Positions 1 through 64,000 of a stretch of DNA of 64,000 bases are shown in pieces; within the stretch, counting starts at the first letter, position 1; the number at the start of each line of letters is the position of its first letter. The stretch spans positions 62,001 through 126,000 of the forward strand of contig JAHCHE010000001.1 in NCBI GenBank assembly GCA_026129905.1. The letters run 5' to 3'. The notes beneath the pieces are model-generated. The model searched no databases. It was not told the DNA's origin and saw only the letters and a list, made by a program, of their open reading frames with translations. The position numbers and the translations under genes were made by a program. This stretch comes from Bryobacteraceae bacterium. Lineage in GTDB: Bacteria; Acidobacteriota; Terriglobia; Bryobacterales; Bryobacteraceae.

Positions 1-324
1 ACGAGGCTTGGTGTCGACGAATCGACCATTGCACATTGGGAGCGGGGCATCAACCGCCCGACAGGACTCTACCGGAAGCTGGTTAGCAAGTTCATCGCAG
101 ATGGAAAACCCGCGTTAGAAGTGCCGGCGAGTGCCTCTGAAGAAGACAACTTTTGGTTCCGGGAGCTCATCTCGGCAAGAAGACGGCGCGGGTTAACTCG
201 TGCAGGTCTGGCCCGGAAGCTCGGAGTCAGCGAACACACCCTACGATGCTGGGAGCGTGGTGATCGAAAGCCCCACGGCCTTTATCGAAAGCTGATCGTG
301 GTCTTCATTGGCGAACCGGAGTGA
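1..324 (+). CDS. Tandem helix-turn-helix protein, 5' end outside window
   Basis: The reading frame is already open at base 1 and runs to TGA at 322-324, so the start is off the left edge. The visible part contains two similar HTH units. The first has LGVDESTIAHWERG followed by a GLYRKL segment; the second has LGVSEHTLRCWERG followed by GLYRKL and ends FIGEPE. Both match the XRE-like recognition helix pattern (LGV-S/D-E-x-T-[IL]-x-x-WERG). It is probably a DNA-binding regulator with duplicated HTH domains. A start at GTG 121 would give only the second unit, but the upstream codons continue the same protein pattern, so I treat 121 as internal. A decayed copy of the second unit lies at 1853-1959, on the other side of the DUF3644 gene. 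The target and regulatory role are unknown. Confidence 0.7.
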   Translation, partial: TRLGVDESTIAHWERGINRPTGLYRKLVSKFIADGKPALEVPASASEEDNFWFRELISARRRRGLTRAGLARKLGVSEHTLRCWERGDRKPHGLYRKLIVVFIGEPE

Positions 325-521
325 TTCGAGATCTAACTGGCGGCGCAAACCAGGCACGTGGATTCTCGGATGCTGGAGCGTTTCTTGCGTCGGGGATCTT
401 TACGCTGCGCTACCGACGAGTGGATATTTTGATACGCTGAACGGTGTTCGGGGCGTCCGTCAACAAACTCTCCACCGAAACAGGAAATTAGCGTTGCCGG
501 TCGCGACGATCTGAGGAACCG

Positions 522-1556
522 ATGAACTACAGGAGTTCCTATCGCAGGCTCCTCGGCAACGGGAAGTCGGCGCTGATGGCCGCGATAGAGATCTACAACA
601 AGCCGAGGATCGACTACCGCGATGAATGCTTCGTCATTCTGCTGCTCAATGCTTGGGAACTAATTCTCAAAGCGGTGCTCTCGAAGAATGGCAAGTCGAT
701 TTTCTACCCGAAGCGTCGGCATGAGCCGTACCGCACCTTCTCACTGGATGACGCATTCCGGAAAGCGGAGCCCCTCCTGCCCGCCGAGTTCGGCACCCAA
801 GCCTTACGGCTGAATCTTGAATTGCTCAGCACGTACCGCGATAATGCTGTGCATTTCTACAATGCCGAGGGCTTCGGGTCGGTGATCTACGCACTCGCGC
901 AGACTAGCGTTATCAACCTCAAGGATCTGCTGAAGGCAATGTTCGACATTGATCTGTCGGACGAAATCACGTGGCAGTTGCTGCCATTGGGCCTCGACAC
1001 GCCGATAGATCCGATTCAGTACATCGCGGGGTCGCAGACCGGCGCGAAGCAAGGTACTGCGGTCAAGCAATTCCTCGGCGAGATCGCACGCTCCACTCAG
1101 GCCCTCGAAAAGCAAAAACTCGATACCGGTCGGCTGCTGACGGTGTTCAAGGTGAAGATGGAGTCCACGAAGAAGATCGAGCACGCAGACCTCGTAATGG
1201 GCGTGCAAAAAGCGGATCAAGCCGGAGCCAGGCCTTTGGTAGTCGCCAAACCGATGGACCCGAACGTGACGCATCCGCTGCGCATGACGGAAGTGATCGG
1301 GGCAGTCGGTAGCCTCCGTGGACAGCCGTTCACCAGTAGCACCTTTCAGGCGATCGCGTGGAAGCACGGCCTGAAAGAGAATCCCACCTTCTGTTGGAGG
1401 GCGACGGAGGGAGTTCTGGTCCGCTATTCGCATGATGTGGTGGCGTTCCTGAAGCGGTTGACCGAGGGCGATGTGGAACTGGCGAAGAAAGAATACAAGG
1501 CGAGGGCGAAGAAGAAGGGAGCGCAGAAGCCAGCAACGGCGACCATCCTTCTTTAA
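522..1556 (+). CDS. DUF3644 family protein with HEPN-type RNase motif
   Basis: A 344-residue protein starting at ATG 522 with an AGGAACC ribosome site just upstream. Residues about 5-115 carry the DUF3644 pattern (an AAIEIYNKP segment, then a long helix with LLLNAWELILKA). R106-DNAV-H111 fits the Rx4-6H active-site motif of HEPN ribonucleases. The C-terminal half (about 250-315) looks like a winged-helix DNA/RNA-binding segment ending with a VLVRYSHDVVAFLKRL helix. DUF3644 proteins are found in bacterial defence and mobile regions; RNA cleavage as an abortive-infection or toxin activity is inferred from the motif. It sits between an HTH gene and a decayed HTH copy, which suggests a regulator-toxin pair that was once duplicated. 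No partner antitoxin is evident. Confidence 0.7.
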   Translation: MNYRSSYRRLLGNGKSALMAAIEIYNKPRIDYRDECFVILLLNAWELILKAVLSKNGKSIFYPKRRHEPYRTFSLDDAFRKAEPLLPAEFGTQALRLNLELLSTYRDNAVHFYNAEGFGSVIYALAQTSVINLKDLLKAMFDIDLSDEITWQLLPLGLDTPIDPIQYIAGSQTGAKQGTAVKQFLGEIARSTQALEKQKLDTGRLLTVFKVKMESTKKIEHADLVMGVQKADQAGARPLVVAKPMDPNVTHPLRMTEVIGAVGSLRGQPFTSSTFQAIAWKHGLKENPTFCWRATEGVLVRYSHDVVAFLKRLTEGDVELAKKEYKARAKKKGAQKPATATILL

Positions 1557-1852
1557 TCGCCGGACAAGACGGCATTCTGGCGAAGCCGCTGCCCGGCCTT
1601 GCCCAGTAGCTGGGGCGAGAAGCTGCCGAGCGCTCATGGAAGCTGCTGCATCAAGCGCTCCGTCTTCTCCGCAGCCCACACTTACGTGTGCCCTGTGCTG
1701 GAGAATCTTAGGAAGGACTGACCGCTCGTCGTTCACCGGGCGGGATTGGTCTCGTGATATCCCGTTCCCGCCAAGTTGACGCATCAGCGCACGCTTTATG
1801 CTACTCGGCTCCGGGAATCTGCATCCTGCCTTAGCTTAGCCCCCGCTTGGAT

Positions 1853-1959
1853 GCTCGGCATAAGCGAGAACACCCTCTGGCGCCGGTAAGGCGGCGACAG
1901 GCGTCCCCATGCCGTTTATGAGAAAGCTGATCGCGGGATTCATTGGTGAACCAGATTGA
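1853..1959 (+). pseudogene. Decayed copy of the HTH domain of the 5' gene
   Basis: Read in shifting frames this stretch encodes LGISENTLWRR, then GDRRPHAVY, then RKLIAGFIGEPD and a TGA at 1957-1959. Piece by piece this matches the end of the HTH protein at 220-324 (LGVSEHTLRCWERG, GDRKPHGLYRKL, FIGEPE, stop). A stop and frameshifts break it, so it is a pseudogene fragment. The nucleotide alignment is also clear around gaaagctgatcg and ttcattgg. The preceding 1557-1852 holds no gene that I can support. Confidence 0.65.
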
Positions 1960-2088
1960 ATTCCGGAGGGAACCCAGCGGTATTCCGGGATGATCCCGAA
2001 CACGATCTTCGGTGCACGCCGTTTTCATCCTGATTCCTTCTTTGTACAAGGCAAGCGGTCCCCCAGGAGCAGCGCTGGAAATACGACA

Positions 2089-2193
2089 ATGCCTCGCGGT
2101 TCGCTTGACAGTCGACCCGCACTTGAGGTAGAAGAATATGTGATCACCATATTGGGTTCGCTCGCCGATCCTAAGCAGGCGAGGTCGCGTTGA
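2089..2193 (+). CDS. Possible 34-residue peptide coupled to the metallopeptidase gene
   Basis: An ATG at 2089 opens a 34-codon frame ending in TGA at 2191-2193, overlapping the TTG start of the next gene (TTGA, 2190-2193). Such an overlap is typical of translational coupling. The peptide (…LEVEEYVITILGSLADP…) is amphipathic and matches nothing I recognise. ImmA/IrrE proteases usually follow an XRE regulator gene, so this may be what remains of one, or a leader peptide. There is no strong ribosome site, and the frame could also extend upstream to 1990. Confidence 0.3.
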   Translation: MPRGSLDSRPALEVEEYVITILGSLADPKQARSR

Positions 2194-3548
2194 GTATTAC
2201 ATCGGGTGTTTGGACCAATCGATCTGTGCTCGCTCTCGCTGGCGACGCGGATCCTATTCAACTCATTACGAACAAGGCTCGTACCTTGGCGATGGAGGCC
2301 ATCCAGAACGGATGGTCAGGCCCTCCGTACGATCCTTTTGAGCTTGCTGACCAACTGAAGATCACGATAACAGCAAGGCAGGATATTCCTGATGCCCGTA
2401 CAGTCCCATCGAGGTCAGGATTTGCGATTGAGTTCAATCCGAACCGGCCAAGAAGTCGCGTGAAGTATTCCATCTGTCACGAACTTGCCCACACCCTCTT
2501 TCCAGATTGCGGCCAGCGTGTCCGGAATCGGATCACCCATCAGGACACCAAGGGCGATGAGTGGCAATTGGAATCCCTGTGCAACATCGCTGCCGCCGAA
2601 CTATTAATGCCAGTCGGGAGTATTCCGTCCCTAGAAGCGGGGCGACTCACTATTGATGGCGTCTTGGAGGAGCGAAAGAACCATGAGGTTTCGCTGGAAG
2701 CCGTTTTGCTCCGCGGCGTTCGCATCACCAGTGATCAATGTTGCGTGTTCAGCGCGTCGAGGCGAGATCCCGGCTCAGATCGTGAAGGGTACTTCATCGA
2801 CTACGCAATCGGCTCACGTGTTTGGACCCCTAGCATGACTGTGGGAATGCCGCTACCCAAGAATACAGCCGCGGCAGACTGTACGGCGATTGGCTTTACG
2901 GCAAAGGCTCATGAGATTTGGCACGGGCTAGGTAGCGTCCGTGTCGAGTGCGTCGGTGCACCGCCTTACCCCAATCAAACATACCCACGCGTTTTGGGTA
3001 TTGTTCGGCGGCAGAAGCAGATACCCGTTGAAGTAGCCGAAATAACTCATGTTCAAGGAGATGCTACGTGCCCGCACGGTACCGGCGGCAAACTTGTCGC
3101 ACAAATCGTAAACGATAGTGCATTTACTTGGGGCGGCGGCTTTTCGCGGGCCGCCAGAGAAACATGGCCAGCAGCGCAGAAATCATTTCGGACCTGGGCC
3201 GAACAGAGTCGTACAAACCTGAAGCTTGGGAACGTTCACGTCGCATCGGTCGAACTTGGCGTGACCGTTGTGAGTATGATTGCCCAGCATGGTTATGGTC
3301 CGTCACCCAAACCACGCATCCGGTACATGGCGCTCAAGGCCTGTCTTGAAAAATTGGGGCAACTTGGTGCTGACCGGCACATGACCGTTCATATGCCGAA
3401 GGTGGGTTCTGGTCAAGCAGGCGGCTCGTGGAGCATTATTCGCGAATTGATTCGGGAAGAGGTCTGCGGCCGAGGCGTGAAAGTTGTCGTTTACGAGCTT
3501 CCTGGCAGCAAGCCTAAGCAGCGGCAGAGGATGCTCGAATTCTCATAA
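2190..3548 (+). CDS. ImmA/IrrE metallopeptidase fused to a macro domain
   Basis: A 452-residue protein; the start is TTG 2190, with GGCGAGG upstream. The N-terminal domain (about 20-190) is an ImmA/IrrE (M78) zinc peptidase: HELAH at 97-101 and a third ligand probably at E128 in the ESLCNIAAAELLMP helix. A linker of about 90 residues follows. The C-terminal domain (about 282-440) looks like a macro domain: GDAT at 290-293, a VNDSAFTWGGGF segment at 307-318, and VGSGQAGG at 405-412, all at positions that contact ADP-ribose in the family. M78 proteases usually cleave repressors or antitoxins, and macro domains bind or remove ADP-ribose. The fusion could therefore link ADP-ribose sensing to proteolysis, which is an inference. 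It is the first gene of a three-gene operon; the next starts 17 bases later. Confidence 0.8.
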   Translation: MSITSGVWTNRSVLALAGDADPIQLITNKARTLAMEAIQNGWSGPPYDPFELADQLKITITARQDIPDARTVPSRSGFAIEFNPNRPRSRVKYSICHELAHTLFPDCGQRVRNRITHQDTKGDEWQLESLCNIAAAELLMPVGSIPSLEAGRLTIDGVLEERKNHEVSLEAVLLRGVRITSDQCCVFSASRRDPGSDREGYFIDYAIGSRVWTPSMTVGMPLPKNTAAADCTAIGFTAKAHEIWHGLGSVRVECVGAPPYPNQTYPRVLGIVRRQKQIPVEVAEITHVQGDATCPHGTGGKLVAQIVNDSAFTWGGGFSRAARETWPAAQKSFRTWAEQSRTNLKLGNVHVASVELGVTVVSMIAQHGYGPSPKPRIRYMALKACLEKLGQLGADRHMTVHMPKVGSGQAGGSWSIIRELIREEVCGRGVKVVVYELPGSKPKQRQRMLEFS

Positions 3549-3565
3549 CGTGAAGCTGAGGGCAA

Positions 3566-5185
3566 GTGGCAAAACGAATCATTCTCCTGTCGGGCCCGGT
3601 TTCGGCGGGAAAGAGCACCCTCGCAGATGCCTTAGTTGAACGCTTTGACGCCCTTGTCCTGAGAACTCGTGACGTCATTGTGGCCACCGCCAGAGGTGTG
3701 CTCGCATCTGAGCGAGCCGCACTACAACTCCACGGCGAAAAGCTCGACCGCAAGACCGATGGCGCATGGGTAGCCGCCGCCTTGACCAGGTTTGCTGAAT
3801 CGCTGCCAGCCGACGCAATCATCGTAGTTGATTCAGTCCGGATCATCAAACAGGTACACGCGGTTCGACGCGCCTATGGCTCTCGTGTCGTACACGTCCA
3901 TCTGTCTGCAGATCTCTCTGTGCTTGCTCAGCGATATAAACACAAGCAACGACAGACGAAGTTTCGAGAATTCGGCTCGTACGCTGAATTATCCGTCAAC
4001 CGAACGGAGCGCCACGTCGGCCGCCTTGCGAAATCTGCAGATGTGGTCATCGAGACAGACCGCAGTAGCAAAGCTGATGTCATGGTACGTGCGGCCTCGC
4101 GGCTTGGTCTCTACGGCAAGGAAAACAGGCAATTAGTCGATGTCCTGGTCGGTGGTGCGTACGGAAGCGAAGGCAAGGGTCATATTGCTTCTTACCTTGC
4201 TCCGGAATACGACATCCTCATGCGAGTTGGCGGTCCGAACGCCGGTCACAAAGTCTTTGAGGATCCAAAGCCCTACGTCCATCACTTACTGCCGTCTGGA
4301 ACTCGCAAGTGCGACGCGGAGCTGATGATTGCACCCGGGGCTGTCCTCGATGTGCCGCAACTGCTCAAGGAGATCGCGGAATGCAATGTCAGCGCGAATC
4401 GGCTGACGATCGATCCGCACGCTATGATCATCGAGAAGCAGGATCAAGAGTTCGAAGCATCAACGCTTGTGGGCAGCATTGGTTCGACGGGTCAAGGGGT
4501 TGGAGCAGCCACCGCACGGAAGATTATGCGTGGTGCCACGACGCCGCCAGTTCGCCTTGCCAAGGATGTGCCTGAGATCCGCCCGTTTGTCCACGAGACC
4601 GGTTGCCGTCTGGAGAAGGCGTTTCGAGAGGGTCAGCGCGTGTTTCTCGAAGGCACCCAGGGTTTCGGTTTGAGCCTCCACCATGGAAAGTATCCCCATG
4701 TCACATCTCGCGACACAGCCGTTGCCGGTTGCCTTTCCGAGGCTGGTATTCCGCCGTGCCGTGTTCGCCGAGTCGTCATGGTTTGCCGAACCCTACCGAT
4801 TCGGGTCAAGAGCCCGTCGAAGAAGTATAGCTCGGGGCCGATGGCGCAGCCGCTGAGGTGGCGCGACGTGGCCGCAAGGTCGGGATACGGAGCGCAAGAA
4901 CTGATGAAGGCGGAGCACACATCAACGACGAACAGGCTTCGTCGCGTTGGGGAGTTTGAGTGGGACCTGTTCAGACGCGCGGTATCACTCAATGGTCCTA
5001 CCGACGTTGCGTTGTCGTTCGTGGACTATATCAGTCGCAGCAATGCCTCGGCCCGCCGCTTTGAGCAACTTACTGGTGAGACCATTCGTTTTATTGAAGA
5101 ACTTGAGCGAGTGGCTTGCGCGCCAGTATCACTTATCTCTACTCGTTTCAATTACCGCAGCATCATCGACCGCCGCTCCTGGTAG
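3566..5185 (+). CDS. P-loop kinase fused to PurZ/PurA-like adenylosuccinate synthetase
   Basis: A 539-residue fusion; the start is GTG 3566 behind a GAGGG site. Residues 1-185 are a P-loop kinase of the nucleotide-kinase type, with Walker A GPVSAGKST at 10-18. Residues about 189-539 are homologous to adenylosuccinate synthetase: GAYGSEGKG (198-205), VGGPNAGH (221-228), an HHLLPSG segment, STGQGVG, EGTQGFGLSLHHGKYPHVTS (362-381), and a TTNRLRR aspartate-binding loop (454-460). Lys204 and His228 are kept, but the catalytic Asp of PurA (GDEGKG) is Ser201. The GTP-selecting TKLD motif is replaced by SFVD (484-487). The synthetase part is about 350 residues, shorter than bacterial PurA at about 430. 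An Asp-to-Ser/Gly change and short length are traits I recall for phage PurZ, which acts on dGMP. A purine-nucleotide amino-transfer reaction is likely; the true substrate is unknown. Confidence 0.75.
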   Translation: MAKRIILLSGPVSAGKSTLADALVERFDALVLRTRDVIVATARGVLASERAALQLHGEKLDRKTDGAWVAAALTRFAESLPADAIIVVDSVRIIKQVHAVRRAYGSRVVHVHLSADLSVLAQRYKHKQRQTKFREFGSYAELSVNRTERHVGRLAKSADVVIETDRSSKADVMVRAASRLGLYGKENRQLVDVLVGGAYGSEGKGHIASYLAPEYDILMRVGGPNAGHKVFEDPKPYVHHLLPSGTRKCDAELMIAPGAVLDVPQLLKEIAECNVSANRLTIDPHAMIIEKQDQEFEASTLVGSIGSTGQGVGAATARKIMRGATTPPVRLAKDVPEIRPFVHETGCRLEKAFREGQRVFLEGTQGFGLSLHHGKYPHVTSRDTAVAGCLSEAGIPPCRVRRVVMVCRTLPIRVKSPSKKYSSGPMAQPLRWRDVAARSGYGAQELMKAEHTSTTNRLRRVGEFEWDLFRRAVSLNGPTDVALSFVDYISRSNASARRFEQLTGETIRFIEELERVACAPVSLISTRFNYRSIIDRRSW

Positions 5186-5191
5186 AGGATT

Positions 5192-5854
5192 ATGACGACG
5201 GATCAACTCACCTCGAATTATCCGCGCCTCTACCACATGGCCAATGCCGGCATGTGGCCGTCGTTGCGAGAAAAGGGCTTGCTGAGCACGACGGCGCTCC
5301 TCGATCTCTTTGAAGTCGAGGGCGACGAGCGCTTTCGCATCGAGAGCTGCCATCGACCCATGTGCATTCCAATCCAGCATCCACGGCACGGCGCCGTAGT
5401 GATCCGCGACCAAGCTCCGATGCGAGAAGGTGCGCTCGAAAAGTGCCTCGTGGGTGTGACTCCGCGGCAATGGTACGAACTCCTCAATCGGCGCGTGTTC
5501 CTCTGGGTAACCGAGCATCGGGTCAAGGGGCTGCTCGGCGCCAAACTCTACCGGGATCACGAACACACCGTTCTCACGATTGATACCGCCAGCCTGCTCG
5601 CTGTTCACAGAGAACATGTAACGCTTTCACCCATAAACTCCGGAAACACCCTATACAATCCCCCGAAGCGCGGGGCGTTCACGTTCCAGCCGATCGAGCA
5701 GTATCCCTTCGAGGAGCGACGGCGAAAGCGAGGTCTGTCCGACGCCGTTGTGGAACTTGCCGTTGACCACTCGGTTCCTGACCTCGCACGGCACGTCCTT
5801 CTGGTAGAGCGCCGACAAGGCGAGCAGATCCTCGAGATTCTCTATTCGCCTTAA
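5192..5854 (+). CDS. DUF7002 protein, possible ADP-ribosyltransferase
   Basis: A 220-residue protein; the ATG at 5192 is preceded by AGAGGA and lies six bases after the previous stop. It matches the DUF7002 pattern: YPRLYHMANAGMWPSLREKG near the N-terminus (His15), GLLST, RDQAPM, VFLWVTEHR, and a VLTIDTASLL strand. The order (Tyr-His, then an 'I…GLLS' turn, then an aromatic strand) resembles DarT/DUF4433-type and KptA-like ADP-ribosyltransferases. That fold assignment is my inference and not an established fact. As the last gene of the operon, with a macro-domain protein first, it suggests a writer (this protein) and a reader or eraser (macro) of ADP-ribose, with the kinase-synthetase enzyme in between. 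Confidence 0.6.
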   Translation: MTTDQLTSNYPRLYHMANAGMWPSLREKGLLSTTALLDLFEVEGDERFRIESCHRPMCIPIQHPRHGAVVIRDQAPMREGALEKCLVGVTPRQWYELLNRRVFLWVTEHRVKGLLGAKLYRDHEHTVLTIDTASLLAVHREHVTLSPINSGNTLYNPPKRGAFTFQPIEQYPFEERRRKRGLSDAVVELAVDHSVPDLARHVLLVERRQGEQILEILYSP

Positions 5855-6133
5855 GTTCAGGATCGCGGCAGTGAGGAGAGGATTTTAGCCGCGTGGCCGT
5901 GTAGTTGACGGTTTGCGATTGTGGCAGGATACGCCATTCGGAGATCTCACGCAAAGGGCTCCCGTGAAGTCGCCTTCTGCCAGCACGAATCGCCGGCTTT
6001 GTGTTTGCAGAGGTTCCTCTAAGGATATAGAATTGGGGCACTTAGGCCTTCGGGTTCGGTATTTCCAATTTTCATCCTTTTCTCCCGCTTCCAACATGGT
6101 CTAAATGTGATAAAACTGTCATTCTAAACCTAC

Positions 6134-8269
6134 ATGGCCAACGGAAATCTGAACTGGATAGCGAACTTTATCTGGGGCATCGCCGACGATGTCCTGCGCG
6201 ACGTGTACGTACGCGGCAAGTATCGGGACGTGATCCTCCCCATGACGGTGATCCGCCGTCTTGACGCGGTCCTTGAGCCGACCAAGCAAAAGGTGCTCGC
6301 TATGAAGGAGCACCTGGACAAGGCCAGGATCGCCAACCAAGATGCGGCTTTGCGGAAGGCAGCCGGCCAATCATTCTATAACGCTTCGCCCTTTACCCTT
6401 CGTGACCTGCGCTCGCGCGCCAAGACTCAGAAGCTAAAGGCGGACTTTGAAGCCTACCTCGACGGCTTCTCCCCAAACGTCCAGGAGATTCTGGAAAAGT
6501 TCAAGTTCCGCAACCAGATTCCTACCCTGGTGGATGCCGACATCCTCGGCCATGTGATCGAGAAATTTCTTGACAAGACCATCAACCTCGCGCCCATGCC
6601 GATGCTCAATCCGGACGGCACCGAACGACTACCCGGCCTGGATAACCACGCTATGGGCACGATCTTTGAGGAGCTCATCCGCCGCTTCAATGAAGAGAAC
6701 AACGAAGAAGCCGGCGAGCACTTCACGCCGCGCGACGTGGTTCGTCTCATGTCGGAGCTGATCCTCTTGCCGATCGCCAGCCAGATTCACTCAGCTACAT
6801 ACCTCGTCTATGATGGCGCTTGTGGTACCGGCGGAATGCTGACGATAGCCGAAGAGCGACTGAAGGAGCTTGCCCAGGAACATGGGAAGGACGTATCGAT
6901 CCATCTCTTTGGACAGGAAGTCAACTCTGAAACCTACGCGATCACGAAATCGGACCTCCTATTGAAAGGACAGGGCGAAGAAGCGGAAAACTTCGCCTTC
7001 GGCTCCACTCTCTCCCAAGACGGCTTCCCCACGCGCGAGTTCGACTTCATGCTTTCCAACCCTCCATACGGCAAAAGTTGGAAAACCGATCTGGAAAGGA
7101 TGGGCGGCAAGGGCGACATCCGAGACCCGCGCTACGTCATCGAACATGCAGGCGATCCCGAATACAGTCTTATCACCCGTTCCAGCGACGGACAATTGAT
7201 GTTCCTCGTCAACAAGCTCTCAAAGATGAAGCACCGGACCAAGCTCGGCAGCCGTATTGCCGAGGTGCATAACGGATCCTCCTTGTTCACCGGCGACGCC
7301 GGTCAGGGAGAGAGCAACATCCGCCGCTGGATCATCGAGAACGATTGGCTTGAAGCCATCATCGCGCTCCCGCTCAACATGTTCTATAACACCGGCATCG
7401 CGACATACATTTGGATCCTGACAAACCGCAAACCCGAGCAGCGTCGAGGCAAGGTGCAGTTGATTGACGCTACCGCTTGGTTCAAGCAGCTTCGGAAAAA
7501 CCTTGGAAAGAAGAACTGCGAGCTCTCTACCGACGACATAGCCCGGATCATGAAAACGTTCCTTGACTTCGAGGAAAGTCCTGAATCGAAGATCTTTGCG
7601 AATAAGGCCCTCGGGTACTGGAAGATCACCGTTGAGCGACCTCTGCGTCTCAAGGTGGATCTTCATTCCTCTAAGCTCGCCAAGTTCCGCGTGGCAGTGA
7701 AGGAAGCAGGCGAAGAGCTGCTCGCAAATCTCGTCGAACGCCTTGCCGCGACGCTGGGCGAAGGGCCGCATACCGACTACAACGAATTCCTGACCGCCGT
7801 CGAGACGGACGCCGACGAACACAACGTCAAACTCACCGCCAAGCGCCTAAAGCTCCTGCAGTCCGTTTTGGCTGAGCGCGACGAAACGGCCTCCCCGGTG
7901 GTGAAGAAGGTCCATAAGCTGGGGAAGGCCAAGGAAGACCCGCTCCACGGGCTCTATCCAGTCCGGCATCAGGGAAAGGATGTGATCGTCCAGTACGAGC
8001 CCGACTCCGAACTGCGGGACAGCGAGCAGGTACCGCTTCTAGAGGATGGCGGTATCGAAGCGTTCTTCCAACGCGAGGTGCTTCCGTACGTATCGGACGC
8101 CTGGATCGACGAATCGGCAACGAAGATCGGATACGAGATCTCCTTCACGCGGTATTTCTATAAACCAGTCCCTTTGCGCTCACTCGAAGAGATCCGAGCC
8201 GATATGGAAGCGCTCGAAACTGAGAGCGCCGGCCTGCTGGACGAGCTATTTAAGGTGACAGCAAAATGA
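6134..8269 (+). CDS. hsdM: Type I restriction-modification methyltransferase subunit
   Basis: A 711-residue HsdM. The N-terminal helical domain (WIANFIWGIADDVLRD…) is followed by the N6-adenine methyltransferase core: a DGACGTGG AdoMet motif at 227-234 and catalytic NPPY at 309-312. The C-terminal extension is long for the family (usual length about 500-540), with coiled and basic segments. The enzyme methylates adenine in the sequence chosen by HsdS and also forms part of the restriction complex. The stop overlaps the hsdS start (ATGA, 8266-8269). The 279 bases upstream (5855-6133) carry no gene; they are the likely promoter region but I see no convincing -35/-10 pair. Confidence 0.93.
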   Translation: MANGNLNWIANFIWGIADDVLRDVYVRGKYRDVILPMTVIRRLDAVLEPTKQKVLAMKEHLDKARIANQDAALRKAAGQSFYNASPFTLRDLRSRAKTQKLKADFEAYLDGFSPNVQEILEKFKFRNQIPTLVDADILGHVIEKFLDKTINLAPMPMLNPDGTERLPGLDNHAMGTIFEELIRRFNEENNEEAGEHFTPRDVVRLMSELILLPIASQIHSATYLVYDGACGTGGMLTIAEERLKELAQEHGKDVSIHLFGQEVNSETYAITKSDLLLKGQGEEAENFAFGSTLSQDGFPTREFDFMLSNPPYGKSWKTDLERMGGKGDIRDPRYVIEHAGDPEYSLITRSSDGQLMFLVNKLSKMKHRTKLGSRIAEVHNGSSLFTGDAGQGESNIRRWIIENDWLEAIIALPLNMFYNTGIATYIWILTNRKPEQRRGKVQLIDATAWFKQLRKNLGKKNCELSTDDIARIMKTFLDFEESPESKIFANKALGYWKITVERPLRLKVDLHSSKLAKFRVAVKEAGEELLANLVERLAATLGEGPHTDYNEFLTAVETDADEHNVKLTAKRLKLLQSVLAERDETASPVVKKVHKLGKAKEDPLHGLYPVRHQGKDVIVQYEPDSELRDSEQVPLLEDGGIEAFFQREVLPYVSDAWIDESATKIGYEISFTRYFYKPVPLRSLEEIRADMEALETESAGLLDELFKVTAK

Positions 8270-9705
8270 CAGGCGGACTCAAACCATACCCAAAGTACAA
8301 ACAATCAAGCGTTTCCTGGCTTGGTCAAGTTCCAGAACGCTGGACGGTTTGTCGTATCAAAAATGTTCTCCGTGAGAACGACCGCCGGTCGCCCGATGGC
8401 TCAGGTGTGTTGTTATCGCTCACACGAGTACGTGGCTTGATCCCGCACAGCGACGCAACAGACAAACTACATAGTGCCACCACCCTTGTTGGTTACAAGA
8501 CCTATCGTCCTGGTCAGATCGTCATGAACCGTATGCAAGCATGGAGCGGAATGTTTGGAGCGACATGCATTGAAGGGCTTGTGAGCCCGGATTACGCGGT
8601 TTTCGATCTCTTGGACAATCAGCGTGTTGACTTTGCATTAGAGCGCCTGAAGGCGCCAGACCTTGTGGACCAGTTCGCTCTGCAATCGAAGGGGATCGGT
8701 TCAGGTTTCAATCGCTTATACACAGATCGATTTGGCTCGATTCCCCTGGCGGTTCCTCCGCCCGACGAGCAAAAGGCTATTGTCAACTTTCTAAACTGGT
8801 CGAACTTGCGAATCGACCGGGCGATTCGGGCCAAGCGGAAGATTATCGCGCTACTGAACGAGCAGAAGCAGACGATAATCCAACGCGCGGTCACACGTGG
8901 ACTGGACCCCAAAGTGCGCTTTAAGTCATCTGGCATCCAGGGAATGAACGACATCCCTGAACACTGGGAAGTCTTTCGCCTTCGGATGGTTATTAGGCGC
9001 ATTGATCAGGGCGTTAGCCCACAAGCGGAGGCGTTGCTAGCTGAGGACGGAGCGTGGGGAGTGCTCAAATCCGGTTGCGTCAATCACGGCGTGTTCCGAG
9101 ACACTGAACACAAGCGGCTGCCAGATGGCTTTGAGATCGATTCCTCTCTCACTGTGAATATTGGCGATGTATTGGTTTCGCGTGCATGCGGATCACCCGC
9201 TCTTGTTGGTTCCGTAGCAAAAGTGAAGACACTCCGTTATGAGCTATTACTCTCCGACAAGACGTTCCGTCTTGTGTTCAAAGATCCTGCGCTCACCGAT
9301 TTCTTGGTCGCTGCCATGAATACCCGATACTATCGCACTCAGGTTGAGCAGGCGATCAGCGGCGCCGAAGGTTTGGCAAATAATCTCCCCCTTTCTTCTC
9401 TTAAGGACTTTAAATTGGTAATTCCTCCCAAACCGGAAGCCAAACAGATCGAACGTTATCTAGCGCATGAACTTCAGAGAATCTCTTCTGCCATTGAGCG
9501 GACCGAACGTGAAATTGGGCTCCTGCGCGAATACCGTACCCGTTTGACCGCAGATGTTGTAACCGGAAAGCTGGATGTCCGGGGGGTGGAACTACCCGAG
9601 GCCGAAGAAATCATTGAAGAGTCTATCACAGCGGAAGGCGAGGAAACCGACGAGGCAGAAGGACAAGGCGAAGCACTAAACGAAGAAACCTATGCCAACG
9701 ACTGA
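8266..9705 (+). CDS. hsdS: Type I restriction-modification specificity subunit
   Basis: A 479-residue HsdS with two target-recognition domains, each opening with the usual 'W-L/I-x-x-[VI]-P-x-x-W' signature (SWLGQVPERW near 18 and NDIPEHWEV near 227). Conserved helical spacers end in QKQTIIQRAVTRGL and LLREYRTRLTADVVTGKLDV. The acidic tail (about 445-479) is rich in Glu. It sets the bipartite DNA target of the complex. It overlaps hsdM by 4 bases and hsdR by 14, so translation of the three genes is coupled. Confidence 0.92.
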   Translation: MTGGLKPYPKYKQSSVSWLGQVPERWTVCRIKNVLRENDRRSPDGSGVLLSLTRVRGLIPHSDATDKLHSATTLVGYKTYRPGQIVMNRMQAWSGMFGATCIEGLVSPDYAVFDLLDNQRVDFALERLKAPDLVDQFALQSKGIGSGFNRLYTDRFGSIPLAVPPPDEQKAIVNFLNWSNLRIDRAIRAKRKIIALLNEQKQTIIQRAVTRGLDPKVRFKSSGIQGMNDIPEHWEVFRLRMVIRRIDQGVSPQAEALLAEDGAWGVLKSGCVNHGVFRDTEHKRLPDGFEIDSSLTVNIGDVLVSRACGSPALVGSVAKVKTLRYELLLSDKTFRLVFKDPALTDFLVAAMNTRYYRTQVEQAISGAEGLANNLPLSSLKDFKLVIPPKPEAKQIERYLAHELQRISSAIERTEREIGLLREYRTRLTADVVTGKLDVRGVELPEAEEIIEESITAEGEETDEAEGQGEALNEETYAND

Positions 9706-12646
9706 CACTTCAGAAAAAGGGCTGGAGACCATAATCACTGAATCCCTCGTCAGCGGGGCCAGCTACGCTGCGGGCGATCCAGCGGAGTACGACCGCGACC
9801 ACGCTCTCGATTTCGTGAAGCTCGTCGCGTTCCTCAAGACCACTCAGCCCAAGGTGTTCGAGCAACTCGGAATGGCGGAAGAAGGCCCGAAACGCACCTC
9901 CTTCCTCGCCCGCCTTCAAGGGGAAGTCGCTAAGCGCGGAGTCATTGACGTTCTCCGCGGCGGCGTGAAGCATGGCGCCTCTAGTGTGGACCTGTTCTAC
10001 GGCACACCCTCGCCAGAGAACGCCAAAGCCGTCGAACGCTTCGGACAAAACATCTTCTCCGTGACGCGCCAGCTTCGCTACAGCAAGGACGAAACTCAGC
10101 TTGCGCTCGACCTCTGTATTTTCATCAACGGCCTCCCTATCGCCACGTTTGAACTGAAGAACAATCTTACTAAGCAGACCGTCGAAGACGCGGTCCAGCA
10201 GTACAAGCGCGACCGCGATCCCCGCGAGCTTCTCTTCCAGTTCGGCCGCTGCATGGTCCACTTTGCGGTGGACGATCAGGAGGTACGCTTCTGCACCGAA
10301 CTGAAAGGTCCGGCTTCATGGTTCCTTCCCTTCAATAAGGGATTTAACGACGGAGCCGGCAACCCTCCCAATCCTGACGGCCTGAAGACCGATTACCTTT
10401 GGCGCAACGTGCTGTCGCGTACGGGTATCACTGACATCATCGAGAACTATGCCCAGGCGGTCGAAGAGAAGGACCCAAAGACCGGGCGCAAGAAACGCCG
10501 GCAGATCTTCCCGCGCTATCACCAGCTCGATGTGGTCCGCAAGCTCCTCACCGATGCCAGAACCCGCGGCGCTGGGAGACGCTACCTGATTGAGCATTCA
10601 GCCGGCAGCGGCAAGAGCAACTCCATCGCCTGGCTCGCGCATCAGCTCGTCGGGCTCGAAGAGGGCAGTAAGCAGGTATTCGACTCCGTCATTGTCGTGA
10701 CGGATCGGCGGGTGCTCGACAAGCAGATCAAGGACACCATCAAGCAGTTCGCCCAGGTGTCCTCGACCGTGGGCCACGCCGAACACACCGGCGACCTGCG
10801 GAAGTATCTTGCATCCGGCAAGAAGATAGTCATTTCGACTGTTCAAAAATTCCCTGTCCTTCTCAAGGACATCGGCGATGAACACCGAGGCCGGACTTTC
10901 GCAATCATAATTGACGAAGCGCACTCCAGCCAGAGCGGTCGCACGGCGGCCCAAATGAATATGGCTCTCTCCACGGAAGGCGCCGAAAAGGAAGAGGAGA
11001 CCTTCGAAGACCAGATCAACCGGATCATGGAAGCACACAAGATGCTTCCCAACGCCAGTTATTTCGCCTTCACCGCAACGCCGAAGAACAAGACACTGGA
11101 GGTATTTGGCGACCCGTGCCCGGAGGGGGATAAGGTCAAGCATGAACCGTTCCACAGCTACACCATGAAGCAGGCCATTCAGGAAAGATTCATCTTGGAT
11201 GTGCTCGCAAACTATACTCCCGTAGACAGCTACTACCGGCTCATCAAGACCATCGAAGACGATCCCGAGTTCGACGTGAAGAAGGCCCAGAGGAAGCTCC
11301 GTCACTACGTCGAATCCCATGAGGACGCGATCTGCAAGAAGGCCGAGATCATGGTGGACCACTTTCATGAGAAGGTCGCCGCCCTTCAGAAAATTGGCGG
11401 CCAGGCGCGCGCCATGGTTGTCACAGGCAGCATCGAGCGTGCGATTCAGTATTACAGCGCCTTCCGCGACTACCTGAAAGAACGGAAAAGTCCGTATCAG
11501 GCGATTGTCGCCTTCTCCGGGGAGCACGAGTTTGGCGGCAAGAAGATGACCGAGTCATCGTTGAATGGTTTTCAGAGCAATCTCATTCCCGAGCGCTTCC
11601 AGGAGGACCCGTATCGGTTCCTCGTTTGCGCCGAGAAGTTCCAGACAGGATACGACGAGCCGCTGCTCCATACCATGTACGTGGACAAGGTCTTGTCGGG
11701 CATCAAGGCGGTGCAGACGCTCTCGCGCCTTAACCGCGCCCATCCGAAAAAGCACGATACATTCGTTCTTGATTTTCAAAACGACACTGACACCATCCGT
11801 GCGTCGTTCGAGCCGTACTACCGTACGACCATCTTGAGTGAGGAAACCGATCCGAATAAGCTCCATGATCTGAAGGCGACACTCGACGGCTACCAGGTGT
11901 ACAAAGCCGCGGAGGTTGACAAGCTCGCTCAACTCTTCCTCGGCGGTGCGGCGCGGGACACCCTTGATCCCATCCTGGACGCCTGCGTAGCCGTGTATAT
12001 AGACACCCTCGACGAGGATGGGCAGGTTGACTTCAAAGGGAAGGCAAAAGCGTTCATCCGCATCTACGGCTTCCTTTCGTCGATCCTCTCTTACACGAAT
12101 GCCGAATGGGAGAAGCTCTCCATCTTCCTGAACTTTCTCATCCCCAAGCTGCCCGCGCCGAAGGAAGAGGACCTGTCCAAAGGCATTCTTGAGAACATCG
12201 ATATGGAAAGCTACCGGCCAGAGGTGCGATCCGCCATCAACATCGCACTCGCCGACCAGGATGCAGAGATCGGTCCCGTTCCGACCGCGGGGGGCGGGCT
12301 CACGCCCGAGCCTGAGCTCGACCGGCTCAGCAATATCGTCAAGGCCTTCAACGAGCAGTTTGGGAATATCGACTGGAAAGACGCCGACAAGATTCGGAAG
12401 GTGATCGCGGAAGAAATTCCGGCCAAGGTCTCAGCTGACAAAGCCTATCAGAATGCGATCCGAAATTCTGACAAACAGAACGCTCGCATCGAACACGATA
12501 GAGCCCTCCAGCGCGTCCTGGTGGAACTGCTGTCGGACCACACTGAGCTATTCAAGCAGTTCCAGGACAACGCGACTTTCAAGAAATGGCTCGCCGACAC
12601 TATATTTGCCGCTACATACACACAACTCCAGGCTGTCGAAGGGTAG
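9692..12646 (+). CDS. hsdR: Type I restriction enzyme, motor and nuclease subunit
   Basis: A 984-residue HsdR. The N-terminal PD-(D/E)XK nuclease region includes SSVDLFYGTPS and the FELKN strand that supplies the E-x-K pair. The SF2 translocase follows, with Walker A HSAGSGKS at 302-309 (Lys308) and IDEAH at 407-411. A late helicase motif is visible in the LSRLNRAHPKKHDTFVLDF region. The C-terminal helical domain docks on HsdM. It cleaves foreign DNA after ATP-driven translocation. The reading frame is intact, so the locus looks functional. The ATG at 9692 lies inside the hsdS 3' end. Confidence 0.93.
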   Translation: MPTTDTSEKGLETIITESLVSGASYAAGDPAEYDRDHALDFVKLVAFLKTTQPKVFEQLGMAEEGPKRTSFLARLQGEVAKRGVIDVLRGGVKHGASSVDLFYGTPSPENAKAVERFGQNIFSVTRQLRYSKDETQLALDLCIFINGLPIATFELKNNLTKQTVEDAVQQYKRDRDPRELLFQFGRCMVHFAVDDQEVRFCTELKGPASWFLPFNKGFNDGAGNPPNPDGLKTDYLWRNVLSRTGITDIIENYAQAVEEKDPKTGRKKRRQIFPRYHQLDVVRKLLTDARTRGAGRRYLIEHSAGSGKSNSIAWLAHQLVGLEEGSKQVFDSVIVVTDRRVLDKQIKDTIKQFAQVSSTVGHAEHTGDLRKYLASGKKIVISTVQKFPVLLKDIGDEHRGRTFAIIIDEAHSSQSGRTAAQMNMALSTEGAEKEEETFEDQINRIMEAHKMLPNASYFAFTATPKNKTLEVFGDPCPEGDKVKHEPFHSYTMKQAIQERFILDVLANYTPVDSYYRLIKTIEDDPEFDVKKAQRKLRHYVESHEDAICKKAEIMVDHFHEKVAALQKIGGQARAMVVTGSIERAIQYYSAFRDYLKERKSPYQAIVAFSGEHEFGGKKMTESSLNGFQSNLIPERFQEDPYRFLVCAEKFQTGYDEPLLHTMYVDKVLSGIKAVQTLSRLNRAHPKKHDTFVLDFQNDTDTIRASFEPYYRTTILSEETDPNKLHDLKATLDGYQVYKAAEVDKLAQLFLGGAARDTLDPILDACVAVYIDTLDEDGQVDFKGKAKAFIRIYGFLSSILSYTNAEWEKLSIFLNFLIPKLPAPKEEDLSKGILENIDMESYRPEVRSAINIALADQDAEIGPVPTAGGGLTPEPELDRLSNIVKAFNEQFGNIDWKDADKIRKVIAEEIPAKVSADKAYQNAIRNSDKQNARIEHDRALQRVLVELLSDHTELFKQFQDNATFKKWLADTIFAATYTQLQAVEG

Positions 12647-12682
12647 AGCGCACTATGACGCCAGTCCTTGCTCTTTTCAAGC

Positions 12683-13204
12683 TCATCTCTCAGATGTTCG
12701 AAGATGCCGCGTAATATGGTCGTCGAAGAGTGTGGACGCAAACGCCACCGCATCAAACACCGCCATCATCTCGGCTTCGCTTTTCCATGGTTTTCGGGGG
12801 CGTGGTAGCCGAGGCGCCAGTTCAGGAAACCGCTTCGCGATCAGCTCAGCGGTTCGATGTTTGCTTCTTGCGCCGGAAGACGAGAAGAACTCCCGGACCT
12901 TCCGTTGCGTAACCCGCTTGACCTTCATCCCTCTTCGCTCCACCAGCGTCTCGATTGAGGAAAGCAGTCGCCTTGCTCTCGCCCCTCGGCGCGATCCGCG
13001 CCGGACATCCTCCATCACAAGGACACGCGGTCTGTACTGATCGATGAGCTTAAGCACGCGATCAAGACTTTTCCGGTGCTTGTCGGTTGTTGCGTGCACC
13101 ACTCCCCAATCGATGAGGCGGCTGCCACCTTCGATGATGGCGAAACCGAAGCCGCGGCTTGTTGGATCGATGCTCAGGATCCTGGTGCCGGTTGAAGTCG
13201 TCAT
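12683..13204 (-). CDS. RuvC-like Holliday-junction/RNase H-fold nuclease
   Basis: A 173-residue protein starting at ATG 13204, which overlaps the XRE gene's stop (ATGA). The RNase H-fold signature is clear: ILSIDPTSRGFGFAII with Asp13, VLVMED with Glu65, and a C-terminal helix containing E143/E145 and Asp151 (MMAVFDAVAFAS). This matches RuvC's Asp-Glu-Asp/Asp layout, although sequence similarity is limited to these blocks. It is probably a junction resolvase carried by the mobile element. An alternative is a structure-specific nuclease of unknown use. It shares an operon with the XRE regulator and faces hsdR tail-to-tail, with 36 bases between stops. Confidence 0.7.
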   Translation of the reverse strand: MTTSTGTRILSIDPTSRGFGFAIIEGGSRLIDWGVVHATTDKHRKSLDRVLKLIDQYRPRVLVMEDVRRGSRRGARARRLLSSIETLVERRGMKVKRVTQRKVREFFSSSGARSKHRTAELIAKRFPELAPRLPRPRKPWKSEAEMMAVFDAVAFASTLFDDHITRHLRTSER

Positions 13205-13551
13205 CGTTCCTTTTGGGATTGGCGGCTCGCACGTATTGCGGTGGCCAAGGTCTCCAGCTTTGCCCTTATAATCGGCGTTTCGACTCTCGCGCTCAGTTTC
13301 CCGCCCAGGCGTCCGATCCGCTTGAGCGTCTTTCTTTCGATTGCGGCAAAGACGCCGGCGAACAGATCCCGCACCGGAACCCGGAAGATCGCTTCATAGG
13401 CTAGAGCTGTCTCCAAGGTCGGGGTCCTCTTCCGCTGCTCGTAACGCGACACTTTAGACCCGTTAGCGCAGCCCAGGAGGTATCCGACCTCATCCTGGGT
13501 GAGACCGCTCCGTTTGCGATACATTCGCAGGTAGTTGAGTAGTGTAAGCAT
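13201..13551 (-). CDS. XRE-family transcriptional regulator
   Basis: A 116-residue protein from ATG 13551. Residues 1-65 form a Cro/C1-type HTH: LRMYRKRSGLTQDEVGYLLG, then SKVSRYEQRKRTPTLETALAYEAIF. The rest (about 75-116) is basic and helical. It is cotranscribed with the RuvC-like gene, whose start overlaps its stop. A palindrome centred on GGTTAACC lies six bases upstream of the start codon and is a plausible autoregulatory operator. Confidence 0.85.
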   Translation of the reverse strand: MLTLLNYLRMYRKRSGLTQDEVGYLLGCANGSKVSRYEQRKRTPTLETALAYEAIFRVPVRDLFAGVFAAIERKTLKRIGRLGGKLSARVETPIIRAKLETLATAIRASRQSQKER

Positions 13552-13556
13552 GGTTA

Positions 13557-13573
13557 TTGTGGTTAACCAACAA
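13557..13573. promoter_or_regulatory. Candidate operator of the XRE gene
   Basis: TTGTGGTTAACCAACAA is a near-palindrome: perfect GGTTAACC core with matching TTGT and ACAA flanks offset by one base. It lies directly upstream of the XRE start codon (13551), where an autorepressor would bind. Binding is inferred. Confidence 0.4.
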
Positions 13574-13577
13574 AAAA

Positions 13578-13609
13578 GTGTGCGTTCATCGTATTCGATG
13601 GGCGCACAC
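13578..13609. repeat. Hairpin 1 of the XRE-ATPase intergenic region
   Basis: An inverted repeat: GTGTGCG pairs with CGCACAC and CATCG pairs with CGATG. Two G-T pairs join the stems and the loop is TATT, for 14 paired positions in all. It lies in the XRE upstream region, so it may form in a leader RNA or serve as a protein-binding site. Confidence 0.45.
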
Positions 13610-13625
13610 CTCTAAAGACAGGAAA

Positions 13626-13645
13626 ACTTGCCGTTGACGGCAAGT
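13626..13645. repeat. Hairpin 2 of the XRE-ATPase intergenic region
   Basis: A perfect inverted repeat: ACTTGCCGT, two-base spacer, ACGGCAAGT. As DNA it is a 20-base near-palindrome and could be a dimeric protein-binding site. No T-run follows on either strand, so a simple terminator is unlikely. Confidence 0.45.
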
Positions 13646-13804
13646 AACGGCTACTTCGTGGAGACAATGGTAAGGAGCAAAATAGGCGCCATAGCCTTTA
13701 ATTAAACACCAAGATCAACCTGGAGCATACTGGAGGAATCAGCGCAACTGTGGACAACAGTTCAACAAGTTGTGGAGGCATGTGTTGGGTGGACGTTGGG
13801 GATG

Positions 13805-13926
13805 TTGGGGACTTCGTTCTGGGTGCGAGGATGTGGAGCCGACTACTATTCCCTGTGTTTCTGGGCCTGGCTTAAATCACGCCAGCGGGAGCCTCACCAC
13901 CAGGGCAACGTCCCCGAAGTCCCCAA
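13805..13926. repeat. Long-spaced inverted repeat before the ATPase gene end
   Basis: TTGGGGACTTCG (13805-13816) is repeated exactly in reverse complement as CGAAGTCCCCAA (13915-13926). The left arm is preceded by a second GTTGGGGA copy and the right arm by a second GTCCCC copy, so each arm is a short tandem. No gene occupies 13552-13929. The region combines this repeat with two hairpins and the XRE operator, as expected of a replication or transfer origin or a multi-operator control region. Confidence 0.45.
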
Positions 13927-13929
13927 GGT

Positions 13930-15285
13930 CTACCTGGCCATATCTTCGATGGGGTTGTCAGAGTCGGCGATTTCAGTACCTCCGATCCCGTACTTCTCAT
14001 ATAGCCGGTCGAGTTTCGATGCTCCGTTTGGGGAGAGCACAAATACTCCATGACTCTTGTGTGTCTTGAGCTGAAGGTTTCGCCGGATGAGGCCGCCGAT
14101 CCACTTCGGCGTGATCTTCCGGTCGTAGTCTTCGGTATGACGCTCGATGAATAGATCCGTTATCTCTTTCACCGACACCTGGCTACCATCTGACTTCGAG
14201 AGGAGGTCACGAATAACCTCAAGGATCTGGGCTTCGGTATCGGCGCTGCGCTCCACAACGAGTTCCCGGTCGTACTCCCGGGCCAGGTTGAGAAGTCCTT
14301 CCCTCGCTATAGGGTTTTCGATAACGCTGAGCAACGGTCCGAAAAGCTGGGCAAGCCTCGGCTCGATTGAACGATCGATCAGTGCGGGGTTAATCTTACA
14401 CTTTCCGAAATTCCTGAAGCGGAACATGAGGAGCTTGTTGCGTAGTTCTCGGGATTTGAGCTTCCATTCTCCGTCAAGGTTCAACGGGATGTCATCCCTG
14501 AGTTTGCCGCCCCCGGTTTCTTCAGTGAGGCAGCGGCTCTCCAGAGCGCGGTCTTGGAAGTAGTTGCGGGTGGCAATGATCTTGGGGCCGAAAACAGTGA
14601 AGGCCTTCGGGGAGAACTCCTTGTTGTTCTGGGACTCGCTTCGGAGCACCGGAAAGCCTCGGGCGTTCCCGTTGTTGAGGATCTTCACAATGTCGGCTTT
14701 TTCATCCGAGAAGCGGAAGTCGCCCTCGTCCACGATCAGAGTGCCACGGAAAGCGTCCAGTATCCGGAAGATTGGGGAGACGGTGGAGGCGCCGCTTGCA
14801 AAAATGGGCTTGTAGCAGAGGGATCCCACGGTGAGAAGAAACCTTGTCTTCCCTGAACCGGTATCGCCCCGGACCCGCAGGTACGGTAGTTCGTTGAAGG
14901 CGTCGTAGACCCAACTGAAGAGGACGTAGTAGCTCGCGATCTGTTCGAAAAGAGGCGAAACGTCAACGTACGTGTGGATGAAGGCCTGGACCTCCTTCAC
15001 CAGCTCTCCTGTTGATCCGTAATCAACCCCTTCCGAGGGGAAGAGCACCACTTCGTGGGCAAGGAGGTTGTTCTTGGGCGAATACGGCACCAGGGTTTCG
15101 CCGTTCACGTTAAGGCTTTTCTCCTCCCGAATATCACCAACCTTCCCGACGCACAAGAGAGTACGCCTTTTCTCAGAGCGGTATAGCATCTCAACTAACA
15201 TGCCGTCCTCAAGTACGGCTGAGGCCGTTGGCCGAACCTTGTCTTCCTTCGTAGTATTGCTCTTTGGCGGGGTGTCTGTGCTCAC
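13930..15285 (-). CDS. P-loop ATPase of a mobile element (helicase/primase-associated type)
   Basis: A 451-residue protein. Walker A is RGDTGSGKT at 139-147 and Walker B is GTLIVDEGDF, with D186/E187. A sensor-like Asn or Arg follows in KIIATRNYFQDRALESRCL. The C-terminal part (about 355-430) looks like a winged helix (KEITDLFIERH … PKWIGGLIRRNLQLKTHKSHG). This layout is found in element-borne ATPases related to D5/DUF927-like helicases. A role in replication or stability of the element is inferred. The start at 15285 is supported by frame only. Confidence 0.55.
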   Translation of the reverse strand: MSTDTPPKSNTTKEDKVRPTASAVLEDGMLVEMLYRSEKRRTLLCVGKVGDIREEKSLNVNGETLVPYSPKNNLLAHEVVLFPSEGVDYGSTGELVKEVQAFIHTYVDVSPLFEQIASYYVLFSWVYDAFNELPYLRVRGDTGSGKTRFLLTVGSLCYKPIFASGASTVSPIFRILDAFRGTLIVDEGDFRFSDEKADIVKILNNGNARGFPVLRSESQNNKEFSPKAFTVFGPKIIATRNYFQDRALESRCLTEETGGGKLRDDIPLNLDGEWKLKSRELRNKLLMFRFRNFGKCKINPALIDRSIEPRLAQLFGPLLSVIENPIAREGLLNLAREYDRELVVERSADTEAQILEVIRDLLSKSDGSQVSVKEITDLFIERHTEDYDRKITPKWIGGLIRRNLQLKTHKSHGVFVLSPNGASKLDRLYEKYGIGGTEIADSDNPIEDMAR

Positions 15286-15396
15286 AATATCCGAAGGCTA
15301 CAAGCTGTGACTCGTTAAACCAGGCTGGTACTCTTGCCGCTCTCAGATACTTTGCCCGTCTTCTGCGTGTACTTGCCAGTTAGTACCCTAGACCAG

Positions 15397-15606
15397 ATGA
15401 GAAAGAGAAAGCGCAGCCGAAAAGCAAACTTCGCATCAAGAACGGAACTCGAAGAGTTCAAGACCTTTCTGGGTCCTTTAGCGAATGACTACACAGACGG
15501 CGAACTCCGACAACTACGACGGGAGATGTATGCAATGGCAGAGATTCTGCTCGACCTCTTTTTGGCTAAGAACAAGAAGAGGAACCTTCCTGATATTCAG
15601 TTTTGA
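15397..15606 (+). CDS. Small basic protein of unknown function
   Basis: The frame opens at 15334, but the first 21 codons look like untranslated leader; from ATG 15397 the product is 69 residues (MRKRKRSRKANF…). The N-terminus is strongly basic, followed by a helix with ELEEFKTFLGPLANDYTDGELRQLRREMYAMAEILLDLFL. It precedes the first serine recombinase by 76 bases on the same strand and may be an accessory such as a recombination directionality factor, by position only. No family is recognised. Confidence 0.5.
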   Translation: MRKRKRSRKANFASRTELEEFKTFLGPLANDYTDGELRQLRREMYAMAEILLDLFLAKNKKRNLPDIQF

Positions 15607-15682
15607 CAGTTAGGGTGGCATCAGTTAACATTTTTCCAATCGGCGCAACGTCGCCCGATGGTAGTTAAGTCTTTTCAACTCC

Positions 15683-17290
15683 ATGAACGCAGTCATCTAT
15701 TGCCGTGTTTCCTCAAAAGAGCAAGTGGAAGGCACCAGCCTGGAATCTCAACAGCTCGCCTGCGAGGAGTATGCCCGTGCCCGAAACATTCAGGTGTTCA
15801 AGACGTTCATCGAGCAGGGAGAGTCGGCGAAGTTTGCCGACCGCACTGAGCTTCTATCTCTTCTAGATTTCTGTCGTGAGAACAAGGGAAAGGTCAACAT
15901 GCTCCTGGTTTGGAAGGTTGACCGGTTCGCCCGGAATGTAGCGGACCATTTCAGCGTCAAAGCTACCCTCCAGAAGTATGGGGTGGACATCGTGTCCGTG
16001 ACAGAGCCGATCGACGCCAACCCCGAGGGGAAGCTCATGGAAACGATTCTGGCCGGCTTCGCCCAGTTCGACAACGATATCCGTGCCGCTCGGACCGTAC
16101 AAGGCATGAGGCGCAAGATCCAGGAGGGAATCTTCCCCTGGAGGCCTCCGCTAGGATACAAGAGCCCAACCAGGAGTCGGGAGAAGAAAAACAGGCCAGA
16201 TGAGCCCGATCAGCCCCTGTTTGGACTCCTTCAGAAAGCATGGCAGCAGTTCACCACTGGAATCTACACCAAGGCTGAAATACGGCGCCTCATGGAAAGC
16301 TGGGGCATCACCTCGCGGAACGATCTGCCGCTGTCCGACTCCTCCATCGATAATTTCTTCCGCAACCCGTATTACGCCGGCATTCTCGTCGATCCATGGT
16401 CCGGAGAAGAACACCAGGGGAAGCACGTCCCAATGGTCTCCAGCGAAGAATTCGCACAGGTACAGCAGCTTGTGGCCAAACGGAGCCGGGCCATACCGCA
16501 TCATCGGCATCGAGAAGAGTTTCCTCTCAAGGGACTCGTGCGATGCAGCGGGTGCGGAAGGTACCTGACCGCAGCCTTCAGCCGCGGCCGGTCACGCCGC
16601 TACCCCTATTACCACTGCTATCACCAAGCCTGCCATCTTCGGGACAAAGCTCTTCCGGCAGACGGAGTACACGAAGAATTTAGGGCATACCTGCCGCTGA
16701 TTGCTCCGAAAACAGAACTGCTGGCCAACCTCGGGGAGATCGCACTGAGATCAGCCGAGGGACGCGAGCAGGCTTATCGTTCTAGGCGAACACAGACGAA
16801 GAATTCTCTTGACGGCCTGAATAATGAGATGCGTGAACTAATACGGATGCGAGCACAACGGCTCATTTCAGACGAGGAATTCAAGAGTCAGCGAACCGCT
16901 CTCTTGGAGAAGCGCCATGCCATTGAGGTACAGGGAAAGCCCACCCGATTCAACTCGGTCGAGATTAAGGAACGACTTCACGAAGTTGCGGCTCCTCTCC
17001 ACGCTCTCCTCGATACCTGGAAGAGGCTACTGCCCGCCGTCCGTTCCCGGTTCCAACGTTTGATCTTTCCGGTTGGATTCATTGCCGGAAATATTCGAAC
17101 CGCCGAATTGGGGCTTCTCTTCAGGACATTTGGCGATTTTCTGACAGGCAATCCCCATGTGGTCCCCCTCGACCTCAAAACTTTGAACCAGATATATCAA
17201 GAACTACAAGAGTTTGCGAGTGTTCTGAAGGGAGATGAAGAGCAGAAAGAGCAATCGGGAAAGCGTGTTCGAAAACATTCCAACAAATAG
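15683..17290 (+). CDS. Large serine recombinase 1
   Basis: A 535-residue recombinase. The resolvase catalytic domain (1-140) contains YCRVSSKEQ with catalytic Ser10, and the WKVDRFARNVADH and ETILAGFAQFDNDIRAARTVQGMR arginine-bearing helices. The recombinase domain (about 150-260) is followed by a zinc ribbon (CSGCGRY … CYHQACHL, about 285-325), a coiled coil (about 350-410) and a basic tail. It catalyses integration and excision by a serine mechanism. It differs clearly from the comM-proximal recombinase at 41.06 kb, so a second element or an older insertion is likely. I did not find flanking attachment sites. Confidence 0.9.
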   Translation: MNAVIYCRVSSKEQVEGTSLESQQLACEEYARARNIQVFKTFIEQGESAKFADRTELLSLLDFCRENKGKVNMLLVWKVDRFARNVADHFSVKATLQKYGVDIVSVTEPIDANPEGKLMETILAGFAQFDNDIRAARTVQGMRRKIQEGIFPWRPPLGYKSPTRSREKKNRPDEPDQPLFGLLQKAWQQFTTGIYTKAEIRRLMESWGITSRNDLPLSDSSIDNFFRNPYYAGILVDPWSGEEHQGKHVPMVSSEEFAQVQQLVAKRSRAIPHHRHREEFPLKGLVRCSGCGRYLTAAFSRGRSRRYPYYHCYHQACHLRDKALPADGVHEEFRAYLPLIAPKTELLANLGEIALRSAEGREQAYRSRRTQTKNSLDGLNNEMRELIRMRAQRLISDEEFKSQRTALLEKRHAIEVQGKPTRFNSVEIKERLHEVAAPLHALLDTWKRLLPAVRSRFQRLIFPVGFIAGNIRTAELGLLFRTFGDFLTGNPHVVPLDLKTLNQIYQELQEFASVLKGDEEQKEQSGKRVRKHSNK

Positions 17291-17388
17291 ACCCCACTTG
17301 AATAGTTGGAACCAGTAGTCTTGAAGCGCTATACACTCAACCTGGGTGCCGAGGGGAACTGTGGGTGAGTGCGGCGGGGGCGGCAGGG

Positions 17389-19707
17389 CTACCTTTCGTC
17401 TTGGGGTGACATGCCTTCAAGCATGAGCTGTTCCATCTGCGCCAACCGTTTCTCCAACCTGCGGATCTGTTGTTGGGCTTCGGCGAGTTCAGCTGCGGTC
17501 TTATCTTTGAGAGCCATATTGCGCACTGCGGTCACTATTAACTGATCAGCAGCGGCGGCGCGATCGCCTGTCGCCACTTGCTTTCGGAGGGTTGGCGCGC
17601 TGACATCCCGGCGGTAAGCTTCGGCGCTGATGACCTTATCGAGCTCGTGTTCGAGGGTACAGCGCCTGGCCCAGGGTAAGTCGAACTCGCCCGTCGCCTT
17701 GATGATCCGCAAGGCGAAGCGTTCGACATCGGTGAGGTGACCAGTTTGCCCGAAATTGAAGAGCGCCTGGCGCATGCTGCCTGCGCCAAGCTCCACGTTG
17801 GGGACTAGGGACAACAAGTAGGACAATGCTCGCAACGAAATCACCGCGTCGGGTTCGCCGAGCTCGCGTCGGAACTTGCGGTCAGCACGGCGGAGGCGGG
17901 TGGAGGAGGAGAGCAGAACGATGCTGCTGGAGGAGGCAGCCCCCTTGGCTGCGGTCCGGGCGTGGGCGATTGAGGAGAGAATCTGGCCGTCGCGGCCGGG
18001 CTTACCAATGTCGGTAGTGTAGTGCTGAGTCTCGATCTCGCCAGGGGTCTGCACCAGCGTCTGGAGGTACTTAGATATCGTCTTCGCCAGCTCGGGATCA
18101 TGCGCGGACGGCAGCAGTTGGACCATCAGCTCGTCTTGGAGGATGCGCAAGATCTTGGTGTAGTCCCGGGCGGTCGCTCCGGCAAACTGCTGCCGGTAGA
18201 CGGGCCATTTCCGTGGCTCACGCGACAGGACGTGGAAGGCACGGACGAAGGCGTTATCGGTATAGCGACAGATGTCCTGTACCGACAGCTTCCCCATGAG
18301 ATAGCTAGTCTGGCTGAAGTGACGGTCACTAATGTGGGCGTGGTAGGCGACTTCCTCCAGCACGAACTGGGAGGCGAGTACTCTTCCTCCGGCCGAGCGG
18401 AAGCGCCCCAGAACCTCACGAATCGCGCGATGGTCGGGTTCGCCTTCACATAGGCAGGTCAGGACGATATCGGAATCGAGGACAAGCTGATAGCGGCGCA
18501 AAGTGGCGCGAATCTCGGCGGCCGACGTGGTCTCCAACCCGAGAGCGCACAGCGCGATGAAGCGTTCGCAGACCCGGCTCAGCCAGTCGAAGGCCGGCCC
18601 TGATCTTTCGGTGAACATGTCGCGCACGGCCTGTTCGTACTCCGCGGACATTTCCGGGATTGCGAAGATCTTCCCGATCCGAGCGGCCCCTTGCTCGATG
18701 AGTTTCTCCAGGTCGGAACCATCTTCTCCGGCGCCTCCGGCGACCAGGCTGTTGATCGCGGAAATGATGGCGATGCCGTTGGAATAGAAGAGTTCGCTCA
18801 AGAAGTCAGTGAGGGTGGACCAGACTATCTCGAACCGCTCGTCAGCTAGTGCGCGGCCGGTCAATTCTTCGAGCGAGGCTCTAACGACCGTCCGGCCAGC
18901 CAAAAGGCTCTGGGCCGCCTCGGCAGGGATCGACTCGGCCTCCCGGATGCCGGACGAAGTGATAGTCCAGGCGCCGCCCTTCTGAGTGGCCAGACCGGCC
19001 TCCCCCAGGTCTGCCAACACCGAGCCTATGTATTGCAGGTTGAGAATCCTGGGGAGACCCAGGTCTGAAGAGAGCTGCGCGGCTATGGCGACCTCGTTAA
19101 GTGAGACGCCGCCGGTACGGAGAGCTTCCAGTACGGCTCGCCGCGACACGGCTTTGCGCAAGGACACGGCGTCTTCGGAGCCGAATGCAATCAAGGCCAG
19201 CCGGAGGCCCTTGGTCTCGGTGCGTTCACAGCCCTCCTGGAAAGCCAGGAGGTTGGCGCGGATGGTGGCCAATTCGGCCGCATAGTGCTTTTGGAGGATA
19301 TCGGGATGGTTCTCGGCGAGACTGGCCAGTTGCTGGCGGCCCAGAACGGTCACGCTGGCGCGGCCAAGCGTGCCCTTGATGTCAGCCCGAATGCGGTCTA
19401 GGCGCTTCTCGCTGATGTCTTGCGATGAGCAGTAAACTAGGCGGTCCGGATCGGTGGTCGCCTTGATCCTGCTCAGATCGAGCAACACCTTGGCATCGAG
19501 GCCGTCGTTGAGGGTCGCGCAAACCACAGCCGCGTGTGATCCGCGGGCCGGGCCTACGGAAACGCCGTCCCTTCCTTGGTCCCAGCTTAACGAGGTCGGG
19601 ACAAAAGGCATGGACTCCAGCCGCTCACACAGGTTAAGGCAGAACTTCTCGAAGCGGATGTAGTTCTTTTCATCGGCGATGATAATTTCCGAAAAGCCTG
19701 CAACCAT
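17389..19707 (-). CDS. Large protein with nuclease-like N-terminus and PIN-like domain
   Basis: A 772-residue protein from ATG 19707 (a TTG two codons earlier is possible). I do not recognise the full-length family. Residues about 5-140 have a restriction-endonuclease-like look: a helix, SWDQGRDGVSV, then AAVVCATLNDG and KVLLDLSRIK strands, as in Mrr-like domains. Residues about 180-270 resemble a winged helix. Near residue 410, LVLDSDIVLTCLCEGEPDHRAI starts a PIN-like domain whose C-terminal part is DGQILSSIAHARTAAKG … VLLSSSTRLRRAD; the last acidic PIN residue appears replaced. The C-terminus is coiled coil. It is a lone gene on its strand, flanked by a recombinase and decayed genes. A defence nuclease is a reasonable guess and no more than that. 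Confidence 0.55.
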   Translation of the reverse strand: MVAGFSEIIIADEKNYIRFEKFCLNLCERLESMPFVPTSLSWDQGRDGVSVGPARGSHAAVVCATLNDGLDAKVLLDLSRIKATTDPDRLVYCSSQDISEKRLDRIRADIKGTLGRASVTVLGRQQLASLAENHPDILQKHYAAELATIRANLLAFQEGCERTETKGLRLALIAFGSEDAVSLRKAVSRRAVLEALRTGGVSLNEVAIAAQLSSDLGLPRILNLQYIGSVLADLGEAGLATQKGGAWTITSSGIREAESIPAEAAQSLLAGRTVVRASLEELTGRALADERFEIVWSTLTDFLSELFYSNGIAIISAINSLVAGGAGEDGSDLEKLIEQGAARIGKIFAIPEMSAEYEQAVRDMFTERSGPAFDWLSRVCERFIALCALGLETTSAAEIRATLRRYQLVLDSDIVLTCLCEGEPDHRAIREVLGRFRSAGGRVLASQFVLEEVAYHAHISDRHFSQTSYLMGKLSVQDICRYTDNAFVRAFHVLSREPRKWPVYRQQFAGATARDYTKILRILQDELMVQLLPSAHDPELAKTISKYLQTLVQTPGEIETQHYTTDIGKPGRDGQILSSIAHARTAAKGAASSSSIVLLSSSTRLRRADRKFRRELGEPDAVISLRALSYLLSLVPNVELGAGSMRQALFNFGQTGHLTDVERFALRIIKATGEFDLPWARRCTLEHELDKVISAEAYRRDVSAPTLRKQVATGDRAAAADQLIVTAVRNMALKDKTAAELAEAQQQIRRLEKRLAQMEQLMLEGMSPQDER

Positions 19708-19713
19708 GGTCAA

Positions 19714-20176
19714 TTCCGCACTCTACCCCAGCGCGCAGATTATCTGCAACTCCCAGGCGAAGCTATCGTAGACGCAGGTGATGCCCGCTCGACTTGCCGA
19801 GAACGCCCTCGGGGACGAGCCAGGGCGAGCCGGAACAGTAGCTCACCCAGGATGGCTTGATCTGCTTGCAGAAATTGTCTTCCGGCCGGGAGAAATACCC
19901 CGTGCTTATCTCGCGGTGCTTCTCGACGATCAGATCCCGGTATCGCGTATTAGGTTAGTTTCCATAGAGACTTTAAGGCTTAACTCGCATTAAAGTTAGC
20001 CCAACAACCAGCCTCTGCTGTCGATAAGCAACGATGGAAGAGATAGTTGTGAATGCGGTTCCTTTCATCGCAGTGATAACGGCTCTGGGGCTACTGCTTC
20101 TTCTGCTAACCAGACAAAGGCCATAGCTGCGCGTCAAAAAGTGAATGGCCGTTCAAGAAGGCGAAACTCGCAAGCG
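19714..20176. other. Intergenic stretch with possible decayed transposase sequence
   Basis: About 460 bases without a convincing gene. A 71-codon plus-strand frame (19778-19993) contains AHPGWLDLLAEIVF, vaguely like the 'HASWLNQVEIFFS' block of IS630-type transposases, but nothing around it supports an intact gene. The rest shows no clear signal. Confidence 0.3.
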
Positions 20177-20620
20177 TTACGAAGCGCCTGCAGCTCCTCG
20201 TGTCGCAAAGAGATCAATCTGACTGCTTAATGATCCGTCTGGCTTGAAATCCTCAGTCGAAACAACAGTCCACCTCCAGGATATAGGGATGAAGATGGAT
20301 CGAGATGTTAGAGAAACGCTTACCCCAAGTCGAACCGCAACGATTCTGGCGATTGACCTTCTGATGTTGAAAAGAGCATCCATGGGACAGATCACCAGGA
20401 AAGACGAAGCCGTCCATTGGAAGAGATGGTGAGTACTTGGTAGTCGTTGGGCCAAATGCGTATACGAGACCTCCTGTACTTGCCTTCCGACGTCCGACCC
20501 GTATCTAGCAACGATTGCGCTAAAGCTTTCGACGACCATGATAACAACAATTGCTGGTCTTCGCACCGCCAAGGCCTGCTTCGCCTCGGAGCATCCAGGG
20601 AGAATGATATTACCGCTCAT
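20177..20620 (-). CDS. Degenerate GGDEF-like protein
   Basis: A 147-residue product. The order of elements follows a diguanylate-cyclase domain: a VVIMVVESFSAIVARYGSDVG segment in place of 'IDLDxFKxINDxYGHxxGD', an amphipathic helix ending LAQRLPSTHHLFQW, then TASSF where GGDEF should be. The catalytic signature is therefore gone. Degenerate versions with W-S/T-x-x-F in this position occur, as I recall, in Solibacter-type Acidobacteriota. A c-di-GMP synthase activity is excluded; a binding or structural role, or a truncated relic, is possible. Confidence 0.45.
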   Translation of the reverse strand: MSGNIILPGCSEAKQALAVRRPAIVVIMVVESFSAIVARYGSDVGRQVQEVSYTHLAQRLPSTHHLFQWTASSFLVICPMDALFNIRRSIARIVAVRLGVSVSLTSRSIFIPISWRWTVVSTEDFKPDGSLSSQIDLFATRGAAGAS

Positions 20621-20725
20621 TTCAACCGCTACAGGCCATATCGGTAAAATTTGTAGGATTGTTAGCGTGATCTGCCGATACGAATGTTAAGAGGCGCAGG
20701 ATCTGCGCAGGATGGAGTAGTTGTG

Positions 20726-21031
20726 ATGAGTATAGACAGGGTTCAGAGCATATACCAGCCTATATGGGACGGCCGTTGGCCTGATCAGATGACTCAACTG
20801 ACTGAGGCTGTGCAGGCCTTAAACGATGCTGGAACGTTTGGCGAAACCCTCCAGCTAGTACTCCTTGTCGATCAAGGAACAGGCCGTGTAGTGGCCCAGA
20901 TTGTGGACCGGATAACCGGCGAACTTGTACGGCAGATCCCCTCCGAATGCATCCTCCGAATTGCGCGGAGGCTCGCCGCTCTTCGCACAAGAATTATGAA
21001 GCGCGATATGAAGCGCGATAAGACTTTGTAG
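20726..21031 (+). CDS. FlaG-like protein
   Basis: ATG 20726 is preferred over the frame's first ATG at 20684 because GGATGGAG lies about ten bases before it. The 101-residue product starts MSIDRVQSIYQPIW and contains LVDQGTGRVVAQIVDRITGELVRQIPSECILRIARRL. This is the FlaG core ('…tgevVrqIPpeeil'). FlaG proteins modulate flagellar filament length near fliD. No other flagellar gene is near, so this is a stranded copy in the island next to the degenerate GGDEF gene. The C-terminus has an odd duplicated MKRD. Confidence 0.6.
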   Translation: MSIDRVQSIYQPIWDGRWPDQMTQLTEAVQALNDAGTFGETLQLVLLVDQGTGRVVAQIVDRITGELVRQIPSECILRIARRLAALRTRIMKRDMKRDKTL

Positions 21032-21833
21032 TGTCGCGGCTCTTCCGTGTCCTGAATCAGAACAACTGGATGGAGTTTGTTCTGCAAGCTAAACCGTCAT
21101 GCAGCGAAAAATTCCTGGAAGCCGTGGTACACACCGCCCGACCACCCATCCACTCCCGGTCCAAGCAATTGACATTAGAGAGCAAAGTCGGCCGTTCGCA
21201 GCCGCACCGTTTTGTGCACAGGAAGCGATATCATTCTGGCGGCTCTAGGGCTCGGCGCAAGAGTCAGGTATTGAGGAGAACACTGATTTTCAAATCAGAA
21301 AATCTGAGCACTCGACCGCGGAATCGAGGAGGAAGAGGAACGTGGGAACGTGATGCTTGCTGTTGCCGGTCGCGGCATCACTTGACCTCAATACGCTCTC
21401 GTGCCAGCGGAGGACTATCCGAGCGTGCGGAAGCCACCTGCTCAAATCCAGGCTTCCTTGAAGGAGAACGGTCGGTAGTTACCGACGCTTCGATCCGCCG
21501 GTACGATCCGTCCGAGTACCGTTGAAAGCTCTGCCAAACCACCGGCTCCGATTTTGTAAGGACGATGAGAGCTGCCCAATTGGAACTCCCATCGCCTTTT
21601 ATAATGCTCTGAAGCGCCGTCCTCGGCGCGTATTCCTCAGTTGGACAAAAGGATAACGGTGGTGGCCAGGAATTATCCGAAAGGATAAGCCCGTGTGCTG
21701 TCGGTAGCGCGCCTTCATCAGGCTTCACCTAATGAATTCAATATCTTAGGAGATCCTCCTTTCCTTGTAGAAGTGTGGCGCCGAAAGTGCCAGGGTGAAT
21801 CTAAGCCTAAAGCACCAATACGGGAGGAAAGGC
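21032..21833. other. Gene-poor 800-base stretch
   Basis: No protein is supportable. A 116-codon minus-strand frame (21378-21728) has unconvincing composition. A short hairpin (21283-21298, CTGATT/AATCAG) is present without a T-run. The stretch may be the decayed edge of an older insertion. Confidence 0.3.
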
Positions 21834-22850
21834 ATGCTCCATTTCTTGGCGTCTGTCGCCGTCTTGTTGGGTCTATCGGCAAGCCTGATCTCCGGGCAGA
21901 GCTCGGAGTGCGTTGAGGCCCAGAAGAAGCTGGATCGCATCCGGGCCTTCGCCTTTGCGGACGGCTCAAGTTGGGCGGATGTGCACCAGTTGTTCGGCCA
22001 GCCGACTTCAATCTCGCAAGGGTCGCAAGCCTCCGTTCTACGCTATGAACTCGGTGATTGCCGGATTTCGTTGCACATCAGGGCTGATGGCAGGGTTGGC
22101 TGGAAGTTGTTCGAGTTCTCGACCGAAAGACCACCTCAACCCCAACCCAAACGATTAACGCCGTCCATCGCGGCTTCTGGAGCGGACCTTCTTCGAGCCA
22201 AGGACGAGGTGATCCAATCGCTCCAAGCGAAAGTCTTTGAACTTGAAGCCAGAATCGTTCGTCTGGAGAAATCCTCCGGTGAGTCGACTTCAGGCCCGCT
22301 GGAGAAAGACCAAGCTTCTGATTTACGGCGAGGCAAGGTCGAGGCCGCGAACGCCGTCCTCGCGGAGAAACCGGCTGCCACTTCGTCTCCTGCTGTCACC
22401 GTCTTCGGCAACAATGATGCTGTCCCGAGACCGGCCACTGCGCCCAACCGATCAGCTAACCAACTGGCGATAGAGCAGCATTCAGACCAACTTCAACGCT
22501 ACCCCTCAGATCGGGATGCTTTGTGGCGTAGGGGTGAGGCGTATATTGGTGCGGGAGAACTTCAGAAGGCGCTTGCTGATTTTGAGGCTGCCGCCAAAAT
22601 ACCTGATCCGCTGCCGGCCAACGCTCCGTCTGTGCACGAATCGGCCGCAGCCCCGGCAACGAGCACACAGATAGGTCCGATTCCGGAAACTCCGGCAACG
22701 CCGCCTGGCTGTACTTCAAGCGGGAGCTGTTACGGGGACATCAGCCCGGCCACAGGACGCCCGAAGACCGTCCATGTGGATGGCTACTACCGCAAGGACG
22801 GCACGTACGTCCGGCCGCATTACCGCAGCACTCCCCGCCGCCGACGCTAG
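21834..22850 (+). CDS. Secreted protein with coiled coil and TPR-like segment
   Basis: ATG 21834 has a strong GGAGGAAA site, so the upstream GTG frame at 21795 is not used. The 338-residue product has a signal peptide (MLHFLASVAVLLGLSASLISGQ), a globular part with paired cysteines (SSECVEAQ … GDCRISLHI), and a coiled-coil stretch (LLRAKDEVIQSLQAKVFELEARIVRLEK). A TPR-like unit (DALWRRGEAYIGAGELQKALADFEAAAK) and a proline-rich linker follow. It ends with VHVDGYYRKDGTYVRPHYRS, a tail motif seen on varied exported proteins. It is convergent with the thermonuclease gene, 13 bases apart. The function is unknown. Confidence 0.65.
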   Translation: MLHFLASVAVLLGLSASLISGQSSECVEAQKKLDRIRAFAFADGSSWADVHQLFGQPTSISQGSQASVLRYELGDCRISLHIRADGRVGWKLFEFSTERPPQPQPKRLTPSIAASGADLLRAKDEVIQSLQAKVFELEARIVRLEKSSGESTSGPLEKDQASDLRRGKVEAANAVLAEKPAATSSPAVTVFGNNDAVPRPATAPNRSANQLAIEQHSDQLQRYPSDRDALWRRGEAYIGAGELQKALADFEAAAKIPDPLPANAPSVHESAAAPATSTQIGPIPETPATPPGCTSSGSCYGDISPATGRPKTVHVDGYYRKDGTYVRPHYRSTPRRRR

Positions 22851-22863
22851 GCCGGGCGAACTC

Positions 22864-23484
22864 TCACCTCTCCGACCTGCGCTCCGATCGCTTACGTTCG
22901 GCTGCGGTTCGGCTACCCCGGTGGTGCGAGTTCTTAGTCCGGCGTGTTGTTTTGGGGTTGGACGAAGCCTGGTGAAAGTTCTTTCGCCAATCCCACGGCG
23001 CCTCCGGAGCCGGATCCGCCCAAAGGCCGCGACGTTCCTGGCGAGCTTCCGCTTCAAGCTCCTGGAGCTTCCGATCGTCCGGGGCGTATCTCTGGTACCA
23101 GCGGGCGAGGCCGGCCCGAATCAGCTCCTGATTCAGAGACCGTTCGTCGGGAAGTACCACTTCAGCAACCGTTCTGCCGTAGGAGTCCGTGGATATCGGC
23201 TCCACCCGGACTACCTTGCCGAAGGCAAGATCGTTCGCATGCGCCGTTGCCTCTGCTCCGAACGCCTGGCCGCTCTCCGGGGCGTCGGTCCCATAGAGTC
23301 GGACCCGCACAACCGAATCGCCCTTCAGGATGTCGAACGTGTCCCCGTCAACCACGTTCACCACTTTTCCATTCCAGTCCGGTTGGGCAAAGAGCGGAAG
23401 GGTGGCGAACGGGAGGCAAAAGACTACTGCCGCAAAGCCCGACGACTGCCGGCAAACGAGAAGACGGTTCATGATCTTATTCAT
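22864..23484 (-). CDS. Exported thermonuclease (SNase family)
   Basis: A 206-residue protein with an N-terminal signal or anchor (about 15-33) and an SNase domain: VVNVVDGDTFDI (Asp46/Asp48), VRLYGTDAPE (Arg62, Asp67, Glu70) and DSYGRTVAEV with the second catalytic Arg. The tail is basic (KNSHHRGSRTAAERKRSERRSER). It cleaves DNA and RNA in the periplasm or outside the cell with Ca2+. Placement in mobile DNA is common for this family. Confidence 0.88.
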   Translation of the reverse strand: MNKIMNRLLVCRQSSGFAAVVFCLPFATLPLFAQPDWNGKVVNVVDGDTFDILKGDSVVRVRLYGTDAPESGQAFGAEATAHANDLAFGKVVRVEPISTDSYGRTVAEVVLPDERSLNQELIRAGLARWYQRYAPDDRKLQELEAEARQERRGLWADPAPEAPWDWRKNFHQASSNPKTTRRTKNSHHRGSRTAAERKRSERRSER

Positions 23485-23751
23485 AGTCCAAGGAAGACGC
23501 GGATGTTCTCAACATCCTTTCCGGGAGACCCGGATCATCGCAGATATTCCGTGTGGACCATCAGTACCGAACAGCACAGCGTCAACTTCGACCTGGAGAA
23601 CCCGATGACGGACCATCCTGTCGCCGTCTCCCCAGTGTCTGTCTCCGGCCAACACCTACCTTGCGGTACCGGCGCCACAACACGCCTCACAAAAACACCA
23701 TCTGACACTTGTCTTCACCTGTCATTTGGAGTAGCATTACCTTAGAGAAAA

Positions 23752-24396
23752 ATGCCCTTAACCCCTAAAGCTCCGACGATCACCGTGCTTCGAGCCAGAT
23801 CAATCCGGAAAACGTTATCCCCTTTACCACCTCTTCTCCTGTTGTTAATATTTGGACAGGTTCAGGCCCACGCCAACCCGATTACGTTCGAATCGCTCTC
23901 GGACGGCGATCTGGTTACGACGCAAGTTCCAGGCCTCACGTTCTCCAACACCATCGCCCTCACGGCCGGCATTTCCCTCAACGAGTTTGACTTCCCGCCG
24001 CACTCTGGAAAAAACGTGGTTTCCGACGAAGGCGGACCGATTAGTATCCTCTTTGACACACCGGTTTCGTCCTTCTCCGCGTACTTCACGTACCTGGTGC
24101 CCCTGTCGCTTGAGGCCTTCGACTTGACCGGCTCCTCGGTTGACCTAGCAACGTCTCTCTTCTCCCAGAACGACAGATCGACGGGCGACCCCGGAAGCAG
24201 CCCGAACGAACTTCTGAGGGTTGTCTTCGCCGGGGGAATTTCGAGGGTCGTGATCACCGGATTCTCGGACGGCGGCTCGTTTGTGATGGATGACGTGAAC
24301 GCCGGCGAAATACCCGAGCCCTCAACCGGTCTCCTGCTCCTAACCGGAGCTGCGGGAATCCTTCTCCGGAGATCGAACAAAAAACGAAACACATGA
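23752..24396 (+). CDS. PEP-CTERM sorting-domain protein
   Basis: A 214-residue protein. After a long N-terminal signal region ending near QAHANP, a beta-rich domain (ITFESLSDGDLVTTQVPGL … FVMDDVNAGE) leads to the PEP-CTERM tail: IPEPSTGLLLLTGAAGILL then RRSNKK. Exosortase recognises such tails and the proteins are tied to exopolysaccharide. The beta domain resembles those of other PEP-CTERM surface proteins. Its stop overlaps the next start (ATGA, 24393-24396), so the two are coupled. Confidence 0.85.
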   Translation: MPLTPKAPTITVLRARSIRKTLSPLPPLLLLLIFGQVQAHANPITFESLSDGDLVTTQVPGLTFSNTIALTAGISLNEFDFPPHSGKNVVSDEGGPISILFDTPVSSFSAYFTYLVPLSLEAFDLTGSSVDLATSLFSQNDRSTGDPGSSPNELLRVVFAGGISRVVITGFSDGGSFVMDDVNAGEIPEPSTGLLLLTGAAGILLRRSNKKRNT

Positions 24397-25283
24397 GCTT
24401 TTCAATGCGCAAAATATTCATAGCTCTCGCCGTCATTCTTGCCCTCGCCGGAGCCGGGGGCACGGTGTGGTGGCTGCGGGCGGCAGACAACACTTCATCC
24501 CTCGTCCGTCAGGCCACCACCTCCGATCCCTCGTTCTTTGCAGCTAAAGCACCTCCGACCATCCCGGCACCTACGGCAACACCTCAAATCATCACCATCG
24601 GCACCTCCACCCAGGTGCTCTTCACCGTGTACATTCCCGATCCGACTCTCAATCCGTCAAGCGTGAATCTCCTCCGTGTCAATGCGAACGGCAGCAGCAC
24701 GATTGTGGCCAACATGCTCGACAACGGCAAAAATGGCGACAAGAAGCCGGGAGACAAGATCTTCACGACCAGGTTGACCCTCAGGGAAGCGAAAGCCGGA
24801 GAACTGAAGTTCCAGGCGTCAGCGGCGTTTAAAGGAGTGTTGAGACGAGCCCTATCACCGCTGGCCGTTCTTGCAGTCTGGAACTCTACAACCACTTCGC
24901 CTGGTGTAACTGTAAATTATCCGGCGGGATGGATCTCCATCAGCGAAAACAACGGTGTGCTTGCCTTAACGCCACAGACCTCATCACCAAGTGAAAACAG
25001 TGAATACCCTGGAGATATCCTGATCTTTTTTGATCCTAATCCGCTCAATCTCTCCACTAGCGTCTTCTATCATGACTTCCGAGGTGGTTACCTATACAGT
25101 GATTCTCCGACCATAATCCCGGTTCAGGTCTCTGGTCGTCACGGATTAAGGTTTACGCCTTCCACCGGCCTCGTTGGCGGCGATGTGGTTGTCTTGCCCG
25201 CTAAAGGATTCTTTCTTCGAGTGGAAGAGAGAGGAAGCTCCGCCACATTCGACACAATACTATCGATGCTGTTGCTTTATTAA
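24393..25283 (+). CDS. Membrane-anchored choice-of-anchor X domain protein
   Basis: A 296-residue protein. One N-terminal membrane segment (IFIALAVILALAGAGGTVWWL) is followed by a Ser/Thr/Pro-rich linker. A choice-of-anchor X type beta domain (TQVLFTVYIPDP … NMLDNGKNGDKKPGDKIFTTRLTL) occupies about 70-150. The second half (about 165-296) is a separate globular domain with PAGWISISENNGVLAL, which I do not recognise. It probably faces the periplasm or cell surface and is coupled to the PEP-CTERM gene upstream. Confidence 0.65.
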   Translation: MSFSMRKIFIALAVILALAGAGGTVWWLRAADNTSSLVRQATTSDPSFFAAKAPPTIPAPTATPQIITIGTSTQVLFTVYIPDPTLNPSSVNLLRVNANGSSTIVANMLDNGKNGDKKPGDKIFTTRLTLREAKAGELKFQASAAFKGVLRRALSPLAVLAVWNSTTTSPGVTVNYPAGWISISENNGVLALTPQTSSPSENSEYPGDILIFFDPNPLNLSTSVFYHDFRGGYLYSDSPTIIPVQVSGRHGLRFTPSTGLVGGDVVVLPAKGFFLRVEERGSSATFDTILSMLLLY

Positions 25284-25295
25284 AAGGACTTCGCC

Positions 25296-26603
25296 TTGCA
25301 CAAACGATCTCATTATTGCACACTGTTTTGGTGTTTGTTCGCTGGATTGGGATCCATCACGTTAAGTGCTCAGTCTGTGGCCGATCACTTTCAATTTCCC
25401 CTTAACATTACGTGGGTCACCACTCAATCTTTTGATCAGTGGAATTCAGATTTTTGGGGTCTCCATTTGGCAGAGGACGTGGTTGTGCGCGTGCCGGCAG
25501 GAGGGAAGAAATCTGACACAGAGCTTCCGGTACACGCAGCCGGGAACGGTAGGGTTAAGCACGTCGGCTACCACAACGGCTATGGGTGGGTAGTTCTAAT
25601 TGAACACATACTTCCTGGGGCAGATCCAGTTGGGCCGACGGTGACTACTCTCTATGCGCACCTTCGGCTGGCTAATCTCATATCGAATAACGTCGATGTA
25701 AATATGGGAGATATCATAGGTCATCTTTCGTCTGATCAAAATGAAAATGGTGGATATCCGTTCACTCACATTCATTTTGGGATTAGAAAAGGGCCAGTTC
25801 TCACGAACAGTACGTGCCATCCTATTACAAAGTGGTGGTCATACGCGGGATATTCTGCGCTATTTGAAAAGTGCAATATCAAAAGCACTCTCGTTAAGGT
25901 TGGCCCGACCGACACCGAATGGGCATCATACCAGCCCATCCACACAGCCGTTGTTGGAGAATGGTTGCGGCCATCAACTTTTGTTAACGATCGTATCACG
26001 GCACTGCCGGGAGTGACTACGTTCAACTTTACGGGCACTGTAACCATAGTCACCGATCCAAATGGCACCTTGGGAAGTTTAGTGGCTGTGGGCGCTCCTG
26101 TCGCCGGGACATTCAGCTATGAAATGAACGCAGTTGATTCACTGTCGGCAGATCCCGTTCATGGACGATACACTTACACGTCGGGACAGACAAATGTGTC
26201 TGTGGTTGTAACGACGCAGAATGGGCAGAAACGCGTAGCGAGCGCGTTCCCGGTTGGCCGGCCGTTGGAGATTAATATTACGAACGATGGCCTCAGTGGC
26301 TCCGGCACCCCAATTGACTCGTTTAGTGTGTGGGGTTTTGGCACACAGTCAACGTGGGAACTACCAATCCCATCGGGTTCAACACCAATAGTGTATATAC
26401 TCGTTGGCCTAATAGATGCATTGCCCCCACTCATGTTATTGGCAAGCGATACCCTTCCTGTGACACTCGATTTATCGCGAGCGCAGGATGGTTATTTATC
26501 GCCTAGTTTTACAGGTAATAGCGGGATTGTGGCGTTCGGCGGCGGAGCAGGTGGGGGTTTCTATTCGATTGATTTCAGACTAACAAGCCTCACGCGCCAA
26601 TAA
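25296..26603 (+). CDS. Secreted M23 family metallopeptidase
   Basis: A 435-residue protein; the TTG start at 25296 has an AAAAGGA site. A signal peptide ends near LSAQS (25). The M23 (LytM) fold is shown by GLHLAEDVV (His57, Asp61), LYAHL (His122) and HIHFG (His158, His160), which supply the zinc and catalytic residues. The C-terminal 220 residues are beta-rich repeats of unknown role. M23 enzymes cleave peptidoglycan cross-bridges. The gene is visibly more AT-rich than the backbone half. It follows the choice-of-anchor X gene by 12 bases, probably in one operon. Confidence 0.75.
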   Translation: MHKRSHYCTLFWCLFAGLGSITLSAQSVADHFQFPLNITWVTTQSFDQWNSDFWGLHLAEDVVVRVPAGGKKSDTELPVHAAGNGRVKHVGYHNGYGWVVLIEHILPGADPVGPTVTTLYAHLRLANLISNNVDVNMGDIIGHLSSDQNENGGYPFTHIHFGIRKGPVLTNSTCHPITKWWSYAGYSALFEKCNIKSTLVKVGPTDTEWASYQPIHTAVVGEWLRPSTFVNDRITALPGVTTFNFTGTVTIVTDPNGTLGSLVAVGAPVAGTFSYEMNAVDSLSADPVHGRYTYTSGQTNVSVVVTTQNGQKRVASAFPVGRPLEINITNDGLSGSGTPIDSFSVWGFGTQSTWELPIPSGSTPIVYILVGLIDALPPLMLLASDTLPVTLDLSRAQDGYLSPSFTGNSGIVAFGGGAGGGFYSIDFRLTSLTRQ

Positions 26604-26690
26604 GGTTCGAGAGCGGTAGGCGACAGCCGAGTGCATCTCAGTGTTGCCTCGGATCCTAATATGGGAAAGAGAAGGAAGCGAAGTTTCAAG

Positions 26691-26715
26691 GAAAACCCCG
26701 CAGGGTGCTGCGGGG
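26691..26715 (-). terminator. Rho-independent terminator of the primase gene
   Basis: A perfect 8-bp stem, CCCCGCAG/CTGCGGGG with a four-base loop. On the minus strand it is followed by TTTTC, ten bases past the primase stop codon. Confidence 0.7.
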
Positions 26716-26724
26716 CATATAGCG

Positions 26725-27708
26725 TCACAAGAGGAGGACTCGCAGGTCTTCCGAGGAAAACTGATCGGGCTGTTTACCGAACGGCAGCTCGATGATCCGC
26801 ACGAACAGGTGACGAACCAGCCTTGAGGCGATCCGCTCGGCGGCTCTCCGGCCGGGCTCGTCTCCGTCGAGAAGAAGGGTGACCCGCTTGAAGCGCCGTA
26901 CCAGAAGCTCCTCCTGGCGGTGGGACATGGCACAGCCCATAAGGGCCACAACGAAAGGATTGAGCGACTGCCATACCTTCATGCAGTCGAAGAATCCCTC
27001 CACGACGATCACCTCCTGGGCCGTAACCCGGTTCAGGTTGAAAAGCTCCAGGGATCTCCGGAAGCCCGCCGGCAGGCGGTACCGCGGCTCTCTTCCATCT
27101 ATCGAACGCCCGGCATAGGCGACCAGCTCTCCTCGTTCATTATGGATGGGGATGACGATTCTGCCGGCCATCACTCCCGCTCCCTGAAAGTACCCAACCC
27201 CGAAGGTTTCTATGGTCTCCAGCGTAAGGCCTCGTTTTCGAAAGTACGGGTGTGTCTGGTCGATGGGGCTTAGAACGGAGGGAAGCGGTTTGTTAGCGAG
27301 GAGATCCGTACCTTGCTCCTTGTCGCCCTTGGTGCAGGTATCCTCATCCGGGTGTACAACAGGAAGGTTGGCGCCGATACGGGCCGGAATGATTGGGAAC
27401 CATTCCCGAAGCTTGGAAGCTGCCTCGCGGACAGAGCAGTCCTCCATCAGGGCAACCAGGTCGAGCACGTCTCCTCCTGCCTTTCCTCCCCGGACGCTCA
27501 TGCAAGATACGGAGTGACAGGCCCAGACATTTAGAACCACGTTTACGGTGAAGCTGTACTTGCTCTTCTCGGAAGTATGCGTCGGCAGAGGGCATGAGCC
27601 GCGTAATATTTCTCCGCCAACTCGGCGCAAACGAATCTCATAGTGATCCAGCACTCTCCCGATGGGGACGCTCTGCCTGACTGAGCGGAAATCAACGAAC
27701 GTAGTCAT
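26725..27708 (-). CDS. CHC2 zinc-finger/TOPRIM primase
   Basis: A 327-residue DnaG-like protein. The N-terminal CHC2-type zinc finger has Cys/His at CPLPTH … WACHSVSC, followed by GGDVLDLVALME. The TOPRIM domain begins near GRIVIPIHNERGELVAYAGR; VIVVEGFFDCM (Glu) and LLLDGDEPGRRAAERIA (Asp-x-Asp) are its catalytic blocks. It lacks the C-terminal helicase-binding part of chromosomal DnaG, as expected of plasmid- or element-borne primases. It is divergent from the VirD4-like ATPase gene, with 120 bases between them. Confidence 0.85.
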   Translation of the reverse strand: MTTFVDFRSVRQSVPIGRVLDHYEIRLRRVGGEILRGSCPLPTHTSEKSKYSFTVNVVLNVWACHSVSCMSVRGGKAGGDVLDLVALMEDCSVREAASKLREWFPIIPARIGANLPVVHPDEDTCTKGDKEQGTDLLANKPLPSVLSPIDQTHPYFRKRGLTLETIETFGVGYFQGAGVMAGRIVIPIHNERGELVAYAGRSIDGREPRYRLPAGFRRSLELFNLNRVTAQEVIVVEGFFDCMKVWQSLNPFVVALMGCAMSHRQEELLVRRFKRVTLLLDGDEPGRRAAERIASRLVRHLFVRIIELPFGKQPDQFSSEDLRVLLL

Positions 27709-27828
27709 TGGTAGACCTCCATTTCCGGTGTAACTCTAAGGCTCTGGCGCCGGGGCTCAAAGAGTGCTGAATCTGTTAGGAAGAGCTAAACTCCCCACCT
27801 TCTCCAGCCTTCGGACTAACGGCATCAT

Positions 27829-29019
27829 TTGCTAATGAAGAGAGAGGAGGAAATCACATACCTTGCAAGGCTCAACTTCCGGAATGACCGGCGTCTTTTC
27901 GGTATTCGGCGCAGCGATCGGCGCTTCCACATGTACATGATGGGAAGGACGGGCACCGGCAAGTCAACTCTTCTTGAGACTCTGGTCCGCCAGGATATCC
28001 GCAATGGCGAGGGCCTGGCACTATTCGATCCCCATGGCGACCTGGTTGAAAGAGTGGTCGGTTACGCCTCTAAGTGGCGGGGGAAAGATCTCCTGTACTT
28101 CAACGTTCCGCGACCGGACCAGCCATTCCGATTCAACCCCCTACAGAGCGTCCCCCCGTCTAGAAGACCGCTCGCCACTGCAGGGCTTCTCGACGTGTTC
28201 AAGAAACTCTGGACCGACTTCTGGGGACCAAGAACAGAACACATCTTGCGAAACGCCCTGCTTGCTCTCCTGGATCAGCCATCTGCCACCCTAGCTGATA
28301 TTCTGCGGCTCTTGGGCGAGAAAACCTTCCGAGAAACGGCGGCGGCTCGGGTGGAGAGTCCTCAGGTCAGGCGGTTCTGGATGGAGGAATACACCAAGTA
28401 CTCCCCGGCCTTCCGCAGCCAAGCCATCGCTCCTATTCAGAACAAGGTCGGCGCCTTTCTCGCCGATCCGATCCTGAACAGAATCCTCTCGGAGCCTTCG
28501 GGCACCATTGATCTCCGGGAGAGCATGGACAGGGGCAAGGTGCTCCTCGTCAACCTGGCCAAGGGAAAGATCGGCGAAGATTCCGCCTCCCTCCTTGGCG
28601 CCATGCTTGTTTCGCAGTTGGGCGTTGCCGGCCTGAGCAGGGCTGACATGCCTGAAGGTTCTCGCCCCGACTTCTACCTCTACCTCGACGAATTCCAGAC
28701 CTTCTCCACCCTGAGCTTGGCTAACATGCTCTCCGAACTGCGCAAGTACCACGTGGACCTGATCCTGGCCAACCAATACCTCTCCCAAGTTGAATCCGAG
28801 GTGACGGATGCCATTCTCGGAAACGTCGGTACCCTCATCGCCTTCAGGCTCGGGCCTAGCGATGCGACGTTTCTCTCAAAGGAGTTCCAGCCCACCTTCG
28901 ATGCCCAGGACCTTGTGAACCTGCCGAACCATAGCATTTACCTCAAGCTCATGATCGACGGAGCGGTTTCCAAACCCTTCAGCGCCGATACCGTGAAGAG
29001 CGAAGAATTGGATGCATAA
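27829..29019 (+). CDS. VirD4/TraG-type conjugation ATPase 1
   Basis: A 396-residue protein (ATG 27835 is an alternative start to TTG 27829). Walker A is GRTGTGKST at 39-47, next to ALFDPHGDL. Walker B lies in FYLYLDEFQTF, with later LANQYLSQ and FRLGPSDA motifs typical of type IV coupling ATPases and HerA-like translocases. It lacks an N-terminal membrane anchor. It is about 40% of the length of its paralogue at 29.7 kb and shares the same motor blocks. DNA transfer or partitioning of the element is inferred. Confidence 0.8.
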   Translation: MLMKREEEITYLARLNFRNDRRLFGIRRSDRRFHMYMMGRTGTGKSTLLETLVRQDIRNGEGLALFDPHGDLVERVVGYASKWRGKDLLYFNVPRPDQPFRFNPLQSVPPSRRPLATAGLLDVFKKLWTDFWGPRTEHILRNALLALLDQPSATLADILRLLGEKTFRETAAARVESPQVRRFWMEEYTKYSPAFRSQAIAPIQNKVGAFLADPILNRILSEPSGTIDLRESMDRGKVLLVNLAKGKIGEDSASLLGAMLVSQLGVAGLSRADMPEGSRPDFYLYLDEFQTFSTLSLANMLSELRKYHVDLILANQYLSQVESEVTDAILGNVGTLIAFRLGPSDATFLSKEFQPTFDAQDLVNLPNHSIYLKLMIDGAVSKPFSADTVKSEELDA

Positions 29020-29064
29020 CGCCCTCCGGTAGTGGTATATTTCGAGACCATCAGGAGAAAATCT

Positions 29065-29730
29065 ATGGCAGTGCCTTCCGACACCGTTCTCTCCCACTGG
29101 TCCAAGCTTATTGAAAACTTCCAGATGCCTCCCCTGGAGTTCTATTCGGTGATTGAACAAGCCGTACAGCGCCGGGAGATCCCGAATATCGAGATCTCCA
29201 GGGTTGACTGGAGCGAAAGCGGGGTTTTTTCCGCCAAGCGGGAGTATCTGCGGGTCTCCCGAGGCAGGCACGTCTACGACATGTGCGGAGCACCCTTCGG
29301 CACGGGCTTTTTCGTCTCGTCATGGTTTGTCAAGCCGGAGGCGGCTCCCTGGCCCGTAGCCGTTTTCCTGCTCTCCCTTTCGGCCTTAGTCACCTTCATG
29401 TTATTCACCCAGATCTTCGGATACCTCGGAGCATTCCCGGCCTTTGTGATCCTCTTTCCCTTGCTCTTCTGGGGCCTCGTCCAGCTACTGAAGGACTGCG
29501 AAGGTTGGGACGATTCCATTGTCGCCATCCCGTTCCTGGGCGCCATATATGAACGCCTCTTCCGCCCACAGACGTACTACAAGATCGATACCACGCTCAT
29601 GTTCCAGCAGGCCGTCCACAATGCCCTGATGGAAGCTGTGGACCAGGTGACGAGCGGCAAGGGAGTGCGGGCGCTCTCCGAACTGGAGCGCAAGCCCACC
29701 CTTCACTTCGCCAAAGCTGCGGGTAGCTGA
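29065..29730 (+). CDS. Membrane protein of the transfer module
   Basis: ATG 29065 is preferred because AGGAG sits eight bases upstream; the frame is open from 29032. The 221-residue product has a soluble N-terminus and two membrane helices (WPVAVFLLSLSALVTFMLF and LGAFPAFVILFPLLFWGLVQLL). A C-terminal cytoplasmic region follows. It lies between two VirD4-type ATPases, five bases before the second, so it may be their membrane partner. No family is recognised. Confidence 0.6.
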   Translation: MAVPSDTVLSHWSKLIENFQMPPLEFYSVIEQAVQRREIPNIEISRVDWSESGVFSAKREYLRVSRGRHVYDMCGAPFGTGFFVSSWFVKPEAAPWPVAVFLLSLSALVTFMLFTQIFGYLGAFPAFVILFPLLFWGLVQLLKDCEGWDDSIVAIPFLGAIYERLFRPQTYYKIDTTLMFQQAVHNALMEAVDQVTSGKGVRALSELERKPTLHFAKAAGS

Positions 29731-29734
29731 GGCG

Positions 29735-32700
29735 ATGTCGGAAAGCGTACTACCGGAGACCTTGGAAGAGCGGCTCATCCGCCAGTTCTACGACTGGGAG
29801 AGGTGGGGCCGCGGCTGGACTGTCTGGCCGGAGCCGGTCGATCTCGAACCTCCTTTCCATCCTTTCTTCGGCCATTACCTCCCTCGGGAAGCAGGACCGC
29901 CCCTTGACGACGCCCGCAAGCCCACCTTTCTCTCCAACCTTTCCGACAGGTTCGTCGGTCTTTTCCGTTCTCCGGAGTCTCCCCCGGAGACAACGGCTTC
30001 CGAACAAGAGGAGAGGTTGCCTTACGTCTTTCAGGATGAGACCGACCTTACAACTTTCCAGGTGACCCTTCCTCCGGAAACGAAGGTGACCTCCGACGCC
30101 TCGGAACAGTTTCTTCTGAGCCTCGGGCAGCTCCGCCGACCGGTCAGTTTCGAGGTTGTCGGCACCGGCGAATCGGTGGTCGTTCTGTTGGTCTGTAGCA
30201 AGCCGGATCGCTTCCATCTTCGGGGCCAGATGGAGGCATACTTTCCGGACGCCCTCATATCCGAGAGAACCGGGTACCTCGAATCCCTGTGGGGTGCAAG
30301 CGGGAACAAGTCCGGCGCCGTCGTTGACTTCGGCCTGTCAAACGAATTCATGCGGCCTCTGCGTTTCTTTGACCGCTTCGACCCCGATCCGCTCTCCGGA
30401 ATCATAGGGTCGATGACCGATCTCGGGAAAGACGAGACAGCCGTCTTCCAGGTTCTCTTCTCTCCGACGGTCAACCGGTGGGCCGAGAGCATCATGCGTT
30501 CGGTTACGGACGGAGATGGCGGCCATTTCTTCGTTGACGACCGGGCTATGGTTTCGCTTGCGGGAACCAAGATCTCCTCGCCTCTCTTTGCCGCCGTGGT
30601 GAGGGTGGGCGCAGAGAGTCCGAAGCTCAGGCGAGCCTGGCGAATCGTGGAGGCGCTATCGAGGGGTCTTCGCCAGTTTGCCGATCCCCAGGGCAATGAG
30701 CTTCTACCCCTCAAGAACTCCGGCTATGACAACCTGCAGCACTCCGAGGACCTTCTTCTGCGCAGAAGCCGGCGCTGTGGCATGCTCCTGAACTGCGAGG
30801 AGCTTGTCTCTCTGGTTCACCTGCCTTCGGCTTCTGTCCGATCGGCCAAGCTCAAGCGGGAAGATCGAAAAACCAAGGCGGCGCCGACGTTGGCCTTCGG
30901 GTACAAACTTGCGCTGGGGGAAAATATTCACGCCGGCAAGAGCGCGAAGGTGACCCTCGGTCCCGAGAGCCGGGTGCGCCACACATACGTCATCGGCGCC
31001 TCCGGCACCGGCAAGTCCACCTTGCTTCTTAACATGATCGTCCAGGATATCGAGAACGGAGAGGGCCTGGCCGTTCTCGATCCCCACGGCGACCTTATCG
31101 ACCAGGTTCTCGGCTACATTCCGGAATCCCGGCATGCCGATGTACTTCTCTTCGATCCTTCCGACGAAGAATACCCGGTCGGTTTCAACATCCTGCATGC
31201 TCATTCCGATCTGGAACGCAACCTCCTCTCTTCCGACCTGGTGGCCATCTTTCGCAGGCTCTCGACCTCCTGGGGAGACCAGATGAACTCGGTCTTCGCC
31301 AACGCCATAATCGCGTTCCTCGACAGCAGCGAAGGCGGCACGCTTGCCGAACTGCGGCGGTTCCTGGTTGACGCCGACTTCCGCCGGTCCTTCCTCCCTA
31401 CCTTGAACGACCCCGAGATCGTCTACTACTGGCAGAAAGAATTCTCTCTCCTCTCCGGCCGTCCCCAGGCCCCTCTCCTTACCCGCTTGGACACCTTCCT
31501 CCGGCCGAAGATAATCCGCCACATGGTCTGCCAAAAGGAGAACCGGCTGGACCTCGCCGCCATGATGAACGGAGGCAAGATCGTCCTGGCCAAGCTCACC
31601 CAGGGGGCAATCGGCGAGGAGAACTCGTACCTGTTGGGTTCTCTCCTGGTCTCCAAGATTCACCAGATGGCCATGAGCCGGCAGCAGATGGAGGCCGCAA
31701 GTCGGCGCAACTTCTATCTCTACATCGACGAGTTCCACAACTTTGCGACTCCTTCCATGTCGGCCATTCTCTCGGGAGCGCGCAAGTACCGCCTGGGCCT
31801 CGTTCTTGCTCACCAAGAACTGCGCCAGCTTGCCGCCAAAGATCCCGACGTGGCAAGCGCCGTAATCGCGAACCCCTATACCAGGATCTGCTTCAGGCTC
31901 GGTGACGCCGATGCACGGAAGCTTGCCGAAGGCTTCTCGTTCTTCGATGCCAAGGACCTCCAGAACCTTGGTATCGGAGAGGCCATCTGCCGCATCGAGC
32001 GGGGCGACTATGACTTCAACCTGAAGACCACTCCCTTGCCGGCAGTCGATTCGGCCACCGCCGCGACGAGACGGGAGAGGATCGTAACGCTGTCCCGCGA
32101 ACGCTATGCCACGGCGCGAGAAACGGTCGAGGCCCAGTTGTTATCGGCGCGGCCAGCGATACTCAAGAAGGAACCGAAAGCTTCTCCAGAGCCTCCACAG
32201 CCACAAAAGCCGCCTGCAGAGAGGGCGGCGCCGGTGGTTCCTGTGGTTCCGCTTGAACCTCTGGCTGAACCCGCCCCCATTCCAAAACCGAAACCTCAGA
32301 AGAGGACAGCCTCAGAACTCGGTGGGCACGGCGGACCCCAACACAAGTACCTCCAGGAGCTAATCAAACGATGGGCCGAAGACAAGGGCTACCGGGCAAC
32401 GATCGAGAAGGCCATCCTTGACGGCCTAGGGAGCGTGGATGTGGCCCTGGAAAGCGATGAGCGGTCTATCGCCTGCGAGATCGGCATGACCACGAGCCTT
32501 GAACATGAAATCGGCAACCTCCAGAAGTGCCTGGCGGCCGGGTTCGACTATGCTGTCATGGTGTCCACCAACAAGAGGATGATCTCCAAGGCCGCCAGCT
32601 TCCTGGAGCAGCTCGGCGAGCAGGATTCCGCCCGAGTGCGGTTATTCGCCCCCGAGGAGTTGTTCTCCTTCATCGCCCAGCTTGAGGCCAGCGCAGAGCC

Positions 32701-32836
32701 GAAGGAAGAGGTGGTGAAGGGCTACAAGGTGAAGGTCCGGTTCAAGGCACTTGGAGACGCCGAGGAGAAGGCGCGGAAGCAGGCGATCGCGCAGACGGTG
32801 GCCCAGGCGATGAGGAGGATGAAGCCGAAAATGTAA
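29735..32836 (+). CDS. VirD4/TraD-type ATPase 2 with C-terminal nuclease-like domain
   Basis: A 1033-residue protein. The N-terminal 390 residues are a globular domain of unknown type. The motor has Walker A GASGTGKST (421-429), VLDPHGDLID, Walker B FYLYIDEFHNF (Asp665/Glu666) and LAHQELRQ. A Pro-rich linker (about 800-870) leads to a C-terminal domain beginning GGPQHKYLQELIKRWAEDKG. In it, GLGSVDVALE (Asp902) and IACEI (Glu915) have the spacing of a PD-(D/E)XK nuclease, but no Lys follows the Glu in the usual place. I infer a DNA pump with an attached nuclease or DNA-binding module. The ATG at 29735 follows GAGGCG. Confidence 0.75.
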   Translation: MSESVLPETLEERLIRQFYDWERWGRGWTVWPEPVDLEPPFHPFFGHYLPREAGPPLDDARKPTFLSNLSDRFVGLFRSPESPPETTASEQEERLPYVFQDETDLTTFQVTLPPETKVTSDASEQFLLSLGQLRRPVSFEVVGTGESVVVLLVCSKPDRFHLRGQMEAYFPDALISERTGYLESLWGASGNKSGAVVDFGLSNEFMRPLRFFDRFDPDPLSGIIGSMTDLGKDETAVFQVLFSPTVNRWAESIMRSVTDGDGGHFFVDDRAMVSLAGTKISSPLFAAVVRVGAESPKLRRAWRIVEALSRGLRQFADPQGNELLPLKNSGYDNLQHSEDLLLRRSRRCGMLLNCEELVSLVHLPSASVRSAKLKREDRKTKAAPTLAFGYKLALGENIHAGKSAKVTLGPESRVRHTYVIGASGTGKSTLLLNMIVQDIENGEGLAVLDPHGDLIDQVLGYIPESRHADVLLFDPSDEEYPVGFNILHAHSDLERNLLSSDLVAIFRRLSTSWGDQMNSVFANAIIAFLDSSEGGTLAELRRFLVDADFRRSFLPTLNDPEIVYYWQKEFSLLSGRPQAPLLTRLDTFLRPKIIRHMVCQKENRLDLAAMMNGGKIVLAKLTQGAIGEENSYLLGSLLVSKIHQMAMSRQQMEAASRRNFYLYIDEFHNFATPSMSAILSGARKYRLGLVLAHQELRQLAAKDPDVASAVIANPYTRICFRLGDADARKLAEGFSFFDAKDLQNLGIGEAICRIERGDYDFNLKTTPLPAVDSATAATRRERIVTLSRERYATARETVEAQLLSARPAILKKEPKASPEPPQPQKPPAERAAPVVPVVPLEPLAEPAPIPKPKPQKRTASELGGHGGPQHKYLQELIKRWAEDKGYRATIEKAILDGLGSVDVALESDERSIACEIGMTTSLEHEIGNLQKCLAAGFDYAVMVSTNKRMISKAASFLEQLGEQDSARVRLFAPEELFSFIAQLEASAEPKEEVVKGYKVKVRFKALGDAEEKARKQAIAQTVAQAMRRMKPKM

Positions 32837-32954
32837 GTCAAGAAGATCAAGTGCGCCGCCGCTCCCACGTCAAACCAAGGTCAATACCATCATGGGGAGG
32901 CGGTGAGCCTCTTCTCCGTGAGTCCGCGTCCCTGGTACGGATCACGCACTATTC

Positions 32955-34691
32955 TCAACGAGCCGATGGATCGGGCGCGGTTTCCGGCGTGCTTGTCGCT
33001 GTTTCCTCTACCTCTGCTTCAGGATCGCTTGTTGTCCCCGCTGCGATTTCAGGCCTAGAGGTTGCTGTGGGTTCGGCGCTTTCAGCCTGTTGCCCGTTGC
33101 CGGGCGCTCCCGGCGCGTTGTTCGGCACCACCTGCACTGCCCCCACCGCGGCCGCCGAAGCCTCCGGCGAAGGCTGGCCTCCCGCTCTAAGGAGCATTTG
33201 CTTGAACTGGTCTTTCGTCATACAGACTTCATCCACACACAACCTTTCTTCGGCATCAAAACGCAACCATCCGGCCATCCGGCTCACCTTTTCGTTCAAC
33301 TCCTGGACAGCTTTGACCACCAGGGCGGTCAGGTTTCCGTATGAGATACCTTTGGAGCCCTCCTCCCCCGAAACCAGTTCAGGAACCACCAGTTCAAGCT
33401 CCTGGGCGATGAAGCCGATCCTTTTGTCCTCGGCGCCCTTGATGAAGTACGAGCGGGGCGTGAGCCGCAGAAGGTCGTCCAATCCGTAACCAAGAGTTTC
33501 GATCCTCTCCTTGTAGGCGATGTCGGAAGCGCCTACCCATTCGCCTGCGGCATTGAGGGTCGCCGTGTTGAGTGTCCCCGCGGTGTCGCCACCGTAGAAG
33601 CTCATCACGCCCGAAGTGTTCATGAATACCGATCGGAAGTCGGTGTTGTTGGAGGCCGAGATCCAGAAGCCGCCTGTTGAGTCGTTGGCGGATTGGGTGA
33701 TTGCCAGTTTTGCCGATGGAGCGGTGGTACTGATGCCGACGTTGCCGTTATTTTTGATAGTCATTCTCTCCGCGAGTGTTGCTGAACCGTTAGGGGATGT
33801 CCAAAATGAAATCCTTCCAGGCATATCTGTCGTATCCCCTGCCGTATCCGCTTCTCCATCAACGTACATCCTAAAAGCTGCTGCTTCTCTGAATCCCCCT
33901 AATGCCGCGCTATATCCCGAGGTGGTAAAGGAAAACAGCCTGTCACCCTCAAGGGAAACAGTGGGCGCCGACAATGTCCCTCTTGCCTGGCGGGACAGGA
34001 AATAGTTACCATTGGGTGAATCTCTGTATCCGTCAAAGGAAAATCCCGCTTGACCCGAGTCGGCGGTCATCTGTAAAAGGGTGTTGTTGTATAAGGCGGC
34101 GCCGCCATTTCCCTGCAAGTGAAGCAGTCCGGCAGGCGTACTTGTCCCAATCCCGACGTTGCCGCTAAAATAGGCATTTCCAGATATTTCAGGGGAAGTA
34201 AGGAGGCCGTCTATGTTCGTTTGGAGAGAGGAGCCTAAATTATCGATATTGGTCTGAAGCTGGGTTGTGCTTCTGCCAACCGCGCTCGCCAACCCGTCAG
34301 CCGAACCGGAGCGGCCGGTAATGAAGGTGTTGGTGACGTACTGGACGGGTTCGGGGAAGGAGATCGAGGAGACGGCAGAAGTTATCATCTTCTCCACTTC
34401 TTCCCTGGTCAGGACCGAGGCCTGGACAGTGAGCGGAAGGGCGGGATTCTCGACGACGGGGAGATCTTCCCTGGCATTGGAAGGTGTTGATTGGAAGACG
34501 GGGAGCTCTGCCCCCGGAGCGGCATCTTCTCTTCTGGTCTGCTCATCTGGCTGCTCTGACTGCCCGAAGATCGATCCCAAAAGGGAGTCGAAGAAAGAGC
34601 GAAGCGAGAAAGCCTCTGCTTTCGCTGGCGTGAGGCTGGAGAGAACGAGCGCGGCGACGATCACAATGAGAATGCACTTAGGGGACCTCAT
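32955..34691 (-). CDS. Exported protein with S74 intramolecular chaperone domain
   Basis: A 578-residue protein with a signal peptide ending near PAKAEA. A coiled, low-complexity stalk precedes repeats of the fibre type (NVGIGTSTPAGLLHLQG, NVGISTTAPSAKLAITQ). The S74 (endosialidase-type chaperone) domain follows: SDIAYKERIETLGYGLDDLL with the Ser-Asp self-cleavage dyad, then KRIGFIAQELELVVPELV. A Pro/Ala/Glu-rich tail of about 100 residues follows. S74 domains trimerise fibre proteins and then cut themselves off. A signal peptide in place of a phage tail context suggests a surface fibre or adhesin. Confidence 0.8.
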   Translation of the reverse strand: MRSPKCILIVIVAALVLSSLTPAKAEAFSLRSFFDSLLGSIFGQSEQPDEQTRREDAAPGAELPVFQSTPSNAREDLPVVENPALPLTVQASVLTREEVEKMITSAVSSISFPEPVQYVTNTFITGRSGSADGLASAVGRSTTQLQTNIDNLGSSLQTNIDGLLTSPEISGNAYFSGNVGIGTSTPAGLLHLQGNGGAALYNNTLLQMTADSGQAGFSFDGYRDSPNGNYFLSRQARGTLSAPTVSLEGDRLFSFTTSGYSAALGGFREAAAFRMYVDGEADTAGDTTDMPGRISFWTSPNGSATLAERMTIKNNGNVGISTTAPSAKLAITQSANDSTGGFWISASNNTDFRSVFMNTSGVMSFYGGDTAGTLNTATLNAAGEWVGASDIAYKERIETLGYGLDDLLRLTPRSYFIKGAEDKRIGFIAQELELVVPELVSGEEGSKGISYGNLTALVVKAVQELNEKVSRMAGWLRFDAEERLCVDEVCMTKDQFKQMLLRAGGQPSPEASAAAVGAVQVVPNNAPGAPGNGQQAESAEPTATSRPEIAAGTTSDPEAEVEETATSTPETAPDPSAR

Positions 34692-34926
34692 GTAGGGGGA
34701 TAAGCAATAAACTTCATGACGGCTAACACCGCTTGTAGTTTACAAGAAAGGACGCGGGAATAGAAACGCAAATGTGGATAACTGAAGTGGTCCCGTCGCG
34801 AACGCGAGCTATTTCTACGAGGGCGCTAGCTTTCTGACACTCCACTTTTGAATGCGAGGAGCGAACTTCTCATGAAGTAAAGGTGGTGAACGTGCCCCTG
34901 GCTGAAGGGCGGATCATCGGGGAAAG

Positions 34927-34951
34927 AATAACCCCGCTCAGAGGCGGGGTT
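34927..34951 (-). terminator. Terminator downstream of the DUF932 operon
   Basis: AACCCCGC (34930-34937) pairs with GCGGGGTT (34944-34951) around a six-base loop. On the minus strand it is followed by a T-rich run (TTATTCTTT), thirteen bases after the stop at 34964. On the plus strand TTTCTTAGGGTTT follows, so it may work both ways. Confidence 0.65.
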
Positions 34952-34963
34952 TCTTAGGGTTTG

Positions 34964-35236
34964 TCAGCCCTCAAAGGTTTCGAAGCGGCCGTCAGGCCAA
35001 ACCCGGAGATGCTGCAGCGGTTCGCCGTCTGGGTCCTGTGGATTGTAGGCGACGATTTGCACGCATCCCCGGTCTTCGTCCTCGGCCTCAAGGTGGTAGA
35101 GGTCCAGGAGGAAGTTCCAGGTGGTTCCTTCGTGAACCACTTTGAACTCCAGACCGTAATAATGCAGGCTTACTTCGACGGCGGTGCGGACTTCGGACCG
35201 GTCTGAACCGTCAAGCCTCTGATTTCGCTGGCTCAT
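34964..35236 (-). CDS. Hypothetical small acidic protein
   Basis: A 90-residue protein, six bases after the DUF932 stop and so in its operon. It is rich in Asp and Glu with predicted strands (TAVEVSLHYYGLEFKVVHEG … VQIVAYNPQDPDGEPLQHLRVWPDGRFETFEG). No family is recognised. The pairing with DUF932 suggests an accessory protein of the element. Confidence 0.6.
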   Translation of the reverse strand: MSQRNQRLDGSDRSEVRTAVEVSLHYYGLEFKVVHEGTTWNFLLDLYHLEAEDEDRGCVQIVAYNPQDPDGEPLQHLRVWPDGRFETFEG

Positions 35237-35242
35237 TTTGTG

Positions 35243-36001
35243 CTATCCCGCCACCCCCTGCAGAAAGCCGGCGAGCTTCCCCGTAGCCTTGTACTGCGGG
35301 ATGGGGTCGAGGTCCTTGAAGGCCGAGGTGAAGGCGTTGGAGAGGCTCCACATGGTCCGCGGGGCGAACTCCTCGTGCTGTGGGTTAAAGTACAGGTCGT
35401 GCACCAGCCTGGCCAGGTGCCGGGGTACCTCCAGCTCCCCTTCGATGAAGGCCCGGTAAATAAGGAGCCGGGCGGCCACCTCGGAGAGCTGAGAGTTCTG
35501 CCAGCGCTTGACCCCTTCCACCATGGGCTCGAAATTTCGCTGCATGTCGTCCACTCCGATCGCGAGAGCGTTCTGGAGCGAAAAATGCTTGCTGTGTTTG
35601 GCGAGCACCGGAGAGAAGTCTCCGGAGAAAGCCAGGTTGTCGCAGACGAAGACCCGGTAGCCGACCGTGATGGCCAGCCGGAAGGTTTTGTCGTGCGAAT
35701 TCCGAATGCCGAGGGCAAACCGGCAACTATACTCCGCGGCTTCACCTGAAGCCGAGATCTCTCCGCCATAGAAGCCCTGGTCGAGCTCCATGACGCCGAA
35801 CATCTTCATGCCGTCGCGGGAGACCGCGTACTCGTCTTTGACGACGCCGATATGCCGGAACCCAAGGGTCTCGGAGAGCGCCTGGATCACCTCGACGTGA
35901 GGTATCGTTTTGTGGGTTGCCGTCCCGGCGGGGGTCGCCACCAGGGCCAGCTCTTCTCGGGTGATCTTGCGATCAGTCGCAAGAAGTACGGATTCGCTCA
36001 T
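35243..36001 (-). CDS. DUF932 family protein
   Basis: A 252-residue protein starting at ATG 36001, with AGGAGG eleven bases upstream. It matches the DUF932 phage/plasmid-like family: HVEVIQALSETLGF, then GGEISASGEAAEYSCRFALGIRNSHDKTFRLAITVG and RVFVCDNLAFSGDF. The family is common on plasmids, phages and conjugative elements, and its biochemical role is not settled. It heads the two-gene minus-strand operon that ends at the terminator near 34.94 kb. Confidence 0.82.
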   Translation of the reverse strand: MSESVLLATDRKITREELALVATPAGTATHKTIPHVEVIQALSETLGFRHIGVVKDEYAVSRDGMKMFGVMELDQGFYGGEISASGEAAEYSCRFALGIRNSHDKTFRLAITVGYRVFVCDNLAFSGDFSPVLAKHSKHFSLQNALAIGVDDMQRNFEPMVEGVKRWQNSQLSEVAARLLIYRAFIEGELEVPRHLARLVHDLYFNPQHEEFAPRTMWSLSNAFTSAFKDLDPIPQYKATGKLAGFLQGVAG

Positions 36002-36679
36002 GCAATTCTAAACCTCCTAATTTCTTGGGATTGCAGTGATGGAAAGGAACTGCTGGCGGGAAGTCTAGCCCCTGGGCCGGCTCTCCCAAAGACTGCGTTT
36101 CTGCTCGATTTGGCAGAATTGCGAGCGGTGTTTGGAATTGAGCCTGCAACCGCCAACTTGGATGGGCACCTCAAGCACTGGATCTGTTCCATTCCGGTAC
36201 TCGTTCCAGTACTTTCGTGGGTCGTTCCGGTTCCATTCGTCGCCGCAGAGCCAGAATGGAACCGAGAGGTTGCACGTTGCATCGGACCGCACCATCCAGG
36301 TTCTCCGCGCGGAAGCTCAGCTCGCCGGTGCTGGTAACGCCTTCTGTTATGGAACTGTCTTCTGCTGGGAGGGTCTGCTTTTGGCCGCGAAGCTAGACAT
36401 TTGAATGTGTCCTGTTAAACTGACGCGAGATAAGCCATGGCTTTTCAGTGGCTTACGAGTAAAGAAGAAAGGAGATGCGACGGACTAAGGGCGTTGCTCG
36501 GAGGATGCCTATTTTGCTGCGCCAAAGACCTTCGCTGATGTGGTCGGGGCCCAGCAGGAAGGGTACCTCCCAAAAGGTTCCAAACGATGGTATGCTTTCC
36601 TTGTCTGCCTGGCTGGAGGGCCGCCTGGAGGGACCGCTTCAAGGTAGAGCGGTTCCCCCTGTTGCCGGAACAAGAACCT
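36002..36679. other. Gene-poor stretch with TTCC-rich repeats
   Basis: No gene is supportable in about 680 bases. At 36187-36236 there are five TTCC units, three of them within GTTCC, and a small inverted repeat GTACT/AGTAC (36197-36212). These could be binding-site repeats, but the copies are too short and irregular to call iterons. Overlapping frames on both strands look like noise. Confidence 0.35.
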
Positions 36680-37216
36680 ATGCCATCTTTGACCCAACGA
36701 CGCGCCATGGCCGCCGCAGTCGGTCGTATGCACCAGGAAACCTCTACGGTTTTATATCCTGTTCCTTCGGAAGTTCCCCCACACATCCCCCGGCTGGGAC
36801 CGTGGTGGCAAGCGGGCTACTCTAGGATCCCTCAAGATAAGAAACGGCGTTTCTTCAAAACCTTCAATGTCGATTGCGCGTCCTATTCTGATCTGAATGA
36901 GGGCTATAGTTACGTCGTTCTGGAGTTATTCGAACAGCTCGCGTACACATCGGTAGTCAACACTAAGCTTTGGGACATGCTGATTGAAATCGCCAGCAGA
37001 CTATCCGAAATGCCAGGGTACCAGGCGGCTATCCCCGAATCATATGGTCTTCGGCCCCAGCAAGACGAGCATGTTCAGGCTTATGTCCACGGAAACATAG
37101 CCGCCCGAGAAGAGGCGCGTAGCTGGCTCAAGCTCCTTGATCTTCTGCGTGCTGCTGATGATCACCAGGCGCGCAGCACCTTAGTAGATGCACTAGCCAA
37201 CAAAACATCTAGGTGA
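36680..37216 (+). CDS. Hypothetical protein
   Basis: The frame is open from 36587, but the earlier codons read as non-coding, so I prefer ATG 36680 (178 residues). The product is largely helical, starting MPSLTQRRAMAAAVGRM, with an aromatic-rich middle (RRFFKTFNVDCASYSDLNEGYSYVVLELFEQLAY) and a helix-rich end. No family is recognised. A rho-independent terminator directly after the stop supports it as a real transcription unit. Confidence 0.5.
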   Translation: MPSLTQRRAMAAAVGRMHQETSTVLYPVPSEVPPHIPRLGPWWQAGYSRIPQDKKRRFFKTFNVDCASYSDLNEGYSYVVLELFEQLAYTSVVNTKLWDMLIEIASRLSEMPGYQAAIPESYGLRPQQDEHVQAYVHGNIAAREEARSWLKLLDLLRAADDHQARSTLVDALANKTSR

Positions 37217-37227
37217 TCTGACCTTCA

Positions 37228-37257
37228 GCCCCCTCACTTTTCCGAGGGGGCCTTGTT
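37228..37257 (+). terminator. Rho-independent terminator
   Basis: GCCCCCTC (37228-37235) pairs with GAGGGGGC (37244-37251); CTTGTT follows on the plus strand. It ends the 36.7-kb gene and overlaps the last codons of the convergent gene. Confidence 0.75.
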
Positions 37258-38109
37258 ATTGTCTACCATCACTCTCCAAAATTCCGATACACCGGTGAGT
37301 GCCCGGATTGTTACGGCGATCTCCATGCTGTGTGCAATCACATCCTTGCGTCGGGGCACCTCTTCCACTCGATGTTTGAAAGAGTTAACCTGGGCAAAGA
37401 TGATTGCGGCGCAATCTGTCGTTGTAAGTGGACTCTCGGCAACAGACGAGGCAACTTCATCAATTAGAGGCATGTGACTCTGATTTCTCAGAAAGTTCGC
37501 ATACTTATCGAGTTCACCCTTTGCGCGAGACGAGTCTCCGTACTGCGCGAAACTGTCCATGAAGGCTAGTAGGATTTTCGACGGTTGATGGGAATAAAGA
37601 ATCAACAAGCGATTAGGAAGGAAGTTGTAATAAAGGCCTTCCACCGCCCCTTCCCATGTGGAGGACACCCCGGACTTCTTGATAACAAGATCGAGCCACG
37701 CATTAACGCACTTGTCTAGGGCCGCCGCAATCCGCACGTGGGCATTGTCCAGCGATATGCCTACGGACCATAGCGTCATAACAGGAGATTGGTGATAGTT
37801 CAGGTAGCCATCGTCGTCCAGTACAGAACTTACCTGTTCATGGAGATTATCAGGGATCCAACTGTCATTCAGGTTAGGCGATTCCAAATGATGATGCAAT
37901 GTATTGTAGGACTGCAACAATTCTAATGCCGCCACAAGAAGGAGATCATGTACAAACGCTGTATTAGTATGTTTCCAGGTTCGAGAAGGAGGCTGAACTA
38001 TATGCAGAAGCATTTCAGTAAGGGGGCTACGCTTTACCCCAACGGAATGACGTTGGCCCGGATTCGACCGGTGCGGAGGAAATTTCTTGCTGCGCATGTC
38101 GATGTCCAC
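37234..38109 (-). CDS. Hypothetical protein
   Basis: A 291-residue, mostly helical protein with no recognised family. It contains HTNTAFVHDLLLVAALELLQSYNTLHHHLESPN, ILYSHQPSKILLAFMDSFAQYG and a final ALTGVSEFWRVMVDNN. The gene is visibly AT-richer than the backbone. The start is uncertain: Met5 and Met33 are alternatives. It is convergent with the preceding gene, with the shared terminator in its 3' end. Confidence 0.5.
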   Translation of the reverse strand: MDIDMRSKKFPPHRSNPGQRHSVGVKRSPLTEMLLHIVQPPSRTWKHTNTAFVHDLLLVAALELLQSYNTLHHHLESPNLNDSWIPDNLHEQVSSVLDDDGYLNYHQSPVMTLWSVGISLDNAHVRIAAALDKCVNAWLDLVIKKSGVSSTWEGAVEGLYYNFLPNRLLILYSHQPSKILLAFMDSFAQYGDSSRAKGELDKYANFLRNQSHMPLIDEVASSVAESPLTTTDCAAIIFAQVNSFKHRVEEVPRRKDVIAHSMEIAVTIRALTGVSEFWRVMVDNNKAPSEK

Positions 38110-39334
38110 ACTCTTCCTATTCTACACCAGACTCTACCCCTGAAGACTCGGCTATCTGAACCCCGTGTTTGCGGAATGGAGGGCAAGGCCCTCATTCCCG
38201 CTCACCACAGATGAAAATGAAAATCCTCAATTCATCGAAGCTCGCATCGTCTTCCTTTGCCGGCGGCTTCCTTGGCAGACCCTTACTAGTTTCGTTGCGC
38301 TGCATTTCGAGCTGGCGGAGGAACTCACAAGCAAGCAAGATACCCAATTTCGACATTTGATTCCCCTTATTAACCGAACAGAAGCTTTAAGGTTCTCAAT
38401 CGGGTAGAGCTTCGCCGAAAAGCGGTCGGACACAGCAAGGCACTTTGTTAGCGCCTCGCCCTCCCTCGTCCGATGAGTCGGCGGCTATCCATTACAAAGG
38501 CTAAGTCTGCCGCTTAGCGGCTAGTTATCATCCAATAGAAAGCATTTGGAAATCCTCCCTGGTCAAATGTTTTACTATGCTTCCCTCATGCCAGTCACTT
38601 CATCCCCGGGGCCTAACCGGATCCACGACCGGCCTCATGCGAGAGGGAAATTCAATCGTACTGCCGGGTTTGCTTGATTGCCAATAAAAAATTTCGATGA
38701 GGCCCATCAGAATTTCCGTTGGGGAAAAGAAAGGGCGCCGATAGGCCATCGGCGCCGCGTGCATAGAAAACATTTGAAGGAGGATACTTCGGGGATCATC
38801 GTGCGGATGAGTCGAAGTAGGAACCTTCAACGCTGGAGCTGCGCTCCAACTGCCATCTATCATATGCCGAGTTCGGATCAACTGTCAATAGCTAATTTAC
38901 AGAAAAGACAGGTACTTAGCAGGGCAGCGTAAGGCGAGGGTCTCCTCGATGACGGGGTAGACCGCCACTGAAGAATCGGTAATGACTGACGTTAACTTCG
39001 GCGATCAGGCCGCGAACTGGACAGGTCTCAACATTCCAGGTACACACCTTAACCCGACCGTTCCACACGGAGGAACGGCCAATAGAGGATCATGGCACCG
39101 CAAGCACCTACCCGGCTCACGGTGTAGGACGCGATAGATTAAGATAGCTTGTCTCAGATCTATTATGCAAGAAAAAAATCTGCCAACAGGCGTAGTTCTG
39201 CTCCAAGCTGTAGCGAAGCCGGGTGGATTGGCTGGACCAGAAGGGGCCTGATACAGCGAACAAACAGCGAACGAACGCAGTAGAACAGATCTGCCTGTCT
39301 TTCAGCCCTTTGTCTCCCCTTACTGTAAAATAAT
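38110..39334. other. 1.2-kb gene-poor stretch
   Basis: No gene can be supported. Short frames on both strands (38165-38407, 38678-38932) lack recognisable patterns and good starts. An AAGGAGGA sequence near 38777 is not followed by a useful frame. The DNA is more AT-rich than the flanks and could be decayed cargo. Confidence 0.35.
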
Positions 39335-39577
39335 CTCCACCAGGAGTCGATCCCATGCACAAAGCCGCCGAGAAGCAGGTAGGGATCTGGGTGCGTGTCT
39401 CCCACGAGGATCAGGCCAAGGGCGAGAGTCCCGAGCACCACGAACGCCGAGGCCGCTTCTACGCCGAATCCAAGAGCTGGCAGGTCAAGGAGGTGTACCA
39501 CCTGGAAGCCGTGAGCGGGAAGTCGGTCATGGGCCTTCCCGAAACCAAGCGGATGCTCGACGATATCAAGTCTGAGC
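39335..39577 (+). pseudogene. Truncated duplicate of the 5' end of serine recombinase 2
   Basis: From AATAATCTCCACCAGGAG through the ATG at 39355 and about 74 codons, this is nearly identical to 41034-41275, including the leader and ribosome site. Only scattered base changes separate them. The match stops at AAGTCTG (39577), where dprA-derived sequence begins. The fragment keeps the catalytic Ser region ([10 protein letters not shown]) but lacks the rest of the catalytic domain. Confidence 0.9.
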
Positions 39578-40173
39578 GAACCCGGAGGCGAACGACAAAG
39601 CCGTTGGCGCAAGCCTCCTTGCCGAATTGCCGGTGAAGGTCTGAATACGGCTCTCGAATCTTCCTGGACCCCACACAAGCCACGACCTTCTTGCTGCGAA
39701 GAACCTGCGCGTTGCCTCGCGCGTATAGAATCGGCACCGGGTGATGGCTCTCAAGGAGGTTGGGCGGATAGTCAGGATCATGGTAGGTCAAGATCCGGGC
39801 TCGGTGCTTTTTGACCGTCGCAAGTTGCCTCTCTGCCCGTGCCGTGCACTCTTCGACGTAAGCCTTTGACACCTTGGCGATCTCAACGCGCAGCTTGTCT
39901 CCGGTCTTCCCTTCGGCCGGAAGCAGCGCCGGGTCCTCGATCACGCGATGCGGGGAGAGTCTCGCGTCCCAGAGCATCTTGAACTTCTGTGGACCGAACT
40001 CTTTCAGTGCGTCGAGGACGAACAGCGCGGTTTAGCGGCTCTTTCGTCAATTCAGGCTCGTCAGGTACGTTGTGCAAGTTGTCGCCTTTAGGATTATTAT
40101 CACCAAGATCTCCAAATAGCCTGTTCAACAGGTTTATCGGGATCGCTGCAAAAGTAATAGCCCCCACGCGCAA
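39577..40173 (-). pseudogene. dprA: Broken dprA-like gene
   Basis: Read leftwards from TTG 40173, the N-terminal codons (MRVGAITFAAIPINLLNRL … PELTKEPLNRA) shift frame near 40040 into LFVLDALKEFGPQKFKMLWDARLS … ILTYHDPDYPPNLLESHHPVPILYARGN, then VVACVGSRKIREPYSDLHRQFG. These are DprA/Smf signatures (YPxxL, PP-ILY-GN, VGSR). A second shift near 39595 restores ASGFAQ (the 'SGlA.GiD' motif), where the sequence meets the recombinase fragment and ends. DprA loads RecA on incoming single-stranded DNA; this copy cannot be functional. It follows the RHH gene in the same direction. Confidence 0.75.
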
Positions 40174-40218
40174 ACTGCTCGTAGGGGCGTTCTTAAGGTC
40201 CCAAAAGATCCTGTATTG

Positions 40219-40458
40219 TCAATAGGATACTTGGAACGACTTTGGCTGTCGGTCCGGGTCGAACCCTTGTTCCCTGATGAACTGCCGCAGGGACTCTTTG
40301 ACCACGTCGTTTTTGGAAAGCCCAAGCTTCAGGCGGCAGAGTTCAAGGTTCTGGTCCAGCATCGTGGGGATCACTATTGTCGTTCGCACCACGGATGCGG
40401 TTGATCCGCCGACGTCCGTCAGCGGAGCGCCATCTGCCACTTTTCTGTTTCGAGACAC
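40219..40458 (-). CDS. Ribbon-helix-helix DNA-binding protein
   Basis: A 79-residue protein from GTG 40458 behind a good GGAGG site. VVRTTIVIPTMLDQNLELCRLKLGLSKNDVVKESLRQFIREQG is a CopG/RHH fold: a beta strand, then two helices with the LSKNDVVKESL turn. It is probably an autoregulator or a nucleoid-type factor of the element. It precedes the broken dprA on the same strand, with a 45-base gap. Confidence 0.75.
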   Translation of the reverse strand: MSRNRKVADGAPLTDVGGSTASVVRTTIVIPTMLDQNLELCRLKLGLSKNDVVKESLRQFIREQGFDPDRQPKSFQVSY

Positions 40459-40640
40459 GAATACCTCCAGGTCTTTTTATCGTCCGGCATAAAGTCTAAC
40501 ACGGCCTCCGCATTCTTTCTAGCATAGCACCACGGAGCGTCGCAAGGAGGATGGTGTCACATTTGTGCGCTCTCCATGGAGCTTGACATCATGGCACGAA
40601 AGCTGATAGACTTCTTCTTCAAGAAAGGGGGCTAAGAAAA

Positions 40641-40994
40641 GTGGGTCCTGCCAGGTCTCAGAACGTTAAGCGGGTTTACGCGTCGGCCGTGCAGAACTGT
40701 ATCGCCGATGCGCTCACCGGCATCGAAGAATCGCTCGAATCGATGGGTCAGTATTCCTATCTTGCTTTCTCTGGGAAGGACGTTGTCGATTCCCTGGGAC
40801 GCCGGCTTGAAGCTCTTCGTTGTGCCGTTGAAGAAGATCCATCCGTTCGGTACATTCTCGAAATCGGCGGTTACGACTACGTCGCCGCCATGCACAAGAA
40901 CATGAAAGATCCTGCGCCCAAGAAAAGTGCGGCCATCGAAGGGCGAGGAGCGGAGGTTGCGATGTCGCTCGGAAAAGAGCTGAAAACGGCCTGA
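40641..40994 (+). CDS. Hypothetical protein upstream of recombinase 2
   Basis: A 117-residue protein from GTG 40641, mostly helical: VYASAVQNCIADALTGIEESLESMGQYSYLAFSGKDVVDSLGRRLEALRCAVEEDPS. A short basic tail follows. No family is recognised. It lies 64 bases upstream of the recombinase on the same strand, a position where directionality factors or small regulators often lie. Confidence 0.55.
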   Translation: MGPARSQNVKRVYASAVQNCIADALTGIEESLESMGQYSYLAFSGKDVVDSLGRRLEALRCAVEEDPSVRYILEIGGYDYVAAMHKNMKDPAPKKSAAIEGRGAEVAMSLGKELKTA

Positions 40995-41058
40995 TTCGCT
41001 TCCAACCCCTTCTTCCGGACCACCTCAGTTACAATAATCTCCACCAGGAGTCGATCCC

Positions 41059-42561
41059 ATGCACAAAACCGCCGAGAAGCAGGTCGGGATCTGGGTGCGC
41101 GTCTCCCACGAGGATCAGGCCAAGGGCGAGAGTCCCGAGCACCACGAGCGCCGAGGCCGCTTCTACGCCGAATCCAAGAGCTGGCAGGTCAAGGAGGTGT
41201 ACCACCTGGAAGCCGTGAGCGGCAAGTCGGTCATGGGCCTTCCCGAAACGAAGCGGATGCTCGAAGACATCAAGTCTGGACGGATCACCGGCCTCATCTT
41301 CTCGAAGCTGGCCCGGCTTGCCAGGAATACCCGAGAGCTTCTCGATTTCGCCGACATCTTCCGCGATCATAATGCCGATCTGGTTTCCCTCCAGGAGTCA
41401 ATCGATACTTCAACTCCGGCCGGCCGGCTCTTCTACACCATGATCGCGGCCATGGCCCAGTGGGAGAGGGAAGAGATCGCCGAACGGGTTGCCGCGTCCG
41501 TCCCCATTCGCGCCAAGCTGGGCAAGCCCCTGGGCGGCCAGGCCCCTTTCGGATATCGATGGGAGAACCGCTCCCTTGTTCCCGATCCGGAGGAGGCTCC
41601 CGTCCGCAGGCGCCTGTACGAACTGTTCCTGGAGCACCGGAGGAAGAAGACGGTAGCCAAGCTTCTCAACGATGCCGGCCACCGGACTCGGAACGGCTCG
41701 AAGTGGAGCGACACCACGGTGGACCGCCTCATCCGTGATCCGACGGCGAAGGGAATACGAAGAGCCAATTACACCAAGAGCCTGGGCGACAACAAGCAGT
41801 GGACCCTGAAGCCCGAGAGCGAATGGGTGCTCACCGAGGTGGAATCGATCATTTCCGAGGACCTTTGGCTCCAGTGCAACGCCCTTCTTGACGAGCGCAA
41901 GAACGGGCGCCGACCTGGAAAGAGGGCGGTACATCTCTTTGCCGGCGTCACGTACTGCATCTGCGGTCGGAAGATGTATGTACCGTCGAACACCCCGAAA
42001 TATATCTGCTACGGCTGCCGAAACAAGATCGGAACAGGCGATCTGGAAGCCGTCTTCCAGGAGCAGCTCAGAAACCTTTTCCTTTCTCCCACCGAGATCT
42101 CAAGCTACCTGGAACTGGCCGACCAGACCATGCAGGAAAAGCAGAACCTTCTCCAGTCCCTCTCCAGCGAGCGCAAGAAAACCCGCCAGGAGATGGACAA
42201 GGTGATGCGCCTGTACCTGGACGACAAAATCAGCGCCGATGGATTTGCTGTAGAGCACCGTCCCCTGGAAGAACGCCTGAAGCAGATCGACAACGAGCTT
42301 CCCGCCCTCCAGGGAGAACTCGATTTCATGCGCATCCAGATGCTCTCAAGCGATCAGATCCTCACCGAAGCCAAAGACCTGCACGCCCGCTGGCCGGATC
42401 TTGAGCGCGACGAAAAGCGCAAAGTAGTTGAAAATATTACCGAAAAAATCGTCGTCGGCCGCGGCGAGATCTCCATCGATCTCTGCTATCTGCCCGCAGC
42501 CTCCGAACTCGTGACACAAAAGCAACACAACTTCAGGGATTCATCGCGGCGATCAGCATGA
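41059..42561 (+). CDS. Large serine recombinase 2 (comM-site integrase)
   Basis: A 500-residue recombinase with a CAGGAG ribosome site. Its catalytic domain contains [10 protein letters not shown] (Ser16), [23 protein letters not shown] and [17 protein letters not shown]. The recombinase domain (about 155-260) includes APFGYRW and [15 protein letters not shown] short zinc ribbon (CICGRK … CYGCRNK) precedes a long coiled coil (about 355-425) and a C-terminal [15 protein letters not shown] domain. Its last eight codons and stop lie in sequence that also encodes comM on the other strand, so integration at comM completes the open reading frame. It belongs to a different branch from the recombinase at 15.7 kb. 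Confidence 0.93.
42515..42561. other. Element-chromosome junction (attachment site) in comM
   Basis: On the minus strand, comM reads …ATGCTGATCGCCGCGATGAATCCC and then TGA, where intact family members continue with a Cys codon (AAMNPCPCGY). Identity to comM is therefore lost at about 42533-42535, and the recombinase gene lies directly on the other side. The core dinucleotide cannot be fixed without the other end of the element. Confidence 0.7.
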
Positions 42562-43588
42562 AGCTGGCCGGAAACGTCAGCGTCATGTTCGACCGGGCAA
42601 TCGTCACCGAGCCGTCTTCCAGCGGTTGCCGCAGCAGCTCGAGCACGTTGCGCGGAAACTCCGGCAACTCATCCAGAAACAGCACGCCATGGTGGGCCAG
42701 GCTCACCTCCCCCGGCCGCGGCATGCCGGGGCCTCCGCCGATGAGGCCGGCGTCGGAGACGGTGTGGTGCGGCGCGCGAAAGGGCCGTTCTTTCAGCATG
42801 CCCACGCCGCGCGGCAATTGCCCGGCGACGCTCAGGATTTTGGTGGTTTCGAGCGCCTCCTCGAAGGTCAGTGGGGGCAAAATCCCTGGAAGGCGCTTGG
42901 CCAGCATGGTTTTGCCGCTCCCGGGCGGTCCGATCATGAGCACGTTGTGCGCGCCGGCGGCCGCCACCTCGAGCGCGCGCTTGGCCGCCGTCTGTCCTCG
43001 CACGTCCCGAAAATCCGGCGCGGCGCGCTCGCTCTGGACCGGGATATCGGGCGCGCTCGTCACGGGAGTGAACTTCTCGGGCGTCTGGAGCAGCCCGACC
43101 ACTTCGGCCAGATGCGTCATCCCGTAGACCTGCACCCCTTCCACCACCGCCGCTTCCGCCGCGTTGTCCCGAGCGACGATCAGCCGCCGCACCCCCTGGT
43201 TACGCGCGCAGATAGCGATCGACAGCGCCCCGCGCACCGGCCGTATCGAGCCGTCCAGCGAGAGCTCGCCCGCCAGCAGGTGGCCCTCGCACTGGCCCAC
43301 CACGCCCATGGCGCCGAGAATTCCCAACGCCATCGGCAGATCGAAGCCCGCTCCCTCCTTGCGCACATTCGCCGGCGCCAGATTGATGGTGACGGACTTG
43401 CTCGGATAGCCGAAGCCGGAGTTCATCAGCGCCGACTTGATCCGTTCGCGGCTTTCCCGGACCGCCGTGTCCGGCATGCCGACGGTGATGAAGTCGCGTT
43501 GCGAGCCGGAGGCGTACATATCCACCTCCACGTCGATCGGATGGGCATCTATGCCGAATACAGCCGCGCTTCGGGTACGGAATAGCAC
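42533..43588 (-). pseudogene. comM: Truncated comM (Mg-chelatase-like AAA+ helicase), 5' part
   Basis: 351 codons from GTG 43588 (full-length proteins are about 500). Intact parts are the N-terminal Lon-protease-like domain ([17 protein letters not shown] … [17 protein letters not shown]), Walker [17 protein letters not shown] and Walker [11 protein letters not shown]. The gene then ends at AAMNP followed by a stop formed at the junction, so sensor motifs and the zinc-binding C-terminus are missing. ComM drives branch migration during transformation; the truncated product is probably inactive. comM is a known insertion hot spot for genomic islands. It lies downstream of the CreD-like gene on the same strand. 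Confidence 0.92.
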
Positions 43589-43621
43589 TCTGTTATGAAG
43601 TCGGCTGAGGTCAGCAAGCTC

Positions 43622-44884
43622 TCAGGCGGGTTTTTCGGCGCCGGACTCCGTAAGGGGAAGGGCGGCGGGTTTGCCGAGAGACTCCCACCTCAGGCGGGCA
43701 GTCGCCTGCATCGCGACAAATAAGGTAAGGATGGCGCCGATCGTGATGGCCAGACCGGTGTAGCCGCGGAAGAAAAAGGCATAGGAGAAGAGAACGAGGT
43801 AGACGAATTGCGCACCGGCCGCCTCGCGGAAGGCGAAGCGCGATCCGACGACGAGCCGCAGGTAGCTGGCGACCAGCGCCATCGAGACGGCCGCGGAGAT
43901 CACGAACGAGACGTGCACGGAGAGATGGTCCACCAGGTACGCCATCAGCAGGTGGAAGGCAAAGAAGGCGCAGGCGATGAAGAAATAGTTCATCGGGTGG
44001 AGGTCGATGCGGCGCAACGCCGTGACCAGCCAGATGACAAAAAAGAAGAAGAACAATGAGACCGGAGCGAAGAAGCTAATTTCGCCGGCGAGCGGGCCGG
44101 GCTGGAGTTTTTCGGGCATGGACATAGCGATGGGAAAACCGGAAAGGAGGTTGCCGTAGCGCCACTCCAGTTGCCAGCCGCCGTCGCGCTTCTGCTTGGA
44201 GGTGGGCGAGAGGGTGTTGTCCGGGAAGTCAATCTCGTCGAAATCGGTGCGCATGGCGAGGGCGAAGTCTTTCACCTCGGCGACCTTCTCGCCGAAGGCG
44301 TAGCTCCAACGGGTCATACCGCGGGAGCGGTACTTGACGCCGAGTTCGGCGTGGCCACCCGCCGGAACGGGCGCTTCCACGCGGGCGCCGTCATCGTCCG
44401 CGGTCAGGACGGCGGGCCGGCCGTTCACCGTCATCTCGAGGCCGTCGTATACGGCGTTCGAGGCCGGGAAGGGCAAGACAAAGGCGACCTGGCGATCCCG
44501 GCCGGTTCCGTTGCGGAAGGTGAAGCGGCCCTGGAAACCGACGGCGTACGTGCTGTACCAGATAAGTCCTTTCTGGCGGTGTTCGAGAGCGAGGGCGACA
44601 TCGAGGCGGCTTCGTTCGAGCGATAGCGGGAGGCGGCGGCGGACCGGTTTTTCGCGCACGACGCGCTTGCCGTCCTCGGTCGACTCTTCCTTGACGAGGG
44701 TGGATTCCCAGGCTTCGGCGTACGCCGGCCGCTGCTCCTGGGGGCCGCCCCAGGTGGAGGCTACCTTTCCGCGCAGAGCCGACGAAGAGGAGTGGGTGCG
44801 GCTAAGGATCGTGGCGCCGAGGATTCCCCAGGCGACAGCGGCGCAAACGAATATGAAGGCGATGGCGAGGACGCGCTGGATCAT
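43622..44884 (-). CDS. CreD-like inner-membrane protein
   Basis: A 420-residue protein: an N-terminal membrane helix (IAFIFVCAAVAWGILGATIL), a periplasmic beta-rich region of about 230 residues (…RRRLPLSLERSRLDVALALEHRQKGLIWYSTYAVGFQGRF…), then six to seven membrane helices at the C-terminus. The layout and the 'FxAPVSLFFFFFV' and 'YLVDHL' segments fit the CreD family of stress-associated membrane proteins. The function in this lineage is not known. A 33-base gap to comM suggests cotranscription. Confidence 0.6.
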   Translation of the reverse strand: MIQRVLAIAFIFVCAAVAWGILGATILSRTHSSSSALRGKVASTWGGPQEQRPAYAEAWESTLVKEESTEDGKRVVREKPVRRRLPLSLERSRLDVALALEHRQKGLIWYSTYAVGFQGRFTFRNGTGRDRQVAFVLPFPASNAVYDGLEMTVNGRPAVLTADDDGARVEAPVPAGGHAELGVKYRSRGMTRWSYAFGEKVAEVKDFALAMRTDFDEIDFPDNTLSPTSKQKRDGGWQLEWRYGNLLSGFPIAMSMPEKLQPGPLAGEISFFAPVSLFFFFFVIWLVTALRRIDLHPMNYFFIACAFFAFHLLMAYLVDHLSVHVSFVISAAVSMALVASYLRLVVGSRFAFREAAGAQFVYLVLFSYAFFFRGYTGLAITIGAILTLFVAMQATARLRWESLGKPAALPLTESGAEKPA

Positions 44885-44985
44885 GCATTCATGTTATGGG
44901 GGATAGTTGATATTGTCAAGTACTTTTTGCTGAAAAGTTGACGACGCGCCTGAAGTGAGGCTCCTGGAGGGGCGCCGTTTTCCGT

Positions 44986-45013
44986 TTGAATCTTGACTTT
45001 AAGGTGCTAATAT
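44986..45013 (+). promoter_or_regulatory. Candidate promoter of the redox operon
   Basis: TTGAAT (44986-44991) and TAATAT (45008-45013), 16 bases apart, lie 64 bases before the likely first start codon. A GC-rich hairpin (GACCCG … CGGGTC, about 45020-45048) follows in the leader. Confidence 0.5.
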
Positions 45014-45077
45014 AGAAAAGGACCCGCGGGGCTGCCAGCCGCCGGGTCTCCATCACGATCAGAGGAAGGTGTGCGCC

Positions 45078-45824
45078 TTGGAAACCTGGATTGACTTCGC
45101 GCGCGGACCGTTGTTTCGTTTTTGTTTCGCCCTGCTGGTACTCGGTCTGCTACGCCTTGTATATCTTGCCGCGGCGGGAATTCTCGAGGCGTGCCGGCGC
45201 CGGCCGGACAAGCGGGTTCCCGCAACGACGTTTTGCGTCCGGACAGCGCGTTCGCTGTTCGCGTTCCGGACAATACGGCAACATCCGTTGCAGAGCTTCA
45301 TATCCGGTTTATTTCATGCCGGATTGTTAATGATTACGCTGTTTCTGGCGGCGCACGTGCTGCTGTGGAAAAGGGGCGTGGGCTTCGCGTGGCCGGCGCT
45401 GCCGGAAGTTGCGACGCGGTGGGCGGCGCTGGTTGTAATCGCCACGGGAGTGGCGCTGTTCGCCGTGCGCGTCGGAAGCCGCCGGTACCGGGAACAGAAC
45501 TCTCCTCAGGAACTGCTGTGGCCTCCGCTGATCCTCGCGCCCTGCATCACCGGCTATGTCTGTTCGAACTTCTCTCTCTCGGCGACCACATACCAATGGC
45601 TGTTCCTGTTCCACGCTCTCTCGGCGAACCTTGTGATGGCGATAATTCCATTCACGAAGGTTGCCCGGGCGGTACTGGGACCGTTGACGCGATTCGCGGC
45701 GCATATCGACCTGGAATCTTCGGAGGCGGGCGGCGAGCGGCGCTTCGTCTGGGTGCTGCACACGGAGGAGGAGGAGGAGGAGGAAGAAGAAGCCACCGCA
45801 GCGAGCGGGAGAAGGGCAGGATAA
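45078..45824 (+). CDS. NarI/HmcE-like b-type cytochrome membrane subunit
   Basis: TTG 45078 fits the AGAGGAAGG site better than GTG 45069. The product (248 residues) has about five membrane helices (PLFRFCFALLVLGLLRLVYLA, a GLFHAGLLMITLFLAAHVLLW helix with His, then three more), with histidines placed as haem ligands in NarI/DsrM-type cytochromes. It ends in an unusual run of nine glutamates encoded by a GAG/GAA triplet tract. It probably passes electrons between quinone and the FeS and haem subunits encoded downstream. Confidence 0.65.
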   Translation: METWIDFARGPLFRFCFALLVLGLLRLVYLAAAGILEACRRRPDKRVPATTFCVRTARSLFAFRTIRQHPLQSFISGLFHAGLLMITLFLAAHVLLWKRGVGFAWPALPEVATRWAALVVIATGVALFAVRVGSRRYREQNSPQELLWPPLILAPCITGYVCSNFSLSATTYQWLFLFHALSANLVMAIIPFTKVARAVLGPLTRFAAHIDLESSEAGGERRFVWVLHTEEEEEEEEEATAASGRRAG

Positions 45825-45825
45825 C

Positions 45826-46605
45826 ATGCAAGCCGCGATCCTTACCGATACCACCAAGTGCATCGGCTGCCGCCAATGCGTGATCGCCTGCAAGCGGGCG
45901 AACAATCTGGAACCGGACGTCCCGCGGCGGTGGGCCCTCGAAGACGGGCTCTCGGCGCGGAATTGGACTTCCATCGAAGACCGGCCGGACGGCAAGTTCG
46001 TACGGAAACAATGCCGGCACTGCCTGGAACCGACATGCGTCTCGGTGTGCCCGGTGGGCGCCCTTCAGAAAACCAGCATCGGACCGGTGATCTACGACGG
46101 GAACAAGTGCATGGGATGCCGGTACTGCATGATGGCGTGTCCGTACGGAATCCCGCGATACGACTGGGACCAGACGGCCCCGTACGTCCGCAAATGCATT
46201 CTTTGTTACGACCGCGTGAAGGCGGGCGGGCAGCCGGCATGCACCGAGGTCTGTCCGACCGGCGCGACGATTTTCGGCGACCGGTCCGAACTGCTGGCGA
46301 TCGCGCATGAGCGAGTTGAGAAGGCTCCGGACACCTACATCAAGAAGGTCTGGGGGGAGCACGAGGTGGGCGGAACGTCGGTGATGTACGTTTCCGATAC
46401 CGATCTCACATTCCTGACGCAGGGACGGGAACTGGGCAACGAGCCGATGCCGAACCGCACCAAGCTGGCGATGAACGCCGTGCCGTTCGCATTTGTGGGG
46501 ATGGCCACGACGATGGCGGGCATCAACTGGATCATCGGGCGCCGCATGAAGCTGGAACGCGAGCCGGAGCAGGCATCGGGGCGGCGGGAGGATAAGAATG
46601 CGTAG
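45826..46605 (+). CDS. Four-cluster ferredoxin subunit (HybA/HmcB-like)
   Basis: A 259-residue protein starting one base after the previous stop. Cysteine groups CIGCRQCVIAC, CRHCLEPTCVSVCP, CMGCRYCMMACP and CILCYDRVKAGGQPACTEVCP bind four [4Fe-4S] clusters, as in HybA, FdnH and DsrO. No N-terminal export signal is visible. A C-terminal membrane helix (LAMNAVPFAFVGMATTMAGINWIIG) anchors it. It overlaps the NrfD gene by eight bases, so the two subunits are probably translated together. Confidence 0.88.
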   Translation: MQAAILTDTTKCIGCRQCVIACKRANNLEPDVPRRWALEDGLSARNWTSIEDRPDGKFVRKQCRHCLEPTCVSVCPVGALQKTSIGPVIYDGNKCMGCRYCMMACPYGIPRYDWDQTAPYVRKCILCYDRVKAGGQPACTEVCPTGATIFGDRSELLAIAHERVEKAPDTYIKKVWGEHEVGGTSVMYVSDTDLTFLTQGRELGNEPMPNRTKLAMNAVPFAFVGMATTMAGINWIIGRRMKLEREPEQASGRREDKNA

Positions 46606-48433
46606 AGTCCGCCGTTTGAAACTGATTCTCTGGCTGGTGACCGGATTGGCGCTGGCGGTGGCCATCGCGCGGTTTCTGTTCGGCCTTGGCGCCACCACCA
46701 ATCTCTCGGACGCGACGCCATGGGGCTTCTGGATCGGGTTTGACGTGATGAGCGGCGTCGCGCTGGCGGCGGGCGGCTTTGTCATCACCGGCGTCTGTTA
46801 CATCTTCAAACTGGAGCGCTTCCACTCGATCGTGCGCCCGGCGGTGCTGACGGCGTTCCTGGGCTACCTGGCGGTGGCCTTCGGGCTGCTGTTCGACCTG
46901 GGCCTGCCGTGGAACATCTGGCACATGGTGATCTACTGGAACCCCCGCTCGCCGCTGTTCGAGGTGGGCTGGTGCGTGATGCTCTACCTGACCGTGTTGA
47001 CGCTGGAGTTCTTCCCGGTGCCGGCGGAGGAGTTCAGCGCGCTGGCGCGGGTGCGGCGGTTCCTGGTCAGGATCCGGTTGCCGCTGGTGATCGTGGGAAT
47101 CGGCCTGTCTACGCTGCACCAGTCTTCGCTGGGCTCGCTGTTCCTGATCATGCCGCACCATCTTCACCCGCTCTGGTATTCGCCGATTCTGCCGGTGCTG
47201 TTTTTCGTTTCGGCGGTGGGGCTGGGAATGATGATGGTGATGTTCGAGAGCCATTCGACGGCGTACCTGTACCGGCGGAAGCCGGAGACGCCGCTGCTGG
47301 CGCGGCTCGGCGGGCTGGCGCGGTGGATTCTGCTCGGTTACGTGGTCGTGCGGCTGGTGGACCTGGCGGCGCGGGGACAACTGCGGCAACTGATCGCCGG
47401 CGGCTGGCAGACGTGGATGTTCTGGTTTGAGCTGGCGGTAATGGCCATTGTTCCGGCGACGCTGCTGTTCCTGCCGGCCGTACGCAACTCGAGGCGGGCC
47501 CAGTGGGCGGTGGCGTCGATGGGCGTGTTCGGCGTCGTGCTGAACCGCGTCAACGTCGGCGGCGTGGTGCATTTCGGCCGCCAGTCGTATCTGCCTGCGT
47601 GGACGGAGTTGGCGATCAGCGCGGGCGTGGTGTCGTTCGCGATGCTCGTGTTCATGTGGGTAGTGGAGCGGTTCAAGGTGTGGGAGGAACGGCCCGCGGA
47701 TCCAGCGGCGGAGACGAGATTTCTGCCGGAGTTCGACCGCCTGGGTATGAGTTGGCTGGGCACGCCCATTGCCGGCGCCCGCGCCGTTTACTCGCTGGCT
47801 TTCGTGGTGGCGGCGGCGCTGGGATTCGCGCTGATCAACCCCCAGCCGGCCGCCAGCCGGGGCGTCGAGCCCAGCCCGGTTCACCACGCGCTGGGCGGCG
47901 ACGTTCTGTTCATCGACGGTAACCACGATGGCTTCGGGGTGTCCATGCCGCACACATCGCACCAGGCCCACGGTGACAAAGACGGCTGCGCGTCCTGCCA
48001 TCACATGAATGCGCCCGGCGACCAGAATACCGGGTGCCATCAATGCCACCAGGACATGTATATGGCTTCCGACGCCTTCAACCACCGGTGGCACGCTTCA
48101 CCGCACGGCGCGGCCCTGGAGTGCAACGACTGTCACGTAAGCGGAAAGACGCGGCGGGCGGAAACGGCGAAGGTCTGTGGCGACTGCCACACGGACCTGG
48201 TTCCGAAAGGGGCGCCGTTCGAGGTGAAGCAATACCGCGCTGTGGGCTATGTCCAGGCGATGCACCAGCTTTGTATCGGCTGTCACGCGGAAATGGCGCA
48301 GCAGATGGGCGTAGAGGACTTTGCGCGGTGTTCGGCCTGCCACGGCCAATCGACGACGCCGACGACGATCGAGAAGCTGCATCAGCGGAGGCCGCAGCGC
48401 GCCAGCAAGCGGATTGTGTTGCCGCCGTATTAG
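46598..48433 (+). CDS. NrfD/HybB membrane protein fused to a hexahaem cytochrome c
   Basis: A 611-residue protein. Residues about 1-430 form the NrfD/HybB (PSR-C) quinone-interacting membrane protein with eight to ten helices (ATPWGFWIGFDVMSGVALAAGGF, PWNIWHMVIYWNPRSPLFEVGW, LSTLHQSSLGSLF). After the last helix a domain of about 180 residues carries six CxxCH haem-binding motifs: CASCH, CHQCH, CNDCH, CGDCH, CIGCH, CSACH. Several extra His could be distal ligands. Hmc, Qrc and ACIII complexes use separate polypeptides for these parts; here they are fused. With the two upstream genes this forms a compact quinone-linked redox complex. No hydrogenase or molybdoenzyme subunit is adjacent. Confidence 0.85.
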   Translation: MRRVRRLKLILWLVTGLALAVAIARFLFGLGATTNLSDATPWGFWIGFDVMSGVALAAGGFVITGVCYIFKLERFHSIVRPAVLTAFLGYLAVAFGLLFDLGLPWNIWHMVIYWNPRSPLFEVGWCVMLYLTVLTLEFFPVPAEEFSALARVRRFLVRIRLPLVIVGIGLSTLHQSSLGSLFLIMPHHLHPLWYSPILPVLFFVSAVGLGMMMVMFESHSTAYLYRRKPETPLLARLGGLARWILLGYVVVRLVDLAARGQLRQLIAGGWQTWMFWFELAVMAIVPATLLFLPAVRNSRRAQWAVASMGVFGVVLNRVNVGGVVHFGRQSYLPAWTELAISAGVVSFAMLVFMWVVERFKVWEERPADPAAETRFLPEFDRLGMSWLGTPIAGARAVYSLAFVVAAALGFALINPQPAASRGVEPSPVHHALGGDVLFIDGNHDGFGVSMPHTSHQAHGDKDGCASCHHMNAPGDQNTGCHQCHQDMYMASDAFNHRWHASPHGAALECNDCHVSGKTRRAETAKVCGDCHTDLVPKGAPFEVKQYRAVGYVQAMHQLCIGCHAEMAQQMGVEDFARCSACHGQSTTPTTIEKLHQRRPQRASKRIVLPPY

Positions 48434-48455
48434 ACGGAGGCGACCAGCGCAACGA

Positions 48456-48478
48456 GCGGGCCGTATGATGCGGCCCGC
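48456..48478. terminator. Hairpin between convergent genes
   Basis: GCGGGCCG (48456-48463) and CGGCCCGC (48471-48478) form a perfect 8-bp stem. It lies between the redox operon stop and the convergent lipoprotein stop. No T-run is present, so it may act as a weak bidirectional terminator or an RNA 3'-end stabiliser. Confidence 0.45.
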
Positions 48479-48488
48479 CCCCGCGCGA

Positions 48489-49397
48489 TCAGCGTTTCTC
48501 GGTGATCTTAACGGGCGAAACCAGCTCGAAGGTGAGAACGGACTCGGCCGGAATCGTTGCCGCTTCGCCGCGGGTAGCCGCCACTACGCCGCCGCCTCCC
48601 GCCGCTCCGGCCGCCGCCCCGATGGCCGCGCCTTTGCCGCCCCCGGCGATGGCGCCGATCGCCGCGCCGACGCCGGAGGCGATGCCGACCTTGGCCGCAT
48701 CCTTCTTGACGCCGGATTTCGCTTCCTGGCCGAAGCTGGTGGTATCGATGGCGATTGTCTGTCTGTCCGCGGTGGTGAGGCGCGTGAGGCGGAGCGTAAG
48801 CGAGGCGCGGCCCTTCACACGGCCGCCCGGATCGGTATCGGCGACGACGCCTTCAACCTGGGCGCCCCTTGGCGCGATGACCCAGCCGCCGCTGGTGATC
48901 GGCTTCTCGAGGTGCGCGGTGAATCGCTCCCCATCGGCGGCCGTCTTGGTGGAGATCTCCGAAGTGGTGCGCACGACGATGGCGGCGCCCGCCTCGAGGG
49001 TGGCTGTCCGGGCAGGAGGCGGAGCGGGCGGCCTTGTTTCTCTTTCACCCGGCCGCTCCTCGGTGTGCGCGCGGGCCGGCGGCGTTTGCGTGGCCGGGAC
49101 GGCCGGTTCCAGTTCCCTCTCGCGGAGGCCGCCGCTGCCAGTTTCGCCGCCGCGGCGCGGTTGTTGGGCCGTGTCACGGGAGCGAGCTGCGGGCGGGGCC
49201 TCGGCCGGGGGGGCCGGCGCTTCAGCCTGTTGCTCAGATTGCCCCGGCGTCGTAAGCTGATGTTCCTGAAGGGGCGGCTGGGCCTGGGCTTGCTCCTGTT
49301 CGGACAGCGGCTGATTGGAAGTGGTCTGCCGATTGCACGCGATAAAGGCGCCGGCAACCAGAAGCGACATTGTGACGATGAGTTTCCGCGATGCCAT
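48489..49397 (-). CDS. Glycine-zipper lipoprotein-like protein
   Basis: A 302-residue protein. The N-terminal signal ends FIAC, a loose lipobox (Cys21). A long Pro/Gln/Ala/Glu-rich disordered segment (about 25-130) follows. A beta domain (VVRTTSEISTKTAADGERFTAHLEKPI … APRGAQVEGVVADTDPGG) resembles domains in envelope-stability proteins. Near the end, GIASGVGAAIGAIAGGGKGAA is a glycine zipper, a membrane-inserting or oligomerising motif. It probably sits in the cell envelope. Similar proteins are common in Acidobacteriota. Confidence 0.65.
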   Translation of the reverse strand: MASRKLIVTMSLLVAGAFIACNRQTTSNQPLSEQEQAQAQPPLQEHQLTTPGQSEQQAEAPAPPAEAPPAARSRDTAQQPRRGGETGSGGLRERELEPAVPATQTPPARAHTEERPGERETRPPAPPPARTATLEAGAAIVVRTTSEISTKTAADGERFTAHLEKPITSGGWVIAPRGAQVEGVVADTDPGGRVKGRASLTLRLTRLTTADRQTIAIDTTSFGQEAKSGVKKDAAKVGIASGVGAAIGAIAGGGKGAAIGAAAGAAGGGGVVAATRGEAATIPAESVLTFELVSPVKITEKR

Positions 49398-49513
49398 AGA
49401 ACTCCTCCCGGGATACTTCAGAGGTTAGCGCTCCCTCCTGCTGTATGATAGACGCACCCAGCGGAGGAATTGGTACCAGCCGCGCACGAGGGGCGCCGAG
49501 GGGCGGGCCAACG

Positions 49514-50539
49514 ATGCAGAGTCTGCAACATGTAGAACACCTGGCAAGGATTCCCCGCCGCGAGGGCGGGAGGAGCGCCATCGTGTTTGCGCTCAAGTGC
49601 GGACTGGCGGCGGGGCTGATCTGGTGGCTGGTCGCCTCCGGGCGCTTGCAGTGGCAGGTGCTGGTCGGCTTGCAGTTCGGAGCGGCATTCGCCGGCCTGT
49701 TCGCGTGCCGGCTGGCGGTGCTGGTTCTGCCGGTGGTCCGTTGGCAGCGGCTGGTGGCGGCGTTGGGTCTGAAGCTGAGCTTGGCGCAGGCGGTGCATAT
49801 CGGCCTCATTGGAGGCTTTTTCGGCGTGTTCGCGCCGGCATCGATCGGCCAGGACAGCGCGCGGTTGCTGTATGGAACGCGGGAGAACGAGGGGCAGGCG
49901 CACGAGATTGTCTCGAGCATCTTAGCGGACCGATTGGTGGGACTCGCGTCCCTGGCGCTGCTGGCGTTCTTCTGGGGCGCCGTGTTCATGATTTCGCAAC
50001 CGGACACGGCGATAGCGAGAGCGATCGTTGCGGCGTCGCTGGCGCTGCTGGCAGTGGGCGCGACCGGGACCCTGGCCGCGCTGGGCTTTCCGCGCGTCGT
50101 CGAATTTCTCCGGCGCTGGCGGCCGGCGCAGCGAGTAGTGGCCGGAGTCTGGGCGTACCGGCTGAGAAAGCGGGCGCTGCTGGAGGCGCTGGCGATTTCC
50201 TGCGCCTCGCATTCCTTCGTGATGGCGGCGTCCTGGCTGGCGTTCGTTACGCTTGGGGTGAGCGCGCCGTTCGTGGCGGTGGGCGCCATCACGCCGCTGA
50301 TCAGCATTTCTTATGGAATCCCGCTGACGCCGATGGGGCTGGGAGTGTCGGACTCCGTCGGCGATGCGCTGTACCGGCTGATCGGCGTCGCCGAAGGCGC
50401 GGAGGTGAGCGTGGTGCTGCGGGCGGTCGCACTTCTGATGTCAGCGGCGTGCGGCGCGGCCTTCCTGCTGCCCGTTTTCCGGACGCGTAACGGCAGCGCG
50501 GTTGATCGGAGCGCGCCGGATACGCTATCCTGTCAGTAA
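49514..50539 (+). CDS. LPG-synthase-type (UPF0104/AglD-like) membrane protein
   Basis: ATG 49514 is preferred over the frame start at 49445. The 341-residue product has about eight membrane helices and the family signatures GLIGGFFGVFAPASIGQDSARLL, SSILADRLVGLASLALLAFF and YGIPLTPMGLGVSDSVGDALY. The family is the lysyltransferase/flippase membrane domain used in lipid-linked sugar or phospholipid processing. Without the soluble aminoacyltransferase part, a lipid flippase or polysaccharide-linked role is more likely than LPG synthesis. Confidence 0.72.
   Translation: MQSLQHVEHLARIPRREGGRSAIVFALKCGLAAGLIWWLVASGRLQWQVLVGLQFGAAFAGLFACRLAVLVLPVVRWQRLVAALGLKLSLAQAVHIGLIGGFFGVFAPASIGQDSARLLYGTRENEGQAHEIVSSILADRLVGLASLALLAFFWGAVFMISQPDTAIARAIVAASLALLAVGATGTLAALGFPRVVEFLRRWRPAQRVVAGVWAYRLRKRALLEALAISCASHSFVMAASWLAFVTLGVSAPFVAVGAITPLISISYGIPLTPMGLGVSDSVGDALYRLIGVAEGAEVSVVLRAVALLMSAACGAAFLLPVFRTRNGSAVDRSAPDTLSCQ
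50502..50531 (+). promoter_or_regulatory. Candidate rpsT promoter
   Basis: TTGATC (50502-50507), an 18-base spacer, and TATCCT (50526-50531) lie inside the 3' end of the preceding gene, about 17 bases before the rpsT start. Confidence 0.4.
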
Positions 50540-50547
50540 ATAGATAG

Positions 50548-50823
50548 ATGGCAAACCACTTTTCTGCCCTTAAGCGGGCGCGACAGATCAAGCGGAGAAC
50601 GGCGGTGAACCGGGCGCGGCGGACGCGTCTGCGTCATCATATCCGCGCGTTTCGGCGAAAGCTGGTGGCGGGGGATCTCGCCGGCGCCGAGCAAATGCTG
50701 GGTCCCACGTTTTCTATCATCGATCGCGCCGCGAAATGGGGCATCATCAAACCGAATACCGCCGATCGCTATAAAGGCCGGCTAAACGCCCGGCTGAAGA
50801 AAGCATCCGCCCCCGCGGGCTAG
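50548..50823 (+). CDS. rpsT: Ribosomal protein bS20
   Basis: A 91-residue basic protein, near the usual family length. MANHFSALKRARQIKRRTAVNRARRTRLRHHIR and the C-terminal AAKWGIIKPNTADRYKGRLNARL are diagnostic of bS20. It binds 16S rRNA early in 30S assembly. It is the strongest sign that this half is core chromosome. Confidence 0.97.
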   Translation: MANHFSALKRARQIKRRTAVNRARRTRLRHHIRAFRRKLVAGDLAGAEQMLGPTFSIIDRAAKWGIIKPNTADRYKGRLNARLKKASAPAG

Positions 50824-50860
50824 TCCCGTTGCCGGCAGTTCCAGCGGAACTGTCCCCGCA

Positions 50861-52066
50861 ATGCACCTCGGCGAAGCTCTCCGGTTCAGCATCAATGCGC
50901 TGAACGCCAATAAATTCCGCACATTTCTGACCGCGCTCGGGCTGGTGATCGGGAACGCCTCCATCATCCTCGTCGTGACGATTTCGCTGACAAGCCGGGA
51001 CTATATTCTCGAACAGATCAGCGGGATCGGCAGCAACCTGGTGTTCGCGTACCTCGAGGTGGGCTACCGCGACGCCGCGACCGTGGACGCCGACTTCATC
51101 AAGATCGCCGACGTGGAGGCCGTGCGCCGCCAGTTGGGCCCTCGGATTCAAGCGGCCAGCGGCGTCATGCAGGCGTATGACAGCGTTGTGGTGGCCGGGC
51201 GGCCCAAGGACGTCGTCATTCTCGGAACGGACGAATACTACGCGCGGGTGCGAAACCTGGTGCAGCTTGCGGGGCGGCCGCTGGACTCCAGCGACGTGAG
51301 CCTCCGTCACCGGGTGGCGCTGCTCACCGAGCGGCTGGCGCAACAGATGTTCGGTTCGACCGCAAATGCCGTCGGGAAAACGATGAAGCTCTTCGGATTA
51401 CAATTCACAGTAATCGGGGTATTCAGGGAGAAAACCGAAAGCTTCGGGCTGTCGGAACTGGCGCGCGAAACGGTGCTGATTCCCATCACGGTGATGCGCT
51501 ACTTCACGCCGCAAGAGCGCGTCGATCCGATGTACGTCCAGGCGACGGGGCCGAACGAGGTGGAGGCGGTAACGCGCGGCGTGCGCGAGGTGCTCGAGAG
51601 CCGGCACCGCGCCGGGGCCAGCTACTATGTCGGTAACCTTTCGGCGATCCTGGACGCCGCGAAGAACATCGCGCTGATTCTGACGATCGTGCTGATCCTG
51701 ATCGCGGCCATCGCCATGGTGATTTCCGGCATCGGCATCATGAACATCATGCTGGTGACGGTTACGGAGCGGACCCGGGAAATCGGCGTGCGTCGCGCCG
51801 TGGGGGCCACGCCGCGCGACGTGCAGCACCAGTTTCTGATGGAGGCGGTGTTGATCAGCGTGTCGGGCGGTCTGGTGGGCGTGCTCTGCGGCGCGGCCAT
51901 TCCGCTAAGCGTCGGCTTTTTCACGGACGCGATCCAGATCCAGTTCTCGTGGCTGTCGGTATTTGTCGCGTTTGGCGTGTCGCTGGTGGTAGGCGTAATT
52001 TTCGGTCTGCTGCCGGCGAACCGGGCGGCGCGGCTGAACCCAACGGAAGCGCTGCGGTACGAGTAG
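50861..52066 (+). CDS. MacB-like ABC transporter permease
   Basis: A 401-residue protein with an N-terminal helix (KFRTFLTALGLVIGNASIILVVTISL), a periplasmic MacB-PCD type domain of about 220 residues, and three C-terminal helices bearing the FtsX signature (VSGIGIMNIMLVTVTERTREIGVRRAVGATPRDV). MacB-type systems move peptides, lipoproteins or drugs. No ATPase or adaptor gene is adjacent, so the partner must be elsewhere. The ATG at 50861 lies 37 bases after rpsT. Confidence 0.85.
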   Translation: MHLGEALRFSINALNANKFRTFLTALGLVIGNASIILVVTISLTSRDYILEQISGIGSNLVFAYLEVGYRDAATVDADFIKIADVEAVRRQLGPRIQAASGVMQAYDSVVVAGRPKDVVILGTDEYYARVRNLVQLAGRPLDSSDVSLRHRVALLTERLAQQMFGSTANAVGKTMKLFGLQFTVIGVFREKTESFGLSELARETVLIPITVMRYFTPQERVDPMYVQATGPNEVEAVTRGVREVLESRHRAGASYYVGNLSAILDAAKNIALILTIVLILIAAIAMVISGIGIMNIMLVTVTERTREIGVRRAVGATPRDVQHQFLMEAVLISVSGGLVGVLCGAAIPLSVGFFTDAIQIQFSWLSVFVAFGVSLVVGVIFGLLPANRAARLNPTEALRYE

Positions 52067-52127
52067 CGGGAGGACGGCTGGCTCGCCGCGCCGTTGTGGG
52101 AAACTGAGGGGTCCGGCAGGCTTGTCG

Positions 52128-54389
52128 ATGCGCGCAGCGTGGTTGTCCATCCTGTTTGTGGCGCCGCTGATGGGGCAGGGGCCCGCCACGGATTTTGTCC
52201 CCGTCGGCGTCTGGTACGGAGGCGGGAAAGCCAGGGCGCCGATGCTCGAGGGCGACCCGAAGGCCCATCGCGAAGAGTGGCGGCGCGACGTGCGCCAGAT
52301 CAAGGCGCTCGGCTTCAACACGCTCCGCTGCTGGATGGACTGGGCCACCGGCGAGCCCGTCGAGAACCAGTACCGCCTTGAGACGTTCGAGACGCTGCTC
52401 GCGCTTGCCGAACAGGAACAGCTCAAGGTCGTGCTGCAAGTCTACATGGACTCGGCGCCGGCGTGGGTCGGCCGCAAACACCCGGACTCGCTGTTCGTCT
52501 CCTCCAACAGCCAGGCTATCGTTCCGGAGTCCGCGCCCGGCTACTGCCGCGATCACCCGGGCGTCCGCAAGGCCGACCTCGCCTTCTACACGGCGCTCGC
52601 CGAACGCGCCCGGCGGAGTTCCGCTTTCCTCGGCTGGGATTTGTGGAGCGAGCCGCACGTCATCAACTGGGCCAACCCCACGTATATTCCCAGCCCGGAG
52701 TTCTGCTTCTGTCCTTATACCAAGGACAGGTTCCGCGCGTGGCTCAGGAAGAAGTACGGCTCGCTGGACGCGCTCAACGCGGCGTGGTACCGGCAATATC
52801 AATCGTGGGCGGAAGTGGAGCCGAACCGGCTGAGCACGATCCTCTCGTTCAGCGACTACATCGACTGGAAATCGTTCATCGCCGACAAGCTGGGCGAAGA
52901 CCTGCGGGAGCGGTACGAGGCGGTGAAGCAGGCGGCGCCGGACTCGGTGGTCACCAGCCACGCCGCCGGCGTCGGGCTGTTCAGCTCGCCGCACTATTGG
53001 GAAGGCCAGTCCGACGACTGGACCATGGCGCGGCAGGTTGACTACTACGGCACGTCGTTCTACCCGAAGCATTCCGCCTTCGTCGATCGCGATCCGCGGT
53101 GGCGCGCGGCGCTGCTCGATTTCACGCGCTCGTTCGGCTTCTTCGGCGGCGGGCGCGGCTTCTGGATCGGCGAGTTGCAGGGCGGCTTCGGGACAATCGC
53201 GCTGAACGTCAGCTCGCCGGTGACTGTGGCGGACGTGCGGATGTGGGCCTGGAGCGCGCTTGCACGGGGCGCTAAGGGGATCTTCTTCTATGCGTGGTAT
53301 CCGATGAACTCCGGGTACGAGTCGGGCGGGTTCGGGCTGATCGAACTCGATGGGACGATCACGGAACGAAGCCGGGCCGCGGGCGAGGTGGCGCGCGTTG
53401 TGACCGAAAACCAGCAACTGTTCTTCCAGGCGCGTCCGCCGCAAGCGCAGGTCGCGGTGATCTACAACCCGCTGGCGCATTTCATCGGCGGCCGGCAGCG
53501 CGCCGCGGCGTACGGCGGACCGCAGGGCGAAGTGGCGGGCATCGAACGGGACTCGCTGCTGGGCGTCTACCGGGCGCTCTTTCCCACGAACACGCCGCTC
53601 GATTTCCTTCACATCGCCCACCTGTCGCGGGACGCGCTGGCGCCGTTCAAGCTGGTGATTCTGCCGTATCCGCTGATGCTGCCGGGATCGGCCGCCGCCG
53701 AGCTGAAGGAGTATGTGCGCAACGGCGGCGCGCTGGTGGCCGAGGCGCGGCTCGGATGGAACAATGAGCGCGGGCGCGCGGCCGAAGTCATTCCGGGACT
53801 GGGCTTGGCCGAGGTGATGGGGTGCCGCGAAGCGTCCGTGGAGACGGTGAGGAAGGAACGCGCCGCACTGCGGTGGGAGAGCGACGCGCTGCCGGGAATC
53901 GAGCCGGGCGTGGTTCTGCCGGGCCGGTGGTTCGCCGAAGCGCTGACGCCGCGGAAATCGGCGCGCATTGTGGCGCGATTCGCCGACGGAACCGCGGGCG
54001 CCGTCATGTCAACCTACGGCAAGGGAAAGACCCTGATGCTCGGAACGTATGTCTCCGCGGCGTTCGAGACCGAGCCGCAGCCGGCCACCGAGCGTTTCTA
54101 CAGGGCGCTGCTGGACTGGGCCGGCGTCGACCTTCCGGTTGACGTTTCCGGCGGCGACATCGAGGCGCGGTATCTCGAAAGCGGCCGCGACGCGCTGGTT
54201 TTCGTGTTCAATCATGGGCGCGAGGCGGTCGAAGCGGACGTGCGCCTGGCGCGGCCGGCGGCAAAGTACGTCGCCGCGGATCTGCTAAGAAGCGAGCCGG
54301 TGGAAATCGCCCGGCAAGACGGCAAAGTGCGATTGCGGCGGCGGATGGAAGCATCGGACGTGTGGGTGGTCCGTCTGGCGGAGCAATAA
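52128..54389 (+). CDS. Secreted GH42-type beta-galactosidase
   Basis: ATG 52128 is preferred to TTG 52122. The 753-residue product has a signal peptide (MRAAWLSILFVAPLMGQG). The TIM barrel carries LGFNTLRCWMDWATGEP, an acid/base Glu175 in WDLWSEPH, and the nucleophile Glu349 in FWIGELQGG. A middle domain (about 415-620, LVILPYPLMLPGS … GALVAEARLGWNNERGR) is the trimerisation or glutamine-amidotransferase-like domain of GH42. A small beta domain ends the protein. Acid/base and nucleophile contexts differ somewhat from typical GH42, so substrate is uncertain beyond a beta-galactoside. A ROK kinase gene follows directly. Confidence 0.82.
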   Translation: MRAAWLSILFVAPLMGQGPATDFVPVGVWYGGGKARAPMLEGDPKAHREEWRRDVRQIKALGFNTLRCWMDWATGEPVENQYRLETFETLLALAEQEQLKVVLQVYMDSAPAWVGRKHPDSLFVSSNSQAIVPESAPGYCRDHPGVRKADLAFYTALAERARRSSAFLGWDLWSEPHVINWANPTYIPSPEFCFCPYTKDRFRAWLRKKYGSLDALNAAWYRQYQSWAEVEPNRLSTILSFSDYIDWKSFIADKLGEDLRERYEAVKQAAPDSVVTSHAAGVGLFSSPHYWEGQSDDWTMARQVDYYGTSFYPKHSAFVDRDPRWRAALLDFTRSFGFFGGGRGFWIGELQGGFGTIALNVSSPVTVADVRMWAWSALARGAKGIFFYAWYPMNSGYESGGFGLIELDGTITERSRAAGEVARVVTENQQLFFQARPPQAQVAVIYNPLAHFIGGRQRAAAYGGPQGEVAGIERDSLLGVYRALFPTNTPLDFLHIAHLSRDALAPFKLVILPYPLMLPGSAAAELKEYVRNGGALVAEARLGWNNERGRAAEVIPGLGLAEVMGCREASVETVRKERAALRWESDALPGIEPGVVLPGRWFAEALTPRKSARIVARFADGTAGAVMSTYGKGKTLMLGTYVSAAFETEPQPATERFYRALLDWAGVDLPVDVSGGDIEARYLESGRDALVFVFNHGREAVEADVRLARPAAKYVAADLLRSEPVEIARQDGKVRLRRRMEASDVWVVRLAEQ

Positions 54390-54393
54390 CCGG

Positions 54394-55269
54394 ATGCCCG
54401 TCCTGGCGATCGATCTTGGAGGAACGAAGCTCGCAGCCGCCGTGGTGGACGAGGAGGGCGCGGTCCTTCGCCACGAGAAGGCGCCGGTCCGCCACCAGAG
54501 CCTCGCCGAAACCGTGGAACAGATCGGGCGCATGGCCGGGAGGCTGACCGATGCGAACACCAGCGCGGCGGGGCTCATCGTGCCGGGCATTTACGATCCC
54601 CGGAATGGGACCGCCTGGGCGCCGAACCTGTGGGGCCGGGAGCATGTACCGTTGCTGGCCGCGCTCGGAGATCGGCTAGGATTGCGCATACGGATCGAGA
54701 GCGATCGCGCGGGCTACGTGCTCGGGGAACAATGGCTCGGCGCCGCGCGCTCGTGCCGGAACGTCGTGTTCCTGGCGGTGGGCACGGGGATCGGGGCGGG
54801 CATCCTGGCCGAAGGGCGGCTGGTGCGCGGCGCAGGCGGCATCGCAGGCTCCGTCGGCTGGTTTGCGCTGAATCCGGCGATGAACGAGTGGTACGGCCGG
54901 ACCGGCTGCTGGGAATCGGAAGCCGGGGGTCCGGCGCTGGCGCGGCGGGCAGGCATGCGATCGGCGGAGGAAGTTGTGGGAGCGGCGCGCGCGGGTGACG
55001 CGCGGGCCCGGGAGGCCGTGACCAACGCTGTCGAGTATCTGGCCATGGGCATCGCCAACATCATCAGCATTCTGAACCCGGAGGTCGTGGTGCTCGGCGG
55101 CGGCCTAATGCAGGCGCCGGATTTGTTCCTGGAACCCGTGCGGCGGCTCGTAACGGACTGGGCGCAGCCGGTGGCGCGGGAGCAGGCGCGCATTGAGCTA
55201 ACGGCGCTCGGCGACCGGGCGGGCCTTCTGGGCGCGGCGCGCCTCGCATTGAGCGAAGAACAAATTTAG
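54394..55269 (+). CDS. ROK family sugar kinase
   Basis: A 291-residue protein with the phosphate motif DLGGTKLAAAVVDEEG, a LIVPGIYDPRNGTAWAPNLWG substrate segment, and VFLAVGTGIGAGILAEGRLVRG. The usual ROK zinc motif (CxCGxxGCxE) is degenerate: only GRTGCWESEAGG remains. It likely phosphorylates glucose or a related hexose or N-acetylhexosamine. It starts four bases after the GH42 gene, so released sugar could be fed directly to it. Confidence 0.82.
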   Translation: MPVLAIDLGGTKLAAAVVDEEGAVLRHEKAPVRHQSLAETVEQIGRMAGRLTDANTSAAGLIVPGIYDPRNGTAWAPNLWGREHVPLLAALGDRLGLRIRIESDRAGYVLGEQWLGAARSCRNVVFLAVGTGIGAGILAEGRLVRGAGGIAGSVGWFALNPAMNEWYGRTGCWESEAGGPALARRAGMRSAEEVVGAARAGDARAREAVTNAVEYLAMGIANIISILNPEVVVLGGGLMQAPDLFLEPVRRLVTDWAQPVAREQARIELTALGDRAGLLGAARLALSEEQI

Positions 55270-55339
55270 GACACTATGTCGGCGATTACTACGAAAAACG
55301 ACCAGCGTGGGCGCTACTCCGTGAAGAAACCGCAACGAT

Positions 55340-55437
55340 TACGGCCACCCGGTGGGCGCTAACGCCATACTTGCCCTTCGCTGCTGCCATCTCAACGGCC
55401 GGTTTGAGGACTACTGGGCCGCCCGCCGACCCGCCTG
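55340..55437 (+). pseudogene. C-terminal remnant of an ISKra4-type transposase
   Basis: Plus-strand codons give GANAILALRCC, then HLNGRFEDYW, ending AARRPA and TGA at 55435-55437. The GANAILALR block followed by a 'RFEDFW'-like end is what I recall for ISKra4-family transposase C-termini. A frameshift separates it from the upstream TRW codons. It points the opposite way from the N-terminal remnant next to it. Confidence 0.5.
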
Positions 55438-55439
55438 AC

Positions 55440-56173
55440 CTCCACTTCTATGTCGCGCACCCAGCCGATTCTCCGCCACACGTCCCGCACTCGGTTCCGG
55501 TGTGATTGAGGCTGGCTGTACCAGGGGCGGGCGATTTCCACCTCGCCCAGCGCCGTCAGAATGTGGCGAGATCGCCGTTCACGGTAAGGCGCCTTGTGGC
55601 CGCAGGAACAGGGAAGGACACGCTGCTCCTCGTCCGGCTCGGGAAAACGCAACAACTGGCTGAGGGCGGCGGCTCCGGCCCGATGCCGGGCGGCGCGCAA
55701 AGCCATTTCCACCGCCTCCAGGTCCGTCTGGGCAGTTTGCTTGCGCTTCGCGAAGACACGCGCCAACAGCGTAGCTATTTCGCGCGCGATCTCGACCTGG
55801 ATCGCCGCGGCCGTTTTTTTTCCTCCGGCGTCAGCGTGTCCTCCAGCGGGCGCGCACGGCAAATCTTCTCGCTGACCTCCAACAGATCTCGGCTTAATGC
55901 GCGGAACCGGTGGTACTCCCCAATTTCGTTTTGGGCCTTACGCAGGGCCGCTGGAGTGGAAAAGGTTTCGGTGACAGTCTTGCCGCCGACCTTTCGAGTG
56001 AGGCGGCAGAAGGGACCGTGGCCAGGATCGCCCTTTTTATGGCAATGGCAGCGCGGGTTGCCGCAGCGGCCTCCCGTGGTTGTGATGGAGCCGGCACGCA
56101 GATCACCCAATTGGGCGATCTGCCGCTGAACGGCGGCACGCTGCATCTCCAGCGCGGGCAGAGCGTCGCGCAT
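55440..56173 (-). pseudogene. N-terminal remnant of an ISKra4-family transposase with A8 frameshift site
   Basis: From ATG 56173 (GAGGAGG site) the first frame gives QIAQLGDLRAGSITTTGGRCGNPRCHCHKKGDPGHGPF and further codons. A run of eight A on this strand (55814-55821) allows a -1 shift into EIAREIATLLARVFAKRKQT … LPCSCGHKAPYRERRSRHILTALGEVEIARPWY, which is the continuation seen in this transposase family. After PWY the family pattern is lost near 55520, so the catalytic DDE part is missing. It is a dead copy that keeps a plausible programmed frameshift signal. Confidence 0.7.
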
Positions 56174-56184
56174 AAGGCCTCCTC

Positions 56185-56210
56185 AACCTAGCGTATCGCT
56201 ACGCTAGGTT
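56185..56210. repeat. Perfect inverted repeat upstream of the transposase remnant
   Basis: An 11-bp perfect stem (AACCTAGCGTA/TACGCTAGGTT) with a four-base loop, read as GCGA on the transposase strand (a GNRA tetraloop). It ends one base before the GAGGAGG ribosome site. It could be the end of the element or a structure in transposase mRNA. Confidence 0.65.
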
Positions 56211-56278
56211 TACAAGCCATAAAAAAGAAGGAGCCGTGCGCGTGCCGCCGCGCCACCCGCCCCGCCGGACAGTCCCCG

Positions 56279-57871
<1,593 letters not shown>

Positions 57872-58038
57872 CTAGATAGGATAGCGTGACTGGCGGGCGC
57901 GGGAAACCGGCGAGTTTCATTTTTTGGATTATATTTTGTCCGGAAGTACAGAATCTGGAATGCAGTTCGCGACACCGGCATCCTCTGGGTCGTGCGTCGA
58001 ATCTGTGACAGGATTCTACACAGTGGAGTCGAAACTAC

Positions 58039-58128
58039 TCACTTACCCTCAGGTTTAGGCGACGACGAGATCATCGCGAAAAACAGTCCAACGATCAGCA
58101 AACCGGCAACTAACCCGGATATCAACAT
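58039..58128 (-). CDS. 29-residue single-pass membrane peptide
   Basis: ATG 58126-58128 (minus strand) is preceded by GGGGGAG at a spacing of six bases. The peptide starts MLISGLVAGLLIVGLFFAMI and ends SSSPKPEGK: one membrane helix with a short charged tail. It is flanked by spacers on both sides and separated from Hsp70 by 167 bases. The strong ribosome site and clean helix argue it is real. The role is unknown; membrane micropeptides often modulate transporters or signalling proteins. Confidence 0.5.
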   Translation of the reverse strand: MLISGLVAGLLIVGLFFAMISSSPKPEGK

Positions 58129-58277
58129 AACGTCTCCCCCAACGTCTGCCTTTCCCTTAGCAATTTTGAGGCCAGCATTTCTCCGGGGGTGTGGCCGGAA
58201 AGCTGCCTGTCCTCTTATCGACCCGGCCCGCCCGAATGTGAGCCCGCCACGTCGCGTTCCTGTGCTAATTTTGGGGA

Positions 58278-59558
58278 ATGAGAGTACAGCTCGCCTTTGG
58301 CAAGACAGGCCTTCCGCTGGAGCTACCGGAAGGCTACGACTACCAGGTTCTGGAAACCAGGTCGGCTTCGCCTCTGGAAAACCCCGCGCAGGCGCTGGAG
58401 GAGGCGCTTGACGCTCCGATCGGCGGACCGCCGCTGGCGGAACTGGCAAAAGGGAAGCGTTCGGCGGCCATTTCGGTATGCGACATCACACGACCCACTC
58501 CGAATTCCTTCGTTCTGCCCTCCGTGATCAGGCGGCTGGAGTCCGCCGGGATCGCGCGGGAGCAGATCACGATCCTGATCGGGACGGGGTTGCACCGGCC
58601 GGCTACGGACGAGGAGATCCTTGAGATCCTTGGGCCGGAACTGGCCTCCCAATACAGGGTGGTGAACCATTTTGCCCGCGACCTCGGCAGCCACCGGTTT
58701 CTCGGTCAGACGGCGGCGGGAACGCCGGCTTATGTCGATGAGCGGTTCGTCGCGGCCGACCTCCATATCACGGCGGGGCTAATCGAGCCCCACTTCATGC
58801 TCGGCTTTTCCGGCGGGCGAAAGCTGATCGCTCCGGCGCTGGCGGCCCGGGAGACCATCGCCGTTCTCCACAGCCCCAAATTCATGCGGGACGGCCGGTC
58901 GGTCGAGGGTTCGATTGAGGACAATCCGTTGCACCGGGAGCTGTTGGAGATCGCCAGGATGGCGCGGCACGACTTCATGGTGGACGTGGCGATTACCCGG
59001 AACCGCGAAGTGGCGGGCGTGTTCGCCGGGAATCCTGTCGAAGCCCACCGGACAGGTGCGCAATTCGTCTCGCGCGCCATGCTACAGCAGTTGGATGAGC
59101 CGGTGGACGCGGTGATCACCACCTCGGCGGGATACCCGCTCGACCTGACCTACTACCAGGCGATCAAAGGCGTGAGCGCGGCGCAGCACGTGCTGAAGCC
59201 GGGCGGAACGATTCTGCTGCTGGCGGCGTGCGGCGAGGGCGCGGGCGCGCCGGAGTTCCGGCGCATGCTGAAAGACTTCGATTCCCACGAGGGTTTCCTC
59301 AGCCATATCGATCGGGCGCCGGTGGAAATCGACCAGTGGCAGCTCGAGAAGCTCGCGCTGGTGGCTCGCAAAGCGAAACTGCTGTTTTACGTGCCCGGGC
59401 TGCCCAGCGAGTATTACTCGTCGCTTTGGGGCGCCACCTGCGCCTCGGCCGAGGAGGCGCGCGACGCGCTGTTGTCGGGGCTGCGGCCCGGCGCCAGGGT
59501 GGCCATCGTTCCGGAGGGTCCCTACGTGCTGGCGAAGGCTCTGGCGACGGCGGCATAG
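58278..59558 (+). CDS. LarA-family nickel-pincer racemase/epimerase
   Basis: A 426-residue protein of the DUF2088/LarA family. Conserved residues of lactate racemase are all present, offset by two: CDITRPTP (Asp69, Arg72), GTGLHRPA (His106), EPHFMLGFSGGRKLI (His172, Lys182 for cofactor attachment) and VLHSP (His198). It would racemise or epimerise a 2-hydroxyacid using the nickel pincer cofactor; related enzymes act on malate and sugar acids, so lactate is not certain. No larB, larC or larE gene is adjacent. Confidence 0.85.
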   Translation: MRVQLAFGKTGLPLELPEGYDYQVLETRSASPLENPAQALEEALDAPIGGPPLAELAKGKRSAAISVCDITRPTPNSFVLPSVIRRLESAGIAREQITILIGTGLHRPATDEEILEILGPELASQYRVVNHFARDLGSHRFLGQTAAGTPAYVDERFVAADLHITAGLIEPHFMLGFSGGRKLIAPALAARETIAVLHSPKFMRDGRSVEGSIEDNPLHRELLEIARMARHDFMVDVAITRNREVAGVFAGNPVEAHRTGAQFVSRAMLQQLDEPVDAVITTSAGYPLDLTYYQAIKGVSAAQHVLKPGGTILLLAACGEGAGAPEFRRMLKDFDSHEGFLSHIDRAPVEIDQWQLEKLALVARKAKLLFYVPGLPSEYYSSLWGATCASAEEARDALLSGLRPGARVAIVPEGPYVLAKALATAA

Positions 59559-59588
59559 CGGCGGGGGCGCAGCCCGGCCAATCACCGG

Positions 59589-59617
59589 TTGACATCGGAC
59601 ACCGGGTCGGCTATAGT
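59589..59617 (+). promoter_or_regulatory. Promoter of the rpsA gene
   Basis: TTGACA (59589-59594), a 17-base spacer and TATAGT (59612-59617) form a near-consensus sigma70 promoter. It leaves an untranslated leader of about 190 bases before rpsA, enough for autoregulatory structure. Confidence 0.7.
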
Positions 59618-59814
59618 TCTTGAAGTACTGGTCTATCAACGAGTTGTCGTGTTGTCTCGTGAATCAACCAAGGGCGTGAACGGACCGAGAATCAACCACT
59701 CGGTTGACAACCCCGCCCGAGCCTCCCGCAGAAGCGCCATGTCGTCAGCGGAGCCGGTGTCGCGGGTCCTCAGCCCGCGACCGTTGATGGGTCAGCGGAC
59801 GCGGAGACCTGGCA

Positions 59815-61539
59815 ATGGCAAGCAATCAGGATGAGCGGCTGGAACAAGCGCCGGCGCTGCCCGATGGGGACGACCTGGAACAACTCATCGACGACTACAG
59901 TCACCTGGCGCCTCCCGCACAGGGAGAACTGCTCCGCGGTCATGTATTATCGGTAACGCCGTCCGAAGTTATCGTCGATTTCGGGTACAAATCCGAAGGA
60001 ATTGTTCCGGTCGGCCAGTTCACGCACTCCGACGGTTCGGTCCACGTCAAGCCGGGCGACGAGATCGACGTCATGGTGGAGCGCCACGCCCAGACGGTGG
60101 ACGGCTACATCGTTCTGTCGCACGAACGCGCCCTGCGCGTACGGGCGTGGGACAACCTGGAAAAGGCGTTCCGCGACGGCCTGATCGTGTCCGGCCGGGT
60201 GCTTCGCCGCACCAAGGGCGGCTTGGGCGTGGATGTGGGCGTGGAGGCGTTTCTTCCGGCCTCCCATATCGACATCAAGCCCGTGCACGATTTGGAAGCG
60301 CTGGTCGGCAAGGACATTCCGGTCAAGATCCTGAAGCTGAACCGGCGGCGGGGCAATGTGGTGGTTTCGCGGCGCCACGCGGTGGAAGAAGAGCAGCACG
60401 CGCGACGGCACGCGACGCTGGAGGCGCTCGAAGAGGGCGCGACCGCCGCCGGCGTGGTGAAGAACCTGACCGACTACGGGGCGTTCGTGGACCTGGGAGG
60501 GATCGACGGCCTGCTGCACGTCAGCGACATGAGCTATGGGCGGGTGAACCATCCGTCGGAACTGGTTGCCGAGGGCGACCAGATCACGGTAAAAATCCTG
60601 AAGCTCGATCGCGAAAAGGGACGAATTTCGCTCGGCGTGAAGCAGTTGAGTCCGGACCCGTGGGAAAGCGTCGTGGAGCGGTATCCGGGCGGGGGCCGCG
60701 TCATCGGACGGGTGGTGAGCATCGCCGACTATGGGGCGTTCGTCGAACTGGAGCCGGGCGTGGAAGGACTGATTCACGTCTCGGAGATGACCTGGTCGCG
60801 GCGGATGAAGCATCCCACGAAGGTGGTCCGGGTCGGCGACACCGTGGAGGCGGTTGTTCTGGACGTCAAGACGAAGGATCGCCGGATTTCGCTGGGCATC
60901 AAACAACTGGAAGCGGACCCATGGACCACGGTGGCGGACCGCTACTCCATCGGCTCGGTGGTGGAAGGGAGGGTACGAAAGCTAACCGATTTCGGCGCTT
61001 TTATCGAGATTGAAGAAGGTATCGACGGCTTGGTGCACATTTCCGATCTTTCCTGGACAAAACGCGTCAAGCACCCGTCAGAGATACTGAAAAAGGGCCA
61101 GATGGCGCAGGCTGTGATTCTGCAAATCGATCCGAACAACCGGCGACTTTCGCTGGGAATCAAACAACTGGAGCCGGACGCCTGGGAAACGTTCTTCCAC
61201 AATCACCAGCCTGGCGACGTGGTGCGGGGGAAGGTGACGCGGGCCGCGAGCTTCGGCGTGTTTGTCGAGCTGGCGCCGGGCGTCGAGGGCCTATGCCACA
61301 ACTCCGAGATCGTCAGTCCGCCGGACCGCGGCCGGGACGATCCGCCGCTTCCGCTGGAGCGGGAGTACGAGTTCAAAGTGATCAAGATGAACGAATCCGA
61401 GAAGCGGATCGGGCTCAGCATGCGAGCCGCCGCGGACGACGAGGAGAAGACGCGGCTGGAAGAGTATCAGCGCCAGGCCGCCGCGGCCACTCTGACGATC
61501 GAGGAGGTCATGAACCTGAAGGGGCGTGAAAGCCGCTAG
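59815..61539 (+). CDS. rpsA: Ribosomal protein bS1
   Basis: A 574-residue protein with six S1 RNA-binding repeats. The first two are less conserved (GHVLSVTPSEVIVDFGYKSEGIVP; GRVLRRTKGGLGVDVGVEAFLP). Repeats 3-6 have the classic 'G.V..i..yGaFVel..g..GLiH.S.m' form (DYGAFVDLGGIDGLLHVSDMS, DYGAFVELEPGVEGLIHVSEM, DFGAFIEIEEGIDGLVHISDLS, SFGVFVELAPGVEGLCHNSEI). It brings mRNA to the 30S subunit. It is followed by an HU-family gene, a common pairing. Confidence 0.95.
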   Translation: MASNQDERLEQAPALPDGDDLEQLIDDYSHLAPPAQGELLRGHVLSVTPSEVIVDFGYKSEGIVPVGQFTHSDGSVHVKPGDEIDVMVERHAQTVDGYIVLSHERALRVRAWDNLEKAFRDGLIVSGRVLRRTKGGLGVDVGVEAFLPASHIDIKPVHDLEALVGKDIPVKILKLNRRRGNVVVSRRHAVEEEQHARRHATLEALEEGATAAGVVKNLTDYGAFVDLGGIDGLLHVSDMSYGRVNHPSELVAEGDQITVKILKLDREKGRISLGVKQLSPDPWESVVERYPGGGRVIGRVVSIADYGAFVELEPGVEGLIHVSEMTWSRRMKHPTKVVRVGDTVEAVVLDVKTKDRRISLGIKQLEADPWTTVADRYSIGSVVEGRVRKLTDFGAFIEIEEGIDGLVHISDLSWTKRVKHPSEILKKGQMAQAVILQIDPNNRRLSLGIKQLEPDAWETFFHNHQPGDVVRGKVTRAASFGVFVELAPGVEGLCHNSEIVSPPDRGRDDPPLPLEREYEFKVIKMNESEKRIGLSMRAAADDEEKTRLEEYQRQAAAATLTIEEVMNLKGRESR

Positions 61540-61575
61540 AGAGCTGCGCATCGAACGTTCGAAGGAGGAAAGGAA

Positions 61576-61914
61576 ATGACGAAAGCCGAGCTGATTGAAG
61601 AAGTATCTCGCGTGGTTGAAATGACAAGGAAAGACTCCGAAGTCATCGTCGAAGCGATCTTCGACAGCATCGTTCGCGCTTTGCATACCGGCGACAAGAT
61701 CGAGATTCGCGGGTTCGGCAGTTTTCGCACGCGCGACCGGCAAGGGCGTGTCGGCCGGAACCCGAAGACGGGCGAACGCGTGGAAGTCCCGGCTAAACGC
61801 ATCCCGTATTTCAAGCCCAGCAAGGAATTGAAAGACCTGGTCAACGCAGGAGGTTCGGCCCCCGAGCCGGCGCCATTCTCCGCGCCGCCGGAGGAACCGT
61901 CGCCGGCGCTGTAG
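61576..61914 (+). CDS. HU/IHF family DNA-binding protein
   Basis: A 112-residue protein, AAGGAGG site. MTKAELIEEVSRVVEMTRKDSEVIVEAIFDSI forms the helical base; IRGFGSFRTRDRQGRVGRNPKTGERVEVPAKRIPYFKPSKEL is the DNA-gripping arm with the RNPKTGE tip. A Pro/Ala/Glu tail of about 20 residues extends it beyond the usual 90. It may be HU or IHF-beta-like; the position after rpsA matches ihfB, but the sequence does not settle it. Confidence 0.9.
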   Translation: MTKAELIEEVSRVVEMTRKDSEVIVEAIFDSIVRALHTGDKIEIRGFGSFRTRDRQGRVGRNPKTGERVEVPAKRIPYFKPSKELKDLVNAGGSAPEPAPFSAPPEEPSPAL

Positions 61915-61935
61915 ACGGATCCTCCCAGCCGCGTC

Positions 61936-62424
61936 ATGGACCATCTCTGGACTCCCTGGCGGTACAGCTACATCACTCAAGCCAAGCTCCCGGCGGGGTG
62001 CATCTTTTGTGAGAAAGCGGCTTCCGCCGACGACGAGCGGAACCTGATCGTTCACCGCGCGCCCCTGAATTTCGTTCTGCTGAACCTCTATCCGTACAAC
62101 AACGGGCACGTGATGATCGCGCCGTACGCGCACGCGGCGACGCTGGAGCAAGCGCCGGAGGAGGCGTTGGTGGAGATGATCCGGCTCGCCCGCCGCGCCG
62201 AGGAGGCCCTGACCCGGATCTACCGGCCGAAAGGGATCAACCTCGGGATGAACGTCGGCGAGTGCGCCGGAGCGGGCGTGGCGGGACACATTCACCTTCA
62301 CGTGCTGCCGCGCTGGCCCGGCGACGTCAGCTTCATGACGACCACCGGCGAGACCCGGGTGATTCCGGAAGATCTGGCAACCACCTGGCGAAAGCTACGC
62401 GACGCCTTTTCCGGGGCGCAGTAA
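61936..62424 (+). CDS. HIT family hydrolase/phosphorylase
   Basis: A 162-residue protein. LWTPWRYSYI and CIFCEKA (zinc-type Cys pair) open it; NNGHVMIAPYAH and GHIHLHVLPRWPGD contain the histidine triad, His-x-His-x-His. Its closest family is the Ap4A phosphorylase-like HIT group of high-GC bacteria. It cleaves dinucleoside polyphosphates or nucleoside phosphoramidates. Confidence 0.9.
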   Translation: MDHLWTPWRYSYITQAKLPAGCIFCEKAASADDERNLIVHRAPLNFVLLNLYPYNNGHVMIAPYAHAATLEQAPEEALVEMIRLARRAEEALTRIYRPKGINLGMNVGECAGAGVAGHIHLHVLPRWPGDVSFMTTTGETRVIPEDLATTWRKLRDAFSGAQ

Positions 62425-62902
62425 CCGCCGCGACGAGGCGGCCGGTTACCTGGCTCTTTGGCGGCGGCAGCGGGCCTGGAAAATCACAGCCTTACAGCGG
62501 AAAAAGTAATGGTACTCCGCGCGGCGAATTGAGGCAACCGCGGTACTAAGACGAATAGCCGTCCTCTGCGTAGAAGGCGGTCTTCCGGTCTGCGGGCTTA
62601 ACTCCGGACGATCGCGAACGCTATAGGTAACCTATTTATTTTCATAGAGATGCAGGCTGGAGAAGACGTCGTCGGTCAACCCGCCGAACAAGGCAATCCG
62701 GCCGTGCCCGTGGTACCGACTCCGTCGTTTTCTGCGTCGGACAGTCGCGGGCCGTTCCGACGCCCGCCACGGTCCGGTTTGGCAGGTACCGCCGTACTGA
62801 TTGACCGTTCGCAACAATTTCCGTAAGTTCGAATCACGGACGGCGCAGGCTACCAGTTGGAGAACCTGCCCGAAGCGACGGAGGACAGGTGTCTTGTACG
62901 CG
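62425..62902. other. Gene-free leader of the polysaccharide locus
   Basis: About 480 bases without a supportable gene. A TATTTATTTTC AT-rich patch near 62632 stands out in otherwise GC-rich DNA and may mark a promoter or upstream element for the export locus. I looked for a riboswitch pattern and did not see one. Confidence 0.35.
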
Positions 62903-63574
62903 ATGAGAGGACTTGCGATGGCGATGGCGGCGGGGATGCTGGCGGCCGGTGCGGCGAGCGCCGGCGAGATCTCGCTTGGGGAAGACGGGGCGCCGGCGTC
63001 GTTTGCCGAGCGCAGCCCCCGCTACCGGATACAGTCCACCGACGAACTGGAAATTAGCTTTCGCTTCACGCCGGAGTTCGACCAGAAACTGGCCGTGCAG
63101 CCGGACGGATTCATCTCGCTGCTGGACGTCGGAGACCTGGAGGTGGCGGGCATGACGGTGGAAGGCGCGCGGTCCGCGATCGCCGGCAAGTACGCCGCGA
63201 TTCTGAACAAGCCGGTGATCACCGTGAAGCTGACCAACTTCAATAAGCCGCAATTCATTGTCGGCGGGGAAGTGGGCAAGCCCGGCAAGTACGAGCTGAC
63301 GGGCGATGTGACGCTGAGCGACGCTGTGGCGATCGCGGGGGGGTTCACGCCGCGGGCGCGCGAGAACGAGGTGCTGCTCTTCCGCCGCTACAGCAAAGAA
63401 ATGGTGGAAGTGAAGAAAGTGAACGTCAAACAAGCGCAGCACGGCAAGTTCGGCGAAGACGTGCGGCTGCGTCCCGGCGATTCGGTTTTTGTGCCGCGGT
63501 CGAAGGTGGGCGAGATCGACCGGTTCCTCAGCGTGACGCGTCTGGGGCTGTATTTTCCGTTGCCGGGCCTCTGA
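62903..63574 (+). CDS. Wza-like polysaccharide export protein
   Basis: The frame is open from 62801, but a signal peptide begins at ATG 62903 (MRGLAMAMAAGMLAAGAASAG); ATG 62918 has a better-spaced AGAGGA site and is an alternative. The product has the polysaccharide-export domain (YRIQSTDELEISFRFTPEFDQKLAVQPDGFISLLDVGDLEVAGMTVEGA) and a SLBB-type domain (PQFIVGGEVGKPGKYELTGDVTLSDAVAIAGG). It forms the outer-membrane channel for capsule or exopolysaccharide. It is short relative to E. coli Wza, as is usual in this phylum. Confidence 0.85.
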   Translation: MRGLAMAMAAGMLAAGAASAGEISLGEDGAPASFAERSPRYRIQSTDELEISFRFTPEFDQKLAVQPDGFISLLDVGDLEVAGMTVEGARSAIAGKYAAILNKPVITVKLTNFNKPQFIVGGEVGKPGKYELTGDVTLSDAVAIAGGFTPRARENEVLLFRRYSKEMVEVKKVNVKQAQHGKFGEDVRLRPGDSVFVPRSKVGEIDRFLSVTRLGLYFPLPGL

Positions 63575-63618
63575 GGAGCCGAGCCTAGGGAGCACTGGCG
63601 TTGAAAGGAGCTGAGCAG

Positions 63619-64000
63619 TTGAACGATCCAAGCCGCAATGAGGGGTTGTTGTCGATGGCGGCGTTGTGGGACGTCTTGCGGCGCCATCGCCTGGTGGCGG
63701 GCGCCTCGTTCCTGGCATTATTCGGCGCAGCCGCGGCGTTCGTCCTGACCCGGCCTGCGCAGTACGACGCGGAAGTCAAGTTCATTGTCAAACGGGCGCG
63801 CACGGAGGGGCCTGTGGACGCTCCCAGATCGCAATCCGGAGCCCCGGCGGCGAATCTGAGCGAGATGGAGATCGCCTCCGAGATCGAGCTGTTCCGGAAC
63901 CGGCGGTCGCTCGAAGAGACGGCGAGGCAGTGCGGGCTGGCGGACGAGGTGGCGGTGGCCGGCGGTGAATCGATGAAAACGGCCGTCGCCGTTCAGAAGC
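63619..64000 (+). CDS. Wzz/GumC-like chain-length determinant, 3' end outside window
   Basis: TTG 63619 with AAAGGAG eight bases upstream; the frame is open to the window edge. The visible 127 codons start LNDPSRNEGLLSMAALWDVL, followed by RRHRLVAGASFLALFGAAAAFVLTRPAQYDAEVKFIV, a membrane helix and the first strand of a Wzz domain. SEMEIASEIELFRNRRSLEETARQCGL continues the family pattern. It sets polymer length or drives export together with the Wza-like protein 44 bases upstream. Confidence 0.8.
   Translation, partial: MNDPSRNEGLLSMAALWDVLRRHRLVAGASFLALFGAAAAFVLTRPAQYDAEVKFIVKRARTEGPVDAPRSQSGAPAANLSEMEIASEIELFRNRRSLEETARQCGLADEVAVAGGESMKTAVAVQK

Follow-up and report, generated by a model that had tools for sequence, protein, structure and literature searches.

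Here we describe a three-gene operon of a Bryobacteraceae bacterium which encodes a protease-macrodomain fusion, a fusion of a kinase to a PurZ-like synthetase, and a protein of the DUF7002 family. The enzymatic identities of the three products are well supported, and from them we infer a joint mechanism and a role in defence. In the reading that we prefer, which is plausible and still tentative, the operon would be a conflict module that is mobile and probably directed against phages. An ADP-ribosyltransferase (ART) would serve as the effector and the protease-macrodomain protein as antidote and trigger, and the kinase-PurZ protein would divert dGMP to 2-aminoadenine nucleotides. Known PurZ enzymes come from phages in which 2-aminoadenine (Z) takes the place of adenine.

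The operon was analysed within a window of 64,000 nucleotides of contig JAHCHE010000001.1 (Table 1). An initial annotation, made from the letters alone, had placed three genes on one strand, separated by 17 and 6 nt; rereading of the sequence returned the same coordinates, order and gaps, and all three genes are intact and co-directional. Profile searches bore out its placement of the operon between a DUF3644 gene and a type I restriction-modification locus. They also recovered the metallopeptidase, macro, P-loop and synthetase motifs that it had reported, as matches to Peptidase_M78, a DarG-type macro domain, AAA_33 and Adenylsucc_synt, respectively. The operon sits on an accessory island: type IV coupling-protein genes are also present in the region, in addition to the recombinase listed in Table 1, and the preceding 19 kb of the contig reads as ordinary respiratory-chain genes. 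None of the operon loci read has an intact adjacent HTH gene; a fragment of an HTH gene lies here at positions 1-324 of the window, and its 3' end recurs as a short, diverged copy at ~1905-1962, upstream of the operon. Behind the restriction-modification locus, on the minus strand (12683-13551), an HTH gene overlaps with one that encodes a small RuvC-like protein.

Table 1. Features of the operon and its surroundings (positions in the window)
Feature	Position	Strand	Remarks
DUF3644 + EC042_2821-like protein	522..1556	+	upstream neighbour; PADLOC candidate defence gene PDC-S19 (8e-132)
Gene 1, M78-macro	2190..3548	+	452 aa, TTG start
CapP/PprI-type M78 metalloprotease + GAF-like region (sensor half)	2235..3026	+	aa ~16-279
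SCO6735/BT1257-type (ALC1-like) macrodomain	3030..3503	+	aa ~281-438
Gene 2, kinase-PurZ	3566..5185	+	539 aa, GTG start; 17 nt after gene 1
Kinase domain (AAA_33; AdkA-like)	3566..4120	+	homologous to separate kinase beside PurZ in other bacteria
PurZ-like (succino-aminodeoxyadenylate synthetase-like) domain	4127..5182	+	H228, T308, R318, Q365, T380, R459/R460, D487 kept
AGC = Ser201	4166..4168	+	aligned with catalytic Asp13 of PurA; PurZ has Ser here
Gene 3, DUF7002	5192..5854	+	220 aa, ATG start; 6 nt after gene 2
His15 of DUF7002	5234..5236	+	invariant; aligned with NAD-binding His region of DarT1
Glu188 of DUF7002	5753..5755	+	invariant; aligned with ART glutamate, AEVLV motif of DarT
Type I restriction-modification locus hsdM-hsdS-hsdR (HsdM/HsdS/HsdR)	6134..12646	+	downstream neighbour, complete
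Large serine recombinase	15683..17290	+	neighbour; sign of mobile element

The same operon, in the same order and spacing, was found on two contigs of Terriglobia MAGs (L004 and L005; L labels are our own), with 56-78% protein identity and different flanking genes. Synonymous positions of the operon genes are saturated (pS ~0.8) and nonsynonymous change is low (pN 0.15-0.28), and therefore all three genes have been kept by selection. Using a threshold of E<=1e-30, the gene-1 fusion of M78 and macro domains was detected in 6 of the 399 genomes in our sample of the class; the same six, which come from several families, have the fused kinase-PurZ gene, each with DUF7002 next to it (Fisher p 1.9e-13 for co-occurrence of the two fusions, with relatedness ignored). 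The conserved order and spacing amid unrelated flanks, the saturated pS with low pN, and this exact co-occurrence argue that the operon is not a product of chance. The proposal of a three-gene system in the initial annotation had been staked on such a search, and it withstood it, in the class and at further loci elsewhere.

Several copies within the class are degraded. A seventh genome (L128) retains a fragment of gene 2, a transposase-like insertion lies within gene 2 of L125, and gene 1 of L124 is rearranged, by inversion or misassembly. In L127 (L127:6248-9514) the PurZ domain has suffered a deletion of ~155 codons and a stop, and the protease-macro and DUF7002 genes are intact, which indicates that the nucleotide and ADP-ribose branches of the operon can separate. 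A role of PurZ as an antidote to DUF7002 was considered and is disfavoured by the same locus.

Gene 2 matches the AAA_33 P-loop kinase (5e-7), Adenylsucc_synt (1.5e-50) and PurZ (phrog_1211, 2e-66) models. By profile its synthetase domain is closest to archaeal PurA, with PurZ next, and the NCBIfam PurZ model NF038379 scores it at 217.7 bits, below the cut-off of 300. The decisive position is Asp in 99% of PurA and Ser in 100% of phage PurZ (PMC12884076). Every kinase-PurZ protein aligned has Ser at this site, Asp13 of PurA, and Asp is present in the PurA of the same genome and in the PurA-like enzyme of L015, described below. The viral set was retrieved with a pattern containing GSEGKG, so that Ser was partly selected there and the viral loci are not independent support for it; this bias does not extend to the members from plasmids and class genomes. 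This residue narrows to PurZ-like what had been labelled 'PurA/PurZ-like', and the domain is supported by sequence as one of the succino-aminodeoxyadenylate synthetase class. Among the residues kept is D487, the Asp that in PurA belongs to the GTP site. A full-length housekeeping PurA is encoded elsewhere in the genome, which makes gene 2 an accessory paralogue. The kinase domain is similar to NMP kinases of the AdkA type, with a weak match to the PADLOC dCTPase model (1.7e-4). No genes for a Z-polymerase or for dATP/dGTP hydrolases were found near the operon within the window.

The product of gene 3 is a clear member of Pfam DUF7002 (PF22531; 5e-71, 238.7 bits against a gathering score of 27), a family without name or function in the open-licence PMC papers searched. 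The best PDB match of its AlphaFold2 model (mean pLDDT 94) was DarT1 in Foldseek (8baq, 2.3e-5). VIA-align also ranked this structure at the top (Z 10.5 over 160 residues, 3.3 A), followed by DarTG (Z 10.1) and, at Z 8-9, by other DarT entries and tRNA 2'-phosphotransferases. Alignment with hhalign to DarT proteins of the same phylum gave E 8e-5 (probability 61%) versus 0.17 for an unrelated control, and a true DarT gene (L030) is matched by the Pfam DUF7002 model. In the other direction, the Pfam DarT model (PF14487) gave no match to DUF7002 at E up to 1, and by sequence DUF7002 is outside the Pfam DarT family. Residues H15, R55, D73 and E188 are invariant in all 24 aligned members, and Arg72 is present in 23 of the 24. 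Fold and residues together allow us to predict with high confidence that DUF7002 is a DarT-like ADP-ribosyltransferase. DarT1 itself couples ADP-ribose to N2 of guanine (PMC11543638). DUF7002 genes also occur alone (L016, L017) or near SIR2, the latter being a divergent copy directly 3' of a gene for a 1061-aa SIR2-domain protein (L029:4791-8776); none was found in the annotated phage records searched. The genome of the window also has a true Pfam DarT gene elsewhere (L134, G000:C18:39460-40071).

The two halves of gene 1 were resolved in a similar manner. The N-terminal half matches Peptidase_M78 (Pfam, 1e-4) and PADLOC capP (4e-17); its M78 motif is intact, the HEXXH residues H97, E98 and H101 being invariant together with E137. 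The model of residues 16-279 aligned with CapP (7t5t, VIA Z 16.1) and PprI (8slm, 15.3), both of which are activated by single-stranded DNA (PMC10904395). No CapH-like gene, which would be a candidate target of the protease, lies beside the operon. For the C-terminal half the profile search indicated a DarG-type macro domain, with a score of 17.1 bits against the DarG antitoxin model NF048014, under its curated cut-off of 250. The model of residues 281-438 aligned best with the BT1257 and SCO6735 macrodomains (5e3b/2fg1; Z 23.3-25.4), and DarG and TARG1 were lower (Z ~18). SCO6735 strips thymidine-linked ADP-ribose from DNA (PMC9411070). The residues reported as important in it, V25, N27, Q85 and G128, correspond to I306, N308, Q366 and G408 of gene 1, the last three of which are invariant in six homologues. 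The earlier idea of a target whose ADP-ribosylation is installed and undone is thereby strongly supported, with DUF7002 as the predicted writer and the macro half matching an eraser of DNA-linked ADP-ribose.

Outside the class, analysis of PLSDB plasmids revealed DUF7002 as the next gene in 8/8 full-length kinase-PurZ fusions (42-46% identity; hosts Rhizobium, Sinorhizobium, Agrobacterium and Methylobacterium), copies which are related and do not represent independent events. Gene 1 is absent from all eight of these loci, and each carries instead an HD protein and a 455-aa protein without recognised domain. The wider core is kinase-PurZ with DUF7002, which exists in at least two versions, one of them with the M78-macro gene. 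AbiE, SIR2, RelA/SpoT or VapBC genes are found close to the plasmid copies. The rhizobial HD protein is of the phage dNMP-phosphatase type (phrog_318, 6e-65). Its identification as DatZ was dropped: by profile it comes closest to Atu1052 and the dNMP phosphatases of phages, and DatZ was unmatched by profile and weak with a single sequence. For the 455-aa protein, an ATP-grasp/PEP-synthase-like character suggested by eye was given up, as searches of Pfam, NCBIfam, PHROGs and PDB profiles returned nothing usable. Two other rhizobial plasmid clusters contain relatives of the synthetase. A Sinorhizobium medicae plasmid (L014:5296-8057) has a standalone PurZ-like gene accompanied by genes for an HD phosphohydrolase and for a protein resembling DCD/dUTPase, and a BilD-like gene lies nearby; a Rhizobium leguminosarum plasmid (L015:5363-12926) has a PurA-like gene with folE, purB, queE, queC, IMP dehydrogenase and nitrile hydratase, a cluster which resembles a deazapurine pathway of the toyocamycin/sangivamycin type.

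Kinase-PurZ genes are also found in viral collections. Two phage-like IMG/VR contigs (L036, L041) carry the complete three-gene operon, and in a third (L037) tail genes reading as a P2-like prophage are followed by a second kinase gene, the fusion and DUF7002. In L034, L035, L038-L040, L043 and L044 the fusion is present without DUF7002, in several cases beside family-A DNA polymerases and primase, a neighbourhood that would be expected in Z-genome phages. These contigs are probable phages and candidates for Z genomes in which the kinase is fused to PurZ, a fusion not mentioned in the 2026 survey of the enzymes of Z phages (PMC12884076). Additionally, chromosomes of Acidobacteriaceae have a cassette of separate genes (L126, L129, L131, L132 and, partly, L130; e.g. 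L131:4486-9117), encoding an HTH protein, an RNase H-like/DUF429 protein, a kinase, a PurZ-like protein with the Ser site, and a dCTP deaminase/dUTPase-like protein. The cassette adjoins ORFs reading as gyrA (L129) or gyrB (L131), and possibly represents bacterial Z-nucleotide metabolism. Its separate kinase is homologous to the fused kinase domain (hhalign E 4e-17) and matches the anti-phage dCTP deaminase model NF041025 (1.7e-7). From the fusions in probable phages and the separate-gene cassettes it follows that kinase and PurZ are a pair also where DUF7002 is missing. A quick tree of PurZ domains united all fused proteins in a single clade (support 96), with phage and bacterial copies interspersed, and it does not order phages and bacteria as first source.

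A mechanism can be proposed in which both branches of the operon would strike a single resource, the purines of replicating DNA, the linkage of the branches being its weakest step. DUF7002 would act as the effector by NAD+-dependent tagging of a nucleobase, presumably in DNA or in a nucleotide, and in the resting cell the macrodomain of gene 1 would keep the host safe by stripping ADP-ribose from bases. The protease of gene 1, if activated by single-stranded DNA like both of its characterised relatives, could sense infection or DNA damage, and might then cut a partner, for which a repressor, DUF7002 and the protease itself are candidates, so that the effector is released. As phages degrade host DNA, a rise in dGMP may feed the kinase-PurZ protein, which would use GTP to couple dGMP with aspartate, giving succino-2-aminodeoxyadenylate. 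From this product host PurB could form dZMP, a 2-aminoadenine nucleotide, which the fused kinase could then raise to dZDP. The expected outcome would be that dG precursor is lost and that Z enters replicating DNA as a contaminant, which would poison or deplete the purines available for phage DNA. Because the macro gene is missing from rhizobial copies, and DUF7002 occurs alone or near SIR2, the macro protein is dispensable as an antidote, and it is doubtful that DUF7002 is toxic constitutively. Possible, if rather doubtful, is a broader formulation, in which kinase-PurZ would be the core of mobile immune systems making 2-aminoadenine deoxynucleotides on infection, with the ART modifying purines of replicating DNA in the operon described here. 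The partners of kinase-PurZ would then be interchangeable: a DarT-like ART with protease-macro, a dNMP phosphatase with the 455-aa protein, or a Dut-like and RNase H-like pair.

Other explanations were considered. Were the kinase-PurZ protein simply to drain dGMP and dGTP, with DUF7002 and the macro protein merely tuning it, its architecture of kinase domain and nucleotide enzyme would be comparable to that of the anti-phage dCTP deaminase AvcD, and the dCTPase and dCTP deaminase matches of the kinases, the dNMP phosphatase-like HD protein of the rhizobial version and the dCTP deaminase/dUTPase-like proteins of other PurZ cassettes would all fall into place. The most constant partner, however, is an ART-fold gene with conserved catalytic residues, which is superfluous to pure depletion, and we regard depletion alone as somewhat unlikely. 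In a Z-marking account, kinase-PurZ would put Z into replicating phage DNA, DUF7002 would ADP-ribosylate the N2 amine of Z (or G), and the macrodomain would shield host DNA. Z has the same N2 amine as the guanine modified by DarT1, the closest solved fold (PMC11543638), and kinase-PurZ with DUF7002 is the pair conserved in both versions of the system. Nevertheless, the nearest characterised relative of the macrodomain acts on thymidine-linked ADP-ribose and DUF7002 is found elsewhere without PurZ, so that marking of Z is an improbable account.

That the operon is a toxin-antitoxin or addiction module, carried by mobile elements, instead of a means of phage immunity is also suggested by the frequent location on plasmids and integrated elements, by a writer and eraser paired as in DarTG, and by genes which overlap or have very short gaps; DUF7002 would then be the toxin, the macrodomain the antitoxin, and kinase-PurZ a modulator or second antidote. 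Three large enzymes, including a sensor-protease fusion, would be unusual for such a module, however, and defence genes are often neighbours. Furthermore, rhizobial DUF7002 without macro, as well as standalone DUF7002, warns against a simple toxin-antitoxin reading, and we consider it quite unlikely. Finally, the PurA-like domain could act on another purine nucleotide, such as GMP or an antibiotic precursor, in specialised metabolism, given that PurA relatives serve nucleoside-antibiotic clusters such as the deazapurine-type cluster of L015. The L015 enzyme, however, keeps Asp where the operon enzyme has Ser in all copies, and the operon has ART, macro and protease partners instead of biosynthetic neighbours; this possibility is very remote.

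Should a mobile conflict module built on ART, protease-macrodomain and kinase-PurZ be the correct interpretation, Z-nucleotide chemistry would be tied to bacterial defence through conserved kinase-PurZ genes under purifying selection and a hitherto nameless ADP-ribosyltransferase family, and DUF7002 would gain a testable function. It would also suggest that phages and their hosts have exchanged a PurZ-type enzyme. All three proteins can be assayed, for turnover of dGMP, Asp and GTP, for NAD-dependent base modification and its removal, and for proteolysis triggered by single-stranded DNA. The system would be of a new kind should Z-nucleotide synthesis turn out to serve immunity; as it stands, it is grouped with the ART/macro conflict systems.

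Comparison with known systems places each component in a familiar context. Like DarTG1 and DarTG2, the operon combines a DarT-like ART fold, having invariant His and Glu, with an adjoining macrodomain of the ALC1-like class that includes DarG, TARG1 and SCO6735; unlike them, its ART is unmatched by Pfam DarT, its macrodomain is of SCO6735 type and fused to a protease, kinase-PurZ is added, and some loci lack the macro gene. Gene 1 shares with the CBASS regulator CapP and with PprI/IrrE an M78 HEXXH protease, a GAF-like region and the overall fold (VIA Z 15-16), but it is fused to a macrodomain, and neither a CapH/DdrO-like repressor gene nor a cyclase was found alongside. Gene 2 resembles the PurZ of Z-genome phages (S-2L, phiVC8 and the PurZ0 group) in having Ser in place of PurA Asp13 and in keeping the substrate residues, and probable phages in IMG/VR have the same kinase fusion; it differs in that it is fused to a kinase, falls under the PurZ NCBIfam cut-off, keeps the GTP-type Asp487, and belongs to a bacterial operon without DpoZ, DatZ or MazZ. 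With AvcD and the dGTPase depletion systems gene 2 shares the fusion of a kinase-like domain to a deoxynucleotide-converting enzyme and an expected effect on the dNTP pool; its enzyme, however, is a synthetase and not a deaminase, and it has ART and macro partners. In agreement with the initial annotation, no published system with the set of protease-macro, kinase-PurZ and DUF7002 was found in the open-licence PMC papers searched. Taken singly, the components all belong to recognised types; what that literature does not contain is their combination, and PurZ chemistry within a conflict module of bacteria.
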